From Sphaerochaeta halotolerans (GTDB lineage Bacteria > Spirochaetota > Spirochaetia > Sphaerochaetales > Sphaerochaetaceae): a stretch of 64,000 nucleotides of DNA. The stretch is taken from positions 1 to 64,000 of the forward strand of contig NZ_QUWK01000011.1 in NCBI RefSeq assembly GCF_003429665.1, read 5' to 3'. Both the position numbers and the translations under genes were made by a program. Positions 1 through 64,000 of this stretch are shown here, in pieces; position 1 is the stretch's first letter, and the number at the start of each line of letters is the position of its first letter. Under the pieces are notes generated by a model, which saw nothing but the letters and a program-made list of their open reading frames with translations, ran no database searches and had not been told where the DNA came from.

Positions 1-231
1 CCCGGCTTGCCTTGCTTGTAAGTTTTCCCTGTAATTCTCGCACGAACGTAGCTTGTTACACTATCGTTCTTCATTCTTGTGAATTGACTGGGAAGCCCTA
101 AAGCTTCCTAACCCGCTTGATCAACGGCCGTAAACGGCAATCATCTCGCGGTATATCTTCTCTTCTCTTCTCTCATATGTCTGTCAAAAATCTGCTCGCT
201 TACGACTTAACGTCGTTTAGCGTGCTCCGAT

Positions 232-262
232 AACATAGCAAAAGACCTCTTACAGTGTCAAG
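232..262 (-). promoter_or_regulatory. sigma70-type promoter reading leftwards (TTGACA ... TGCTATGTT) with no ORF downstream inside the window; possibly a stable RNA operon promoter
   Basis: minus strand TTGACACTGTAAGAGGTCTTTTGCTATGTTAT; no sizeable ORF between 1 and 230. Confidence 0.35.
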
Positions 263-281
263 CGTTCCATTCAAAGATTTT

Positions 282-1085
282 TCACAAATCTTGCTGTCGC
301 TTGGCGAGCAGAGCATCAACTATCTCTGCAAACCCTTCTCCACCTTCATTTTCTGCAACATAGGTAGGTAAAAACTGCATGGAATCAACTCGTTTTTTTA
401 TGTTCCCGACCCCAAAACTCAGAGGAAAATGGGAAAACATCACTTGGTCGTTTGGGGCGTCCCCACAGTAACAACCAGTTTCCAGCATTTCCTGCTCATC
501 GAGGCCAAGCACCTGGCTAAAAAAGGCTCTGGAACCTTCATACTTGTCAAACGACCCAAACCAAGCATTCACGTGTATCGAACTGACAGCTGTACCAGCA
601 CCCATATCTCGGCAGATCTCGACAATCTTATCGATACCGGCCTCAGAAAGAAAGGGGGGTTCACTTCCATGGTCAAAAGCAACATCGTATATTCGTGCAA
701 ACTGATCGCTCGATACCTTGGCACCATCAACAGAAGCGAGGACCCGTTTAATCATAGCCTGCACGCGTTCCTGATACCCTTCCTGCACAATTGAAGGATG
801 TACAAAATGACGAATAGCACCATCCTCTCGATAGAGACAGACAGCCCCGCTTTCACTCAACACTGCCTCTATCGGCCATTGGCGGAGATAGGTGTCCCCC
901 CAACCGGCTGAACCACCTGTTACACAGATGGTTCGGATTCCTGCCTCTTCAAGCTTATACAATGCTTCTAAAGCAATTGGCCGTAGTTTTCCATGGGTGG
1001 TAAGCGTGTCATCAACATCGGTGAGCAGGAAGGCAATCTTTTTTGCTTCTGTATCTAAGAGATTTTTTAATGGTTGCATGCTCAC
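282..1085 (-). CDS. HAD-superfamily hydrolase
   Basis: DVDDTLTTHGKLRP motif I, CYCGDAPNDQVMF motif IV. Confidence 0.8.
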   Translation of the reverse strand: MSMQPLKNLLDTEAKKIAFLLTDVDDTLTTHGKLRPIALEALYKLEEAGIRTICVTGGSAGWGDTYLRQWPIEAVLSESGAVCLYREDGAIRHFVHPSIVQEGYQERVQAMIKRVLASVDGAKVSSDQFARIYDVAFDHGSEPPFLSEAGIDKIVEICRDMGAGTAVSSIHVNAWFGSFDKYEGSRAFFSQVLGLDEQEMLETGCYCGDAPNDQVMFSHFPLSFGVGNIKKRVDSMQFLPTYVAENEGGEGFAEIVDALLAKRQQDL

Positions 1086-1678
1086 CGACTCATCGAAGAA
1101 AGTGTGCCATCACGAATAATAGCCCTAATATAGGTCAAGAAGGACATCACAGCAGCAATTGCTGCCAACACAAAAACCCCAGTGACTACGGGACGCAAGG
1201 CCTGGACAAACGAGGAATCACCAATCCAATTACCCAGCGCAATATAGAGGATACCCAACGCTCCACTCACTGCATACAGCACTGCCTTGCTCTTCCCCCA
1301 GATATTTGCAGCAACCGGCTTCCCCTTGCCCATCATCAGCATCCTGACAAACAGGATGGAGAACTCACGCCACATGATCAAAATAAAAGTCCAGAGTGGC
1401 ATAATTCCCGCTCCCGAGAGGCAGACAAAATAGGTCAACCTGCTAAAAGTATCAGCAAAGGGATCCATTACCTTTCCCAAGTCAGTCACCAAATTTTTAC
1501 TTCTCGCAATCTGGCCGTCCAACAGATCGGTCAGCTCTGTTAAAGCCCAAAGCACAAGCGTAAGGATGGAGGCCGCATCCTGAAATGAAGGTCCGAACCA
1601 TGAGCCAAGATGAAATGCAATGAAAAAAAGTGGTGCCATAATCAACCGCGACACAGTAAGCTTATTCGGAATATTCAT
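1082..1678 (-). CDS. pgsA: CDP-diacylglycerol--glycerol-3-phosphate 3-phosphatidyltransferase family
   Basis: CDP-alcohol phosphotransferase motif DLLDGQIARSKNLVTDLGKVMDPFAD, multiple TM segments. Confidence 0.85.
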   Translation of the reverse strand: MNIPNKLTVSRLIMAPLFFIAFHLGSWFGPSFQDAASILTLVLWALTELTDLLDGQIARSKNLVTDLGKVMDPFADTFSRLTYFVCLSGAGIMPLWTFILIMWREFSILFVRMLMMGKGKPVAANIWGKSKAVLYAVSGALGILYIALGNWIGDSSFVQALRPVVTGVFVLAAIAAVMSFLTYIRAIIRDGTLSSMSR

Positions 1679-1690
1679 ACGGACCTCTCA

Positions 1691-3199
1691 TTAGCCGAAC
1701 AAACGGCTGAATTTGTCTTCAAGGTAGCTTGTGAACAAACTCGCGTCAAGACCTCTGTTGGTTACCTTCTCCAGCGTTTCAAGGCCGGTATTGATTGCTC
1801 CTCGTTCATAGATTGAGGTTTTCAGATAGTCACTGATGGTCCCCAGATTACCACTTTGCAATAATGAAGAAACTGGCAGATCTTCCTTCACCTTTTTCCA
1901 AATCTGTGCTCCATAGAGATTTCCCAGAGCATAGGTTGGGAAATACCCGAAATCACCACTACTCCAATGGACATCCTGCAGCACCCCTTCCTTAATCGAT
2001 GCAGGAGTGAAACCCAAGAGTGAACGGTGCTCCGCATTCCACGCTTCGGGAACCTCATTGATGGAGACCTCCCCATTGATAATCATCTGTTCCAGATTAA
2101 AGCGAAGCATGACATGCAGGCTGTAGCTAACCTCGTCAGCGTTAACCCTGATCGGAGTTCTCTCCACTTTGTTAATTGCAATTACAAACTGATCCTCGGA
2201 AATCCCTGCAGTTTGTACAGGAAAGAGTGCTTTGAACCGGGGATAGTAGAAATGCCAAAACTCAGGACTTTTGGCAATCATGTTCTCCCAGAGCCTGCTC
2301 TGCGACTCATGCATTCCAAGCGAGGCGCCAACTGCCAAGCTGGTCCCCTTCAGTGCTGCATTTGAGGCACCCATCTCATAAAGAGCATGGCCTCCCTCAT
2401 GAACGGTGGAACTGAAACTATCCATCACCGAAGGATCAGTATAGCGGGTAGTAATTCGAATATCATCAGAACCAATGGTGGTGGTAAATGGATGCACAGA
2501 GACAGCACAACTCCCTCTCTGGAAGTCAAACTGCATTGCCTTCAACACCTCATTTGCAAACATCTGTTGTTGTTCAATCGGGTAGGAACCATAGAGAAAA
2601 GAACTATCCACAGTCTTTGAGGAGAATCGGTCCACCAAGGAGATCAAAGGTTCCTTGATCTCACTGAAGAGTTGGGCAACCTGGTCAGTCCTTATCCCCT
2701 CCTCAAACTCCTGGAGCAATCCATCATAGAGGCACCCTCCCTCCTGTTTCAATAGTGTAGCTTTCTCTCGCACCAACGTTACCATGGAAGAGAGGTCCCC
2801 ACTGAAGAGCGACCAATCGCCTGCCTTGCGCGCAGCAACCCAGCTGTTATGGGCTCTTGCCCCTTGTTCAGATATTGAACGTACCAATAAGACAGGAAGC
2901 TTTCTCATTTTCTCATACTCCCGTCTCCTGATCCTAATCAGCCCAAGCTCAACATCCGATGCATCATTCAAACCCTCAAGATGTGCCAACACCTCCCCCA
3001 TTTCTGGGGAACTGGCCAAGTCATGCCGCAGTTGGGCAAGATAGCCCAGTTGCACCGACCGCTCTTCCAATCCCAGAGGAGATAGTGATATCTCCTGGTC
3101 CCAGTAGAGTGTTGCCTCCATATGATCAATCAATACAATCTGGCGATCAATCTCAACCAAACGTGCATATGCTTCTCTTTGTGTCATGGATACCTCCAA
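1691..3199 (-). CDS. M32 family (Taq-type) metallocarboxypeptidase
   Basis: 502 aa; HEGGHALYE zinc motif, M32-like ESQSRLWEN. Confidence 0.9.
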   Translation of the reverse strand: MEVSMTQREAYARLVEIDRQIVLIDHMEATLYWDQEISLSPLGLEERSVQLGYLAQLRHDLASSPEMGEVLAHLEGLNDASDVELGLIRIRRREYEKMRKLPVLLVRSISEQGARAHNSWVAARKAGDWSLFSGDLSSMVTLVREKATLLKQEGGCLYDGLLQEFEEGIRTDQVAQLFSEIKEPLISLVDRFSSKTVDSSFLYGSYPIEQQQMFANEVLKAMQFDFQRGSCAVSVHPFTTTIGSDDIRITTRYTDPSVMDSFSSTVHEGGHALYEMGASNAALKGTSLAVGASLGMHESQSRLWENMIAKSPEFWHFYYPRFKALFPVQTAGISEDQFVIAINKVERTPIRVNADEVSYSLHVMLRFNLEQMIINGEVSINEVPEAWNAEHRSLLGFTPASIKEGVLQDVHWSSGDFGYFPTYALGNLYGAQIWKKVKEDLPVSSLLQSGNLGTISDYLKTSIYERGAINTGLETLEKVTNRGLDASLFTSYLEDKFSRLFG

Positions 3200-3253
3200 C
3201 TGAAATTGAGAGCCAGAATGGCTCCGGCTCTCAGTATTACATTCCTTACTGTC

Positions 3254-4999
3254 CTACAGTTGTTCCTTGCTTGCAACCTTCTCTCTCACCATATCAATGA
3301 AAGCCTGGGTTGTAAGTCCGTTCTCCTGTTTGCCGCTTCTGAGGCGTACTGAAACCTGGTCATGCTCCATCTCACGTTCACCAATGATTACCATGTACGG
3401 TATCTTCAGTTTCTGGGCGTTACGAATTTTTGCATTCATCCTGTCATCTCCAAGATCAGCAGAAACTCGAAAACCTTCGCTGCGAAGTCGCTTCTCCAAG
3501 GTCTTTGCATAGTCAAAGAAGGTCTCCCCTACTGGGATGATCTTGATCTGCTCAGGTGCAAGCCAAGGCGGGAACGCCCCTGCGTAGTGCTCGATAAGCA
3601 CCCCGAAGAACCGCTCGATGGAACCAAGGAGGGCACGGTGGATCATATAGGGACGCTTCTCCACTCCATCCTTGTCTACAAAGGTCATGTCAAATCGTTC
3701 AGGTTCGTTGAAATCGAATTGCACTGTGGAAAGCTGCCATTCACGTCCGATGGCATCCTTGACCTTCAGGTCAATCTTCGGGCCATAGAAGGCACCACCA
3801 CCCTCGTCAACCTCATAGGAAAGACCTTCCTTCTCAATGGCCTGTCTGAGGGCCTCGGTTGCATCCGCCCAACGCTGCGGATCCCCGACAGCCTTTTCCG
3901 GCATCGTGGAGAGGTATGCATTAATTTCGGAAAACCCGAAGGAGTGCAACATATGCAGCGAGAACCTGAGTACTTCCAAAATCTCATCGTTCATCTGGTC
4001 TGGAGTGACAAACAGGTGAGCATCATCCTGGGTGAACCCACGAACGCGCATCAGCCCGTGCATCGCACCAGCCTTCTCATAGCGATAGACAGTCCCCAGC
4101 TCCGCCCATCTGAAAGGCAAATCGCGATAGGAGTGCTTGCTGTTCTTATAGATCATGATGTGGAACGGACAGTTCATCGGTTTCACATAGTAATCGCTCT
4201 TGTCCATCTCCATGGGAGGATACATCCCTTCCTTGTAGAAACCAAGGTGACCACTGGTCTCCCAAAGCCAGGAACGTCCAATATGGGGGGTGTACACCAT
4301 TTCATACCCATTGGCATAGTGCTCCTTACGCCAGAAATCCTCGATTGCCTGTCTTATACGGGCACCCATTGGATGCCAATAGACAAGACCCGGACCTGCT
4401 TCCTCATGCAAACTGAACAAATCAAGTTCCTTGCCGAGCTTGCGGTGGTCGCGTTTCTCAACATCTTCAAGATGCTGCAAATAGAGACGAAGTTCCTTGG
4501 CATTGGACCAAGCCGTACCATAGATACGGGTCAGCATGGGATTGGTTTCCTTGCCTCTCCAATATGCTCCGGCAATGCTCATCAATTTGAAGGCATCACC
4601 GTTAAGCTCCTTGGTAGAATCCACATGGGGACCACGACAGAGGTCGGTAAACCCTCCTTGGTTGTAGAGGCTTACCTCTTCATCCTCGGGAATTGCCTCG
4701 AGCAATTCCAACTTGTACTTCTGGCTTGCAAAGCGCTGCTTTGCTTCATCTCGGCTGACCACCGTCCTTACAAACGGCTTATCCTCCTTGATGATTGCAC
4801 GCATCCGCTCGGAAATCTCATCGAGGTCCTCTGTGACCAGCTGCCGGGGAAGATCAAAATCATAATAGAATCCATTATCAATCGCAGGACCAATAGCAAT
4901 CTGTGCATCTGGGAACATCTCGAGAACCGCCTCTGCCATCACATGTGCCATTGAATGCCGTATCTTGGAGAGTTTCTCTCCTGCTTCTAACGTTGCCAT
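3254..4999 (-). CDS. thrS: threonyl-tRNA synthetase, apparently without the N-terminal TGS domain
   Basis: class II aaRS motifs, MNCPFHIMIY, RVRGFTQDDAHLF; begins at the editing domain (KIRHSMAHVMAEAV). Confidence 0.95.
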   Translation of the reverse strand: MATLEAGEKLSKIRHSMAHVMAEAVLEMFPDAQIAIGPAIDNGFYYDFDLPRQLVTEDLDEISERMRAIIKEDKPFVRTVVSRDEAKQRFASQKYKLELLEAIPEDEEVSLYNQGGFTDLCRGPHVDSTKELNGDAFKLMSIAGAYWRGKETNPMLTRIYGTAWSNAKELRLYLQHLEDVEKRDHRKLGKELDLFSLHEEAGPGLVYWHPMGARIRQAIEDFWRKEHYANGYEMVYTPHIGRSWLWETSGHLGFYKEGMYPPMEMDKSDYYVKPMNCPFHIMIYKNSKHSYRDLPFRWAELGTVYRYEKAGAMHGLMRVRGFTQDDAHLFVTPDQMNDEILEVLRFSLHMLHSFGFSEINAYLSTMPEKAVGDPQRWADATEALRQAIEKEGLSYEVDEGGGAFYGPKIDLKVKDAIGREWQLSTVQFDFNEPERFDMTFVDKDGVEKRPYMIHRALLGSIERFFGVLIEHYAGAFPPWLAPEQIKIIPVGETFFDYAKTLEKRLRSEGFRVSADLGDDRMNAKIRNAQKLKIPYMVIIGEREMEHDQVSVRLRSGKQENGLTTQAFIDMVREKVASKEQL

Positions 5000-5017
5000 A
5001 CTATCTCCTCACTCATA

Positions 5018-5330
5018 CCCATTCCAACAAAAAAAGCCTTCATGCCCTCACCCTACCGGGTGGCATGTTCCACTTCCGGCAAGGACGAAGACATGAAAGC
5101 TCTCATGTTCCGCGGTTCCACCTTGCTTCCCTTCCCAGCTTATTCACTCTGGGAAAGACACTCATTGCACCTGTATCGCCAGGTATGCGGCATGGCCTAC
5201 TAACTGATGCGTTCGACCTGCAGCTCAAAAGGGGTTTTCATCGGGCGCCATTCAGACTTCTCTCAACCAAGGAAGTCCTCTCTTTGAATCCGCTACCGAC
5301 TACTCGTCTTTCTCATCGCCTTGTCCTATA
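5018..5330 (-). promoter_or_regulatory. T-box leader of thrS with candidate Thr (ACC) specifier
   Basis: minus strand: GATGAGAAAGACGAGTAGT (K-turn/AGTA region), AGAGAG and GGTTG distal elements, GAAAACCCCTTTTGAGCTG specifier region, GGTGGAACCGCGG T-box core (5110-5122), antiterminator GCAAGG...CCTTGC (5126/5079), terminator AGCTTTCATG...CATGAAGGCT+TTTTTTT (5101 to 5029). Confidence 0.88.
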
Positions 5331-5358
5331 GAATGCTCACATCGAAGCAATTAGTCAA
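5330..5358 (-). promoter_or_regulatory. candidate promoter of the thrS T-box leader
   Basis: TTGACT-N17-CATTCT on minus strand immediately upstream of leader stem I. Confidence 0.4.
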
Positions 5359-5834
5359 GTCCAAAGTGCCTGGGAAATAATCTTGGCAGCACGTTCCAAC
5401 AGATGTTGGTCATCTTCAGCAAAACGCCCTCTTTGGGCGCTATCCACATCCAGGACTCCTAGCACATCCCCATTTTTATTGATCAAGGGAACCACCAATT
5501 CACTTCTGGAAGCACTGTCACAGGCAATGTGGCCAGGAAAGGTGTGCACATCGTCTACCCTCACACTCTGTTTTGAACGAGCAGCAAGTCCACATACTCC
5601 ACGATCCAAGCTGATATCAGTGCAGGCAACTTTTCCCTGGAATGGACCAAGCACCAAGGCCGTGCGGTCCTCCTTCATGAGGTAAAACCCCACCCAGTTG
5701 ATCCTCTCCAGATACTGGTTGAGCAGAGCTGAGACATTGGAAAGATGGCAATATCGTCTCTCTATACTCCCATCCCACCCTTCAGTTATTGCAGAAAGTT
5801 GTTCAAGGAATGAACTGCCTGTACCTACATGCAT
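5355..5834 (-). CDS. GAF-domain free methionine-(R)-sulfoxide reductase-like
   Basis: NWVGFYL ... LGPFQGKVAC ... RGVCG ... FPGHIACDSASRSELVVPL ... GVLDVDS. Confidence 0.85.
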   Translation of the reverse strand: MHVGTGSSFLEQLSAITEGWDGSIERRYCHLSNVSALLNQYLERINWVGFYLMKEDRTALVLGPFQGKVACTDISLDRGVCGLAARSKQSVRVDDVHTFPGHIACDSASRSELVVPLINKNGDVLGVLDVDSAQRGRFAEDDQHLLERAAKIISQALWT

Positions 5835-5838
5835 ATGA

Positions 5839-7311
5839 TTACTCCTTGGGCTTCAGTATTGCACGCATCGCTTCTACGGGGCTAGAGGCTCTATTGCCTC
5901 CCCTGAGTCGAAGTGCAACAGAGGGCTTTACTACCACCCCCGGCCCGTTGATACAGCCACCTTCACAGCACATGACCTCAACCAAGTCGGCATCTACAGG
6001 TCTTTTCTCCCACGTTTTCATCACCCGGGCCATTTTTCTGTCTATCCCATTCACCGGGAAGAACGAAATCTCATCCCCAATCGCAGCACGCTTGTTCACA
6101 CAGGCAGCAGCACCGCCAGAGAGGGCAAATTCCCTGCAATCTTCAAAGCGGGAAACATCTTCAAGATCAGTGGCATCCATCTCCCGAACATCAATATCTT
6201 TTGCGACAAAGAGGGACGCCAGTTCGCTGAAGGTCAGCACACCGTCTATGGTGCCAAGGGAGGCAGCCTCATCTTTCTTTGCCAGACAAGGACCGATGAA
6301 AATCACACTCGTATCCTTATTCCGCTCCTTGGCCAGCATTGCTGTGTATGCCATCGGGGAGAGAGCTGATGACCGACGATTCTCAAGGAACGGAAGGTGC
6401 TTGTCTACCAGCGTCATGTACGCTGAACAACAGCTTGTTGTCATGAATCCTGTTCCTTCTCTCTTTCTGGAGGCCAATTCTTCAGCCTCGTGCAAGCACG
6501 TTTCATGAGCACCTTCACTGACCTCAATCACTGAGGTGAAGCCGGTGGCAAGCAGAGCATGCTTTATTTGGGCAAGGGTTCCGGGAAATTGCCCTTCAAT
6601 CGCTGGCGCAATAATTGCAGTCATATGGTCTCTGTTTTTGAGTTTTTTGGCTACAGTCATGATTGTTGAACGCTCCACAATCGCTCCAAAAGGACAGCTT
6701 ATTGCGCATTTTCCGCAACTGATGCATCTGTCCCAATCAATTTCCACATAGCCCGTTTCATTCTTTTTCACTGCATCTACTGGACAAGCCTGTTCACAGG
6801 GAACGGGAATATGCACTACTGCATGGAAGGGGCATACCTCCATGCATTTCCCACAACGGATGCACCTGCTCTCATCGATGTGTGCCTTGCCCCCTGAGAA
6901 GGTAATGCAGTCCTTCGGGCAATTGGAAAGACAAGGACGCGCAAAACATCCACGACAGGCATCACTGATCATGTATCGATCGGGAGGGCAGGATGAACAA
7001 GCAGTGCTGATTGTCGTCAACAAAGGGGAAAGCGGTTTGTCTTCCTCCATGATCTCCTGCACATAGGAAGAGAGGCTCTTCATTTCATCATCCTCTCTCT
7101 CGATATCAAAACCCAAGAAGGCCATGATACGGTAGCGTACCATCGCCCGTTCCTTGTAGATGCAACACCGAGTGGGAATACGTTGCTTTGGAATGAGCTG
7201 TATGGGAATCTTGTCCACATTCTGGACCAAGGTATCTTGGAAAAATTGCTTGAGCACCTCAGTGTGCACTTGGCGCTTGATTGTTGTGTACTGGTTGTTC
7301 AATTCAAGCAT
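5839..7311 (-). CDS. [FeFe]-hydrogenase-type protein with ferredoxin clusters (hfsD-like)
   Basis: two 4Fe-4S CxxCxxCxxxC sites; H-cluster motifs TSCCSAY (L1), GPCLAKKDE (L2), EVMCCEGGCINGPG (L3). Confidence 0.85.
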   Translation of the reverse strand: MLELNNQYTTIKRQVHTEVLKQFFQDTLVQNVDKIPIQLIPKQRIPTRCCIYKERAMVRYRIMAFLGFDIEREDDEMKSLSSYVQEIMEEDKPLSPLLTTISTACSSCPPDRYMISDACRGCFARPCLSNCPKDCITFSGGKAHIDESRCIRCGKCMEVCPFHAVVHIPVPCEQACPVDAVKKNETGYVEIDWDRCISCGKCAISCPFGAIVERSTIMTVAKKLKNRDHMTAIIAPAIEGQFPGTLAQIKHALLATGFTSVIEVSEGAHETCLHEAEELASRKREGTGFMTTSCCSAYMTLVDKHLPFLENRRSSALSPMAYTAMLAKERNKDTSVIFIGPCLAKKDEAASLGTIDGVLTFSELASLFVAKDIDVREMDATDLEDVSRFEDCREFALSGGAAACVNKRAAIGDEISFFPVNGIDRKMARVMKTWEKRPVDADLVEVMCCEGGCINGPGVVVKPSVALRLRGGNRASSPVEAMRAILKPKE

Positions 7312-7570
7312 GGACGGCCTCCCGCAATAATTTACATAACTTATCCTGGGTCATCTCTCCAAATACTTTTCCATCAATCTCAATATAGGGGGGACGGACG
7401 GCCATTGTATCATCCTTGCAACCTGAGATGCAGGAAATGCCATGGATATCACATCCTGCAAGCACAACAGGGTCCAAAAAATCCTGGTAAAGCAATAGAT
7501 CGGCCCCACCCTGCACAAAACATGCAGTCCCCACACAAATCCTGACACTCACCTTCTCTTTCTTTCCCAT
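7304..7570 (-). CDS. thioredoxin-like [2Fe-2S] ferredoxin (NuoE-like)
   Basis: VRICVGTACFVQGGADLL ... CISGCKDDTMAVRPPYIEIDGKVFGEMT; start chosen at MGKKEKV. Confidence 0.75.
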   Translation of the reverse strand: MGKKEKVSVRICVGTACFVQGGADLLLYQDFLDPVVLAGCDIHGISCISGCKDDTMAVRPPYIEIDGKVFGEMTQDKLCKLLREAVHA

Positions 7571-7581
7571 GACTGTATCTC

Positions 7582-8775
7582 CTATATATATTCCAAAGAT
7601 GTTTCTTTCAAATAGTTGTCTTCCAATGCCCGCTGCAACCTGCAAATCAAGGTTCTACGAATCCCAATTTCCACCGGAATGCTGGGATCTTGGTGTGCTT
7701 CATTAATTTTCGTTCCGACGATGAAGTGTACTTGATCACTCTCTTGCATGACCTGAATGAACTTCTTCACTGCATCATTGGGTAGGGTATATGCTTGCCT
7801 TTTTTGCTCCAGGACGGTTGCCACTTTACTCAGTGTCAACATCCCTTCCGTCACCAGATCCAGCCCTTCCATCTTCGAGCATGGCGGTACTTGTGGGGAC
7901 CAACAGCTCATATCAACTTTCAAAGGTCGATTCAGGATTCTGCTTACAATCTGGGCTGTCGTTCCTCCACTGACAATCCGTTTCCCTTCAAAACTCCGGA
8001 TTTTCTCTACCAGTACACAATCTTGTTCTTTCTTAAAGGGAGGACCAGTTACTACCAGTGTCCTCCTGGGTTTTCTCACATACAAAACCATACAGGTAAT
8101 GTCATCCTTTGCAGTAAGACGATCGAGCGTATGGGCATGGGCCACAACATCCCGTGCAAGATCGTGACTAGATATATCTGGATTCCGTTCGATTAACTTT
8201 TGGGCGAATGACCTCACTCCATCAAGACGCCAGCCCAAGGGAAGCGATTTTCCCATGCCAGCCTGGGTAACACCATCACTAAATATCAAGAGACGACTTC
8301 CAATGGGAAGCTTCAGAAAAGAATGCCCTAACACTTCCCGCTTAAATGCCCCATCCCTTTTGAGATCAATCTTCTCCCGTTCCCATCGGACGGGAACACC
8401 CCCTTGGAACATGAGTGCTGAAGGATTGTCGTACTCAACAAGATTCACCAGTACTTCACCCGCGTTGTTCCTTCTCAGATCAGCAATGGTGAATGTTGCA
8501 TAGCTGATCTTTCTTTCCTTGCACACAGGAAGTGTATTCATGATAATCTTAGCTGAGCGCGTCAAATCCATGGGACTGAAGCTAAGCTTATGGGCCATAC
8601 GGGCTGTAAGGCTTGCCAACACATTTGCCTTTACGCCACTACCCAGTCCATCACTGAGTGTGCAGACAATCTGGCCAGATGCATCCTGTCTAGACAGCAG
8701 GAACACATCCCCTCCAATTTTTTGACCATGCTTGTAGATTTGTGCATAATCTACATCAATGAAAACGTCGTTCAT
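7582..8775 (-). CDS. SpoIIE-family PP2C-like serine phosphatase (hfsC-like)
   Basis: SDGLGSGVKANVLASLTARM, LLIFSDGVTQAG, TAKDDITCMVL. Confidence 0.85.
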   Translation of the reverse strand: MNDVFIDVDYAQIYKHGQKIGGDVFLLSRQDASGQIVCTLSDGLGSGVKANVLASLTARMAHKLSFSPMDLTRSAKIIMNTLPVCKERKISYATFTIADLRRNNAGEVLVNLVEYDNPSALMFQGGVPVRWEREKIDLKRDGAFKREVLGHSFLKLPIGSRLLIFSDGVTQAGMGKSLPLGWRLDGVRSFAQKLIERNPDISSHDLARDVVAHAHTLDRLTAKDDITCMVLYVRKPRRTLVVTGPPFKKEQDCVLVEKIRSFEGKRIVSGGTTAQIVSRILNRPLKVDMSCWSPQVPPCSKMEGLDLVTEGMLTLSKVATVLEQKRQAYTLPNDAVKKFIQVMQESDQVHFIVGTKINEAHQDPSIPVEIGIRRTLICRLQRALEDNYLKETSLEYI

Positions 8776-10580
8776 GATTCTTCCTGCGTATATCCGTCTT
8801 GCTCCCCGCTGGGAGGAACCTTGAAGGTATCAATAAGACTATTCAGCATGATTTCAGTCTCTGCTGCATTCTCCCCAAGCAAGGATGCAATCTTTTGTAC
8901 TGTCTCCAAGCTCCTTTGGATTACATCCTCAGCTTTCTTTACTACTGTCTCGCGCCGAACCGTAGGAGTAGTAATATCTTCAAACAAAGCACCAACTAGA
9001 TGCTGCTTCTCTACTGAGAAGAAGGTCACCTTGAGAAAGGTGTCCTCGTAGTGCAGCCGGTACTGCCGTACCATGGAAGAGGTGAACTGGTCCATGAACT
9101 TTTCATAGAACGGTACAAACCGTTTTACAGGCAACCCAAAGACCAGATTCAACTGTGATGGCCCCAAAGAGAAGTCAAGATCACCGAACAGCTTCAGGAA
9201 GTTGTTGTTGCAGTCCACTATTTGGAGTTGGTCATCCACAATTACCACTCCTACAGGAATGGTCCTGAGCAATACATCCATCTTGCTCTGGGCTTCTTTC
9301 CTCATCTTGGTTACACACATTTCAGGTTCAGCCATACCATCTAGATAGGCAACGGCCATCTCCCGGCAACTGTTGTAACCACACCCTCCACAGTTCAACT
9401 CCTCTGCTGCATCCCGCTTTCCCAGAAGTTTGAGCGCTTGGTCAATTTCCTCTTTACTATGCGAAGATATGAAGCTGGATACAGGCTTCTCTTCTTGCTC
9501 ATTGTTTTTCACAATAAGGGAATAGCCCCCATCTAGAAGCTTGGCAACAAATGAGGCATCTCCGTTAAATATTGGCACTCGGTCTGTGATCCGACTGCGT
9601 GTATAGCGTGAGCTCAAGCTCTTTTTGGTAGCAGAGGAACGACCTTGGCTGCTTACTGGTCCATTGATGCACCCTCCTTCGCATGCAAGGAGTTCTAGAA
9701 ATGCTGTATTCAGATCTTCCTTCTCCATCCCCGATAAAGTCCCTGCTACTTGGTTCATACCACTGATAGCAACAGCATGAGTCTGGAAGGGGTCACTTCC
9801 CCACTTCAAGGAAGCAATCATTCCGCCCTCAACCGGGTATAGGGTTGACTTTCCAGCTCGGCAGGGGACCAGAGAAGGAACAATGGACGAATCTGCGGTG
9901 ACTTCAGCTTCAATCATGTCCAAATCAATCTGCTCGGCCAAGAGCCAAGCATTGAGCTCCTCATAGGTCAAGGCAAAATCCGGATAGCCGGGAGTCTGGT
10001 CTGCTTCCACCTTTTTTGCAATGCACGGACCAATGAAGACCACTCCAATCTCCTGTCCATAGAGCGCTCGTAAATATGCGCTATGACACTGTAAGGGGGA
10101 AGGTACCTTGCTTAGCTGGTTTATCAGTGATGGGTAGTACTTTTTCACCATCTGAACCACCGTTGGACAGGCAGAGGAAATCCATGGGCAAGTTCCTTCA
10201 TGGGATTCTGCATACATCTCAATTGCCTGGTTAACCAAATGTGCTCCAATAGCTGTCTCACTCACTCCACTGAACCCCAGACGGGTAAGCGCAACTACCA
10301 AGCTGTCAATGCTGAAGGGGAATTCGGCTACACAGGAAGGAGCAAGCGAACAGAAGATTTTTCTTCCACTCTGGACAAACTGCCTGACCCTTGACAAGTC
10401 ACCACGTATCTTTTTTGCATGAGAAGGACAAATATCAACACAGTGCCCGCAATAGATACATCGATCCTTTACAACAACAGCTGAGCCATCCTTCACCTGG
10501 ATAGCCTTTACAGGACAACCACGAACACATTTATAACAGTCGCGACATTCAGTCAGCTCAGTAAAGATGGGGTGTATCAT
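8772..10580 (-). CDS. sensory-type [FeFe]-hydrogenase with ferredoxin, Fe-S (CGGCGYNSC) and PAS-like C-terminal domain (hfsB/HydS-like)
   Basis: CxxCxxGCP clusters; ISSACPTVV (L1 with Ala), IGPCIAKKVEAD (L2), LLACEGGCINGP (L3); NCGGCGYNSCREMA; PAS-like IPVGVVIVDDQLQIVDCNNNF. Confidence 0.88.
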   Translation of the reverse strand: MIHPIFTELTECRDCYKCVRGCPVKAIQVKDGSAVVVKDRCIYCGHCVDICPSHAKKIRGDLSRVRQFVQSGRKIFCSLAPSCVAEFPFSIDSLVVALTRLGFSGVSETAIGAHLVNQAIEMYAESHEGTCPWISSACPTVVQMVKKYYPSLINQLSKVPSPLQCHSAYLRALYGQEIGVVFIGPCIAKKVEADQTPGYPDFALTYEELNAWLLAEQIDLDMIEAEVTADSSIVPSLVPCRAGKSTLYPVEGGMIASLKWGSDPFQTHAVAISGMNQVAGTLSGMEKEDLNTAFLELLACEGGCINGPVSSQGRSSATKKSLSSRYTRSRITDRVPIFNGDASFVAKLLDGGYSLIVKNNEQEEKPVSSFISSHSKEEIDQALKLLGKRDAAEELNCGGCGYNSCREMAVAYLDGMAEPEMCVTKMRKEAQSKMDVLLRTIPVGVVIVDDQLQIVDCNNNFLKLFGDLDFSLGPSQLNLVFGLPVKRFVPFYEKFMDQFTSSMVRQYRLHYEDTFLKVTFFSVEKQHLVGALFEDITTPTVRRETVVKKAEDVIQRSLETVQKIASLLGENAAETEIMLNSLIDTFKVPPSGEQDGYTQEES

Positions 10581-10870
10581 TACAACCCTTCCCTCTCTAC
10601 CAAGGCATCTACAACCAGTTGGAGCACCTCTTCAGCAACAAGCCCCTGGTAGGTAGCATCGGCGATACGGATATTCGGACCCTTGGAACAATCACCCATA
10701 CACAGGTGTCCTACCAATTCGACTTGACTTGCATATCCAGACTTCTGCAAATAAGACTCCAAGACTGCAAGTGTCTGGGAATTCCCTCGAGCAAAGCAAG
10801 AACTCCCCATGCACAGCTCCACGACCAGTTTCTTCATTAGTGACCTCATTACCTTTTCTCTTGTGGTCAT
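10580..10870 (-). CDS. thioredoxin-like [2Fe-2S] ferredoxin (hfsA-like)
   Basis: VELCMGSSCFARGNSQTL ... GHLCMGDCSKGPNIRI. Confidence 0.8.
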   Translation of the reverse strand: MTTREKVMRSLMKKLVVELCMGSSCFARGNSQTLAVLESYLQKSGYASQVELVGHLCMGDCSKGPNIRIADATYQGLVAEEVLQLVVDALVEREGL

Positions 10871-10999
10871 GGTAGCGATGGAAGTGTCGAATAGTCAATA
10901 AATATTTAATCCAATGGGTTTTATAATTTAATATTTTCCGATTTCAATGCACATATTTAGGATAAAAATGCTTTTTTATATACTCATATTCACATTAAA

Positions 11000-11024
11000 A
11001 TGGGGTATCATTACGATACCCCAT
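11000..11024 (-). terminator. hairpin terminator downstream of rex
   Basis: ATGGGGTATC-GTAAT-GATACCCCAT then TTTTAATG on the minus strand. Confidence 0.6.
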
Positions 11025-11042
11025 ATATCTGCACACTACGTA

Positions 11043-11714
11043 TTACCAATCATCCACTTCGCTACTCAGTTCCTTCTTGTTCATCTTTTGCCGTACCTTG
11101 GCAGAAAGGACCGCGAAACTTGTAGCCAGATCTGTGCGCTGTACCACCACATGGTCCGGAAGCCTCAGATCCTTGGGTGCGAAGTTCCAGATGGCGAGCA
11201 ATCCACACTCCACAAGTAGCTCAGATGTCTCCTGAGCTTGGTCAGCGGGAACGGCAAGCACGCCAATGTTGACATGGTTCCGATCAATGTACTCCTTGAC
11301 CTTGCTGAGAGGAAAGACTGGAACGTCTCCAAGCCAAGTATCCCACTTATTTGGATCGACATCAAAGGCAGCTACAATCTTAAGTCCATATCTCTCGAAA
11401 CCCTCGTACCGTGCGAGAGCTGACCCCAGATGGCCAGCACCTACCACAATTGCATCGGTGGCATTATCCCACCCTAAGGTATGGATGATCGCCTCAATAA
11501 GATTTACAACTACGAACCCTACCTTGGGTTTACCCTCAATCCCGGTACAGGAAATGTCCTTACGCACTTGAATCGGTTTCAATCCAAGCTCTTCAGCCAA
11601 GGTAGTTGCACTGACCATCTCCATTCCTTGCTCCCGATACCCCTGCAAAAGCCTGAGGTAGGAAGGAAGCCGCTTGATGGTGGGAATAGGAATCCCCCGA
11701 TAACCTGTCTCCAT
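11043..11714 (-). CDS. rex: redox-sensing transcriptional repressor Rex
   Basis: winged-helix IPTIKRLPSYLR...TTLAEELGLKPIQVRKDIS, Rossmann VVGAGHLGSALARY, FDVDPNKWDT. Confidence 0.95.
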   Translation of the reverse strand: METGYRGIPIPTIKRLPSYLRLLQGYREQGMEMVSATTLAEELGLKPIQVRKDISCTGIEGKPKVGFVVVNLIEAIIHTLGWDNATDAIVVGAGHLGSALARYEGFERYGLKIVAAFDVDPNKWDTWLGDVPVFPLSKVKEYIDRNHVNIGVLAVPADQAQETSELLVECGLLAIWNFAPKDLRLPDHVVVQRTDLATSFAVLSAKVRQKMNKKELSSEVDDW

Positions 11715-11717
11715 GTA

Positions 11718-12575
11718 TCACTCCTGTTGCAAACTATCTATTACGCGGTGAATCACTTCAGAAGGGGTTGAAGCCCCTGCCGTTATCCCTAGTATATCAT
11801 AGCTACGCATTTCGTCGGTAATTTCCGTTTCATTCTCTATATGCCAGGCCTTTTTTCCCCGTTTGCATACCAGCCGGTACAGTGCACGGGTGTTTGCACT
11901 CTCCCTCCCCCCGATTACCACCACAGCATCGCAGGCATCAGCTAACTCGAGCGTTGCTTGTCGTCGGTTGATTGAGCTTGGGCATACCTCATTGGCAAAG
12001 ATAATCTCACACCCGTAACGTTCCCACGTTCTCAAGATAGCTTGGATTTCATTCCATAAGCCTTGGTCAAATGTCGTCTGCACAAACACCACATAGGATT
12101 TCCCAGGCTCAGGAAGCCCAATATCCTCAGGATTGTGTATCAAGACAGTCTCACAGCTCTTCCCCCCACACTGCACGCCTCTCATCGCAAGAGTCTCAGG
12201 ATGCCCTGGGTGCCCTATAATCAAAATGGTGTGACTCGAAGCATATGCGGCAATGCTTGAGAGGTTGTGCTTCACCACTGGGCAGGTTGCATCGACCAAA
12301 TCAAACCCAGCCTCCACAAAGGAGGAACGTACTGTATCAGGTACTCCGTGTGCACGAAGTACGACCACCCCTGGCTCATAGCCTTCTGATCCTGCAATAA
12401 CCTGCATCCCCTGATCGGCAAAAAAAGCACAAGTTTCGTCATTGTGAATGAGTTTTCCCAATGAATACACAGGCTTGCCAGCATCTTTTGCATCCTGCAA
12501 AGCTGAAACAGCAAGAGCCAATACTCTGGACACCCCTTTGCAATACCCCATGTTTTTGGAAAGAATCAGTTTCAT
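11718..12575 (-). CDS. ispH: 4-hydroxy-3-methylbut-2-enyl diphosphate reductase
   Basis: MGYCKGVSRVL, LRAHGVPDTVRSSF, DATCPVVKHN, ITAGASTPSEVI. Confidence 0.95.
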   Translation of the reverse strand: MKLILSKNMGYCKGVSRVLALAVSALQDAKDAGKPVYSLGKLIHNDETCAFFADQGMQVIAGSEGYEPGVVVLRAHGVPDTVRSSFVEAGFDLVDATCPVVKHNLSSIAAYASSHTILIIGHPGHPETLAMRGVQCGGKSCETVLIHNPEDIGLPEPGKSYVVFVQTTFDQGLWNEIQAILRTWERYGCEIIFANEVCPSSINRRQATLELADACDAVVVIGGRESANTRALYRLVCKRGKKAWHIENETEITDEMRSYDILGITAGASTPSEVIHRVIDSLQQE

Positions 12576-12648
12576 ATACCCCCATTATGGCAAAAACGCT
12601 GCCACATGGTAAGAGTGCGGCAGCGTATGACTTGCAAGATAGAACAGG

Positions 12649-13842
12649 TTACTCTGCTTTCTTTGCTTTTCTCTTTGCCTGAGCATTGCTGACCCAGTAG
12701 AGCATCGCAGGTGCCAGCAGGTTGGATGAGTAGGTTCCAAACAGAATACCAAAGCCCATCTTCACTGCGAAGAGTTGGATGTCACCGGAAGCAAAGATTG
12801 CGAGCGGAATGATAGCAATCAAGGTTGTGACTGCACTCATAACCGTTCTTGTCAACGACTGGGTAACACTGTGATTGATATTCACAGACAACGAAGCGTT
12901 CGGTGACAATGCAACATTTTCACGGATACGGTCGAAGATAACAATCGTATTGTTCAGTGAGTATCCAATAATGGTCAACAGTGCTGCAACAGTGATTCCA
13001 GAGAACTCAAAGCGGAATAGTGTGATTACTGTAAGCATCATCAAAATATCATGCACCAGTGCGATCAGGGATGATACTGCATAGGCAAAGCGGAATCTGA
13101 CCCAGACATAAAGCAGGATCAAAGCCATTGCAACCACAATAGCAAGGATGGAACTGGAGAGCAGCGTTGCACTGAACTTAGGTCCAATATAATCGCTCTG
13201 GAGTACCACAACGTTGCCCGATCCAAAGGCTGCATCCAACGCATCTTTCACCTCAGTTTCCATGGAAGCTTGTGTTGCACCTTCCTTGATACCAAGACGA
13301 ATCTGGAACGTCTGGCTTCCATCCATCCCGACAGTTTGTACACGTACATTACCCAATGAGTCAAAAGCAGAGCGCACATCCTCAATGTTGGTGTTCCCAC
13401 TACTTTGGAAATTCAGTTTGGTGGGTTCAGCTGAGAGTGTTGCAGGGAATCCATACCCACTGAGCAACTGGGAAGTTTTCAAGGAACCATCCACAACTGT
13501 TACACTGATGTTTTGCACAGCGCCAAGTGCTGTTGCCAGATCTTGTGCGGTTGGATACTTTGATGCACTGAAGTTGGTACTGGAAACCCCTTCATCACCC
13601 CGAATCTCAAGCGTGAGGCCAGAACCAGATACAGCAAGGACTGCATCCTTGTTCCCAGTATAGGTAACTTCCAAGCCAATGGGAGCTATCTGGATTCTTT
13701 GACTCAACCCACTTTCAAAATCAACACCCAGGTTGAAACCACCCATCATAACGAAGGAGATACCTCCGGCGAGCAGGAGGACTACAGCCAAAGCCCAGGC
13801 GTACCAGCGAAGCTTGATAACAGGAATATCTTTCTTAAGCAT
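12649..13842 (-). CDS. secF: protein translocase subunit SecF
   Basis: GGFNLGVDFESG, GYSLNNTIVIFDRIRENV. Confidence 0.95.
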   Translation of the reverse strand: MLKKDIPVIKLRWYAWALAVVLLLAGGISFVMMGGFNLGVDFESGLSQRIQIAPIGLEVTYTGNKDAVLAVSGSGLTLEIRGDEGVSSTNFSASKYPTAQDLATALGAVQNISVTVVDGSLKTSQLLSGYGFPATLSAEPTKLNFQSSGNTNIEDVRSAFDSLGNVRVQTVGMDGSQTFQIRLGIKEGATQASMETEVKDALDAAFGSGNVVVLQSDYIGPKFSATLLSSSILAIVVAMALILLYVWVRFRFAYAVSSLIALVHDILMMLTVITLFRFEFSGITVAALLTIIGYSLNNTIVIFDRIRENVALSPNASLSVNINHSVTQSLTRTVMSAVTTLIAIIPLAIFASGDIQLFAVKMGFGILFGTYSSNLLAPAMLYWVSNAQAKRKAKKAE

Positions 13843-15570
13843 TTAGTTTTTCCTCCAGCTGATGTGTAGCTTCTTGCCCTCACGTTGGGCGACGGTCGCA
13901 TCAAAGATGAGATGCGAAACAAACAGAGCAGTAAATACCGAGCTCACAATACCGATAGCAAGGGTATTTGCAAAGCCCTTAACTGAACTACTTCCGAGCT
14001 GGGAGAGAACCAAAGCTGCAATGATTGTAGTTATGTTTGCATCCATGACGGTCCAGAATGCTTTATCAAATCCTGCCTTAATTGATGCGACATCACTCTT
14101 GCCCAACCTTCGCTCTTCCTTGATACGCTCAAAGATGATGACATTGGTATCAACAGCCATTCCCAAGGTTAGGATAAGACCGGCAACGCTGGTCAAGGTC
14201 AGGGTGAAATTGAAAGCAGAGAGAATACTGATCATGAAGAACATATTCAGCAGCAATGCGAGGTCTGCAACCAGGCCACTAACGTGGTAGTAAGCAAACA
14301 TCAAAATCATTACCAGAGCGAGTCCAACAGCAATAGCCTTCAAACCGGCAGATACGGCATCTTCACCAAGTGTAGCACCTACAGCCTGCTGACTGCTGAC
14401 AATCAACTCGATGGGGAGCGCAGCGGTCCGCAGAACAATCGCAAGGTCAGCTGCTTCCTCGGAATTGAAACCGGAAATCTGCACATTGCTCCTGATCCCC
14501 TCATTGATGGTGGCCATAGCCTTTACCTTGCCATCCATCACTACTGCCATGGTGTCTCCAACATGGGTGGATGTCAGCTTGTAGAAGATATCTCCTCCAA
14601 GGCTGTCCAACTTGAAGTTGACAACTGGACGACCGGTGATTCCATCGGTTGCAGTGGTTGCACTCTCAAGGTGAATTCCGTCAAGCCCAATCTCCTCCTC
14701 GATCACTACATAACTTTCCAGCTCATCAATACCATACTCGTCACTGACATAATAGCCAGCGGCAATCTTGCCAGCAGGCAGGAATGAAGGCTGCTTCAGA
14801 GCACCGGTGTCGGTATAGACCTCAGAAGGATTCTCTGCATAATAAGCGTTCAACTCAGAGGTTAGTGTGTTGTCAACTATCTTAAAGACAAGGGAACCCT
14901 TGCCACGGAGAAAGGAGTTTACACGTTCTGGGTCTGCAGCACCGGGAATTTCAATGAGAATCTGGTCGTCACCTTGCAACCGGATGACTGGCTCACTAAC
15001 ACCAAACTGGTCAATACGTTTCTCAAGAATCTCGATATCTTGGTGAATTGCTTCAGAAATCTCAGCAGAAGAGGCGGCCTTGCCAATTTTTTCCTCATAG
15101 GCAGCAACATCAGCCTCCAACAGAATACTCATACCACCTTTAAGGTCCAAGCCCAGTTGCAAAGCCTTGTTTCCCAAAGCCTTCAGATCGAGCAATGAAG
15201 TACGATAGTAGGACTCGGCCGAATCGAACATATCCTGCTCGTTGTAGAACCCAGCAAACAATGCTTCAACAGTCCAATTCCGGGGAACTGAACGCTTCAT
15301 CGCCTTGTAGTTTTCCTTTGCATACTCCTTCAAATAGGAGAATTCAGAAGGCAGGGCTGCCTGGGGGTCATCAGCGACCAACTCCTTGAGTGCACGGAGA
15401 TCACGTGAAGCCTGTCCACGGGAATACTCCTTAATCTGTACATTTGAGCCTGTTGCAAGTTCTTTGGCGTCCTGTGGTACGAATCCATACCACGCAATCG
15501 TGGGATATAGGAAGAACCCGCACAACAAGACAACCAACAGAACGACCACCAGACGACTCCGTTTTTTCAT
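13843..15570 (-). CDS. secD: protein translocase subunit SecD
   Basis: LGLDLKGGMSILLEAD, GMAVDTNVIIFERIKEE; adjacent to secF. Confidence 0.95.
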   Translation of the reverse strand: MKKRSRLVVVLLVVLLCGFFLYPTIAWYGFVPQDAKELATGSNVQIKEYSRGQASRDLRALKELVADDPQAALPSEFSYLKEYAKENYKAMKRSVPRNWTVEALFAGFYNEQDMFDSAESYYRTSLLDLKALGNKALQLGLDLKGGMSILLEADVAAYEEKIGKAASSAEISEAIHQDIEILEKRIDQFGVSEPVIRLQGDDQILIEIPGAADPERVNSFLRGKGSLVFKIVDNTLTSELNAYYAENPSEVYTDTGALKQPSFLPAGKIAAGYYVSDEYGIDELESYVVIEEEIGLDGIHLESATTATDGITGRPVVNFKLDSLGGDIFYKLTSTHVGDTMAVVMDGKVKAMATINEGIRSNVQISGFNSEEAADLAIVLRTAALPIELIVSSQQAVGATLGEDAVSAGLKAIAVGLALVMILMFAYYHVSGLVADLALLLNMFFMISILSAFNFTLTLTSVAGLILTLGMAVDTNVIIFERIKEERRLGKSDVASIKAGFDKAFWTVMDANITTIIAALVLSQLGSSSVKGFANTLAIGIVSSVFTALFVSHLIFDATVAQREGKKLHISWRKN

Positions 15571-15597
15571 GATACTCTCCAGATGTCTTTTATAGAA

Positions 15598-16047
15598 TTA
15601 TTTGTCTTTCTTCTCAGCTTCGGCGGAGACTTCCTCTACGGGAGCCTCAACACTCTCTTCAGGAGCAGAAACCTGCTCTTCCTTTTTGCTCTTCTTCTTG
15701 CTGGAAGCAGTTGCACCATCACCTTTTCTGTTTATGATGCTACTGATGGCATTTCTGGAGAACTCCATACGTGTGTTGTCGTCAACCTTGACCACCACGG
15801 TAGTCTCTTTCACCGCCACAACAGTTCCATGGATACCCCCGATGGAGACAACCTTATCCCCCTTCTTAATGGAGGAAAGCATCTCCTTGGTCTCCTTGTC
15901 CTTTTTCCTCTGCGGACGGATAATCAAGAAATAGAAGATAACAATAATGAGACCAAACGTAACAAAGGTCGTCATCATTGAACCGGTTGTTGAACCTGCG
16001 GCGCCGGCCGTTTCAGGGGCTGCCATAACACTAATCAATGAAAGCAT
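15598..16047 (-). CDS. yajC: preprotein translocase subunit YajC
   Basis: FYFLIIRPQRKKDKETKEMLSSIKKGDKVVSIGGIHGTV. Confidence 0.92.
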   Translation of the reverse strand: MLSLISVMAAPETAGAAGSTTGSMMTTFVTFGLIIVIFYFLIIRPQRKKDKETKEMLSSIKKGDKVVSIGGIHGTVVAVKETTVVVKVDDNTRMEFSRNAISSIINRKGDGATASSKKKSKKEEQVSAPEESVEAPVEEVSAEAEKKDK

Positions 16048-16190
16048 TGGTAATCCTCACTTTGCATAAAATCGGATGCAGAAAAGAGGCGGAAGAAAAC
16101 TTCGCATCCAATTTTCCAAGTACCGGTTAAAGTAGCACGTTCGCTACCCACTAGTCAAGTTTCAGCATCAAAAGCCATAAGACGCAAAAA

Positions 16191-16210
16191 GGGTCGCCAG
16201 AAAGCGACCC
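16191..16210 (-). terminator. rho-independent terminator of groL
   Basis: GGGTCGC-TTTCTG-GCGACCC followed by TTTTT on minus strand. Confidence 0.85.
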
Positions 16211-16228
16211 CTCATGCAGGCTCTGGGA

Positions 16229-17875
<1,647 letters not shown>

Positions 17876-17975
17876 TTAAAGAATATGTGGTGCGATTACA
17901 CATAGTAGACCGCTTTTGGCCTACCGACATGTAAAATACAAAGAAAAATGCGGAGAAGCAAGTAAAAAATACAGA

Positions 17976-18854
17976 TTACCCTATTATCAGGGTCAGCGAC
18001 ATGCCAAACAGGGCTGAAGCCACATTGCTCAGCAGATTCACAACATCATTATCAACCCAACGAATCCCTCGTTCGAGAGGAAGAATCCTTCCATCCACAA
18101 CTGCATGCTCGGTGATACGGTCATTGACCTCATCATAGTAATGGGCTTGGACTGTTGCCCCAAGGACGCTATCAAGCAAACATCCAAAAAAGGAACTCAG
18201 CGCTATAACCGAGACATACAGAACACTTTTCCCTGTGACAGGAAGAAAACACCCCCATACACAAAGCGCAATCAGTATTGCTCCCAACAACCCACTGGCA
18301 AGGCCAAGGGGGCTTACCGCACCGCTGAGACCTGGAGTCATGGACCGTCCAGTGAGAATGGAAACAGGTTTTGTCTTGGAAAGAATCCCAACCTCACCTG
18401 CAAAAGTATCACTTGCGGCCTCCCCCACCGAGGCGCCAAACATAACCAAGAAAGGGATGGAGGGATCTAGTGCATAGAGCAGGGCACTGACCAGCGCCAT
18501 CAGCCCATTGGCATAGACCTGGGAAGCGTCACGCCTACCACCCTTCTTATGAATTTTCATTACATCGAAGGCTATGGAACGCTTCGCAATCTTTCCCAAT
18601 ACCCCGGCAGAAATAAAGAAAAGCAAAAGGGTAGCCAACCCACCAAAACCCAATATCCAGGTGGTGCCAAACCCAACAAGGAAAGCAGCAACAGCCCCAC
18701 CTAGAGTGAGCTGTTTGGTAAAATAACTTGAAATCGCCACCACGGCCATGATACCAACCAAAACCCAAAAAGCAAAGGGAAGTGCAAAAAAGAATGTATT
18801 GAACAGTGATGCGAGCGACCCAGTTGGAGGTACAAGATTCGCATAATCAATCAT
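17976..18854 (-). CDS. DUF92 family membrane protein (TMEM19/VTE6-like)
   Basis: FGASVGEAASDTFAGEVG, GLSGAVSPLGLASGLLGA, FFGCLLDSVLGATVQ. Confidence 0.8.
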   Translation of the reverse strand: MIDYANLVPPTGSLASLFNTFFFALPFAFWVLVGIMAVVAISSYFTKQLTLGGAVAAFLVGFGTTWILGFGGLATLLLFFISAGVLGKIAKRSIAFDVMKIHKKGGRRDASQVYANGLMALVSALLYALDPSIPFLVMFGASVGEAASDTFAGEVGILSKTKPVSILTGRSMTPGLSGAVSPLGLASGLLGAILIALCVWGCFLPVTGKSVLYVSVIALSSFFGCLLDSVLGATVQAHYYDEVNDRITEHAVVDGRILPLERGIRWVDNDVVNLLSNVASALFGMSLTLIIG

Positions 18855-19531
18855 AGCAACACTCCTAGAATCAGTACTGCCGAAAAGGGGACTGTAATAT
18901 TGTCCAAGCCAAGCGGGGTAAGTGCCTCCGCTGCTGCTGCAACGAGCCCAACCACCAAGGATATCCCCAGGACAGCGGGAAATGAGAGCGCAGAGAAAAA
19001 GCCCAATCCGATGAGAGCGACCAATGTACTGACAGAAGCCATGGTCAAGGTACCTGCCCAGCTCTTAATCATACCGGGGACCGGCAACTTCTTCTTTCCC
19101 CACTTGGAACCTACCAAGGCAGCGAGCCCATCACCATAGCCCATGACGAACACAGCAATACTACAAACCAGAGTGGAGACAACCCCTTGATACTGTAGTA
19201 TGACTAGAAGGAGGAGGGTAACGGGGAAATAGATCAGCCCATAGTTCCGCCTCTTGTCATCCATTCCAAGGGATTTGCCCCAGTCAAGGAAGGTGAACAA
19301 GCTGTTCAGGATGATGAAGAGAATTGGGCCGATAACAGCAAAGGAAAGTGAAGTAAAAAATTGTACTTCAATGAACCACCAATTCGAAACACCAATATGT
19401 ACGAACTTGCGCATCGCCTCACTGGAGATTGAAGCGTACCGCTTCAAGATAATTCCTACCAAGATGATGAGCGCCAAAAAAGAAAATGATAGTGCCAACC
19501 CAAGTATATTGTTATCCATAACCGACATCAT
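18851..19531 (-). CDS. dolichol/phytol-kinase-like membrane protein (CDP-diglyceride synthase-like fold)
   Basis: GYGDGLAALVGSKWGKKKLPVPGMIKSWAGTLTMA, LTPLGLDNITVPFSAV; start chosen at MMSVMDN. Confidence 0.75.
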   Translation of the reverse strand: MMSVMDNNILGLALSFSFLALIILVGIILKRYASISSEAMRKFVHIGVSNWWFIEVQFFTSLSFAVIGPILFIILNSLFTFLDWGKSLGMDDKRRNYGLIYFPVTLLLLVILQYQGVVSTLVCSIAVFVMGYGDGLAALVGSKWGKKKLPVPGMIKSWAGTLTMASVSTLVALIGLGFFSALSFPAVLGISLVVGLVAAAAEALTPLGLDNITVPFSAVLILGVLL

Positions 19532-19791
19532 GCTGAGAATATTCGATAAATGCAAGAACCCCTTGGCTTGCAGGAGGCAATTTATCCTTTTGGGTGCGTG
19601 TGATAATTGACAGCTAAAATGGGCCGTGATACCGTTTGAGTGCTTTCGGTTTTGTGTTGCAGCTGATACGTAATTCCTAAATGTTCGCACGCGTGCGTTA
19701 CTGAATCGCTCCCGCAGACAGGTAAGAGTTCAAGACTGCGCCACATGAAGCAATATTGAATGACAGGCTCTGCCTGTGAAGGATGCTTTGA

Positions 19792-20070
19792 ATGGCCAAG
19801 AAAATTTATGTCGGAAACATGAGTTACCGGACAACCGAAGAAGAACTTCGGGACCTGTTCGCACAGTACGGTACTGTACTCAGTGCCAATATCATCATTG
19901 ACCGCGAAACCCGACGCCCCAAAGGGTTCGCCTTCGTGGAAATGGAAGAGGATGCATCTGCCGATGCTGCGATATCCGAGCTGGATGGCAAGGATTTCGG
20001 TGGGCGAAACCTTCGTGTAAATGAAGCAATCGCAAAACCCAGACCGGCACACGGCAGTTATCACCACTAA
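19792..20070 (+). CDS. RRM-domain RNA-binding protein
   Basis: KKIYVGNMSY (RNP2), RPKGFAFVEME (RNP1). Confidence 0.95.
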   Translation: MAKKIYVGNMSYRTTEEELRDLFAQYGTVLSANIIIDRETRRPKGFAFVEMEEDASADAAISELDGKDFGGRNLRVNEAIAKPRPAHGSYHH

Positions 20071-20086
20071 GCCAAACCACCATGAT

Positions 20087-20287
20087 TCAGTAACGGGAAC
20101 GGAGCCAAAATGGCTCCGTTTTTTTAGTCTGGTAGGTTACCCCATCACGTGTAACTTCTGAGGTGAACATCTGATAGGGACGAACCCACAAGTAATTACT
20201 GTCATTTGGGCGGTACAGCACCATGGTGGAGAGCAATTCACTCTCAATGACCGTGTCCACCACTTGGTACAAGCCTCCCTTGAAATG
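20087..20287 (-). pseudogene. DUF1653 relic truncated at both ends
   Basis: HFKGGLYQVVDTVIESELLSTMVLYRPNDSNYLWVRPYQMFTSEVTRDGV; no ATG/GTG start before an in-frame TGA; 5' side enters the 157-bp repeat, 3' side reads through the 20099-20126 terminator. Confidence 0.6.
20099..20126 (+). terminator. terminator of the RRM gene
   Basis: AACGGAGCC-AAAAT-GGCTCCGTT + T-run. Confidence 0.85.
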
Positions 20288-20440
20288 AAAGGTATCAATA
20301 CCTCAGGGCAAGCCCTGGACTCAGGAGGCGTTGCCTCCTTTTCCGCCCCAAAGGACGAGGTATCTCACCTTGCTTTCCCGGCACTCGCCCCAGAGAGGAA
20401 CCTTCCTTCTGATTCCTTTCCTCTCGCTCCGTTGGGGAAT
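20284..20440 (+). repeat. copy A of a ~157-bp structured dispersed repeat
   Basis: near-identical to 25311-25466: AATGAAAGGTATCAATACC...GGACTCAGGAGGCGTTGCCTCCTTTTCCGCCCCAA...GTTGGGGAAT. Confidence 0.92.
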
Positions 20441-20473
20441 GACGATACCATCCCCTTTGTATCTGCTGGGGAA

Positions 20474-22336
20474 CTACCATGCCCCACCGCCTCCACCGCC
20501 AAAACCGCCGCCAGAGAATCCACTGGAGCCAAACGAGGAGTGGATGGGGGATCGAGAACCACTCTTTGCCTGTGCATATACTGCCTTTTCCATGACACTG
20601 GTATGCATCCTATGGCTTAGTGCACTATAGAACAGTGCATTTCTAATCGGCCGGTTCCCCATATACCACTGCGGCTCAGCGAGCGCTATTTTTGCGAACT
20701 TTTTTGCCCAGACATCTTCCAACCCAAGCACGATAGCATAGCTGAGGACGTGGTAGAACAGTGATGGGTCGCTGTCGATCATCATTTTCAGCTTGTCCAT
20801 TTCCACCTTGCTTATGAATTCGCGATATCCCACAATCTCCTCAAGTTTCTTCTGGGCATACGTACTGCGTTTTCCTGTAACGATGGCCAGGAATCCGAGA
20901 TACGCAGGAATAGCAACAAGGAATAACGCCATGACTACCGAGTAGAAGACACCATGTCCAAATACGGAATTCATGAACAAAAAAGCAAATCCAAAGAGGA
21001 CGATTGCCGAGACACCAAGCAGGAAAAACTTGAATCCCTTCTTGAAAGCGGAAGAAGTCTCCCAGATGGCATTGAGGCGACTGGCAACCAAAGCAAAAAC
21101 GCCAAGGCTGGAGAAGCCAACTACCAAGAACACCACCGTTTCAGTGCCAATGTAGGATATTGTAGAGGCAATCGCCAACATAACTACCGAGAGGGCACCA
21201 TACAACATGGCAGCAATACGCTTGCGTTCTGCCTTTCCATCCCTAAGCTCCCGCTCTCCCTTGAAATAGGAACGAACCTCCGTTTTTGCCTTCTCAAGAT
21301 CTTTGCTGAAAGTCCCTTTCTCCAACTGTTTGAGCGTCACTTCTGTACCATCCCCACAGGCAAACAGTGCAGAAAACAGATGTTTTTCGTGTGCCTTGGT
21401 GGTAGCGGGCTCCTTGATCTTGGTAAAGGTGAACTCCTTCTTGCTGAGTTCGCTGATGGTCAAGCAACCTTGGTCTGCCCAGTAGAAAATCATGCTGGTT
21501 AGATCTTTGTTATCAACTACCCCATCGGCCAAATAACCCACTTCCATCGGAGAAAGATCCTCTGGAGGATCAAAACGCACTACAGGAACAAAGAGCTCCT
21601 CTTTTCCATAGCGGCGGAAAAGGAATGTAGCATGCACTGTGGCAGCAAATGCAACCAAGATGGCAAAGATTGATGCAGGAATGGTGAAATCTATAAAAGG
21701 GCGCACATCAGAATAGTATCCCTCATCCATCTGCACCCGTAGGGTAAGTGCTTCTCCTGGGTACAGGTCATTCGCTTCCCCTGTTATTGTTTTTCCATCA
21801 GCACTAATGGAAAAACTTCCACGTTGTGCAGTGGATCCATATGTTCCCCCGGTAAGAAAGACCAGGGAACGATCAATAGGTTTGGGTAAGTTCACGGTAA
21901 AGGAAACATGCTGTATGGGAGCTTGCCACCCTACCCCTACAATATTGTAGTAAAACTCATCATATTCATCGTTTCTGTCGTCACCGATGGCGTAGTCATA
22001 CCTGATCTGGTACTCCTGGATACCTGTCACTGTCCTGTTCTCCGATCCAAGACGGAACGTGGCATACCCAGAGGAAACCGAGTCCCTAACAATCGGCACG
22101 TTGGCCTCAAGGTTGGTGAGCTTCACGTTCTGTCGACCAAAGAGAACCGGTATTTCCCGGTAGATACCATGTCGAGGAGAAGAGAAATCAACAACAATGT
22201 GTTCCTGCACTGCGTAACTATTATCCAGTCTTACATCAACTTGTAAATCATATGACTCAAATTGATAGTCCACTGCAGGCAATAGCACCAGAGTGAAAGA
22301 GACAACCCATAGCAACAACAGTGGTTTTTTTACCAT
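20474..22336 (-). CDS. DUF2207 predicted membrane protein with Gly-rich C-terminus
   Basis: N-terminal DUF2207-like domain, multiple TM, C-terminal SGGGFGGGGGGAW; partnered with lemA. Confidence 0.85.
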   Translation of the reverse strand: MVKKPLLLLWVVSFTLVLLPAVDYQFESYDLQVDVRLDNSYAVQEHIVVDFSSPRHGIYREIPVLFGRQNVKLTNLEANVPIVRDSVSSGYATFRLGSENRTVTGIQEYQIRYDYAIGDDRNDEYDEFYYNIVGVGWQAPIQHVSFTVNLPKPIDRSLVFLTGGTYGSTAQRGSFSISADGKTITGEANDLYPGEALTLRVQMDEGYYSDVRPFIDFTIPASIFAILVAFAATVHATFLFRRYGKEELFVPVVRFDPPEDLSPMEVGYLADGVVDNKDLTSMIFYWADQGCLTISELSKKEFTFTKIKEPATTKAHEKHLFSALFACGDGTEVTLKQLEKGTFSKDLEKAKTEVRSYFKGERELRDGKAERKRIAAMLYGALSVVMLAIASTISYIGTETVVFLVVGFSSLGVFALVASRLNAIWETSSAFKKGFKFFLLGVSAIVLFGFAFLFMNSVFGHGVFYSVVMALFLVAIPAYLGFLAIVTGKRSTYAQKKLEEIVGYREFISKVEMDKLKMMIDSDPSLFYHVLSYAIVLGLEDVWAKKFAKIALAEPQWYMGNRPIRNALFYSALSHRMHTSVMEKAVYAQAKSGSRSPIHSSFGSSGFSGGGFGGGGGGAW

Positions 22337-22887
22337 TAAAACTTCACCTCTACACGAGCTCTGGCCTCCTCCTCGATTTCCAAATAGGGTTTCTTAGAGA
22401 AATGTGCCATGGAAGCTATGATCGAAGAAGGGAATACCTCACAAATGGTGTTCAATTGCTTGATAATGGCGTTGTAGTACTTACGAGCGCCCAACAATTG
22501 TTCTTCAATCTTCTGCAGCTGAGCTTGGAGGTCCAAAAATCCTTGGTTTGCCTTCAAGTCAGGATATGCCTCACTGAGGGCAAACAGAGATTTAAGGGTG
22601 GAACTGAAGGCATTATTTGCCTCATTCTTGTCTACCATTCCCGTTGCATTCATCGCCATATTCCTTGCCTCAATGACCTTTCGCAACGTCTCTTCCTCAT
22701 GCTTGGCATACCCTTTCACCGTCTCAACAAGATTAGGTACTAGGTCATAGCGCTGTTTAAGGTGGGCATCAATTGCCGACTCTGCTTCTTCAGCCTGATT
22801 TCGTAGCCGAACGTACCGGTTATAGATACTAATCCCATACAAGACAAGCAGAAGCACCACTGCAATCAATAGATAGGCAATTGTCAT
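22336..22887 (-). CDS. LemA family protein
   Basis: N-terminal TM, YNRYVRLRNQAEEAESAIDAHLKQRYDLVPNLVETVKGYAKHEEETL. Confidence 0.95.
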   Translation of the reverse strand: MTIAYLLIAVVLLLVLYGISIYNRYVRLRNQAEEAESAIDAHLKQRYDLVPNLVETVKGYAKHEEETLRKVIEARNMAMNATGMVDKNEANNAFSSTLKSLFALSEAYPDLKANQGFLDLQAQLQKIEEQLLGARKYYNAIIKQLNTICEVFPSSIIASMAHFSKKPYLEIEEEARARVEVKF

Positions 22888-22995
22888 ACAATCCTCTCCT
22901 TACTCCATACTAATGTGTAGCATGCAATATGCGGAAGCTCCGGTCAAGAGTTCGACAAAAAGAAGCTATGAAGCTTGCAATGGAAGCGATTGTAC

Positions 22996-23009
22996 TGTAT
23001 CTTTATTCG
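22996..23009 (+). promoter_or_regulatory. candidate ARG box 1 upstream of argR
   Basis: TGTATCTTTATTCG. Confidence 0.45.
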
Positions 23010-23017
23010 TGTAAAAC

Positions 23018-23031
23018 GCATAAATATTCCA
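23018..23031 (+). promoter_or_regulatory. candidate ARG box 2 upstream of argR
   Basis: GCATAAATATTCCA, 22 bp from box 1, similar to motifs upstream of carA. Confidence 0.55.
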
Positions 23032-23050
23032 TTCCAGGAGAATCCAAACC

Positions 23051-23521
23051 ATGAGGGAACGACACAACCGGTTGGCGGTCGTCAAAGAACTTATCAAGAA
23101 TAATAGGATCGACAACCAGGATACGCTGCTGGAGATGCTTAAAACCGAGGGGTATACAGTTACACAGGCTACGTTATCCCGCGATTTGAAGATGCTCAAG
23201 GTCGGAAAAATTTCCGACGGTTGGTCAGGCTACTACTATAGTTTGCCGGAAAATGACTTAATCAGTGAATCAGAGAAGAGCTACATTCAAGATGTACGAA
23301 GAGGAATCCTGTCCATAGAATTTTCAGGAAACTTCGGTGTCATCAAGACCAGACCGGGACATGCCAATTCGGTCGGTATTGCCTTGGATGTGCTGGCAAT
23401 CCCTGAGATTCTTGGAACCTTGGCCGGTGATGACACCATCTTTGTCATCCTCCGAGAAGGGATGACCAAGGAAGATCTGCAGGAGAGCTTCAAGACACGC
23501 ATCCCCGACATAGAAGAGTAA
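23051..23521 (+). CDS. argR: arginine repressor ArgR
   Basis: LKTEGYTVTQATLSRDLKMLKVGK; C-terminal GTLAGDDTIFVILR. Confidence 0.95.
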   Translation: MRERHNRLAVVKELIKNNRIDNQDTLLEMLKTEGYTVTQATLSRDLKMLKVGKISDGWSGYYYSLPENDLISESEKSYIQDVRRGILSIEFSGNFGVIKTRPGHANSVGIALDVLAIPEILGTLAGDDTIFVILREGMTKEDLQESFKTRIPDIEE

Positions 23522-23540
23522 TCATACCTTGCCTAGAAAC

Positions 23541-23568
23541 GCCCCTCCGCTTACAATGGAGGGGCTTT
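23541..23568 (+). terminator. terminator of argR
   Basis: GCCCCTCC-GCTTACAAT-GGAGGGGC-TTT. Confidence 0.75.
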
Positions 23569-23592
23569 CATCTACCATAAGGAGCAACCACA

Positions 23593-25164
23593 ATGACATA
23601 CAAAAATCTCGATACAAGTACGGCTTTCAAAACTCTGGGAGCTCTCGAGGCAAGTGACCTAAGACAAGTCCTGAATCCTGAGCGCATCAAAACCTACCAG
23701 GTCAAAGCCAGTGATACACTGATGTACAACTATGCGGCAATGCCAATTGATGAACACCATCTTTCGGTCCTACAACAGTTGAGTGACGAACTCCAACTTA
23801 CCCAGAAGTACCAAGCGCTCGTTGATGGAAACGTCATGAATACCGGAGAGAATCGCCTTGTGCTGCACCATCTCACCCGTGGCCAAGTAGGAAAAACTGT
23901 AGAAGCTGACGGTGAAGACAAAGGAGCTTTCTACCGAGAGCAACTTTCCAGGATCAAGACCTTTTCCGATGCAGTTCGAAGTGGAACCATTGTAGGTTCA
24001 ACGGGAAAACGGTTTACCACCGTTGTCCAGATAGGAATCGGGGGAAGCGACCTAGGGCCAAGAGCCATCTATCTGGCCTTGAAGGGGTGGTGTACAAGAG
24101 AGGGTATTGAGCAGTTGAATGCCCAATTCATCAGCAATGTCGACCCTGATGATGCACAGGCTGTAATCGAACAGCTAGATTTGGAGCGTACGCTCTTCAT
24201 CTTGGTTTCCAAGAGTGGGACGACACTGGAAACTCTGACCAACCGAGATTTGGTCATTGAAGCCATCAAGAAAAGTGGCATTACAGGAATAGACCCTTCT
24301 GCCCATATGGTTGCAGTAACCAGCAAGAGCAGTCCACTTGCATCCTCATCCTCTGTACTCGATGCCTTTTTCATCGATGACTATATTGGAGGAAGGTACA
24401 GCTCCACCAGTGCAGTAGGGGCTGTCATTCTCTCCTTGGCCTACGGCTTCGAAACGGTACAGTTGTTCCTTGAGGGTGCCCATCAAGCTGACTTGGCAGC
24501 ACAATCCCCAAAAATCAGCGAAAATGCTGCCTTGCTTGATGCACTGCTCGGTGTCTACCTGCGCAACGTCCTTCACTATCCCAGTACTGCCATTCTACCC
24601 TACTCACAGGCATTGAGCCGCTTCCCAGCACACTTGCAACAACTTGACATGGAGAGCAATGGAAAGCATGTAAACCGTGATGGTGAGACACTCTCCTATC
24701 CCACCGGACCTGTTATTTTTGGCGAGCCTGGGACCAATGGACAACACTCCTTCTACCAGTTGCTGCACCAAGGGACCGATATCGTTCCTCTGCAGTTCAT
24801 TGGATTCTCTGTTTCCCAGTATGAGAAGGATATTCAGGTGGAAGGTTCGAGCAGCCAAGAAAAGCTCAATGCCAATCTGGTCGCCCAGATTGTAGCCTTT
24901 GCACGTGGAAAGGATGATACGAATCCTAATAAGCAGTTCTGTGGAAACCGACCAAGCAGCTTGCTCTACGCAAAACAGCTTAACCCTTCGGTCTTGGGTT
25001 CCTTGTTGGCACACTATGAGAATAAGGTGATGTTCCAAGGATTCATCTGGAATCTCAATAGTTTCGACCAGGAAGGGGTCCAATTGGGAAAGGTACTCGC
25101 AACCAAGGTTCTCAATGGCTGTGAAGGAGACGAGGTACTCGAATCCTTTATCGGCCTTCTGTAA
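23593..25164 (+). CDS. pgi: glucose-6-phosphate isomerase
   Basis: QIGIGGSDLGPRAIYLAL, VSKSGTTLETLTN, GEPGTNGQHSFYQLLHQGT. Confidence 0.95.
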   Translation: MTYKNLDTSTAFKTLGALEASDLRQVLNPERIKTYQVKASDTLMYNYAAMPIDEHHLSVLQQLSDELQLTQKYQALVDGNVMNTGENRLVLHHLTRGQVGKTVEADGEDKGAFYREQLSRIKTFSDAVRSGTIVGSTGKRFTTVVQIGIGGSDLGPRAIYLALKGWCTREGIEQLNAQFISNVDPDDAQAVIEQLDLERTLFILVSKSGTTLETLTNRDLVIEAIKKSGITGIDPSAHMVAVTSKSSPLASSSSVLDAFFIDDYIGGRYSSTSAVGAVILSLAYGFETVQLFLEGAHQADLAAQSPKISENAALLDALLGVYLRNVLHYPSTAILPYSQALSRFPAHLQQLDMESNGKHVNRDGETLSYPTGPVIFGEPGTNGQHSFYQLLHQGTDIVPLQFIGFSVSQYEKDIQVEGSSSQEKLNANLVAQIVAFARGKDDTNPNKQFCGNRPSSLLYAKQLNPSVLGSLLAHYENKVMFQGFIWNLNSFDQEGVQLGKVLATKVLNGCEGDEVLESFIGLL

Positions 25165-25177
25165 CACATCCTCTCCT

Positions 25178-25204
25178 CGGCCCCCGATTGGGGGCCGAAT
25201 TATT
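25178..25204 (+). terminator. terminator of pgi
   Basis: CGGCCCCC-GATT-GGGGGCCG. Confidence 0.7.
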
Positions 25205-25310
25205 CCTCACGTATCCTGCTTGCCTATGAAGGAAGAGATAAGTACTATTGTTATAAACTCAACAATAAAGTGTGAAGATTGAAAAAAGAACAACGACAGA
25301 TCGGCCATAC

Positions 25311-25466
25311 AATGAAAGGTATCAATACCCCAGGGCAGCCCTGGACTCAGGAGGCGTTGCCTCCTTTTCCGCCCCAAGGGACGGGGTATCTCACCTTGCT
25401 TTCCCGGCACTCGCTCCAGAGAGGAACCTTCCTGCTGATTCCTTTCCTCTCGCTCCGTTGGGGAAT
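25311..25466 (+). repeat. copy B of the ~157-bp structured dispersed repeat
   Basis: near-identical to 20284-20440, same orientation, a few substitutions and one 1-bp indel. Confidence 0.92.
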
Positions 25467-25496
25467 AAAGACACTCTCACAGCTCCTCCAGGGGAG

Positions 25497-25806
25497 CATG
25501 ACGACGATGGTGAACCTTGAAGATGAGTGCAACGGCACTGTTGTGCAAAGTCGCCTTCTTGGGTATTTCGCTCATTATAAGAAAATCTGTTTACTGCAAA
25601 GCGAATTGCAACAGCAATTGAGTATCCATCGTTCAACCATAGCCAATATGCTCAAGGGAATGGAACGAGATGGCTTAATCCTGAGGAAAGGAACGGAAGA
25701 AGCAGGTGGTCCTGAGAGAGACAGCAATGATTCAATGCCCTAGAAAAGAACAACGAGCGCAGTTCTTCACAATTACTGATCAAATCAGAAGGAATTTGGA
25801 AATAAT
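25497..25806 (+). pseudogene. degraded MarR-type regulator upstream of ABC exporter genes
   Basis: winged-helix LQSELQQQLSIHRSTIANMLKGMERDGLILRK, then frame loss; MarR-like RAQFFTITDQIRRNLEI continues in another frame up to the ABC start. Confidence 0.55.
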
Positions 25807-27537
25807 ATGTTTGCAGAACTACGAAAACTGACAGTAGGATATCGGCGTCCAACCATCCTCACTATGGTATTTGTTACTTTGGAAGTAATCATGGATGTCA
25901 TTATTCCCTTTCTCATGGCGTTTCTCATAGACCGAGGTATTGATGCAGGGAATTTTGATGAAATCCTCAAATGGGGTCTCTTGCTCCTTCTCTGCGCATC
26001 AGTAGCACTCCTTTTTGGGGTACTCTCAGGCCACTATGCTGCTAAAGCATCTACTGGATTTGCAAAGAATGTACGAAAGAAACTGTACCATCACACACAA
26101 GATTTCTCATTTTCCAATATCGACAAATTTTCTACCAGCAGCCTGGTGACCCGACTTACCACCGACGTCACCAATGTACAGCGTGCTTATCAGATGATCA
26201 TCCGAATAGCAGTACGCAGTCCGGGCATGCTTGTGTTTGCCTTCTTTATGGCGGTGTCCATAAACAAGACCTTGAGCTTGGTATATCTCGTCGCACTCCC
26301 GCTGCTGGCTATTGGGCTCTTCTTCCTGATCAAGGCTGCCTACCCCATCTTTACTCGGGTATTCAAGACCTATGATCGGCTCAATACAGTGGTTCAGGAA
26401 AATATCCGGGGAATCAGGGTGGTTAAATCATTTGTCAGGGAAGCATATGAGGTACAGAAGTTTGGTGTTGTATCTACTGACATCTATAATGATTTCAGCA
26501 AGGCCGAGAAAATCATCGCCTATAGCAGTCCCCTGATGCAGGGGATGATGTACCTCAGCCTCCTTTCTATCAGCTATATTGCAGCCCGATTGATTGTCTC
26601 CTCCTCCATGACCGCAGGGGAGTTGATGAGCTTCATCACCTACACTTCCCAGATTCTCATGAGCCTGATGATGCTCTCCATGGTTGTGGTTATGATTACC
26701 ATCAGCAGGGCCTCCGCAGTACGAATTGAGGAAGTTCTTACCGAACAGAGTGATCTGGCTGAGCAAAAGGATGCTATCACCAAAGTAGCCGACGGTTCGG
26801 TTTCTTTTTCCCATGTCTACTTCAGTTATACCAAAACCAAGGAAAAGTGTTGTCTCTGTGACATCAACCTCGATATTGCCAGTGGACAAACCATCGGCAT
26901 CCTAGGACCTACCGGTAGTGCGAAAAGCTCCCTCGTCCAGTTGATTCCACGACTGTATGATACCTTCAGCGGTTCGGTAAAGGTTGGAGGGGTGGATGTA
27001 CGGGACTATACACTGGAAAGTCTTAGGAAGGAGGTCGGCATGGTACTGCAGAAGAACCTTCTTTTCAGTGGGACCATAGCAGAAAATCTTCGTTGGGGTA
27101 ATGAACATGCTAGTGATGAGGAGCTGAGATGGGCTTGCCGCATTGCCCAGGCCGATGGATTCATACAGCAATTTCCAAATGGATATGAGACCTACATTGA
27201 ACAGGATGGATCCAATGTATCTGGAGGGCAGAAACAGAGGCTGTGCATTGCACGGGCATTGCTTAAGTATCCAAAAATCCTCATATTTGATGACTCAACC
27301 AGCGCTGTTGACACCAAAACAGATGCTGCCATCAGGGAAGGCTTGCTGCATGAGCTACCTGAAACCACGAAAATTATTATTGCGCAGCGAGTAACCTCGG
27401 TAATGGATGCTGACAAGATCATCATGCTCGATGATGGAAGAATTCACGATGTAGGTACCCACCAAGAGCTGATGGATCATTGTTCCCAATACAAGGAGAT
27501 GTATTGCAGCCAGATGCATAAGGAGGAACGAGCATGA
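25807..27537 (+). CDS. ABC transporter ATP-binding/permease, heterodimeric exporter subunit 1
   Basis: 6TM domain; GPTGSAKSS, NVSGGQKQRLCIARALL, ILIFDDSTSAVD. Confidence 0.93.
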   Translation: MFAELRKLTVGYRRPTILTMVFVTLEVIMDVIIPFLMAFLIDRGIDAGNFDEILKWGLLLLLCASVALLFGVLSGHYAAKASTGFAKNVRKKLYHHTQDFSFSNIDKFSTSSLVTRLTTDVTNVQRAYQMIIRIAVRSPGMLVFAFFMAVSINKTLSLVYLVALPLLAIGLFFLIKAAYPIFTRVFKTYDRLNTVVQENIRGIRVVKSFVREAYEVQKFGVVSTDIYNDFSKAEKIIAYSSPLMQGMMYLSLLSISYIAARLIVSSSMTAGELMSFITYTSQILMSLMMLSMVVVMITISRASAVRIEEVLTEQSDLAEQKDAITKVADGSVSFSHVYFSYTKTKEKCCLCDINLDIASGQTIGILGPTGSAKSSLVQLIPRLYDTFSGSVKVGGVDVRDYTLESLRKEVGMVLQKNLLFSGTIAENLRWGNEHASDEELRWACRIAQADGFIQQFPNGYETYIEQDGSNVSGGQKQRLCIARALLKYPKILIFDDSTSAVDTKTDAAIREGLLHELPETTKIIIAQRVTSVMDADKIIMLDDGRIHDVGTHQELMDHCSQYKEMYCSQMHKEERA

Positions 27538-29399
27538 ACAAGCCAAACTCCAAAATGCTTACATTCGATTGGCCAACCTTGAAACGTCTTTTCACCTACA
27601 TCTTTGTACCATACAAGCTACGCTTTCTCGTTGTCTTGGTCTGTATCCTTGTCAGTGCTCTTGCATCAGTTGCGGGATCATTATTCCTGCGAATCTTGAT
27701 CGATACCTATATCGTACCGATGGCACAAAACCCTGAAACCGCCTCCTTTGCCCCGCTGATACAGGCACTTCTGGTGATGGCAGCGATTTATGCTGCAGGT
27801 GTCATTGCAACATTTATGTACAACCGTTTGATGATCACCATAGCCCAAGGAACCTTGAAAACTCTTCGTGATGGAATGTTCATCCATATGCAGAAGCTTT
27901 CAATCAAGTTCTTCGACACCAAATCCCACGGGGATCTGATGAGTCTGTATACCAACGATACTGATACACTCAGGCAGATGGTAAGTCAATCAATCCCGAA
28001 CTTCGTCAACTCAATCATCACGGTATTGGCTATCTTCTTTGCCATGCTTTTTACTAGCTGGCAACTGACACTGGTTGTCCTATTCTCACTTGCGATAATG
28101 CTGAAAATCTCCTCTTTTGTTGCAGGAAAAAGTGGCGCACACTTTGTTGAGCAACAGAAGTCAATCGGAAAAACCAACGGCTATATAGAAGAGATGATCA
28201 ATGGACAGAAGATCATCAAGGTCTTCACCTATGAGCAGAAAGCCAAAGAACGCTTTGATGTATTGAATGAAGAAATGAACAACCATGCATTCAATGCAAA
28301 CCGGTTTGCCAACATACTCATGCCGATTATGGGCAACATCAGTTACATCCAGTACGTCCTGGTCGCAATTGTTGGAGGAATATTGGCAATTAATGGCATA
28401 GGGGCATTAACCCTGGGAATCATCGCTGCCTTCCTTCAGTTAAGCAGGACGATCAACATGCCAATCAACCAGATGGCGAACCAACTGAATGCCGTCGTGA
28501 TGGCACTGGCAGGAACCAAACGTATCTTCGCCTTGCTTGATGAGGAACCGGAAGGAGACGAGGGATTCATCACCTTGGTCAATCTCTCAGAGACAGGGGA
28601 AGAGACACCTGAGAGAAATGAACGGTGGGCTTGGAAAGATCCCCGTACAGGAACACTCACTGAGTTGAAAGGTCAGGTCTCCCTCACCGGTGTAGACTTT
28701 GGGTACACCGAAGAGACCTTGGTGCTCAAGAACATTACCATTCACGCAGAACCTGGGCAGAAAATCGCCTTGGTCGGTGCTACCGGTGCTGGCAAGACCA
28801 CCATCACTAATCTGATCAATCGCTTCTACGATATTGCTGATGGTAAGATTCGCTACGATGGAATCAATATCAACAAGATATGCAAGGCTGATCTACGACG
28901 CTCACTGGGTGTAGTACTGCAGGATGTTCATCTCTTCAGTGGAACGGTCATGGATAACATCCGCTATGGCAATCTGGAAGCAGGCGATGAAGAGGTGATC
29001 AAGGCAGCAAAATTGGCCAATGCCGACTCCTTCATTGCACACCTTCCCCAAGGGTATCAAACGCAACTCAGCGGCGATGGTTCCACGCTCTCGCAGGGAC
29101 AGCGACAGCTCATCTCCATTGCACGTGCCATTGTGGCCGACCCCCCTGTCCTCGTGCTTGATGAAGCAACCAGCAGCATCGATACCCATACAGAGGAAGT
29201 GGTTCAGAAAGGGATGGACGCCCTCATGGAAGGCAGAACGGTATTTGTTATCGCCCACCGGCTCTCGACCATTCACAACGCCGATGTCATCATGGTGTTG
29301 CAAATGGGAGAAATCATTGAGAGGGGAACCCATGCAGAGCTCATGGCTCTTGGGGGTCAGTACTACCGTCTCTATACTGGTGTTTTTGAACTGGAGTAG
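27534..29399 (+). CDS. ABC transporter ATP-binding/permease, heterodimeric exporter subunit 2
   Basis: GATGAGKTTITN, LSQGQRQLISIARAI, VLVLDEATSSID. Confidence 0.93.
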   Translation: MNKPNSKMLTFDWPTLKRLFTYIFVPYKLRFLVVLVCILVSALASVAGSLFLRILIDTYIVPMAQNPETASFAPLIQALLVMAAIYAAGVIATFMYNRLMITIAQGTLKTLRDGMFIHMQKLSIKFFDTKSHGDLMSLYTNDTDTLRQMVSQSIPNFVNSIITVLAIFFAMLFTSWQLTLVVLFSLAIMLKISSFVAGKSGAHFVEQQKSIGKTNGYIEEMINGQKIIKVFTYEQKAKERFDVLNEEMNNHAFNANRFANILMPIMGNISYIQYVLVAIVGGILAINGIGALTLGIIAAFLQLSRTINMPINQMANQLNAVVMALAGTKRIFALLDEEPEGDEGFITLVNLSETGEETPERNERWAWKDPRTGTLTELKGQVSLTGVDFGYTEETLVLKNITIHAEPGQKIALVGATGAGKTTITNLINRFYDIADGKIRYDGININKICKADLRRSLGVVLQDVHLFSGTVMDNIRYGNLEAGDEEVIKAAKLANADSFIAHLPQGYQTQLSGDGSTLSQGQRQLISIARAIVADPPVLVLDEATSSIDTHTEEVVQKGMDALMEGRTVFVIAHRLSTIHNADVIMVLQMGEIIERGTHAELMALGGQYYRLYTGVFELE

Positions 29400-30316
29400 G
29401 CCACCAAGACAATACCTGCAACTACCAAGGGAAGTGCCAAAAGATATTGCAAACGGAAAATCGACTCTCCTAAGAACAATGCAGAAAGAAATGTTCCTGC
29501 TACAGGTATAAGGAAATAGAATACCGTGATGGAACTCACTTTGTTGTGTTGAAGCAACATTGTCCATATGGAGAATGTAATTGCACTCAGCGAAGCCATA
29601 TACAACAACAAGACATATCCTGCAAGCGTACTGGTGGGAAAGGATGCTCCCTGTGTCAATGCCAGTGCGAGCAAGATGAGACCACCAAGGAAGAGTTGCA
29701 TGCTGGTAAGTAGTACCGAATCTATCCTCCTGCTTACCCGTTTGCTGTACAGTGCCCCTGCACTGGTGAGAAAGGCAGCAATTACCACGAATCCCTCTCC
29801 TTTTAAGGAGAAAGTAATCCCCAGATTGGGCTCAAAGTTCACCATGACCACCGATAAGAACCCTAGTAAGATACCTAAGCCCTTCCTCTTATTGATGTGG
29901 TCATTTGCATATACCCAGTGTGCAAGCAATGCACTGAAAAATACTGAAGAGGAGCTCAGAATCGAACTCTTGGCACCGGTGGTATAGGAGACTCCAATGT
30001 AGAAAAAGATAGAATAAATGGCAGTCTGTAACAATCCAAGCATGAGAATCTGAACCCAAGACTTGCCCTCCAATGTCCTGAAGCGTTGTTTCTCTCCTTG
30101 TTGGAAAAATCTGAAGAGCAGTACGAGTAGTCCGGCAAACGTGAACCGAAGACCTGCAAATGCCACCTTTGCAGCAGTATCATCAGGACCAACCAGGAAC
30201 AATTCATACCCCAACTTTATTGAAGGATAGGCACTACCCCATAGGATTGCGCAGAGACTGGCAAGCAGGGAAGCGATCAAGGGACGGCTCAAGGGTGACG
30301 GTTTCAATGGTTGCAT
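29372..30316 (-). CDS. EamA/DMT-family transporter
   Basis: ten hydrophobic helices, LCAILWGSAYPSIKLG start, duplicated EamA architecture. Confidence 0.85.
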   Translation of the reverse strand: MQPLKPSPLSRPLIASLLASLCAILWGSAYPSIKLGYELFLVGPDDTAAKVAFAGLRFTFAGLLVLLFRFFQQGEKQRFRTLEGKSWVQILMLGLLQTAIYSIFFYIGVSYTTGAKSSILSSSSVFFSALLAHWVYANDHINKRKGLGILLGFLSVVMVNFEPNLGITFSLKGEGFVVIAAFLTSAGALYSKRVSRRIDSVLLTSMQLFLGGLILLALALTQGASFPTSTLAGYVLLLYMASLSAITFSIWTMLLQHNKVSSITVFYFLIPVAGTFLSALFLGESIFRLQYLLALPLVVAGIVLVAYSSSKTPV

Positions 30317-31035
30317 GGGGGAAGCTCCTTACAAAAAATCGCCAATTCCTGTAGGGAACCAGTACGGTAGCTGGCAGTTGATTTATTGGTACTGTTTATC
30401 AAGCAATCAGTAACCAGATACACCTCCATACCCAAGGTCTGGGCAACCATATCTTCTTCAACATCGTTGCCGACCATAAGACAAGAAGAAGCTTCCTTTC
30501 CAATCTGCTGTAGTATCTGACGGTAGTATCCGAGATTTGGCTTGGCATGGTGAAAATCTTCATAGGTGGTCACCAAAGAGAATTGAGACGAATCCAGGCT
30601 TGCCCAATCAATGCGTGCTTTGGTTCCCTGCCAAGGAAAGAGCGGAGTGGTGGCCAGTACGACGGTGTACCCTTTCTCCTTCACCTCATGCACAATCTCC
30701 CTTGCCAATGGGGAGGGAGTTGCATGACGCTTCAAGAAACCAAACTCATGTTCATAGAATGAAGCAAAGCGTTCATTGAATTCTTCTGCATCGATTCCAC
30801 TGACCTCTTCGAAGACCAGGTCGAATCGTTCCTTGTTTGTTAAGGTTCCATCATTCTGGACCATGGCGGTAATACCGCTCTGCAATGCAATGGCAAGCAT
30901 CTCAGATGCATAGCCAAGGTCCTGTCCCTTTCTCACAAAACGAGAGAAGTAGTCTTGGATGAATTGATCTTGATCAAGCGGCAACAAGGTGCCATCAAGG
31001 TCAAAGAGTATTGTATTGATAGGTTGTTGTGTCAT
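30304..31035 (-). CDS. HAD-superfamily phosphatase
   Basis: ILFDLDGTLLPLDQD, ATTPLFPW, MVGNDVEEDMVA. Confidence 0.85.
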   Translation of the reverse strand: MTQQPINTILFDLDGTLLPLDQDQFIQDYFSRFVRKGQDLGYASEMLAIALQSGITAMVQNDGTLTNKERFDLVFEEVSGIDAEEFNERFASFYEHEFGFLKRHATPSPLAREIVHEVKEKGYTVVLATTPLFPWQGTKARIDWASLDSSQFSLVTTYEDFHHAKPNLGYYRQILQQIGKEASSCLMVGNDVEEDMVAQTLGMEVYLVTDCLINSTNKSTASYRTGSLQELAIFCKELPPCNH

Positions 31036-31081
31036 TGTTCGCAGATGATACGCTCTTTACAGGAAGGCGTCAATGAATAGA

Positions 31082-31120
31082 AAAACCCCCCAGGGAAAAG
31101 GAGGTTAAACCCTAGGGGGA
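31082..31120 (-). terminator. hairpin terminator in the 31036-31440 intergenic region
   Basis: CCCCCTAGGG...CCCTGGGGGG + TTTTT on minus strand. Confidence 0.55.
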
Positions 31121-31439
31121 ACAAAAGGAGGTTAGAAAAAATCCGATTTCGTTGCTAACCGACCCAACGGGTGCAGAAGCATGTCGTTCTCTTTCTGAAA
31201 CAGACAATAGTACATAACTAATATTTTAATCAAGAGGGTTTTTAAAGTTTTTACATTTTTTTAATTTTCCTTTTGATTACTGGATAGTAAGTTATGCTAC
31301 TAGCTTTCAATCTTTCTAAAAATTATCCAAGGTTTGAAAAAATCCTTTACATACTGTCTTTAAAATGTATCGAATGACGCACGTACAGATTGTAAGCTTG
31401 GAAAAGCAAAGCCTTACTCTCCTGGTACAAGTTTCTTGC

Positions 31440-32777
31440 CTAGTCGAAGTTGAAGTTCTTCATCGACAGTGGTTGGCGGGTATTCTCCAGCACATCTCTC
31501 CATAAAGAGCCTTCCAGATCCACATGATTGCGGCTGGAGACTGCCAAGCTGATTGGTAAGTGAATAAAGCGGTTGTGAAGCAGCCCAATCAAGGCTTGGG
31601 TCTTTCCTGCCATTGCAGCATGAACGGCATGAGCACCAAGACGAGCACAGTAAATCGAATCATAGGAATCGGCAGAAGCACTGCGGATGATATAGGAAGG
31701 ATCAATGTACTTAACATTGGTCTCAATACCCTCTTTCTTGAAATACTCGATGATCTTTTCCTTGAGAAATACTCCGATATCATGGTACTTCACATTCCCT
31801 GATGCATCCTTTTCTCCAGTTTCAGGAACCAAATCCTGCCCTGCTCCCTCACTGACCAGAATGACCGCATGGCCACGGTCCAGCACTCTTCTCCTGAGAT
31901 GCTCAAGCAATCCATTAGGACCATCCAGGTCAAACGGATTCTCGGGAATCAGACAAAAGTTCACATCACTCTGGGCAAGGGCAGTCTGGGCGGCAATGAA
32001 CCCTGATTCACGCCCCATCACTTTTACAAGGCCTATACCATGGACGGAGTTCTTCGCTTCCACATGGGCACTACGGACCACAGGTACAGCCATCTGCACT
32101 GCAGTATCCACCCCGAATGAGCTCTGGATGAACGAGAGATCATTGTCGATGGTCTTTGGGATTCCAATGATTGAAATCTTCAATCCCCGCTTCTTGACCT
32201 CTTCATAGATTTCCCATGCACCTCTGAGCGTCCCATCCCCTCCAACAGTGACAAGAATATTGATATTCAGTCGCTCAAGGGAGTCAACTATCTCTTCAAC
32301 CTGCTTGCCCCCACCACGAGCGGAACCAAGGATTGTACCACCTTTCTCCTGGATGTCATCAACAACATCCGGGTCGAGGGGCATCAAAGGCCAGGGGCTG
32401 TTCTCGAGCAGACCCTGATAGCCAAACCGAATACCACTGATCCTCCGGACCCCGTAGCGGTACCAAAAACAACGTACCACAGCCCTGATTACATTATTCA
32501 AGCCTGGGCAGATTCCGCCGCAGGTAGCGATGGCAGCATGCACATGGGCAGGATTAAAATAAATCTTTGAACGAGGACCTGCAAGTTCTACAGTCTCTTC
32601 ATGCCGTGGAACGGGATGTCCATCCTTATCAATATCCGTGTCGATGCCATACAGAATATGGTCACTATCATCCACATAATCTGCCTGCCCATCGTTCTGG
32701 GTTGAGCTCATGATAATCGGGGAGGAAATTTTCGCTACTCCCAGACTAGGTATGGAGAAATCCATTTTCTTATTCAT
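31440..32777 (-). CDS. 6-phosphofructokinase family (ATP-type GGDGT signature)
   Basis: GGICPGLNNVIR, TVGGDGTLRGA, IPKTIDNDL, MGRESGFIA. Confidence 0.9.
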   Translation of the reverse strand: MNKKMDFSIPSLGVAKISSPIIMSSTQNDGQADYVDDSDHILYGIDTDIDKDGHPVPRHEETVELAGPRSKIYFNPAHVHAAIATCGGICPGLNNVIRAVVRCFWYRYGVRRISGIRFGYQGLLENSPWPLMPLDPDVVDDIQEKGGTILGSARGGGKQVEEIVDSLERLNINILVTVGGDGTLRGAWEIYEEVKKRGLKISIIGIPKTIDNDLSFIQSSFGVDTAVQMAVPVVRSAHVEAKNSVHGIGLVKVMGRESGFIAAQTALAQSDVNFCLIPENPFDLDGPNGLLEHLRRRVLDRGHAVILVSEGAGQDLVPETGEKDASGNVKYHDIGVFLKEKIIEYFKKEGIETNVKYIDPSYIIRSASADSYDSIYCARLGAHAVHAAMAGKTQALIGLLHNRFIHLPISLAVSSRNHVDLEGSLWRDVLENTRQPLSMKNFNFD

Positions 32778-33157
32778 TACACCTCGCCTCCATGTTCATC
32801 ATATTCTTCAAGCAGCAAACCCAGTTCTTTCTTGAACAGGGAAAAAGGAGAAGAAAGGCTCCCTTTGGCCTGCTTGTTGAATTGTCGATATAATGCAAGG
32901 AACTGTACAGCAAACTCCGTCAGTGTCGCACCTTCACGACTCGCTCCACCTTTTCGTCGATTGAGAACAGGAACTCCAAGACCTTTTTCCAGATGCTGGA
33001 CCATTGCAAACGCCTTGGAGTAGGAGATGCCCAAAGCAGAAGCTGCCTTGCGCAACGAGTTCTGTTGCTCAACTTGCTCGAGCAGCCACAACACCCCGAT
33101 TCCCATAAATTTATTGCCTTCCTCATCGACGAGGTAGAGCTTCGCTTTTAGTTCCAT
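32777..33157 (-). CDS. ModE N-terminal-like HTH regulator without a molybdate-binding domain
   Basis: GIGVLWLLEQVEQQNSLRKAASALGISYSKAFAMVQHLEKGLGVPVLNRRKGGASREGATLTEFA. Confidence 0.8.
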   Translation of the reverse strand: MELKAKLYLVDEEGNKFMGIGVLWLLEQVEQQNSLRKAASALGISYSKAFAMVQHLEKGLGVPVLNRRKGGASREGATLTEFAVQFLALYRQFNKQAKGSLSSPFSLFKKELGLLLEEYDEHGGEV

Positions 33158-34464
33158 GCTTCTCCTGCCGCCTGGTACACAACATCTACCAGTTCAGCTA
33201 TTCTATCACATTCTACTGAACAATAGGCAAGTCTAAGCGTAACATCGGCGATATTGATGCACCCTACCTGATAGGTATCGAGTAAATGCCTGCGAAGTTG
33301 CTCGGCACTCCCCTTGCAATCAAAAGCCATGAAGTAACCACTATTGAACGGATGCGGCTTGAGCAAATCACTACCCTCGTGCTTCTTCAATGCTTCCTTG
33401 AGTGTACGGTAGCGCTTCTCCATCTCAATCTTGGCAGCTTGCTTGTCTGCCTCATAGTGCTTTCCAGAGCGCATTGCCTTGAGCAGAAGGCTCTGTCCAG
33501 GGCGGTCACAGTTGGAAACAGTACTCCTGATGATGCCCAAGGTCTTTTTGTTCAAGGCATCGTACTGTTCTTCATTCAGATTCTTGCTCCCGTAGGTGAT
33601 GAATCCAATACGGAATCCCCAGACCATCTCTTCCTTGGTAGCGGCATCACACTTGACCGCGAAAATATTGGGGTGAGCATCACAAAGGAGTGCAAACAAA
33701 CTCTGGGTAGCCGAGTCTTCCTCAAAAAAGAGGCCAAAATAGGCATCATCACTGAGCACCATCAGCTGCATACCCTCTTCTGCAAGCGAAACAAGGGTGT
33801 CTGCAATGGCCTGCATCTCTGTCTTGGTTGGAGTATACCCGGTCGGGTTGTTCGGGAAGTTGAGTAAAATACGTGCCTTTCTCTCTGGAATTGCAGCAAG
33901 TACCTCGCGCATTCCCTTCACATTGAACCCCCCTTCTGGGGTATACAGATCAAAAGTCTTGATTGAAGCGTTCGTCTGATGGGCAAAAATCAGCTCATAG
34001 TTGTCCCAAGCAAGGTTGGGAATCACCAAAGTGTCCCCTTCCTGGACAAAAAGCTGAGCCATCAGCTGCAGGCCATGAGTCAACCCGGAGGTAACAACCG
34101 GAAGGCTGAATGTCTTTCCCTGCAGGCTGGGGTTCTTGACGACCATCTGTTCTTTCCACAATGCCCTGAGGGCGGGATCTCCCCCACCGGGTGCATAGGA
34201 AAATAATTCGGAGGGTTTGAAGGCGTTCTCAGTAAACTGATGGTAAATGTCTGACAAATACATCGGTTGCCCCCCGGATGTAGCCATCCCGATAGTGGCA
34301 TTGAACCGAGTGGCTTTTTTGCCGGCTTCGGCGCTTTGGGCGACAATTCCCTTGGGGAAAAACATCCTTCGTCCTACGTCGGAGAGCATTGCGTCCACAA
34401 TAGTACCCTGCAACGTCTCATTCAGTTCTTTGGCTAGTACATGCATAATCTGTCCTCCAATCAT
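33148..34464 (-). CDS. class I/II PLP-dependent aminotransferase
   Basis: NFPNNPTGYTPT, SDDAYFGLFFEED. Confidence 0.88.
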   Translation of the reverse strand: MIGGQIMHVLAKELNETLQGTIVDAMLSDVGRRMFFPKGIVAQSAEAGKKATRFNATIGMATSGGQPMYLSDIYHQFTENAFKPSELFSYAPGGGDPALRALWKEQMVVKNPSLQGKTFSLPVVTSGLTHGLQLMAQLFVQEGDTLVIPNLAWDNYELIFAHQTNASIKTFDLYTPEGGFNVKGMREVLAAIPERKARILLNFPNNPTGYTPTKTEMQAIADTLVSLAEEGMQLMVLSDDAYFGLFFEEDSATQSLFALLCDAHPNIFAVKCDAATKEEMVWGFRIGFITYGSKNLNEEQYDALNKKTLGIIRSTVSNCDRPGQSLLLKAMRSGKHYEADKQAAKIEMEKRYRTLKEALKKHEGSDLLKPHPFNSGYFMAFDCKGSAEQLRRHLLDTYQVGCINIADVTLRLAYCSVECDRIAELVDVVYQAAGEAWN

Positions 34465-34508
34465 GGGTATGTATATACGTTTTCGGGAGAAATGTCACTA
34501 AAACAACC

Positions 34509-36614
34509 CTAAAAAGAGAATTCTCCTTGCATTTCTTCACGCTTCTTTGCTCCTTCCCCCAACATCGCCAGGAAGGTTTCTTCGTCCACAATGGTTATCC
34601 CAAGTTCCTGGGCTTTTTCCAGTTTACTTCCCCCCCCACTGCCGGCAAGCAGGTGGGTAGTCTTGTTTGTTACGGCACTGACAGTCCTGCCACCCCGCTT
34701 GACTACCTCATCCATGGCCTTAGAGCGGGGATTAAAGTGTTCGAAGGAACCAGTGACGCACCACACCTGACCTGAAAAGCTCTCATCCACCAAGGCATGT
34801 TCTTCTTCCCTCTCCTCCATTGCCAAGCCGAAGCTTGCCAACGCCGCGATCCGCTCCTGCATGGCAGGATTATTCAATGCATCGATGTAGAGCCTTGCAC
34901 TCTTCTCTCCGATCTGCTTGATACTGGTAAGCCTTTCCACATCCTGACGCTTGGCAACATCAAGAAGCTTTTCCATGCTGTCTAGACCTGACTCAATCAA
35001 AATCTGTGCACCCTTCTTACCCAGTTCGGGAATTCCCAAGGAGATCAACACTTGTCTGAAACTCCGTTTCTTGGATTGTTCCACCCCTTTCTCAAGCAAA
35101 AGGATCTTCTTCTCTCCAAACCCATTCAAATCACCGAGGACCTTTCGATAGTCAATCCTGTAGATATCGGGGACATCCTGCAGGACCCCTTGTTCGATTA
35201 AAACAGCGGCAGTTTCAGGACCAAAATTATCAATATCCATGCCATCCTTGGAAATAAAAAATTCGATACGACCCCGAACTTGTGCAGGACATTGGCTATT
35301 GGGACAGAAGGTATGCGCTCCCTTTTCCACCAACGCCGTGCCACAAACAGGACAGAAGGGATCCATCGTGTACACCCCCTTGGAATCCTCATTCTTCTCG
35401 ATAACCCGTTCTACCGCTGGGATAACATCCCCCCTACGGGAAATCTCCACCACATCCCCCAGTGCAAGTTCCAACATATTGATGTAATCCTGGTTGTGAA
35501 GGGTAATGCTACTGATGGTGGAGCCAGCTACCTGCACAGGCTTTACCCGTGCGACCGGGGTCACCCGTCCGGTTCTCCCTACCTGTAGATCAATGGAAAG
35601 CAAGGTTGTCTGGGCTTGAGGAGATTCAAACTTGTACGCCATAGCCCACCTCGGGTGATGAGCTGTATAGCCGAGCTGAGATCGAACATCAAGCTCATTC
35701 ACCTTGGCAACCAGACCGTCTATCTCATACCCGAGCGAAGCACGTTTACTGGTGTGTTCCTTGATATAGGAAGCAATATCTGCGTATGCACCGGCATACC
35801 CTTTTAGACCTGCTGCACCAAGCTGGCGTTTTGCCTGCTCTGCATCTTTGGTAAAGTAGGCAAAATTACTGTTGATCCTAAAACCGTAGGAGGAGAGTTT
35901 ACTGAGAATGGAGAGATGGTCCTTGAAATCTGTCTCACCCTCCCAGAATCCCTCATATACAAAGATTTGAAGAGGTACCTTGGCCACTTCACGGCTCTTG
36001 ATCCTTCTGATGGTTCCCGCAGCAAGGTTCCGTGGATTTGCATAGGGAACCTCCATCTGGGAGTTGAGCGTTTCAAACTTGTCTTTCGGAAGGTAGACCT
36101 CTCCCCTGACAGCAAGGGTCACCGGCTCATTTAAGCGCAAAGGAATGGAAGCGATAGTCTTCACATTAGCCGTTACATCATTGCCGATTGTCCCGTTTCC
36201 ACGCGTAACGGCCCGAACTAGATACCCTTCCTCGTAGTAAAGCACAATGGAAATGCCATCAATCTTCTCTTCAATCACAATCCCAAGATCCCGGGAAACC
36301 TTGGTTTCGGTCCGTTCAATCCAAGCAAGCAGCTCACTGTCAGTATATGCTTTATCAAGGCTCAGTACCGGTATGGTATGGCGGACCTCGGGGAACGTTG
36401 CATCCAGATCACTTCCAACCCGCTGGGTGGGGGAATCAGGGAAGCGCAAGGATGGATATTGATTTTCCAGATATTGCAGTCTGTCAAAAAGACGATCATA
36501 TTCTGTGTCGCTTACCAAGGGCTGATTATCGACATAGTATGCTTTCTGATAACGAGAAAGCTGTTCTATCAGGGAACGAACTTCCTCCTGGTGGGATTCA
36601 TCATAGGTATTCAT
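34509..36614 (-). CDS. ligA: NAD-dependent DNA ligase
   Basis: EEKIDGISIVLYYE (KxDG), Zn finger CPVCGTAL...CPNSQCPAQ, C-terminal BRCT. Confidence 0.96.
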   Translation of the reverse strand: MNTYDESHQEEVRSLIEQLSRYQKAYYVDNQPLVSDTEYDRLFDRLQYLENQYPSLRFPDSPTQRVGSDLDATFPEVRHTIPVLSLDKAYTDSELLAWIERTETKVSRDLGIVIEEKIDGISIVLYYEEGYLVRAVTRGNGTIGNDVTANVKTIASIPLRLNEPVTLAVRGEVYLPKDKFETLNSQMEVPYANPRNLAAGTIRRIKSREVAKVPLQIFVYEGFWEGETDFKDHLSILSKLSSYGFRINSNFAYFTKDAEQAKRQLGAAGLKGYAGAYADIASYIKEHTSKRASLGYEIDGLVAKVNELDVRSQLGYTAHHPRWAMAYKFESPQAQTTLLSIDLQVGRTGRVTPVARVKPVQVAGSTISSITLHNQDYINMLELALGDVVEISRRGDVIPAVERVIEKNEDSKGVYTMDPFCPVCGTALVEKGAHTFCPNSQCPAQVRGRIEFFISKDGMDIDNFGPETAAVLIEQGVLQDVPDIYRIDYRKVLGDLNGFGEKKILLLEKGVEQSKKRSFRQVLISLGIPELGKKGAQILIESGLDSMEKLLDVAKRQDVERLTSIKQIGEKSARLYIDALNNPAMQERIAALASFGLAMEEREEEHALVDESFSGQVWCVTGSFEHFNPRSKAMDEVVKRGGRTVSAVTNKTTHLLAGSGGGSKLEKAQELGITIVDEETFLAMLGEGAKKREEMQGEFSF

Positions 36615-36725
36615 GCATCTGATTGTACGGCTTGCACCCCTGCCTTGCAAGCAGAGTAGGCGGCTTCTCTCATTGCCCTTGGAGGCGGTACATGGTATCT
36701 TTCATACTCGAGAGGGGAATATCGC

Positions 36726-38684
36726 ATGGCAGAAAAACGATCATCGACAGGCAAGGTAACCACCCTTCATGGCTATATCGTCACCTCATCGGTCGATGCC
36801 GGCCGAATAGAGGAAATATCCCTACCTGCATTAGACAATAACTTTGTATTGGTCACCACCCGGGATATCCCCGGTACCAACCGCGTACGCGTCTTGGATG
36901 CCTCCACCCCTCTGCTCACCTCCTCTACCATTTCCTATTATCAACAACCCATCCTTGCTCTCTTTGGCTATGATACGGAATCTGTCCAGCTGAAAAGCAA
37001 GGAGATCAATATCTCCTACCAACTTCCCAGTCGGGAGGAACCCGCTCCTCAGCAGGAAGTAAAACCATTCTCCTACCAATTCGGCAACTTGGAATCAGCA
37101 ACCAAGGAGGAAGGATTGGAGGTCCTGGAGCGGACCTATCGCTATAGCGGCAGCAATTATGAGAGTAATACTCTCTCACGAATCAGTGTCGTGCTGGAAG
37201 ATGATATACTGCATATCACTACGCCAACACAATGGCCAAGCCATGTCAGGGAGACCGTGAGTGATGTAACCGGCATTCCCAAACGCCGCATTGTAATCCA
37301 TCGAGAACCTTTTTTTGCACCGCATGATGAGATGCTCATTACACCAAGTACCATGTGTGCTATCGCCTCTGTTGCCTGTCTCAAAGGCAACTGCCCTGTT
37401 GAAATTCTCCTCAATGCGGAAAGCTTCCGCCCCGATCTCACCATCAAGAGAAAGACCTGGTACTTCAAAGATGGTCGCGTTCAAGCTGAATCTATCCTGG
37501 TGGCAGTAGACCAAGGGAGTGTTTCAATGTTCAGCGATGAGATGGCAAACCAGCTCATTGCCGGCTTGGTGCCACTGTATCCGCTCATATCGCTGTCCAT
37601 CAGCATCACCTTCAATACCTCGCGAAGAAGACCAGCACATTTCTTTGGTGACCTAGGCTACAGCGATGCCCTCTGCTCTACCGAGACCCACTATAGCGCT
37701 TTGGCAAAACTCAGTGGGTACAATCCCCTAACCTGGCGATTGAAATTTGCCTCTGAGAGTTCCACTCACAGCCAGGTGATCCGCTCAGACAAATATGCAA
37801 AACTCAAGGAATTGATAGCTACCGTCAGTGATTCAAGTGACTTCCAAAGGAAAAATGCTGCTTATGAGATGCAGGCTCAAATGCGAGTCAAACTCTCAAC
37901 ATTCTTCAACTACAGCAGGGGTGTTGCCCTTGCCTGTGGTGCAGGTATCAGCGGCTTCAGCAGTGAGTGTCGTTCCCTACCACAGCAACCTGTACAGATT
38001 ACCCTCAAGCCAAACAACAAAGTCGAAGTAAACACTTCCTTCTATACCATTGGCTCGAGCGCTGAGATATGGAGGCAGATTATCAGTGAGGAGCTCCAGG
38101 TTGCAAAAAGTGACATCTCCTTTGTTGAGGAACAAAAAGAGATGCTTGACAGCGGCCCCTCTGTATTGTCCGCAAATAGCGGTAGAATGCCTCAGCAGAT
38201 TCAAAAGGCTTGCAATCAAATCAAGGAAAAACGGTTTGTCCAGCCGTTGCCCATCTGCGAGAGTGTACTCTCTCCTAAACAACCTGGCATGAAAGGTTCC
38301 ATGTTTCTCAGCAATAGCTGGGTAGCAACTGTCCTGGAACTAGAGATTGATTCGGTCACGTTGCGGCCCCTGGTAAGAAGGGTCTGGTGTGCAGTATCCC
38401 TTTCCAGGGTATTTGAGGAGCAGAGCCTGAGAAGCAAGATCCGCCACACGATTGTCACCACCCTCAGGGAAGCAGGAGCACTCCTGAGCCATAGCGATAC
38501 GTTTACTATCGAGATCACCATAAAGGATGAGGGACAGCAGATTTCCTCTTCAATCACCAGTGCTTTGAAAGGGGTAATCACCAGTGCGTTTGTCTCAGCC
38601 CTGGAACAAGCCCTCGGTTTTCCTGTTGGAAAAATCCCTGTAGATGGAAACACCCTGCTTGGAGCTCTGCGAGGTAATGTATGA
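36726..38684 (+). CDS. divergent xanthine-dehydrogenase/aldehyde-oxidase large-subunit-like protein
   Basis: XDH hammerhead-like N-terminus; followed by XDH-type Fe-S and FAD subunits; canonical Moco motifs not recognisable. Confidence 0.7.
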   Translation: MAEKRSSTGKVTTLHGYIVTSSVDAGRIEEISLPALDNNFVLVTTRDIPGTNRVRVLDASTPLLTSSTISYYQQPILALFGYDTESVQLKSKEINISYQLPSREEPAPQQEVKPFSYQFGNLESATKEEGLEVLERTYRYSGSNYESNTLSRISVVLEDDILHITTPTQWPSHVRETVSDVTGIPKRRIVIHREPFFAPHDEMLITPSTMCAIASVACLKGNCPVEILLNAESFRPDLTIKRKTWYFKDGRVQAESILVAVDQGSVSMFSDEMANQLIAGLVPLYPLISLSISITFNTSRRRPAHFFGDLGYSDALCSTETHYSALAKLSGYNPLTWRLKFASESSTHSQVIRSDKYAKLKELIATVSDSSDFQRKNAAYEMQAQMRVKLSTFFNYSRGVALACGAGISGFSSECRSLPQQPVQITLKPNNKVEVNTSFYTIGSSAEIWRQIISEELQVAKSDISFVEEQKEMLDSGPSVLSANSGRMPQQIQKACNQIKEKRFVQPLPICESVLSPKQPGMKGSMFLSNSWVATVLELEIDSVTLRPLVRRVWCAVSLSRVFEEQSLRSKIRHTIVTTLREAGALLSHSDTFTIEITIKDEGQQISSSITSALKGVITSAFVSALEQALGFPVGKIPVDGNTLLGALRGNV

Positions 38685-39232
38685 AGATAGAATGCACTAT
38701 AGATGGGAAGGCTCTCTCTCTCTCGGTCAACTCAAACAAACCACTCTCGCTCATCCTCATGGAGGATGTGGGAATCAAGAGCATAAACAGCCATTGCAGG
38801 GGAAATGCCTGTGGAAACTGCATCGTCTTGCTTAATGATGAGGCTACCCTCTCCTGTGTCATCCCGGCGTTCCGCCTCAAGGATGCCACGGTTAAGACGT
38901 TTGACAGTTATCAGAAAACACGTCTGTACCGCGATATTGAGCGGGCTTACAAGGCTACAGGAAACACCCCGTGTCCCAATTGTTACGCATCCAAGACACT
39001 GATCATTGAATCTATCTTGCAAGAGATGACAAACAGCACCCGTACCAGGACATTTGGAAGAAACAATCTGTCTCTACCAGGAACTCAAAATGAAGATAAT
39101 TCCTTGAACAAGGAAGCTATTATTCAGGAACTCAGCCTGAATACTTGCCAGTGTATGGATATGGCTGAATTACTGCAAATTGTTGAAATTGCCCTAACCT
39201 ATAGGAGGCGAAAACGTGTACGAAGGCATTAG
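38681..39232 (+). CDS. xanthine-dehydrogenase-type [2Fe-2S] subunit
   Basis: CRGNACGNC plus LSC; second cluster CPNC...CQC. Confidence 0.85.
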   Translation: MKIECTIDGKALSLSVNSNKPLSLILMEDVGIKSINSHCRGNACGNCIVLLNDEATLSCVIPAFRLKDATVKTFDSYQKTRLYRDIERAYKATGNTPCPNCYASKTLIIESILQEMTNSTRTRTFGRNNLSLPGTQNEDNSLNKEAIIQELSLNTCQCMDMAELLQIVEIALTYRRRKRVRRH

Positions 39233-40103
39233 GTCTCCTGTCATCCATACCCCCAAGACATTAAACGAATTTGCTACCATCGCCCACCGCTATCCCCAAG
39301 CCGTCATCTGGGGAGGTGGTACCTATTTGATGAGCCGAAAGGATTATTATCCAAGTGAGATCAAGGATGGCATCATCAATCTTGGGGAGTTGGATGAACT
39401 GAAGCGAATCACCAGAAATGATCGCTTCGTTGAAATCGGGGCCATGGTCACCGCAAGTCAGTTGTTGTATGCAGGAAAACTGGTCCTCCCTGAAATTCTC
39501 CAGAAGACACTGCAAAGCCAAGCCTCTCAGATTGTGAGGAGGCAGACCACCATAGGGGGAAGTCTGTGTGTTCCAGATATTCGCTTGGGGTTATCCACCA
39601 CGCTTGCTATTCTCGACGCAAATGCCGAAGTAAAGTACTACCAAGGGGGAAAGACAACCACTCATTGGATCCCGATTGCGAAGCTCTATGACAAAAGCGG
39701 AAACCTGTTGCTTGGCCCGCAGAAAGCCCTGCTGACAAGAATTCGCATTGGCTTGGAATATGGTGATTTCCAACGGTTCATTATTGTTGAAGACCCTATC
39801 CGAAATACTGATGAATGTGTTATAGTTGCCTTTCAAGCAACCCGTGCACAAAACACCATTTCCAAGGTACAATTTTGCACAACCTTCCCAAACAAGGCCT
39901 ATCATATCAGCAAGGACCTTGTTTCGAAATTGTCGGGACAGACCCTCCCGATTCATCCAGAACGGGTCAATACGCTCTCTTATGAGCTGGTATCTGAATT
40001 GAGAAAAATGCAGGGAGCGATTAGCGAACTACAGCTTGAGCGTGCCAGGAGAATCTTCGAATCCTTCTTGCATGAACTCAATGCCCAAACGTTCTCCTCC
40101 TGA
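39216..40103 (+). CDS. xanthine-dehydrogenase-type FAD-binding subunit
   Basis: VIWGGGTYLM, SQIVRRQTTIGGSLCVPD. Confidence 0.82.
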   Translation: MYEGIRSPVIHTPKTLNEFATIAHRYPQAVIWGGGTYLMSRKDYYPSEIKDGIINLGELDELKRITRNDRFVEIGAMVTASQLLYAGKLVLPEILQKTLQSQASQIVRRQTTIGGSLCVPDIRLGLSTTLAILDANAEVKYYQGGKTTTHWIPIAKLYDKSGNLLLGPQKALLTRIRIGLEYGDFQRFIIVEDPIRNTDECVIVAFQATRAQNTISKVQFCTTFPNKAYHISKDLVSKLSGQTLPIHPERVNTLSYELVSELRKMQGAISELQLERARRIFESFLHELNAQTFSS

Positions 40104-40106
40104 TGC

Positions 40107-43100
40107 TTGGAGCATATGTACATGGCTGAGTCTGAACGAGAGTACACCGAGATGCAGAGTAATTTCATCCACCTGCACAACCATACCGATTTTTCCCTGC
40201 TTGATGGAGCAGCCCCGATTCCTCGCTATATGGCAAAGGCCAAAGAATTGGGAATGAAGAGTCTTGCCATCACTGATCATGGGAACATGTTCGGGGCCCT
40301 CCGTTTTTATTACGCTGCAAAGGATGCTGGGATTAACCCAATCATTGGTTGTGAGTTCTATTGCAACCCAAAGGGCCATACAGAACGTCCTCTTCCAGGA
40401 GGGAAGAAGACCAGCCAGTACCACCTCATTCTCCTTGCGATGAATGAGAAGGGGTACCATAACCTGATGGAACTCAACTCGATTTCCTATACTGAAGGGT
40501 TCTATTTCAAGCCACGAATTGATGACGAGTTACTCATCGAACACAATGAAGGGTTGATCTGCCTCTCAGCCTGTCTTGGCGGAGAGATTCTGCAACATCT
40601 GCTCAATGACCAGTATGATCTGGCAAAGGAGAGGGCACAGTGGTTTGCCTCTGTCTTCGATGACGGGCGCTACTACTTGGAGATGCAGGACCACGGACTA
40701 CCGGAACAGAAGAAAACCAATCCCTTGCTGAAACAGATCAGTGATGAGACAGGCATACCCTTGGTCTGTACGAATGACATCCATTATATCGAGAAGAGTG
40801 ATGCCAACGCACAGGATCTCCTGCTTTGTGTTGGCACCAACTCCAAGAAAAATGACCCGAACAGGATGCGTTTCCCCAACCAAGAGTTCTACATGAAGAG
40901 TGAGCAAGAGATGCGTGAACTCTTCAAATGGTGTCCCCAAGCGATTGAAAACACTGCCAAGATTGCTGAACGCTGCAATCTAGAGATCCACTTCCCGGGT
41001 CCTCTGCTCCCCAACTTTGAAGTTCCTCCCGGCTTTCGTGACACTGCAGAGTATCTCCGCCATCTCTCCAACGAGGGACTGAAGAAACGCTATGAAACGA
41101 TAACCGAGGATTTGCAAAAACGTCTGGACTACGAACTTGATATCATCACCAAGATGCAATTCGAAGGCTATTTCCTCATTGTCATGGATTACATCCAGTG
41201 GGCAAAGAACCATGACATTCCCGTCGGACCTGGGCGCGGATCAGGTGCAGGGTCGCTTGTTGCTTACTCCCTGGGCATAACCGATGTCGACCCAATCAAA
41301 TACAACCTGCTTTTCGAACGATTCCTCAATCCTGAACGGGTTAGCATGCCTGACTTCGATATTGATTTCTGCTATGAGCGAAGGCAGGAAGTCATCAACT
41401 ATGTCACCGAGCATTACGGGACCGAACGAGTCGCCCAGATAGCCACCTTTGGAACCCTGAAAGCAAAGGCTGTGGTGAAAGACGTCGCCAGGGTATTGGA
41501 TATCCCCTTCGAGGAATCAAACAATATCTGCAAACTCATCCCCGATGACCCAAAGATGAATTTGACAAAGGCCTTCGCCCAGAACAACGAATTGGCTGAG
41601 CTGGAGAAAAAGGGAGGTGTTTACGCAGAACTCTTTGATGCAGCACGGAGGCTTGAGGGGTTGAACCGTCATACATCCACCCACGCAGCAGGGGTGGTTA
41701 TTGGCAAAGAGAATCTACTCAACTATGTCCCACTCTACCGTGATGCAAAAACAGGTGCCATCTCCACCCAATACTCAATGGATTTGATTGAGGAGTGTGG
41801 GCTGGTAAAGATGGACTTCCTGGGACTCAAGACACTGACCTTGATCAAGCATACCGAGGACTTGATTAAGAAGAAGGACCCCTCCTTCAATGCAAGTAAA
41901 ATCGATGAACAAGACGAAAAGACTTTTGCCATGCTTGGCAGAGGCGAAAGCAATGCTGTATTCCAGTTTGAAAGCCAGGGGATGCAGAACATCCTCAAGG
42001 AAGCAAAACCCAATGACATAGAAGACCTGGTCGCATTGAACGCCCTCTATCGCCCCGGACCAATGGCTTACATACCGCAGTTCATCAACTGTAAACTTGG
42101 AAAACAACCCATAACCTATGCGAACCCTGAACTGGAAGAAGAACTGAAAACCACTTACGGAGTCATCGTCTACCAGGAACAGGTAATGAAGGTAGCCCAG
42201 ATTATTGCCGGCTACTCGCTGGGCAATGCTGATATCCTCAGGCGTATCATGGGGAAGAAGAAAGTCGCAGCCTTGGAAAAGGAGAAGGTGAAGTTCATTG
42301 CAGGGGCAAAAGCCCTTGGAAGAACCGAACAACATGCCATCGAGATTTTCGAGATGTTGGAACCTTTTGCGGGGTATGGATTCAACAAAAGCCATGCTGT
42401 GGCCTACTCTGTGGTTGCCTACCAGACCGCATACCTAAAAGCAAACTATCCCTCTGAATTCTGGGCTGCCAACCTCACCAATGAGATGGGCAATCCAGAT
42501 AAGTTCAGTGAGTATTTACAGGTCGCAAAAGATAATGGACTGGAAATTCTTCCTCCTTCGATCAACTACTCCGACAAACACTTCTCTGTTGTGGAGGGAA
42601 AGATCGTCTATGGACTTGCAGGCATCAAGAATGTTGGAGAAGGAATCGTTGAACTTATCGTAAAGGAACGGGAAGAAAACGGGCCGTACAAAGACTTGCT
42701 TGACTTCCTCACCCGCCTGGATACCAAGGCAATGAATACCAAGCTTCTGGAATCCCTGATCAAGGCAGGAGCCTTCGATACATTGGGAACCAACCGCCCC
42801 ACCCTGCTGGAAAATCTTAGCGATGCTATCACCTATGTACAGAAACGAAAAGAAGCTACTGCATTTGGGCAGATATCGCTCTTCGATGAGGAAACAGAGG
42901 CAGCCATGGAGACATTTTCCATGCGCGAGGTGCCTGACTGGAACCTTCCCGAAAAGCTGGAAATGGAAAAAGGATTGCTCGGGTTCTACATCTCTGGACA
43001 CCCCTTGGATGCTTTCAACCAAGCAATTGCACAACGAGTGACGGTGAATACCGCTAAGTTGGAACAGGTGCCCTTCGGCCGGCAGGTTAACATCATTGCC

Positions 43101-43589
43101 ATGGTCACAGGTATCAGGCCATTCACCACCCAAAAGGGCAGTGTTATGGGCTTCCTGCAACTCACCGACAAGAATGCGACCTTCGACGCAACGCTCTTCC
43201 CAAAAACCTACGAACAGTATCGAGACATCCTCAAGGTGGATGGCATCTATGGATTTGTGGGGAAATTTGACAACTCCCGAGGCAATGATAAGATTTCTTA
43301 TCTCATCGAACAAATTTTCGTTGATCCGAACCAGCTCTCCCCGGTGGCGGTAAGCAGATGCCATATTGAACTGGAGAAATCTTTCTGCAACAATGAACAC
43401 ATCACACAGCTTAGGGACCTTTGCCTCTCCTATGGTGGGTCCTGCTCCCTCCTGCTCCACTTCAAGGAAGAGGGAGAAGCGTCCCCACTCAGTATTGCCT
43501 GTGGTAGAGAGTTCAGTGTACGCTATTGTGACGAATTAGTGGAAGCAACAAAGAAAAATCCTGCTATCTTGCATATTTGGTTCGACTAA
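40107..43589 (+). CDS. dnaE: DNA polymerase III alpha subunit
   Basis: PHP FIHLHNHTDFSLLDG, VGPGRGSGAGSLVAY, PDFDIDFCYERR. Confidence 0.97.
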   Translation: MEHMYMAESEREYTEMQSNFIHLHNHTDFSLLDGAAPIPRYMAKAKELGMKSLAITDHGNMFGALRFYYAAKDAGINPIIGCEFYCNPKGHTERPLPGGKKTSQYHLILLAMNEKGYHNLMELNSISYTEGFYFKPRIDDELLIEHNEGLICLSACLGGEILQHLLNDQYDLAKERAQWFASVFDDGRYYLEMQDHGLPEQKKTNPLLKQISDETGIPLVCTNDIHYIEKSDANAQDLLLCVGTNSKKNDPNRMRFPNQEFYMKSEQEMRELFKWCPQAIENTAKIAERCNLEIHFPGPLLPNFEVPPGFRDTAEYLRHLSNEGLKKRYETITEDLQKRLDYELDIITKMQFEGYFLIVMDYIQWAKNHDIPVGPGRGSGAGSLVAYSLGITDVDPIKYNLLFERFLNPERVSMPDFDIDFCYERRQEVINYVTEHYGTERVAQIATFGTLKAKAVVKDVARVLDIPFEESNNICKLIPDDPKMNLTKAFAQNNELAELEKKGGVYAELFDAARRLEGLNRHTSTHAAGVVIGKENLLNYVPLYRDAKTGAISTQYSMDLIEECGLVKMDFLGLKTLTLIKHTEDLIKKKDPSFNASKIDEQDEKTFAMLGRGESNAVFQFESQGMQNILKEAKPNDIEDLVALNALYRPGPMAYIPQFINCKLGKQPITYANPELEEELKTTYGVIVYQEQVMKVAQIIAGYSLGNADILRRIMGKKKVAALEKEKVKFIAGAKALGRTEQHAIEIFEMLEPFAGYGFNKSHAVAYSVVAYQTAYLKANYPSEFWAANLTNEMGNPDKFSEYLQVAKDNGLEILPPSINYSDKHFSVVEGKIVYGLAGIKNVGEGIVELIVKEREENGPYKDLLDFLTRLDTKAMNTKLLESLIKAGAFDTLGTNRPTLLENLSDAITYVQKRKEATAFGQISLFDEETEAAMETFSMREVPDWNLPEKLEMEKGLLGFYISGHPLDAFNQAIAQRVTVNTAKLEQVPFGRQVNIIAMVTGIRPFTTQKGSVMGFLQLTDKNATFDATLFPKTYEQYRDILKVDGIYGFVGKFDNSRGNDKISYLIEQIFVDPNQLSPVAVSRCHIELEKSFCNNEHITQLRDLCLSYGGSCSLLLHFKEEGEASPLSIACGREFSVRYCDELVEATKKNPAILHIWFD

Positions 43590-43628
43590 CGGCAAAAAGT
43601 TCGGTATCTTACTAGGTGGAGGAACGCG

Positions 43629-44282
43629 ATGAACCAAACCTATTACGAAAGTGGTATGACAGCAACAGCTGGAGGGAATGTCTTGATGAGCATCGCCTCG
43701 ATTGCAGCAAGCTTGCTCTCATTCTACTCCTTATTGATCTGGCTCAGGATCATCCTCACCTGGATCAGGGTACCTGGACAAACACGAGAAAACCCACTTG
43801 CCTACTATATCGGCAAGATTGTTGACCCCTATCTCTCTTGGTTCAGGGGAATCTCAAGCCTCAGGCGCAGCCATATCGACCTTACCCCGCTGGTTGCCCT
43901 GGCAGTCCTTTCGGTTGTGCAATCCATGCTCCGCCTCTATGGTGCCTATGGAACCATTACCGTGGGTATGGTTGTTGCCTTGATCCTCCAGACACTCTGG
44001 TCTTATTTGGTAAGCCCAATTTTTTGGTTCTTAATCATTCTTTTGGGCATCCGGCTCTTTTTGTGCTATAAGCGGAGTGCAAAAACCATCAGTTACATAA
44101 CTATGTTGGATTCCTTGATCGGTGGTGTTTTGAACTGGGTCCAGAGAATCTTCTACCACAAGCGTGCAATCAACGACCGACAGCTTGTCACCACAGCTCT
44201 GGTCTTTTTCATCGTTCTCTATATTGCTGCATCATTCGCACTTAGGTTCCTGTTGAACTTCTTTGGGACGCTCTCTTTCTAA
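43629..44282 (+). CDS. YggT-family membrane protein (two repeats)
   Basis: RIILTWIRVP...DPYLSWFRGISSLRRSHIDLTPLVAL. Confidence 0.85.
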   Translation: MNQTYYESGMTATAGGNVLMSIASIAASLLSFYSLLIWLRIILTWIRVPGQTRENPLAYYIGKIVDPYLSWFRGISSLRRSHIDLTPLVALAVLSVVQSMLRLYGAYGTITVGMVVALILQTLWSYLVSPIFWFLIILLGIRLFLCYKRSAKTISYITMLDSLIGGVLNWVQRIFYHKRAINDRQLVTTALVFFIVLYIAASFALRFLLNFFGTLSF

Positions 44283-44285
44283 GCC

Positions 44286-46373
44286 ATGGAGTTTTTGAGG
44301 AACCTGCAACGCCCCATCACCACCTTGAGTGGAGTGGGACCTGCTGCAAAGACCTCCTATGCTGAAATGGGAATCACTACATTCAGTGACCTCTTGCTGC
44401 TCTCTCCTAGAACCTGGGAAGACCGTAGCAGGGTCCATCCCTTGGGAAGCACCCAGGACAACCAGATGGCGAACACCCTGGTCGAAGTGCTCTCTCATTC
44501 CTACTTTGGGATGCGAACGGGTAAGAAACGGACCCTAAAAATTATGGTACGGGATGTCTCGGGCCAGGGAGATGGTCGTTTGAGCTTACTCTGCTTTGGC
44601 CGGAATTTCCTGGAAAAGACAATACAGATCGGCAGAATCTACTACCTCTATGGAACTGTAAGCAGGCATCATGGAGAACTGCAGTGCTCCCAATTTGAAT
44701 TGTATCCAGCAACCGAAGATGGTGACTTTCCCAGGCAGTTTGGCAAGATTCTTCCCATCTACCCCTTGCGAGGCTCCTTGAGTCAGCGTTTGATCAGGAA
44801 GAATATCCAGGAGATTCTGAAAAGTGTTAACCACTTCCATGATGAGTTACCTGAAAGTCTGCAAGAAAAATACCAGCTACTCTCTACTGATGAGGCAATT
44901 CGAAGCTACCACTTTCCGCCAACCATAGAGCTCCTGAATCAGGCACGAAAGACCCTTGCTTTCACTGAACTCTTCTACCTCCAGCTTATAGTACGCAGGC
45001 ACAAGGGCCTGCAACAACGACTCGCCAGTCAGGGCCCGAGCATTCCCACCAAACTTGAACTGCACTTTATGGAGCAGCTTCCCTTCAGTCTGACAAAAGA
45101 TCAGATGACCAGCTTGAAAGAGATCAGGGAAGATCTTGATGGGGAGTTGCCGATGAACCGGCTTCTCCAAGGAGATGTTGGTAGTGGTAAAACCCTTGTA
45201 GCCTGGATCAGTGCCCTCCATGTACTTTCCCATGGTGCCCAAGTTGCATTCATGGCTCCAACGGAGCTGTTGGCACGCCAACATGCAGAGTCAGCAGCAA
45301 GCCTGCTTGGAGATTTGGGAATCCGCCTCGCTTTTCTCACCGGTTCAGTGAAAAACAAGGAAAGACGCCTATTGCTCAAGGCGATAGCGGAAGGGCAAGT
45401 AGACATCATCATTGGCACCCATGCACTTTTCTCTGCTGAGGTCAGCTTCAAGAACCTGGCGTATGTCATCATCGATGAACAACATCGATTCGGTGTGGAA
45501 CAACGGCTCGCATTGACACAGAAAGGGACAGTCCCTGATGTGTTGCTGATGACAGCCACCCCGATTCCCCGCACGCTTTCCCTTACGGTTTTTGGAAATC
45601 TCAATGTTTCCACCTTGAGGACCATGCCACCAGGAAGAAAGCCTGTAATCACCCACCTGGTCAATGAACAAAGTCGAAGGCGGATGTACCAAGCTGTAGG
45701 GGTCGAATTCAAGCGAGGTCACCAAGCATACTTCGTCTACCCAAGAATTGATGACAGTGGACAGAGTGACCTGAGAGATGTCATCTCGATGTATGATTTT
45801 CTCAAACAAGAGTATCCTGATGTACCCTCTGAGCTGATCCATAGCAAACTTGATGAAGAAGAAAAAGTCACAATCCTTAAAAACTACCAAGCTGGAAAAA
45901 TTGGGTATCTGGTCTCCACCAGTGTTGTCGAGGTCGGAATCGACATTCCCAATGCAACTTGCATGATCATTGAACATGCAGAGCGCTTTGGGCTCTCCGC
46001 CCTTCACCAGCTGAGAGGAAGGGTCGGCCGCTCTGAGCTGCAATCCTACTGTTTCCTCGTCTTCTCAAATGAGTTGACCGATGAAGCAAAGCAACGTCTC
46101 AAGGTCATGAAGGAATCGAATGATGGGTTTTATATTGCTGAGCAGGACCTCTTGATCAGGGGGCCTGGAGAGTTGACCGGAACCAAACAGTCAGGGTACC
46201 TCAAGCTCGCCTACGCATCCTTAACCGATGATCTCCCCCTCATCGAGATTGCAAGAGAGGAAGCAGACCTCATCCTTACCACCGATCCAGGGCTTCTTGC
46301 CCCGCCGCTTGCAAGTATCAGGGAAGTACTTCGCCACGCTCCACCCTTTACCGCGGAAGGAAGTGAGGCGTAA
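44286..46373 (+). CDS. recG: ATP-dependent DNA helicase RecG
   Basis: LLQGDVGSGKTLVAW, IDEQHRFGVEQR, LLMTATPIPRT, LRGRVGRSELQSYCFLV. Confidence 0.96.
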   Translation: MEFLRNLQRPITTLSGVGPAAKTSYAEMGITTFSDLLLLSPRTWEDRSRVHPLGSTQDNQMANTLVEVLSHSYFGMRTGKKRTLKIMVRDVSGQGDGRLSLLCFGRNFLEKTIQIGRIYYLYGTVSRHHGELQCSQFELYPATEDGDFPRQFGKILPIYPLRGSLSQRLIRKNIQEILKSVNHFHDELPESLQEKYQLLSTDEAIRSYHFPPTIELLNQARKTLAFTELFYLQLIVRRHKGLQQRLASQGPSIPTKLELHFMEQLPFSLTKDQMTSLKEIREDLDGELPMNRLLQGDVGSGKTLVAWISALHVLSHGAQVAFMAPTELLARQHAESAASLLGDLGIRLAFLTGSVKNKERRLLLKAIAEGQVDIIIGTHALFSAEVSFKNLAYVIIDEQHRFGVEQRLALTQKGTVPDVLLMTATPIPRTLSLTVFGNLNVSTLRTMPPGRKPVITHLVNEQSRRRMYQAVGVEFKRGHQAYFVYPRIDDSGQSDLRDVISMYDFLKQEYPDVPSELIHSKLDEEEKVTILKNYQAGKIGYLVSTSVVEVGIDIPNATCMIIEHAERFGLSALHQLRGRVGRSELQSYCFLVFSNELTDEAKQRLKVMKESNDGFYIAEQDLLIRGPGELTGTKQSGYLKLAYASLTDDLPLIEIAREEADLILTTDPGLLAPPLASIREVLRHAPPFTAEGSEA

Positions 46374-46424
46374 CTTGCACATTTCTACACAATTACCTAT
46401 CATCAATCCCATGAGGCATAGAAT

Positions 46425-46985
46425 ATGAGAATTACCGGAGGAATCTATCGGGGGAGGACCGTCGCGTGTCCGCCAGGTATCATCAGACCTGCCATGGACA
46501 TGATGAGGGAGTCTCTCTTCTCAATCCTGGGAAATCTGGAAGGAAAAACCTGGCTGGATCTATTCACCGGGAGCGGCTGCGTCGGTATCGAGGCAGCGAG
46601 CCGGGGTGCAGGCTTGGTTCACTTGGTGGAAAAAGACCGGCAGAAAAAGGCCACCATCCTGGATAATATCAGCATGGTGGAGAGCGAAATCAAGCTCTTT
46701 ATGGCTGACGTCAGACGCTTTATCCCTACGGCAAAAATGCAGTACGACATTGTGTATGCAGATCCTCCCTTTCCAATGCAAGGCAAGGTTGACCTGGCAA
46801 AGGCAGTGGATACACAAAAACTGCTTAGTTCTGGAGGCTTGTTCATCATACATTACCCATCAGAAGAAAAGAAACAGTGGCCAGAAGCGATAGGTGCCTT
46901 GGTCTGTTATGATGAGCGAAAATATGGAAGAAGTACACTACGATTCTATCGGAACACCACGGGGGAGGAACAAGCAAATGTATGA
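46425..46985 (+). CDS. rsmD: 16S rRNA (guanine966-N2)-methyltransferase RsmD
   Basis: MRITGGIYRGR, RESLFSIL, DLFTGSGCVGIEAASRGA, DIVYADPPF. Confidence 0.93.
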   Translation: MRITGGIYRGRTVACPPGIIRPAMDMMRESLFSILGNLEGKTWLDLFTGSGCVGIEAASRGAGLVHLVEKDRQKKATILDNISMVESEIKLFMADVRRFIPTAKMQYDIVYADPPFPMQGKVDLAKAVDTQKLLSSGGLFIIHYPSEEKKQWPEAIGALVCYDERKYGRSTLRFYRNTTGEEQANV

Positions 46986-47808
46986 TGCACTCGTAACCAT
47001 TGACGAGCAGAATGTGGCACACAGCACATTTACTACCTACAGCTATGAGACCGATTGCTACACTGATGCCCGTCTGGCCTTCTATTTCCAGATTATACAG
47101 GAAGCAGCAGGAGCCCATGCAGCAAGCAGGGGATACTCTCTTCCCGAGATGAACAAAGAAGGGAAAACCTGGGTAATCACCCGAATTCGGATGGAAGTAT
47201 TCCGCTATACCCATTGGCCGGAAGTTCTGAAGGTGGAAACCTGGGCACAGGATCCGATCAGGTTGCATATTCCTCGTGTGGTCAGAGCCTTCGATACAGA
47301 AGGAAATCTGATTTTCATTGCCAAGACCCACTGGGCGATTCTAGATCTGGAACGTAACAGGCCGTGCAGACCGAAGGATATGTCCTTTCGTATCGGTATT
47401 CCCCCTAAGGATGATAGTGAGCACTCATTGGACATGCATCTTGAGAACAACCACCATGGGGAAGATGCGGATCTTCATCAATTGACCGTCCATTCCCCCA
47501 GGATTACCTACCTCGATACCGACCGTAACCAGCATGTGAACAATATATCCTACCTCTCATGGGCTTTGGAGAGCCTTCCCTCCTCCTTCCGTAACCGCCT
47601 CAAGGTAGCGGAGGTGGACGTATCGTATCTGCGCCAGACCTTCCTTGAGGATACAATCGTCGTATACACCGAGAGCAAAGACCCTGATGCATTAAAGAAG
47701 GATGAACCACTGTTGCACCACAGGATTATCCGAAAAGAAACAGATGGGACTGAAACACTGGTATGGGTGGGATCCACACGGTGGAAAGCACGGGAAGATC
47801 TTAGATAA
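46978..47808 (+). CDS. acyl-ACP thioesterase family
   Basis: two hotdog halves; FQIIQEAAGAHA, TYLDTDRNQHVNNISYLSWALE; start chosen at MYDALVTI. Confidence 0.85.
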   Translation: MYDALVTIDEQNVAHSTFTTYSYETDCYTDARLAFYFQIIQEAAGAHAASRGYSLPEMNKEGKTWVITRIRMEVFRYTHWPEVLKVETWAQDPIRLHIPRVVRAFDTEGNLIFIAKTHWAILDLERNRPCRPKDMSFRIGIPPKDDSEHSLDMHLENNHHGEDADLHQLTVHSPRITYLDTDRNQHVNNISYLSWALESLPSSFRNRLKVAEVDVSYLRQTFLEDTIVVYTESKDPDALKKDEPLLHHRIIRKETDGTETLVWVGSTRWKAREDLR

Positions 47809-48817
47809 AGACCTTCCGCAAGGAAGGCTCCTTGCCTAAAAGCAAACCGATGGACTCTCTTACCGGATAGTATCCATGCTTGGAGTTGGCGCTATAGTAG
47901 CAATACCAGCAAGCCTCTTCCTTCTTATAGCGGACATCACAACTGACAATATACCGGCTAGCCCACCCTTCCTTCGGAGAGACCAAGAGGGGGGACCGGA
48001 AGGAAGGCTTGAAGGAAATCCCATCTCTGCTCTCCAATTGCAGCAGCACGGAAGCGGTTTTTGCACACTCCTTATCCCAATACATTGCACATTCAAACCC
48101 AACATAGCCATCCTCAGCACGTACTACCTTGATACTTCCTACCGCCATGCTCCGATACGGATCATCTGGATCCGGGGAGAGCAGAGGTTCTCCCTCGTTC
48201 GCAAGAGCATATGGTCCTTCAATAGTTGAAGCAAGAGCAAGGGCAAAATAGCGGCTGGTCTTCTGCTTCGTGTCAGGAAGCAGCAGGTGGGAGGCTCCAA
48301 AATACAGTCGATACCCTGCTCCATCCTTGATAATCTGAGGTCGTGAAATCCTTGGCTTCTTCAACCCGTCTGCAGAGAAGGGTATCTCCCTACTATCCAG
48401 TATAATCTTAGGCTCACTGAAAAGTATCAAATCTGTAGAGGAGCACATTTCAAACCGGCTATAGCTGACCTTCTCCTGCTCTCTACGCTTCAGTCTTCCT
48501 TTCTTCAGATTAGGTAATGAGGCATTATGTTTCTCGTACAGGAGGTAATACACCCCATCCTCTTGATAGATTGAGGGGGAATGTCCCCGTAAAGCAACCA
48601 TTTTTCTTGGTTCCCAGCTGATCCCATTCTCACTGATGAAGTGTTCAATACCCACCCAGGTGTGACCAAAGAGATGCCATTTCCCATCAGGACTCTCCTC
48701 AGGGAACAGAAAGAAGGGATCACAAAGCCTAGGCATGTACCAGAGGCTTCTGATGACTGGTTCATCACTGAATGGATACCAAGAAATTCTAGAGAATGTG
48801 GAGAGGCTCTGGTTCAT
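47801..48817 (-). CDS. five-bladed beta-propeller glycosidase-like protein (GH43-like)
   Basis: CDPFFLFPEESPDGKWHLFGH, SFSADGLKKPRISRPQIIKDGAGYRLYFGA. Confidence 0.6.
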   Translation of the reverse strand: MNQSLSTFSRISWYPFSDEPVIRSLWYMPRLCDPFFLFPEESPDGKWHLFGHTWVGIEHFISENGISWEPRKMVALRGHSPSIYQEDGVYYLLYEKHNASLPNLKKGRLKRREQEKVSYSRFEMCSSTDLILFSEPKIILDSREIPFSADGLKKPRISRPQIIKDGAGYRLYFGASHLLLPDTKQKTSRYFALALASTIEGPYALANEGEPLLSPDPDDPYRSMAVGSIKVVRAEDGYVGFECAMYWDKECAKTASVLLQLESRDGISFKPSFRSPLLVSPKEGWASRYIVSCDVRYKKEEACWYCYYSANSKHGYYPVRESIGLLLGKEPSLRKVFI

Positions 48818-48821
48818 GGTA

Positions 48822-49109
48822 TCAGTCCTCTCGGCGCTTTGGCTTTCTCTTTCTATTGAAAAGCGGGCTGAGATTATCCTCAAGGTTGAACTTGTTGTTC
48901 ATCCACTTGATGACTCGTGAGTAAACCCAGAAACTCCCTCCGATACTCACCAGGAAGGTAAGGCCCAACCAGAGGGGAATCAGGGAGCTGTTCGGGTCGA
49001 CAAAACGCGTAATGAGTACAAAACAGATGATGAAAAGGACTATCATCAGCACGATATTCAGTACGGTTGCTGCCAACATAAACCAAACGGTGTTCATTTT
49101 TTTAGACAT
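48822..49109 (-). CDS. small membrane protein of unknown function
   Basis: two TM helices, basic C-terminus; directly downstream of lspA. Confidence 0.7.
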   Translation of the reverse strand: MSKKMNTVWFMLAATVLNIVLMIVLFIICFVLITRFVDPNSSLIPLWLGLTFLVSIGGSFWVYSRVIKWMNNKFNLEDNLSPLFNRKRKPKRRED

Positions 49110-49632
49110 TGTTATCTTCCTTCGTTTCAGAGCTTTCAAACAGGAGACTCACGGCAAGAAGAATCCCACTGATTACCAGCGAGGCATCAGCAATATTCCA
49201 GGTTGGCCATCGCTCAAATCCTAGGAACCCATAGACCTTTACGCTGATGAAATCCACTACCCGAAAACTCCTAAAAATACGGTCGATCAAATTTCCGATG
49301 CCACCCCCCAGGAAGAGTGCAAGCACCCATCTCTGGAACGTGGAAAGATGAATCTTTCGTGAAAAGTATACGATACATACCGCTACAACCAAAAGAACGG
49401 GAACGATGATGAAGAACAGCAACTTCACCACAATAGGAAGCTCATCTCCCATACTGAAAGCAATAGCAGTATTGCGGACATGAACAAGTGCAAGAAAATC
49501 ACCAAGATAGCGAAACCCCACAGTGTTCTCTGGGATTGTGGCAACCACCCATGCCTTGCTGAGTTGGTCGGAAACGACAATAAGGAGGGTGAGGATGAGC
49601 GGGATGAATCTGCTGGTGTATTTCTGTGCCAT
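49102..49632 (-). CDS. lspA: lipoprotein signal peptidase
   Basis: SDQLSKAWV, RNTAIAFS, GGGIGNLIDRIFR, VVDFISV, FNIADASL-like WNIADASLV. Confidence 0.95.
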   Translation of the reverse strand: MAQKYTSRFIPLILTLLIVVSDQLSKAWVVATIPENTVGFRYLGDFLALVHVRNTAIAFSMGDELPIVVKLLFFIIVPVLLVVAVCIVYFSRKIHLSTFQRWVLALFLGGGIGNLIDRIFRSFRVVDFISVKVYGFLGFERWPTWNIADASLVISGILLAVSLLFESSETKEDNNV

Positions 49633-49645
49633 GGTGTTGACTATA

Positions 49646-50398
49646 CTATAAGCCAGTTGGGTTGGCAATAAAACAAACTGCAAGGTCGAACGTATCCCTC
49701 ATATGTTCTGAGAGCGCCTGTACCCCGAAAATTTCCGTCTGGTAGTGTCCACCCCCAATAACTGTGATACCCGCTTCCTGCGCATCATGATAGATTTGAT
49801 GTTCCACTTCCCCGGTAATGAAGCAGTCCAGTCCATCTGCAAGGGCAGCATAGACATCGCTGCTTGCTCCTCCACTTACAATACCCACTGTCTTGATGCG
49901 TTCTTTGCCGAAGGGAAGTACTACCGGACTCTCAAAACCGAGCTGGCTGGCAATCCATCGTACGTCCCTACCCTCTTTGAGTACTCCCTTGAACCCCAGC
50001 GTTGTGCCTTTATATGGGGCAAATGGCTCAATGTCCTGAAGTCCTAGCTTTCCAGCCATGACGACATTGTTTCCTACCACTGGATGCGCATCAAGGGGAA
50101 GATGTGCTACATACAAATCCAGATTGCCTTGCAACAATGTACTGATGCGGGTGTGGTGTGTCCCGGTAATAGGCAGTGGGGTGCCCCAATAGAGCCCATG
50201 GTGCACAATAAGAACATCTGCACCCTCACCAATGGCTTTCTCAAAGGTAGCCTGGCATGCATCAACCGCGAAGGCAACGTTATGGACCTCTTTCTCTGGT
50301 CCCCCTACAACCAATCCATTGAGTGAACGATCCAAACCCTCAAATGATTCAAGTCCCAGATATACATCAAGATAGGCAACAAGTTCGCTTCGTTTCAT
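49646..50398 (-). CDS. Nif3-like dinuclear metal centre protein
   Basis: DVLIVHHGLYWGTP, HLPLDAHPVVGNN, GGHYQTEIFGV. Confidence 0.9.
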   Translation of the reverse strand: MKRSELVAYLDVYLGLESFEGLDRSLNGLVVGGPEKEVHNVAFAVDACQATFEKAIGEGADVLIVHHGLYWGTPLPITGTHHTRISTLLQGNLDLYVAHLPLDAHPVVGNNVVMAGKLGLQDIEPFAPYKGTTLGFKGVLKEGRDVRWIASQLGFESPVVLPFGKERIKTVGIVSGGASSDVYAALADGLDCFITGEVEHQIYHDAQEAGITVIGGGHYQTEIFGVQALSEHMRDTFDLAVCFIANPTGL

Positions 50399-50450
50399 GC
50401 CCTCAGTATATAGAGTTGACACCTTTTGTTCCACCACCTATAGTTCCTTC

Positions 50451-52487
50451 ATGACCGACACCAAAAAGCGGGTCCATCCGCTCACCTATGAAGAAGCCTC
50501 CTTTGATTTTGATCCCCTACTCATCAGCGAATGCCGAGCCTTGGGCAGCAACGAACACATTGTTGGCCAACCTAGGGCACTTCGCAGCTTGGAGATTGGA
50601 CTCAGTCTACAGAAATGCGGATATAACATCTTTGTAAGTGGAGAGGCTGCAAGTGGACAGTATGAGGCGGTATGTTTCTGTGCTGAACACCAGAGAAACA
50701 ATCTTGATGCAATCAGGGATATCGTCTATGTGTGTAATTTCAAACAACCTGACAGCCCTACCGCGCTTACCTTCAAACCAGGAGAGGGAGAGCGCTTCTG
50801 TGATGCCTGCAGCACATTCAACCAAGAACTGCTCAGTCTCGCCCAGGACGGTCAGCACTTCTTGGAGAAAGCAGAGCATCTTGTGGACCAGATGGAACAG
50901 CAATTTCCCGACAATCGACAATTATCCTCATACTTTGCCCATCTCAAGGCCGATCTTGCCAGGGAAGATGTCCATATCCAGCATCTTGATGCAGAGATGC
51001 TCAAGAACGACCCGATTGCACGGAAATACCAAGCAAACCTGCTTGTCAATCATGCACAAACAAAACAACGCCCCCTTATCATTGAATCCTACCCAACCTT
51101 CAACAACCTCTTCGGGTCAGTGGATTCCGATGAAAAAATCCCCCACCTCAGCCTACATGCAGGATCTCTGCTCGAAGCAGCAGGAGGATTCATTGTCATA
51201 GAGGCTGAAAAACTGCTCGGCGAGAGTGGTCTCTGGGAAGCACTGAAACGATATCTCGATGCAAATGCCCTGGCATATGAAGGAGGACTTGTCACCAAGG
51301 GTGAACTGAGAAGTAAAGTGATAAGACCTCAGGTAGTTCCTTTACCGATCAAGGTAATCCTCATCGGTAGTGAAGAGGTCTATGATATGCTCTCTGAGGA
51401 GGATGAACGGTTTTTAACCCTCTTCAAGATTTGCGCCCAGTTTGATTATTCGATGGAGCTCTCCAAGACAACAATTGCCCAGAGCATAGCAATCTTGGAA
51501 ACCTATGCAGAGAACCATCATATGCTCCCCCTCCTGGACAGTGCTTTTAGTCAATTGCTGCGATACTCCTGTTGGTATGTGGAGTCCCGTACCCATCTGA
51601 CCACGCACTTTTCCTCCTTGTATGATCTCATTGAGGAAGCCCACTGGTGGGCAAAGCACCAAAACCAGACCTACATCGATGGAGAGCTCATCCTCCGTGT
51701 CAATGAGGAGCGAGGATACATCAACGGAATCAGTGAGAGCAAAATCAATGAAGAGATCCTCAGCGGTGATATGATTATCAGCCTCTCCGGGACAAAAATC
51801 GGGGTAGTGAATGGTTTGGCAGTCATGGACCGAGGCAGCGCTTCTTTTGGAACCCCTACGGTCATTTCCTGTACTGCCAGTCCAGGAAATGAAGGCATTG
51901 TGAATATTGAACATGAAGCCGGACTCAGTGGAGAGATCCATGACAAGGGCCTTCTCATTCTGGAAGGGTACCTACGTACACATTATGCACGTACCTTCCC
52001 ACTTTCCATATATGCAGGTATTGCCTTTGAGCAATCCTATGCGGAAGTGGATGGCGATAGTGCATCCTCCAGTGAATTGCTCGCCCTGTTGTCGGCAATA
52101 GGGGAACTGCCTCTCCGCCAGGATATTGCGGTGACCGGGTCGGTCAACCAGATGGGCTTGATTCAACCGGTAGGGGGCATCAATGAGAAAATTGAGGGTT
52201 TCTTCCGCACCTGTTTGGCAACCGGACTCACCGGAAAACAGGGAGTCATCATTCCCAAGCAGAATATACGCAACCTCATCCTCCCCTATGAGGTACTGGA
52301 AGCCATCAAGGAGAAGCAATTCTTCATTTATCCGGTCAGTACCATTGATGAAGCAATGCAGATACTCACCGGGCGAAGCGTCGGGGTACGTAATGCAAAG
52401 GGCAACTGGAGTGCAGGTAATTTCAACTTTGATATTGAAGATAAGCTGAAACGGATGTATGTAGCGGTCACTTCCAACCGGGGCTAG
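50451..52487 (+). CDS. Lon-like (S16) protease with degenerate ATPase region
   Basis: S16 dyad region DGDSASSSELLALLSAIGELPLRQDIAVTGSVNQMGLIQPVGGINEKIEGF; N-terminal VSGEAASGQYEA. Confidence 0.88.
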   Translation: MTDTKKRVHPLTYEEASFDFDPLLISECRALGSNEHIVGQPRALRSLEIGLSLQKCGYNIFVSGEAASGQYEAVCFCAEHQRNNLDAIRDIVYVCNFKQPDSPTALTFKPGEGERFCDACSTFNQELLSLAQDGQHFLEKAEHLVDQMEQQFPDNRQLSSYFAHLKADLAREDVHIQHLDAEMLKNDPIARKYQANLLVNHAQTKQRPLIIESYPTFNNLFGSVDSDEKIPHLSLHAGSLLEAAGGFIVIEAEKLLGESGLWEALKRYLDANALAYEGGLVTKGELRSKVIRPQVVPLPIKVILIGSEEVYDMLSEEDERFLTLFKICAQFDYSMELSKTTIAQSIAILETYAENHHMLPLLDSAFSQLLRYSCWYVESRTHLTTHFSSLYDLIEEAHWWAKHQNQTYIDGELILRVNEERGYINGISESKINEEILSGDMIISLSGTKIGVVNGLAVMDRGSASFGTPTVISCTASPGNEGIVNIEHEAGLSGEIHDKGLLILEGYLRTHYARTFPLSIYAGIAFEQSYAEVDGDSASSSELLALLSAIGELPLRQDIAVTGSVNQMGLIQPVGGINEKIEGFFRTCLATGLTGKQGVIIPKQNIRNLILPYEVLEAIKEKQFFIYPVSTIDEAMQILTGRSVGVRNAKGNWSAGNFNFDIEDKLKRMYVAVTSNRG

Positions 52488-53271
52488 AACTCTGGTACCA
52501 ACTGCAAAGCATAATGCCTGTGGCTACCGCCACATTCAATGAACCTTTGGTACCTCCCATCGGCAAGGACACCCTACCAAGGGAGGACTCACTTGCTTGT
52601 ACAAGGGATGGGCTGACTCCCAGCTCCTCCCCGCCTATGATCCCCACCCCTTCCCGAGGGAAAGGGAACCGGGAGAGATCTTTCCCACCTGTTTCCAAGG
52701 CAAAGATGGGAAGTGATTGTATCCGCTGCAACACCACATCTTCAGGCAATACCTCATGGTCAACCGTATCTACGCATCCCCGACTGGTCTTTATGGTGCG
52801 CGGGTGATCGATTCTTGCACACCCTTCAACCAAGTAAATTTTCTTGACACCGAAGGAGTCTGCACTACGAAATATGGATCCGATATTATAGGGAGAACGA
52901 ATCCGGTCGAGTACCAGGATATGGGGCAATATGATACGAGCTGAAGCATCAAGCTGTCCATTCTCATCAGTGACATCCCAATCGGAAGGATCGCTACCCA
53001 AGACCGCAAGCAAGAAATAATGGATATCCTCCAGCAGAATCTTCAAATCCTTTCCCTGGACTGAGGAAACTCTCCTTGCCAAGGCAAGCAAGTGTTCCTT
53101 TTCAGCTGTATCCAATACTTCACCAAACTGCTTCTCTTCAAAGAGAGAGAGCAAACCACTGAGATAGGTGCGGTCCAACTCCTGTTCTTGTGACAGTTGA
53201 TGAAACAGACTTGCACACTTTCGTACACAGGTCCGACTGTTCAGGCTTCTAAGCTTCTTCAGTGTGATCAT
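52468..53271 (-). CDS. TrmH/SpoU-family RNA 2'-O-methyltransferase
   Basis: ILVLDRIRSPYNIGSIFRSADSFG, IIGGEELGVS, RVSLPMGGTKGSLNVAVATGIMLC. Confidence 0.9.
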   Translation of the reverse strand: MITLKKLRSLNSRTCVRKCASLFHQLSQEQELDRTYLSGLLSLFEEKQFGEVLDTAEKEHLLALARRVSSVQGKDLKILLEDIHYFLLAVLGSDPSDWDVTDENGQLDASARIILPHILVLDRIRSPYNIGSIFRSADSFGVKKIYLVEGCARIDHPRTIKTSRGCVDTVDHEVLPEDVVLQRIQSLPIFALETGGKDLSRFPFPREGVGIIGGEELGVSPSLVQASESSLGRVSLPMGGTKGSLNVAVATGIMLCSWYQSSSPGWK

Positions 53272-53956
53272 CGCTATCCTGTGCCTGGAGCGGAGCAACC
53301 AACAAGGCAAACTCCCCTTTGATCGATGGTTTTGCTAAAAGCATTTCCATCACCTGGGAAGCACTTCCCTGCAAGAACTCCTCAAACTTCTTGGTCATCT
53401 CTCTTCCCAATATGAGCTTACGCTCCCCATCTAGTTCAGCCAACTCAGCAAGCGTCTTGAGAATTCTGAAGGGCGACTCATAGATGATGAAGGCTTCATT
53501 TCGGCTGAGCAACTCTTCCAAACGTTTTTTTCTTCTGCCTTTTTTTGGACTGAGGAACCCTTCGAATGTAAACGTTTTGCCTACATAGCCCGCAACACTG
53601 ACAAGAGCAGATTGTGCAGAGACTCCCGGAATGGGAACTACAGGGTATCCAGCCTGGCGTACTGCACTGACTACTCGAGCCCCCGGGTCGCTGATGCCCG
53701 GTGTCCCTGCATCACTGACAAACGCAACATCCTTGCCTTCGGCTAGCAAGCCTACAATTCCCTTTGCCGAGTTGATCTCGTTATGTGCATGACATGCGAT
53801 CAAACGCTTGCTGATCCCCCAATGGGTCAGCAGTTGTTGTGTATGCCGGGTATCCTCGCAGGCGATTACCTCAACACTTTTTAGTGTCTCAACAGCCCTG
53901 TAGGTAATATCTTCAAGGTTTCCAATCGGTGTTGCCACCATATACAAGGTACTCAT
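53249..53956 (-). CDS. rsmI: 16S rRNA (cytidine1402-2'-O)-methyltransferase RsmI
   Basis: LYMVATPIGNLEDITYRAVETL, FVSDAGTPGISDPG, PIPGVSAQSALVSVAG. Confidence 0.95.
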   Translation of the reverse strand: MSTLYMVATPIGNLEDITYRAVETLKSVEVIACEDTRHTQQLLTHWGISKRLIACHAHNEINSAKGIVGLLAEGKDVAFVSDAGTPGISDPGARVVSAVRQAGYPVVPIPGVSAQSALVSVAGYVGKTFTFEGFLSPKKGRRKKRLEELLSRNEAFIIYESPFRILKTLAELAELDGERKLILGREMTKKFEEFLQGSASQVMEMLLAKPSIKGEFALLVAPLQAQDSDDHTEEA

Positions 53957-54023
53957 GAATGCAGTCTACACGCTCTGAGTACCCCTTACAAGCCAAAGAG
54001 GATGGTAGTATTGGCCAAACAGG

Positions 54024-54040
54024 TTGGTATAATTTACCAA
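54024..54040 (+). promoter_or_regulatory. candidate PspF enhancer site upstream of pspA arm 1
   Basis: inverted repeat TTGGTA-TAATT-TACCAA; matching motifs at 56136 and 56155. Confidence 0.5.
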
Positions 54041-54103
54041 TCTGAATGGCAATCTAGTCATTACATGATGATTAATCATGGAAATTTTCCATATTTTCAA
54101 AGT

Positions 54104-54119
54104 TGGCACGCCATATGCA
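54104..54119 (+). promoter_or_regulatory. sigma-54 (-24/-12) promoter of pspA arm 1
   Basis: TGGCACGCCATATGCA: GG-N10-GC spacing. Confidence 0.8.
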
Positions 54120-54176
54120 CATTATTTTACGTACAAACAAACGCAAACCACAGCCACACAGTGGCGAAAGGAGACA

Positions 54177-54860
54177 ATGATGCAGATGTTCAAAAGAATC
54201 GCCGATATTTTCAACTCCCACGTAAACAGTGCTTTGGATAAACTTGAGGATCCGGAAAAGATGATCAACTTGATGATCACCGAACTTGAGGAAACCCAGA
54301 GCAAGGCCCGCTCATCGATGGCTGCAAGAAAAGCCGAGCAATTGAGCCTGGAGCGGGAGAAGGCAGAGTTGGAGAAATTGCTTCTTCGTTGGGAAGACCG
54401 TGCCAAATTGGCAATTACCAACGGAAGGGAGGATCTTGCCCGTGAAGCCTTGATCGAAAAGAACAATACAAATTCACGTATCAAGCGCATCGAAGAGCTT
54501 GAAACAAACCTGCAGACCATTCTTGCCAGTCAGAGCAGCCAGCTTACCCAGATTGCCGACAAGCTCAAGGAAGTAAAGGATAAGCAACAGATTCTTGTCC
54601 AGAGAGCAAGAAGCGCCAAGGAGAAGAAACAGGTTGCCGACACCTTGAAAAGCAGTGACAGTACAGACTTGGCTCGCAAGTTCAGTGAACTCGAGAGCAA
54701 GATTGAACGCATGGAAGCAGACGCAGAAATGGCCGGCTATCATGGTACCGCCAGTGCTGCCGATGAATTCAGCAAGATGGAAAATGAAAGTGAAATTGAT
54801 GCAGAGATGGAACAGCTGAAGGCATCGATGAGCAAGAAGAAAGAGAAGGAGCAGAAGTAA
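54177..54860 (+). CDS. pspA: PspA/IM30 family protein (arm 1)
   Basis: MFKRIADIFNSHVNSALDKLEDPEKMINLMITELEE coiled-coil. Confidence 0.93.
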   Translation: MMQMFKRIADIFNSHVNSALDKLEDPEKMINLMITELEETQSKARSSMAARKAEQLSLEREKAELEKLLLRWEDRAKLAITNGREDLAREALIEKNNTNSRIKRIEELETNLQTILASQSSQLTQIADKLKEVKDKQQILVQRARSAKEKKQVADTLKSSDSTDLARKFSELESKIERMEADAEMAGYHGTASAADEFSKMENESEIDAEMEQLKASMSKKKEKEQK

Positions 54861-55054
54861 TGGACAACTGCCACAGGTCGCTCTACCGTGAGCGAAGAGG
54901 CATGATTCTGGGAGTATTCCAAGGCTTGGCAACATGGTCAGGGCTTCCCGTACTCCTGCTGAGAATCGTCGCCGTCATCCTGCTGTTCTCTGTGGGGTTC
55001 ACCCCGATGGTAATCGCCTACCTTGGCGCTGCCCTCATCCTCCCCTCACGATAG
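54860..55054 (+). CDS. PspC-domain protein (arm 1)
   Basis: LYRERRGMILGVFQGLATWSGLPVLLLRIVAVILL. Confidence 0.9.
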   Translation: MDNCHRSLYRERRGMILGVFQGLATWSGLPVLLLRIVAVILLFSVGFTPMVIAYLGAALILPSR

Positions 55055-55116
55055 GTTTCATGACATAGATTGAATTGTTTCCTTGAACAGGGCATGGTTG
55101 TGTCCTGTTCTTCTCT

Positions 55117-56121
55117 TTACAACAGATCCTGGTATTTTCTGTACAATCCCCTGAGCTGGTCATATGTAAGGTTGAGCAGCTTAGCAGCCTCCCTCTGGTT
55201 CCCGCCTGCCTGCTTCAAGGCTTCTGCAAGGTAGGATACATCAAGGTCAACACGAGCCTGTCCAAACTGTGACAAATCCAAGTGTTTTTGCTCTTTCGTG
55301 GTGGTCTTTTCCTCTCTCTGCATCTCCGGCGGGCTGAAAGGATTATCAAAGGGATTGAAATCGAGCCGCTCAATTTCTGGGGTATCACTCCGGTAGACAG
55401 CACGCTCCACTACATTTTTCAATTCACGAACATTTCCAGGCCATGGATAGGAGCGCAAGGAAGCTTCCACTTCCTCACAGAAGAACGGCATCTCCTCTCT
55501 CCCACACTCAAGAGCCATCTTGGAAGCAAAATAGGAAGCAAGCAGCAGGATATCTTCACCTCGTTCGCGCAGGGGAGGGAGGAATAATACCTCGAAAGAG
55601 AGGCGATCCAGGAGATCTTCCTTGAACTTGCCCTCCTGGCACAGGGTGGGAAGGTCTGCGTTGGTTGCTCCGATGATCTTTACATTCACCTCATGGGTAA
55701 CCGAAGATCCTACTCGCTCATAGGTTCCGTATTCCACCACACGAAGAATCTTCTCTTGGACCTCCAGTGGGATGAGCCCGATTTCGTCCAGGAAGAGCGT
55801 ACCTCCCTCAGCCTCTTCAAACCGACCCTTACGGGTCTTCTGAGCACCAGTGAAGGCACCTTGCTCGTAGCCAAAGAGTTCAGTCTCGATCAAGGAAGGA
55901 GGAAGCGCTGCACAGTTGACGGTTACCAAACTCTGCTGCCATCGAGGAGAGAGGAAATGTAATCTTCTGGCTGCTATCTCCTTACCACTCCCACGCTCCC
56001 CTACCAAGAGAATAGAACGGTTAACGGTAGCTGCACGACTCAGTTTACTCTGAAAATCCAGAAAGACCTCGCTCTCGCCAAGTGGTTGCTGGTTGTATCC
56101 TCCTCCCTGTGGAGATTCCAT
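55117..56121 (-). CDS. pspF: PspF-like sigma-54 enhancer-binding activator
   Basis: LLVGERGSGKEIAA, FGYEQGAFTGAQ, GGTLFLDEIGLIPL, C-terminal Fis-type HTH NQREAAKLLNLTYDQLRGLYRK; no N-terminal receiver domain. Confidence 0.92.
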   Translation of the reverse strand: MESPQGGGYNQQPLGESEVFLDFQSKLSRAATVNRSILLVGERGSGKEIAARRLHFLSPRWQQSLVTVNCAALPPSLIETELFGYEQGAFTGAQKTRKGRFEEAEGGTLFLDEIGLIPLEVQEKILRVVEYGTYERVGSSVTHEVNVKIIGATNADLPTLCQEGKFKEDLLDRLSFEVLFLPPLRERGEDILLLASYFASKMALECGREEMPFFCEEVEASLRSYPWPGNVRELKNVVERAVYRSDTPEIERLDFNPFDNPFSPPEMQREEKTTTKEQKHLDLSQFGQARVDLDVSYLAEALKQAGGNQREAAKLLNLTYDQLRGLYRKYQDLL

Positions 56122-56135
56122 TTGATACTCCTTTG

Positions 56136-56152
56136 TTGGTAAATTTTGCCAT
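56136..56152 (-). promoter_or_regulatory. candidate PspF enhancer site
   Basis: TTGGTAAATTTTGCCAT (+ strand sequence). Confidence 0.5.
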
Positions 56153-56154
56153 CC

Positions 56155-56170
56155 TTGGTATGATTTGCCA
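56155..56170 (-). promoter_or_regulatory. candidate PspF enhancer site
   Basis: TTGGTATGATTTGCCA (+ strand sequence). Confidence 0.5.
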
Positions 56171-56268
56171 GAAACAGGGTAGCACAGCTGAGCGGACAAG
56201 AAAAGCAGGAGAGTCTAAAACCTAAGCAAAATGGTGATTTATCAAATTTATCATAGATATCTTTGAGT

Positions 56269-56284
56269 TGGCATGAATCGTGCA
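56269..56284 (+). promoter_or_regulatory. sigma-54 (-24/-12) promoter of pspA arm 2
   Basis: TGGCATGAATCGTGCA: GG-N10-GC spacing. Confidence 0.82.
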
Positions 56285-56333
56285 ACTAGACTTATAGAAA
56301 CAGAGGTGGTACTACTACCTAAGGAGAGAAACT

Positions 56334-56987
56334 ATGGGAGTTTTTTCAAGATTCTTGGATATTGTTAATGCAAACATCAACTCACTATTGGACAAAGCAG
56401 AAGATCCCGAAAAGATGATCAAGTTGATGATGCAGGAGATGGAAGATACTCTTATTGAGCTCAAGAGTTCCTGTGCCGCAAAAATGGCCAGCAGAGCAAA
56501 GGCTGACCGTACCTATAAAGAAGCACTCAATGCTGTGGAACGCTGGCAGAGTCGAGCAGAACTTGCCATAAGCAAGGGACGTGAAGATTTGGCACGGGAG
56601 GCACTACTTGAGAAAAAGCAAGCCAAGGCAGCACTCGATCGCCTTAAAGAGGAACTTACTACCTATGATGAGGTAATCAAAACTGCAAAGAGTGAAATCA
56701 ACCAGATTGAAGACAAGCTTACCACCGTGAAGCAGAAGTATCAAATGATGGTTGAGAGGGCTAAACGGGCGAAGGAAGAACAAGCTGCCCAGGAAACCCT
56801 CAGACGGGCAAGCGATGGGAGCACCTTTCACCACTTCAATGATATGGAAGAGAAGATTGACCGGATGCAGGCTGATAAGGACCTGAACCACAGTAGCGCT
56901 ACCTTGGACGAAAAGTTCCGAGACCTCGAGGAGATGGATGACATCGATGCTGAGATCGAGGAATTGCGTAAACGCGCCGGCATGTGA
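56334..56987 (+). CDS. pspA: PspA/IM30 family protein (arm 2)
   Basis: MGVFSRFLDIVNANINSLLDKAEDPEKMIKLMMQEMEDTL. Confidence 0.93.
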   Translation: MGVFSRFLDIVNANINSLLDKAEDPEKMIKLMMQEMEDTLIELKSSCAAKMASRAKADRTYKEALNAVERWQSRAELAISKGREDLAREALLEKKQAKAALDRLKEELTTYDEVIKTAKSEINQIEDKLTTVKQKYQMMVERAKRAKEEQAAQETLRRASDGSTFHHFNDMEEKIDRMQADKDLNHSSATLDEKFRDLEEMDDIDAEIEELRKRAGM

Positions 56988-57002
56988 GCGAAGGGGTAAG
57001 GC

Positions 57003-57338
57003 ATGGAAACAATCTGGATCTTAACAGTTATATTTTCCTTCATCATAGTCGTATCTACCCTTGATCACCGTTACAACCTGAGAAAGAAGAAGATTGAGGC
57101 AGCACTTCGGATGCGGGAGATGGAGATGGGATACCCCCCTGGGACCTACAGCAATGTAACGTATAGAAAGCATAAGAAAGGGGCTGCCTCTGAAGCCAGC
57201 TTTACCGAATGGCGACAAGGTACCAACCGAGCTGAATTGAGAAAAGGAATTGATGAATTGCAGGGGCGGCTTGCAAACCTTGAAACGATTATGAAAAGCC
57301 GGAAAAATTCATTTGAAGGCTTTGAAAATAAGGAATGA
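57003..57338 (+). CDS. small TM-plus-coiled-coil protein in the Psp operon (PspB-like position)
   Basis: N-terminal TM WILTVIFSFIIVVSTL, then charged helical region. Confidence 0.7.
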   Translation: METIWILTVIFSFIIVVSTLDHRYNLRKKKIEAALRMREMEMGYPPGTYSNVTYRKHKKGAASEASFTEWRQGTNRAELRKGIDELQGRLANLETIMKSRKNSFEGFENKE

Positions 57339-57697
57339 CTACTATGGCTACCAAACGATTGTACAGATCCCCTCGGGGAAAAATTTTTGGGGTTTGCACC
57401 GGCCTTGCCGAGTGGAGAGACCTTCCCCCAGACCCGGTCCGTTTGATTGTATTTCTTGTGGTAATGGCAACCGGCATCTTTCCCGGAGCACTCATCTACT
57501 TGATTGCTGCACTGATTATACCGATGAATCCTGAAGGTACCTACAACTCGACCAGCTATACTGATGATGCACCAGACGCGAGTGAAGAGGAACTGAAGGC
57601 TGAGTATGAACGGCTCAAGCAAAAAGTAGAAAAAATGGAAAACGAGATGTTCAACAAGGAACGTGATTGGGACAACCGATTCCACCAAGGGACATAA
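57335..57697 (+). CDS. PspC-domain protein with coiled-coil tail (arm 2)
   Basis: LYRSPRGKIFGVCTGLAEWRDLPPDPVRLIVFLVVMATGIFPGALIYLIAALI. Confidence 0.9.
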   Translation: MTTMATKRLYRSPRGKIFGVCTGLAEWRDLPPDPVRLIVFLVVMATGIFPGALIYLIAALIIPMNPEGTYNSTSYTDDAPDASEEELKAEYERLKQKVEKMENEMFNKERDWDNRFHQGT

Positions 57698-57698
57698 T

Positions 57699-58574
57699 AT
57701 GCTGAAGGACACCAATGCCAACAAAATCTTCCTGATCATCCTTGTCCTTATACTTGCTCTCTCCTTCTTTCTTTACAAGGGATGGGAGAGACGGGGAATC
57801 GAGCAGCGTATGGATCAGCAGATTGACTTCCAGGCAGGAGACTCCCTGCAGGTATCGACCATCAGCAATGACATTTTCATTGAAGTGAATGAAGGACAAA
57901 AACAAGCAAGTGTTTCACTTGGGAGCCATGACAATGAACAGCTCGAGGTTTCCAAACGAGGTTCCCTGGTCACAGTTTCGGTCAGTCCAGTCAAGCGTTG
58001 GTTTCTTCGCTTCTTCTCTTATACCGCTTCACCCTTGGTACTCACCCTTCCCAGTGAGAACCTGGGACATTTGGAAGTCACTTCCACCAGTGGGGATATC
58101 ACCCTCATGCACCCCTTGAAGACCAAGTCGACAAAGGTCTCTGGAGTAAGCAGCGAGGTAGACTTCCTTACCCTCTGGGCATCTGAGCACCTGGAACTAC
58201 ATACCATCAGCGGGGACATCTCTGGAAAAGAAGCCTCTTCTGATGGCAATGCAGATATCTCCTCAACAAGCGGTACGATTGAGATCCAGCGGATAACGGG
58301 GCCGAAGACCATCCTCAAGACAACAAGCTCCGGAATTGAAGCAGGGGTGAGCATTTCAAAGAACGGATCAATGGAAGCTAAAACCACAAGTGGCGAAATT
58401 GAACTTGATCTTCGCCCAAGCAACAACCTAAACATAACTACTTCCACTGTCAGCGGGTCAATTGAATTCAATGACAAGCGGCAGGCAGGAAATAATGCCA
58501 GCCTACAGACTGGGGAAGGAAGCAACTCAGTTACACTCTCATCGGTAAGTGGCTCAATCGATTTGGTATACTAA
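57699..58574 (+). CDS. DUF4097-type repeat protein with N-terminal TM
   Basis: repeated short beta motifs VTSTSGDITL, HTISGDISG, SSTSGTIEI, KTTSGEIEL, STVSGSIEF, SSVSGSIDL. Confidence 0.85.
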   Translation: MLKDTNANKIFLIILVLILALSFFLYKGWERRGIEQRMDQQIDFQAGDSLQVSTISNDIFIEVNEGQKQASVSLGSHDNEQLEVSKRGSLVTVSVSPVKRWFLRFFSYTASPLVLTLPSENLGHLEVTSTSGDITLMHPLKTKSTKVSGVSSEVDFLTLWASEHLELHTISGDISGKEASSDGNADISSTSGTIEIQRITGPKTILKTTSSGIEAGVSISKNGSMEAKTTSGEIELDLRPSNNLNITTSTVSGSIEFNDKRQAGNNASLQTGEGSNSVTLSSVSGSIDLVY

Positions 58575-58593
58575 GCTCCAGATAATGGGTACA

Positions 58594-58628
58594 CGAAGGC
58601 AGGATTGAAAAATTCTGCCTTCGTTTTT
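58594..58628 (+). terminator. terminator of Psp arm 2 operon
   Basis: CGAAGGCAG-N12-CTGCCTTCG-TTTTT. Confidence 0.8.
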
Positions 58629-58731
58629 GGCTCCGTTTTTAGACATTTTTGCCATATATTCAGTATTTTTCCTTTTTCCGAGGCATTTACTATTGTACCT
58701 TGACTATGCCATCAATACTGGAGGGTATTTC

Positions 58732-59789
58732 ATGGGAACAAAACGAAGGACAATCTCGTTGCATGCACTGTTCATCATGCTTATCGTAAGTTTGACTGGA
58801 TTTGAAACGGTTCTTGCAATTCTGGGAACACCGCTTTTTTTCCAATACTACACTGGCGAACAAGGGATTGCGTATGTATCGAACCCAGAACAAGTATTCA
58901 CGGTTAAAATTTCAGACCCGTTGATTCTGGAAATTCCAATCGCTATATCTGGACACTTTGGGTTAGTTCATCAATATGGAAAACACAGATGTTCTCCTCT
59001 ACATGGGGCTCTACAGCAAGGATATCAACAATAAGGATATTATCGCCGAGAATATAACTGCGGACAAACCCATGGTTGGAAAGAAAGTCAATTTCCTGTT
59101 GCAGAGAGCTGATGAAGCGAAGGTCATTCCTCCTCCAGCAACTGAGCCAGTGCCAATGACCGACCCAGCTGTTAACCTTACCTTCTCAACCAATTCAAGC
59201 AAGCGTTCACCTATTATTACAGAACTGGGACAACTTTCCTTATATTGCAAAAGATTTGACAGTCCGAGACAAGGGTCGACTCACCTTGAAACCTGCCGTC
59301 ACGCTGAAAATGCAAGAGAACTCTTCCCTGGCCGTTTCAGGCACCCTGATAGCAAAGGGAACAGCTGACTACCCCATTTCCATCACCAGCTACAACGATG
59401 ATCTTCGAAATGACACGAATGGGGAGGGACTGCAACCAAACCACAAGCTGGAGATTGGGTTGGAATTATTTACAATTCAGGCTCCATTCATTACCCTGGG
59501 AACTGCCCAAACAATCTTCAGAAACGGGGAGATACTGCACAGTGCAGGAGATGGAATCCTGGTTCTCGACCAAGCATCTCCAACCTTTGGGGATCTTCGC
59601 TTCACTGATACGGTGGAGTGGATATCAACAAGCAATAGGATCGTGAGCAACTGTACGGACTGCTACCTTCGAGTGGCAGCCCTTTCTTCCATTCCTCTTT
59701 CTTTCCCTTATCTTAGCTTGCTTACTTGCCATAATCCCTCATCTGTAGGTAACATGCAGCAATCAAGGAGACACCATGGAACAAAGTGA
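58732..59789 (+). pseudogene. frameshifted surface/beta-helix-type protein gene
   Basis: N-terminal signal-like segment in one frame, then MENTDVLLYMGLYSKDINNKD in a second, then NWDNFPYIAKDLTVRDKGRLTLKPAVTLKMQENSSLAVSGTLIAKGTADYPISITSYNDD in a third. Confidence 0.55.
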
Positions 59790-61038
59790 ACGCATCCTCT
59801 ATGCTCTACTCATTGTGCTCATCTCTTCCCTCATGCTCACAGCCATGATTCTTGAGGGTCCGCTCACTGTCTTGAAAAACACACTCCATCTGCAGACTCA
59901 GGCAGCCCGCCTGATCAGCGACTTTACGTTGCATGGAGTTGGGACTGCAATGTTCAACGCAGCAACAGTGGGACTGCTGGCAATGGTTCTCATTTTCCAT
60001 GCCTCAGTCAGTCTTTCAGGTCCTGCTGTTTCGGCAATTTTGACCATGATGGGGTTCTCCTTCTTCGGAAATACGTTGCTCAATAGCATCCCTCTCATTG
60101 GGGGGGTATGGCTGGCTAGCAAACTTGCACGCAAGACCTTCGGCTCCTACAGCCTGATCGCCCTCTTCAGCACCGCACTCGGTCCCTTGGTGACCTATCT
60201 AATGTTCTCAATAGGCCTACCGTTGCCTCTCTCCGTTCCACTGGGAATCATCGCGGGCCTTGCTGCTGGCTTCATCCTTCCTGCAGTGGCCGGATCCATG
60301 CTGCAACTACATCAAGGTTACAATCTCTACAACGTTGGTTTTAGTTGTGGTTTCATCGGCCTGTTTGCATCCAACTTGCTCATTGCTGCTGGCAAGATGG
60401 AACCCTTGACCATCAAGTGGAGTGAAGAGTTCTCGCTCCCACTCTTCCTTCTTATCCCTCTGTTTTCCGTTATGTTGATCGTAACAGCCTTGTTTATTGA
60501 GAAACCCAAACAAGGATTCCAAGGTTTCCTTGAAGTACAGAAGCTCTCAGGCCGTCTCCCCTATGATTTTTTTGACACCGGATACACGGCTGGAACATTC
60601 TTGAATATCGGACTGCTTGGATTGGTTTTCTGGGGATATCTGGTTATCATCGGAGCCCCGATAAATGGACCAACCATTGGAGCATTATTTACCATAATCG
60701 CCTTTGGAGGTTTCGGAAAAACCTTAAAGAATACGTATCCTGTAGCGTTGGGAGTTGTGCTCTCCACTTTGTTGTTCGGAAAGTCCCTGGTAGCTCCAGG
60801 CCCCCTCTTGGCAACACTTTTCGCCACCACCTTGGCCCCAATTACAGGGCAGTTCGGTTTCTTCGCAGGCCTATTGGCTGGATTCCTGCACCTGGTGATG
60901 GTAGAAGCAACGGCATCCTGGCACGGTGGACTTGTTCTGTATAACAATGGTTTCGCCGGTGGGCTGACAGCAAGCCTGTTTGTGGCAATCTTACAGTGGT
61001 ATAAAACCAACCGACCTGAGGAGGATTTCACGCAATGA
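59776..61038 (+). CDS. DUF1576-type polytopic membrane protein
   Basis: ~10 TM helices, internal duplication-like MMGFSFFGNTL / IIAFGGFGKTL. Confidence 0.75.
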   Translation: MEQSERILYALLIVLISSLMLTAMILEGPLTVLKNTLHLQTQAARLISDFTLHGVGTAMFNAATVGLLAMVLIFHASVSLSGPAVSAILTMMGFSFFGNTLLNSIPLIGGVWLASKLARKTFGSYSLIALFSTALGPLVTYLMFSIGLPLPLSVPLGIIAGLAAGFILPAVAGSMLQLHQGYNLYNVGFSCGFIGLFASNLLIAAGKMEPLTIKWSEEFSLPLFLLIPLFSVMLIVTALFIEKPKQGFQGFLEVQKLSGRLPYDFFDTGYTAGTFLNIGLLGLVFWGYLVIIGAPINGPTIGALFTIIAFGGFGKTLKNTYPVALGVVLSTLLFGKSLVAPGPLLATLFATTLAPITGQFGFFAGLLAGFLHLVMVEATASWHGGLVLYNNGFAGGLTASLFVAILQWYKTNRPEEDFTQ

Positions 61039-61415
61039 AGCGCAAAGAACTATTAGGACGATTGATCGGGGAGGTTACAAACTTCCTTCTGGACGGTAAT
61101 CCCCTCCGCTTGGTGGTTTCTCTGCACCAGGAAGAGGACGGGGCTCATCTGACCTTCTTTGACGATAAGAAACGAAGTGAAGAGGAGCTCAACCGCATCA
61201 ACAAGGCCCTTCACCCGAAATATGAGAGGCCGGAACTTGCTGAATACTATGGATTGATGGCAGGCCACGATGTGACGTGGGACTCCAGACTTGAGCTTAT
61301 CGGATGGCAGATTAAGCATGCAGATGTAGATAATTCAGATAGTGGGCTGCGAATTGATCTCTGGCTCGGGAGTGATGCATTCAATCCAGAAAAATTTACC
61401 ATTGGGAAGGAGTAG
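61035..61415 (+). CDS. hypothetical protein, overlapping/co-transcribed with DUF1576 gene
   Basis: 126-aa ORF, ATGA overlap with upstream stop region. Confidence 0.6.
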   Translation: MKRKELLGRLIGEVTNFLLDGNPLRLVVSLHQEEDGAHLTFFDDKKRSEEELNRINKALHPKYERPELAEYYGLMAGHDVTWDSRLELIGWQIKHADVDNSDSGLRIDLWLGSDAFNPEKFTIGKE

Positions 61416-61446
61416 CAACATTTTTACGCTATTTTTCCTCTAGTGT

Positions 61447-61461
61447 GTTGCATAGGTATTA
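61447..61461 (+). promoter_or_regulatory. candidate ARG-box-like repeat upstream of carA
   Basis: GTTGCATAGGTATTA. Confidence 0.4.
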
Positions 61462-61476
61462 ATAAATCAGTTTTTT

Positions 61477-61491
61477 GTTGCATAAATATAC
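61477..61491 (+). promoter_or_regulatory. candidate ARG box upstream of carA
   Basis: GTTGCATAAATATAC. Confidence 0.55.
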
Positions 61492-61498
61492 ACATACT

Positions 61499-61513
61499 GT
61501 TGCATAAATTTTC
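61499..61513 (+). promoter_or_regulatory. candidate ARG box upstream of carA
   Basis: GTTGCATAAATTTTC, 22 bp from the previous motif. Confidence 0.55.
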
Positions 61514-61556
61514 AGTATACGGTATGATCCCTACAATTTGAACTGATGGAGAACCT

Positions 61557-62702
61557 ATGGACACAAGCTTTCTTCTTCTCGAGGATGGAACAGTATTCAC
61601 CGCAGTAGGATTTGGATTGCCTGCGCCTTTGCTTGGTAGAGAGGCGCCCATGGCTGAAGTGGTCTTCAACACCAGTATGTGTGGATACCAAGAGATTGTC
61701 ACCGATCCTTCGTACCATGGGCAGATGGTGGTCATGACCTACCCCCACATAGGCAACTATGGGTGTGAAGCCTCCTTTGAGGAGCATCTGGATCTACCCA
61801 ATCCCATTAGCTGTACAGCACTGATAGTTCATTCTGTATACACAGGCCCTCTTCCTCCAAAGAGGGTCTCTTTACATGATTATTTGCTCACACACAAGGT
61901 AGTGGGCTTGAGTGGCGTAGACACCCGTGCATTAACCATCCATATACGAAACAAGGGAGCCCAGAAAGCAATCATATTCAGGACTGAAGGCAAGTCGCTT
62001 TCACGTTCAGAACATAAACATGCGCTCTCCCTGGTGAGGGATTATCCCTCGGTCAGTGAGATCGATCTCATAGAAGGGGTGAGCACCAAGCAGGTCATCA
62101 AGGATCCTTGGGAGGGAGCACCCAAGGAGGCATCCCTACGATTCGCTGTTGTAGACTTCGGGATAAAGCGCTCAATCATTACCGAACTCTATCGTCGTGG
62201 GGTGGCAGTCACTCTCTTTCCTCCTACGGTAGACTCTTATGACATCCTCCACTCTGGATGTAATGCAATGCTGCTGTCCAACGGTCCGGGAGATCCTGAA
62301 CGATTGCAAGACGCTGTCTCGATGACCAGGCAGGTCATTGGGGCAGGGCTGCCTGTCTTTGGAATCTGCCTCGGTCATCAGTTGATCACCTGGGCACTGG
62401 GGGGAACCACAAAGAAAATGAAATATGGGCACCACGGGGGGAATCATCCGGTAGTGGATACCCAAAGTGGCACATGCTTCGTCACCAGCCAGAACCATAG
62501 TTACGCCAGTGAGATTGAAACACTTCCGCCCTCTGCAACAGTGTGGTTCAAAAATGCAAATGACAACTCCATCGAAGGACTGTTCTGCACAGACAAGCGA
62601 GTCAGCTGCGTCCAGTTTCACCCAGAAGCATCTCCAGGCCCCCATGATGCAACCTGGATTTTCGATTCATTCATCCTGGCAGCCAAGGAGGCAAGAGCAT
62701 GA
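61557..62702 (+). CDS. carA: carbamoyl-phosphate synthase small subunit
   Basis: [54 protein letters not shown]. Confidence 0.96.
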
Positions 62703-64000
62703 GTGCAAGACGTGATATCAAACGGATTCTGGTAATCGGCAGCGGTCCTATTGTCATCGGGCAAGCCTGCGAGTTCGATTATAGCGGGACCCAAGCGGTA
62801 AAGGCCTTGAAAGAGGAAGGGTATGAGGTCATTTTACTCAATCCTAATCCTGCAACCGTAATGACTACCCTTGGCATGGCTGACCATATCTACCTTGACC
62901 CACTGAGAACCGAGTATGTTGAGCAAATATTCCAGAGGGAGCGCCCTGATGCAATCCTGACTACCATGGGAGGACAAAGTGGGCTCAACCTGGCACTCGA
63001 ACTCGATGAGTCTGGGTTGCTAGCCCAGTATGGGGTCGAGGTCATTGGATCATCCATAGCATCCATCAAGCTAGCTGAAGACCGCGGAGCTTTCAAAAAA
63101 GTCATCAACCAGTTGGGGTTGGAAAGCGCAAAGAGCTCCATCGCCCACAACATCGATGAGGGTATGGAACTGCTTGCAGACCTACCCTTTCCTCTCATCA
63201 TCCGCCCCTCCTATACGCTGGGCGGCATGGGAGGATCCATTGCCTACAACAAGGAAGAATACCCGTCATTACTTGAACATGCCCTGGAAACCAGCCCCAC
63301 CCATGAGGTTCTCGTTGAAGAGTCTCTCATCGGTTGGAAGGAGTTCGAAATGGAGGTAATGCGTGACAAACAGGACAATGCAATCATTGTCTGTTCCATC
63401 GAGAACGTTGACCCAATGGGAGTACATACTGGGGATAGTATTACCATTGCCCCGATTCAAACCCTTGATGAGAAAAGCTACCAGAAGATGAGGGACGCAT
63501 CAATTGCAATTCTGCGGGCGATCGGGGTCGACTGTGGGGGAAGCAACGTCCAATTCGCTGTACACCCGGAAACCGGAAGGATGGTTGTCATAGAGATGAA
63601 CCCCCGGGTCTCCCGCTCCTCAGCCCTTGCCAGCAAGGCAACTGGATTTCCTATTGCCCGTTGTTCTGCAAAGTTGGCAGTCGGATATACCCTTGATGAA
63701 GTGGTCAACGAGATAACCGGCCAATCGGTATCCTGTTTTGAGCCGGTACTTGACTACTGTGCGGTGAAGGTCCCTCGCTTCGAGCTGGAGAAATTCCCAC
63801 TTCCCCTCTCTGCCTTGGGAACACAGATGCGTAGTATCGGGGAAGCGTTGGCCTTGGGGAGGACTGCCTTGGAAGCGTTGAACAAGGGAATCAGAAGCTC
63901 AGAGCGAAAGCTCGAGGGGCTGTGTGACCTCATTCGAGCAGGGCTTTATGATGCACAGGAGGTTGCAAGATTTCTTACAAGCGCACACCCCTTGCGCCTG
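62699..64000 (+). CDS. carB: carbamoyl-phosphate synthase large subunit (truncated by window end)
   Basis: [60 protein letters not shown] overlap with carA. Confidence 0.95.

Follow-up and report, generated by a model that had tools for sequence, protein, structure and literature searches.

Insertion sequences of the IS200/IS605 superfamily, the REP/BIME repeats with their RAYT partners, and the PATEs of Haloquadratum are the closest described systems to the repeat reported here. IS608 and its relatives insert in an orientation that favors the lagging-strand template (PMC5371812, PMC6006769), REPs are known targets for insertion sequences (PMC1525189), and the Y1 proteins of subclass 2.1 are domesticated and without a known REP partner (PMC6006769). 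The nearest published case in the Spirochaetia is that of the Borrelia IS605 stem-loops (PMC2775950), and our literature searches gave no published family of this kind in the class and, in the open-access text searched, no description of this repeat family. The repeat adds to the Spirochaetia a well-delimited, high-copy, and probably single-strand-transposed element, and was recognized in a window of 64,000 nucleotides (the whole stretch of DNA that was analyzed) from Sphaerochaeta halotolerans.

The original prediction was of two direct copies in unrelated contexts, at 20284-20440 and 25311-25466, and both are real and 96% identical, with one 1-bp indel between them. Copy 1 is intergenic, between a gene for an RRM protein and a DUF2207 gene, and copy 2 lies inside a marR-like gene, bearing out the unrelated contexts. 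A DNA search of the genome assembly (2.93 Mb, 49 contigs) with the repeat gave at least 41 matches, with the best 40 of 93 candidates scored, and the left-end 19-mer AATGAAAGGTATCAATACC occurs 85 times at two mismatches or fewer (69 exact) compared with no matches for the reversed pattern in the same genome, which puts the family at about 85 left ends. With this many copies, and with the empty sites described below, the pair is neither chance nor a local duplication, and tandem duplication is ruled out as its origin. The prediction had staked itself on the copies not being just two from one local duplication, and on pairing being kept across copies; both points were examined, and the finding survived.

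Outside this genome, at least 20 Spirochaetia genomes have related copies. The repeat was found in 14 of 60 relatives, with up to ∼190 candidates in one genome, and in 20 of the 297 genomes that evenly sample the class, spanning at least six families; the named records are of Sphaerochaeta and of other Spirochaetia metagenome-assembled genomes (MAGs). Searches of plasmid and phage collections gave no match, and 19-mer matches in Polynucleobacter and a Flavobacteriaceae MAG were set aside as bare 19-mers without the remainder of the element. In one genome (G238; L285:498-1056, in G238:C92) the repeat forms a head-to-tail tandem array with a period of 153 to 154 bp, and the junction falls exactly between the element ends with no spacer. 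The WGCU assembly has short, nearly perfect palindromic forms, AATGAAAGGTATCAATACCCC...GGGGTATTGATACCTTTCG (L111:7016-7060 and L124:4800-4843), which are possibly an ancestral or minimal form of the repeat. The repeat would account for spurious small open reading frames (ORFs) in these genomes and probably for some of their assembly breaks. We note that the window has another direct repeat (54194-54277 and 56348-56431, 70% identical), which is probably two related coding segments.

The boundaries of the unit are fixed by three empty sites, two in relatives and one in the same genome, at which the net insertion is 153 to 154 bp (Table 1). The standard length is 154 bp, and the reverse strand reads CCCCAACGG...GATACCTTTCATT. 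At the copy 1 site, relatives without the element keep a single AATGA, with G009 reading ...CCCTTGA/AATGACGATACC (slashes mark junctions). At the copy 2 site (the GPI locus), the four relatives G009, G011, G013, and G001 read CATAC/CATAAAAAC and the window reads CATAC/AATGAAAGG...GGGG/AATAAAGAC; in a longer reading these are CATAC/CATAAAAACAC and CATAC/AATGAAAGG...GGGG/AATAAAGACAC. The pair within the same genome (L195/L197) is an IS200-type tnpA, continuous at the site in C48 (TTTTATT/GCCAATC) and interrupted by the element in C47 (TTTTATT/CCCCAACGG...CCTTTCATT/GCCAATC). None of 100 copies has an exact target duplication of at least 4 bp, and no duplication is detectable at the three empty sites; ATT is common to the target and the element end, so the exact cut is ambiguous by three bases. 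The ends, CCCCAACGG... and ...CCTTTCATT, are not inverted repeats, as the original prediction had held, and a transposon with terminal inverted repeats (TIRs) and target site duplication was rejected with no TIR and no repeat of at least 4 bp. It had also seen no transposase, and indeed none is carried by the copies, which at 153 to 154 bp have no coding capacity and are too short for an ORF the size of tnpA.

Table 1. Positions of the two element copies, their targets, and associated features in the window
Feature	Position	Strand	Basis or remark
Copy 1 of element	20284..20437	-	154 bp, reading CCCCAACGG...GATACCTTTCATT on the transposon (-) strand; empty sites in G009, G011, G001, G013; right-flank statistics
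Copy 1 target trinucleotide ATT (AAT on +)	20438..20440	-	Adjoins CCCC end; single in G009 empty site; full target on - strand GTCATT
Copy 2 of element	25311..25463	-	153 bp; empty sites in G009, G013, G011, G001
Copy 2 target trinucleotide ATT	25464..25466	-	Target on - strand CTTTATT
Decayed marR-type gene with copy 2 in frame near 5' end	25279..25743	+	ORF of relatives spans site; MarR match
P1, long imperfect stem (AAGGT/ACCTT + ATACC/GGTAT)	20289..20371	.	Closes domain beside TTTCATT end
Hairpin H1, YCAGGGC-AA-GCCCTGG	20303..20318	.	Helix 3 of covariation test
Hairpin H2, AGGAGGC-GTT-GCCTCCT then TTTT	20323..20339	.	Helices 4-5; terminator-like on + strand
Hairpin H3, GCCCC-AA-GGGC region	20345..20356	.	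Helix 6 of covariation test
Hairpin H6, near CCCC end	20397..20416	.	Helix 8; GGAACC...GGTTCC type in other copies

Across more than 100 copies, the left flanks are random, in contrast to the right flanks, where a strong pattern follows ...GGGGAAT: a base other than T (99%), then A (92%) and A (75%). Read on the reverse strand, the element is placed 3' of a TTNATT-like target and itself ends in TTTCATT. Among 63 copies in this genome, the target hexamers are TTCATT (28), TTTATT (9), and TTGATT (9), with the remainder including a few that have a different first base; all 63 end in ATT and 62 have T at the second place, and TTAATT is never a target among them. The commonest target, TTCATT, is also the element's own end.

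The orientation of the copies is strongly biased with respect to replication, using GC skew as a proxy for the leading and lagging strands. Local GC skew reaches 0.02 or more around 65 copies, and in 56 of these (86%; Fisher p = 2.8e-9) the strand ending in TTTCATT is the G-rich one. The G-rich strand carries 65% of coding bases, which supports its being the leading strand, and if so the TTTCATT-ended strand is the lagging-strand template. The same bias is seen in a second species (the JAEINL genome; 29:6, p = 1e-4) and in eleven other assemblies pooled (55:14, p = 7e-7), and it persists for copies between convergent or divergent genes (16:3) and is thus not a by-product of gene direction.

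Of the two readings offered by the original prediction, a non-autonomous mobile element is upheld by the empty sites, the lack of TIRs and of a target duplication, the strict target motif, and the strand bias, and a structured RNA or attenuator is not, as discussed below. The repeat is likely to be a ∼154-bp non-autonomous element that depends for its movement on an IS200/IS605-superfamily transposase of the Y1-HUH type, acting in trans. The spacer-free array in G238, the covarying hairpins, the scarcity of copies in ORFs, and the cleavage sequences shared with an IS200-like insertion sequence also favor this reading. In the cycle that we infer, with HUH chemistry, a circular intermediate, and mobilization in trans, the reverse strand of an element on the lagging-strand template would fold into subterminal hairpins. 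The enzyme would then cut on the left behind the TTNATT-like target and on the right behind TTTCATT, the element's own end. The cut element would be released as a single-stranded circle and joined to the 3' side of a new TTNATT site in single-stranded DNA. Knowledge of its target, its ends, and its replication bias makes the choice among Y1 proteins a matter for a simple cleavage test.

No autonomous element bearing these full ends turned up, and three interrupted copies considered as autonomous parents were rejected. L118 was first taken for such a parent because 1.5 kb separates the repeat halves; this DNA (L118:5325-6852) is an IS110-family insertion sequence (Pfam PF02371 and PF01548) in the loop of the GCCCC-AA-GGGGC hairpin (H3). 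A 159-bp noncoding insert splits the copy at L092 (L092:4782-4940), and a group II intron (Rfam; L120:1654-2060, - strand) directly follows the H2 sequence AGGAGGC-GTT-GCCTCCT-TTTT of the copy at L120. Class C group II introns insert behind terminators, and the position of the L120 intron is similar.

Two Y1 enzymes of this genome (G000) are candidates for the mobilizing activity. G000:C4 codes for a short IS200-type TnpA that matches the NCBIfam IS200 transposase (E = 5e-36) and has relatives in G293 and G289. The insertion sequences with this type of TnpA (in the same genome and G293) follow TTTATT or TTTGTT and end in TTCATT, cleavage sequences that match those of the repeat. In the insertion sequences at L154, L282, and L283, ATACC precedes the hairpins as it does in the repeat, with no extended similarity to it. 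The G000:C4 IS200-like TnpA is absent from most repeat-bearing genomes, and an L154-like TnpA was rejected as the sole mobilizer, its co-occurrence with the repeat having p = 0.24. G000:C16 codes for a single-copy 270-amino-acid Y1 protein that is a relative of REP-associated tyrosine transposases, although its match falls short of the family cut-off (E = 6e-17), has weak C-terminal helix-turn-helix matches, and resembles subclass 2.1 of PMC6006769.

It is doubtful that the repeat is the substrate of this single-copy, subclass 2.1-like Y1 protein with a C-terminal helix-turn-helix; if it were, an orphan class of chromosomal HUH proteins would for the first time have a dispersed DNA substrate, and the target motif would differ from GTAG. 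A narrower version of the single-strand reading, possible if on balance unlikely, is that the repeat is the REP-type partner of the RAYT-like G000:C16 protein and not an IS200 derivative. The repeat is extragenic with many copies, as this would suggest, and the two co-occur, both within the genus (9 with both, 3 with the protein only, 1 with the repeat only, and 13 with neither; p = 8e-4) and in the class sample, where 7 of 11 close G000:C16 homologues are in repeat genomes (p = 6e-7) and the closest homologues beyond the genus are mostly in such genomes; these statistics ignore shared ancestry. However, several genomes with the repeat (G056, G060, and G153) have no close homologue of G000:C16, and some complete genomes hold the repeat or the RAYT-like protein, one without the other. 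Moreover, the G000:C16-type gene lacks a flanking repeat in any genome examined, and a profile search for the repeat at the RAYT loci (L161-L168, L196, L203, L207, and L208) found none. The repeat is 154 bp compared with 21 to 65 bp, and no GTAG/GTGG or CGTC foot lies beside its hairpin, the conserved tag being AATGAAA/TTTCATT.

It is very unlikely that the repeat is instead a MITE derived from a DDE (cut-and-paste) transposon. The element would then measure 151 bp, have a strict TTNATT target, and duplicate 3 bp (ATT) on insertion. ATT does flank almost all copies at both ends, and a constant 3-bp duplication fits the sequence equally well, but neither of the ends CCCCAACGG and GAAAGGTATC is an inverted repeat of the other, a bias of 86% toward one replication strand is typical of single-strand transposition, and the G238 array joins copies head to tail without a spacer.

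The folded structure was evaluated by covariation in 34 divergent copies against 500 shuffles, noting that the shuffling ignores relatedness. The structure tested, composed of the long stem P1, hairpins H1, H2, and H3, a closing stem TTCCC/GGGAA, and the distal hairpin H6, keeps 89.9% of pairs versus 84.5% in shuffles and has 62 cells with both sides changed versus 15; on every measure none of the 500 shuffles reaches the observed value, and pairing falls to ∼51% when the partner is slid by one column. The closing stem is partly built of target bases and is to be read with care. In P1, 20289-20293 pairs with 20367-20371 and 20298-20302 with 20359-20363 (helices 1 and 2, with 97.6% and 91.1% of cells paired). 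Palindromes with compensatory changes are near both termini, P1 by the TTTCATT end and H6 by the CCCC end. Compensatory changes also bear out two hairpins proposed at the outset, CAGGGC-AA-GCCCTG and AGGAGGC-GTT-GCCTCCT, but not the outer stems CCCCAA...TTGGGG and GAGAGGAA...TTTCCTCTC, which have 71.9% of cells paired versus 71.0% in shuffles and covariation no better than slid versions. The proposed GGTAT-CA-ATACC hairpin has no covariation, and its sequence makes better sense as an arm of a longer stem formed with GGGGTATnnnACC.

Covarying hairpins could also be expected of a structured RNA or an attenuator/terminator family kept for a function in the transcript; H2 with its TTTT is terminator-like and hosts the L120 intron, and convergent intergenic gaps are over-represented (13/41 copies versus 28/181). 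We nonetheless consider this reading most improbable, given the precise presence or absence of the repeat with a fixed target motif, its location within genes in some copies, and an orientation that tracks replication and not transcription; between tandem genes, 16 of 23 copies oppose the gene direction. Mismatches in the helices on the + strand are 31 G-T versus 51 A-C (events that are not independent), giving no + strand preference of the kind sought for folding as RNA, so the fold fits single-stranded DNA hairpins at least as well as RNA. A terminator role is possible as a by-product. Rfam covariance models gave no match to the repeat, and the sole match in the window is elsewhere, a T-box leader at 5078-5325 on the - strand (RF00230, 96.5 bits).

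The copies avoid genes. With a simple ORF caller and a minimum of 100 codons, ORFs contain 17 of the 58 insertion points, compared with 84% of random points, and the other 41 are outside. Copy 2 lies in the 5' part of a marR-type gene. In relatives, the marR-type frame runs across the site (MKEEPRHIGHT/IKTLSHLL, assuming a TTG start), and in the window the 153-nucleotide insert, with a 1-bp deletion in the first hairpin loop, leaves the frame open. The window gene also lacks ∼65 bp present downstream in relatives, with an ABC transporter pair directly after, and this further shortening makes it a probable pseudogene. A palindromic element that inserts in frame into proteins, as the RPEs of Rickettsia do, to which the open copy 2 and the 17 of 58 copies in predicted ORFs might point, is barely tenable given the standard length of 154 nucleotides, the avoidance of genes, the decay of the marR gene, and the frame-restoring 1-bp deletion being a single case.

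Among known systems, DDE MITEs are similarly short, noncoding, and dispersed, but the repeat differs from them in having no terminal inverted repeats or variable target duplication and in its replication-strand bias. REP/BIME sequences with RAYT (TnpA-REP; PMC6006769, PMC3733652) are likewise high-copy, extragenic, and hairpin-based, many of the same genomes code for a single-copy Y1 protein, and insertion sequences insert into both (PMC1525189); the repeat, however, is much longer, and the RAYT-like gene has no flanking repeat. The repeat resembles IS200/IS605 elements (IS608 and ISDra2) in that it inserts 3' of a fixed short sequence with no duplication, has hairpins close to its ends and a terminal motif resembling the target, and is oriented with the lagging-strand template, although it has no internal tnpA or tnpB; it works like IS608-type elements and is not a canonical REP. 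As in the PATEs of Haloquadratum (PMC3119063), there are no TIRs, the palindromes are near-terminal, no target duplication is detectable, and many near-identical copies, too short for a transposase, are often hit by mobile elements. PATE ends are clearly common to IS605-type transposons of the same genome (PMC3119063), whereas the repeat shares only cleavage sequences and the ATACC-hairpin motif with insertion sequences, and its covarying fold is larger and its range extends over several families of the Spirochaetia. With four of the five features that define PATEs, the repeat is a homogeneous PATE in anatomy and behavior.
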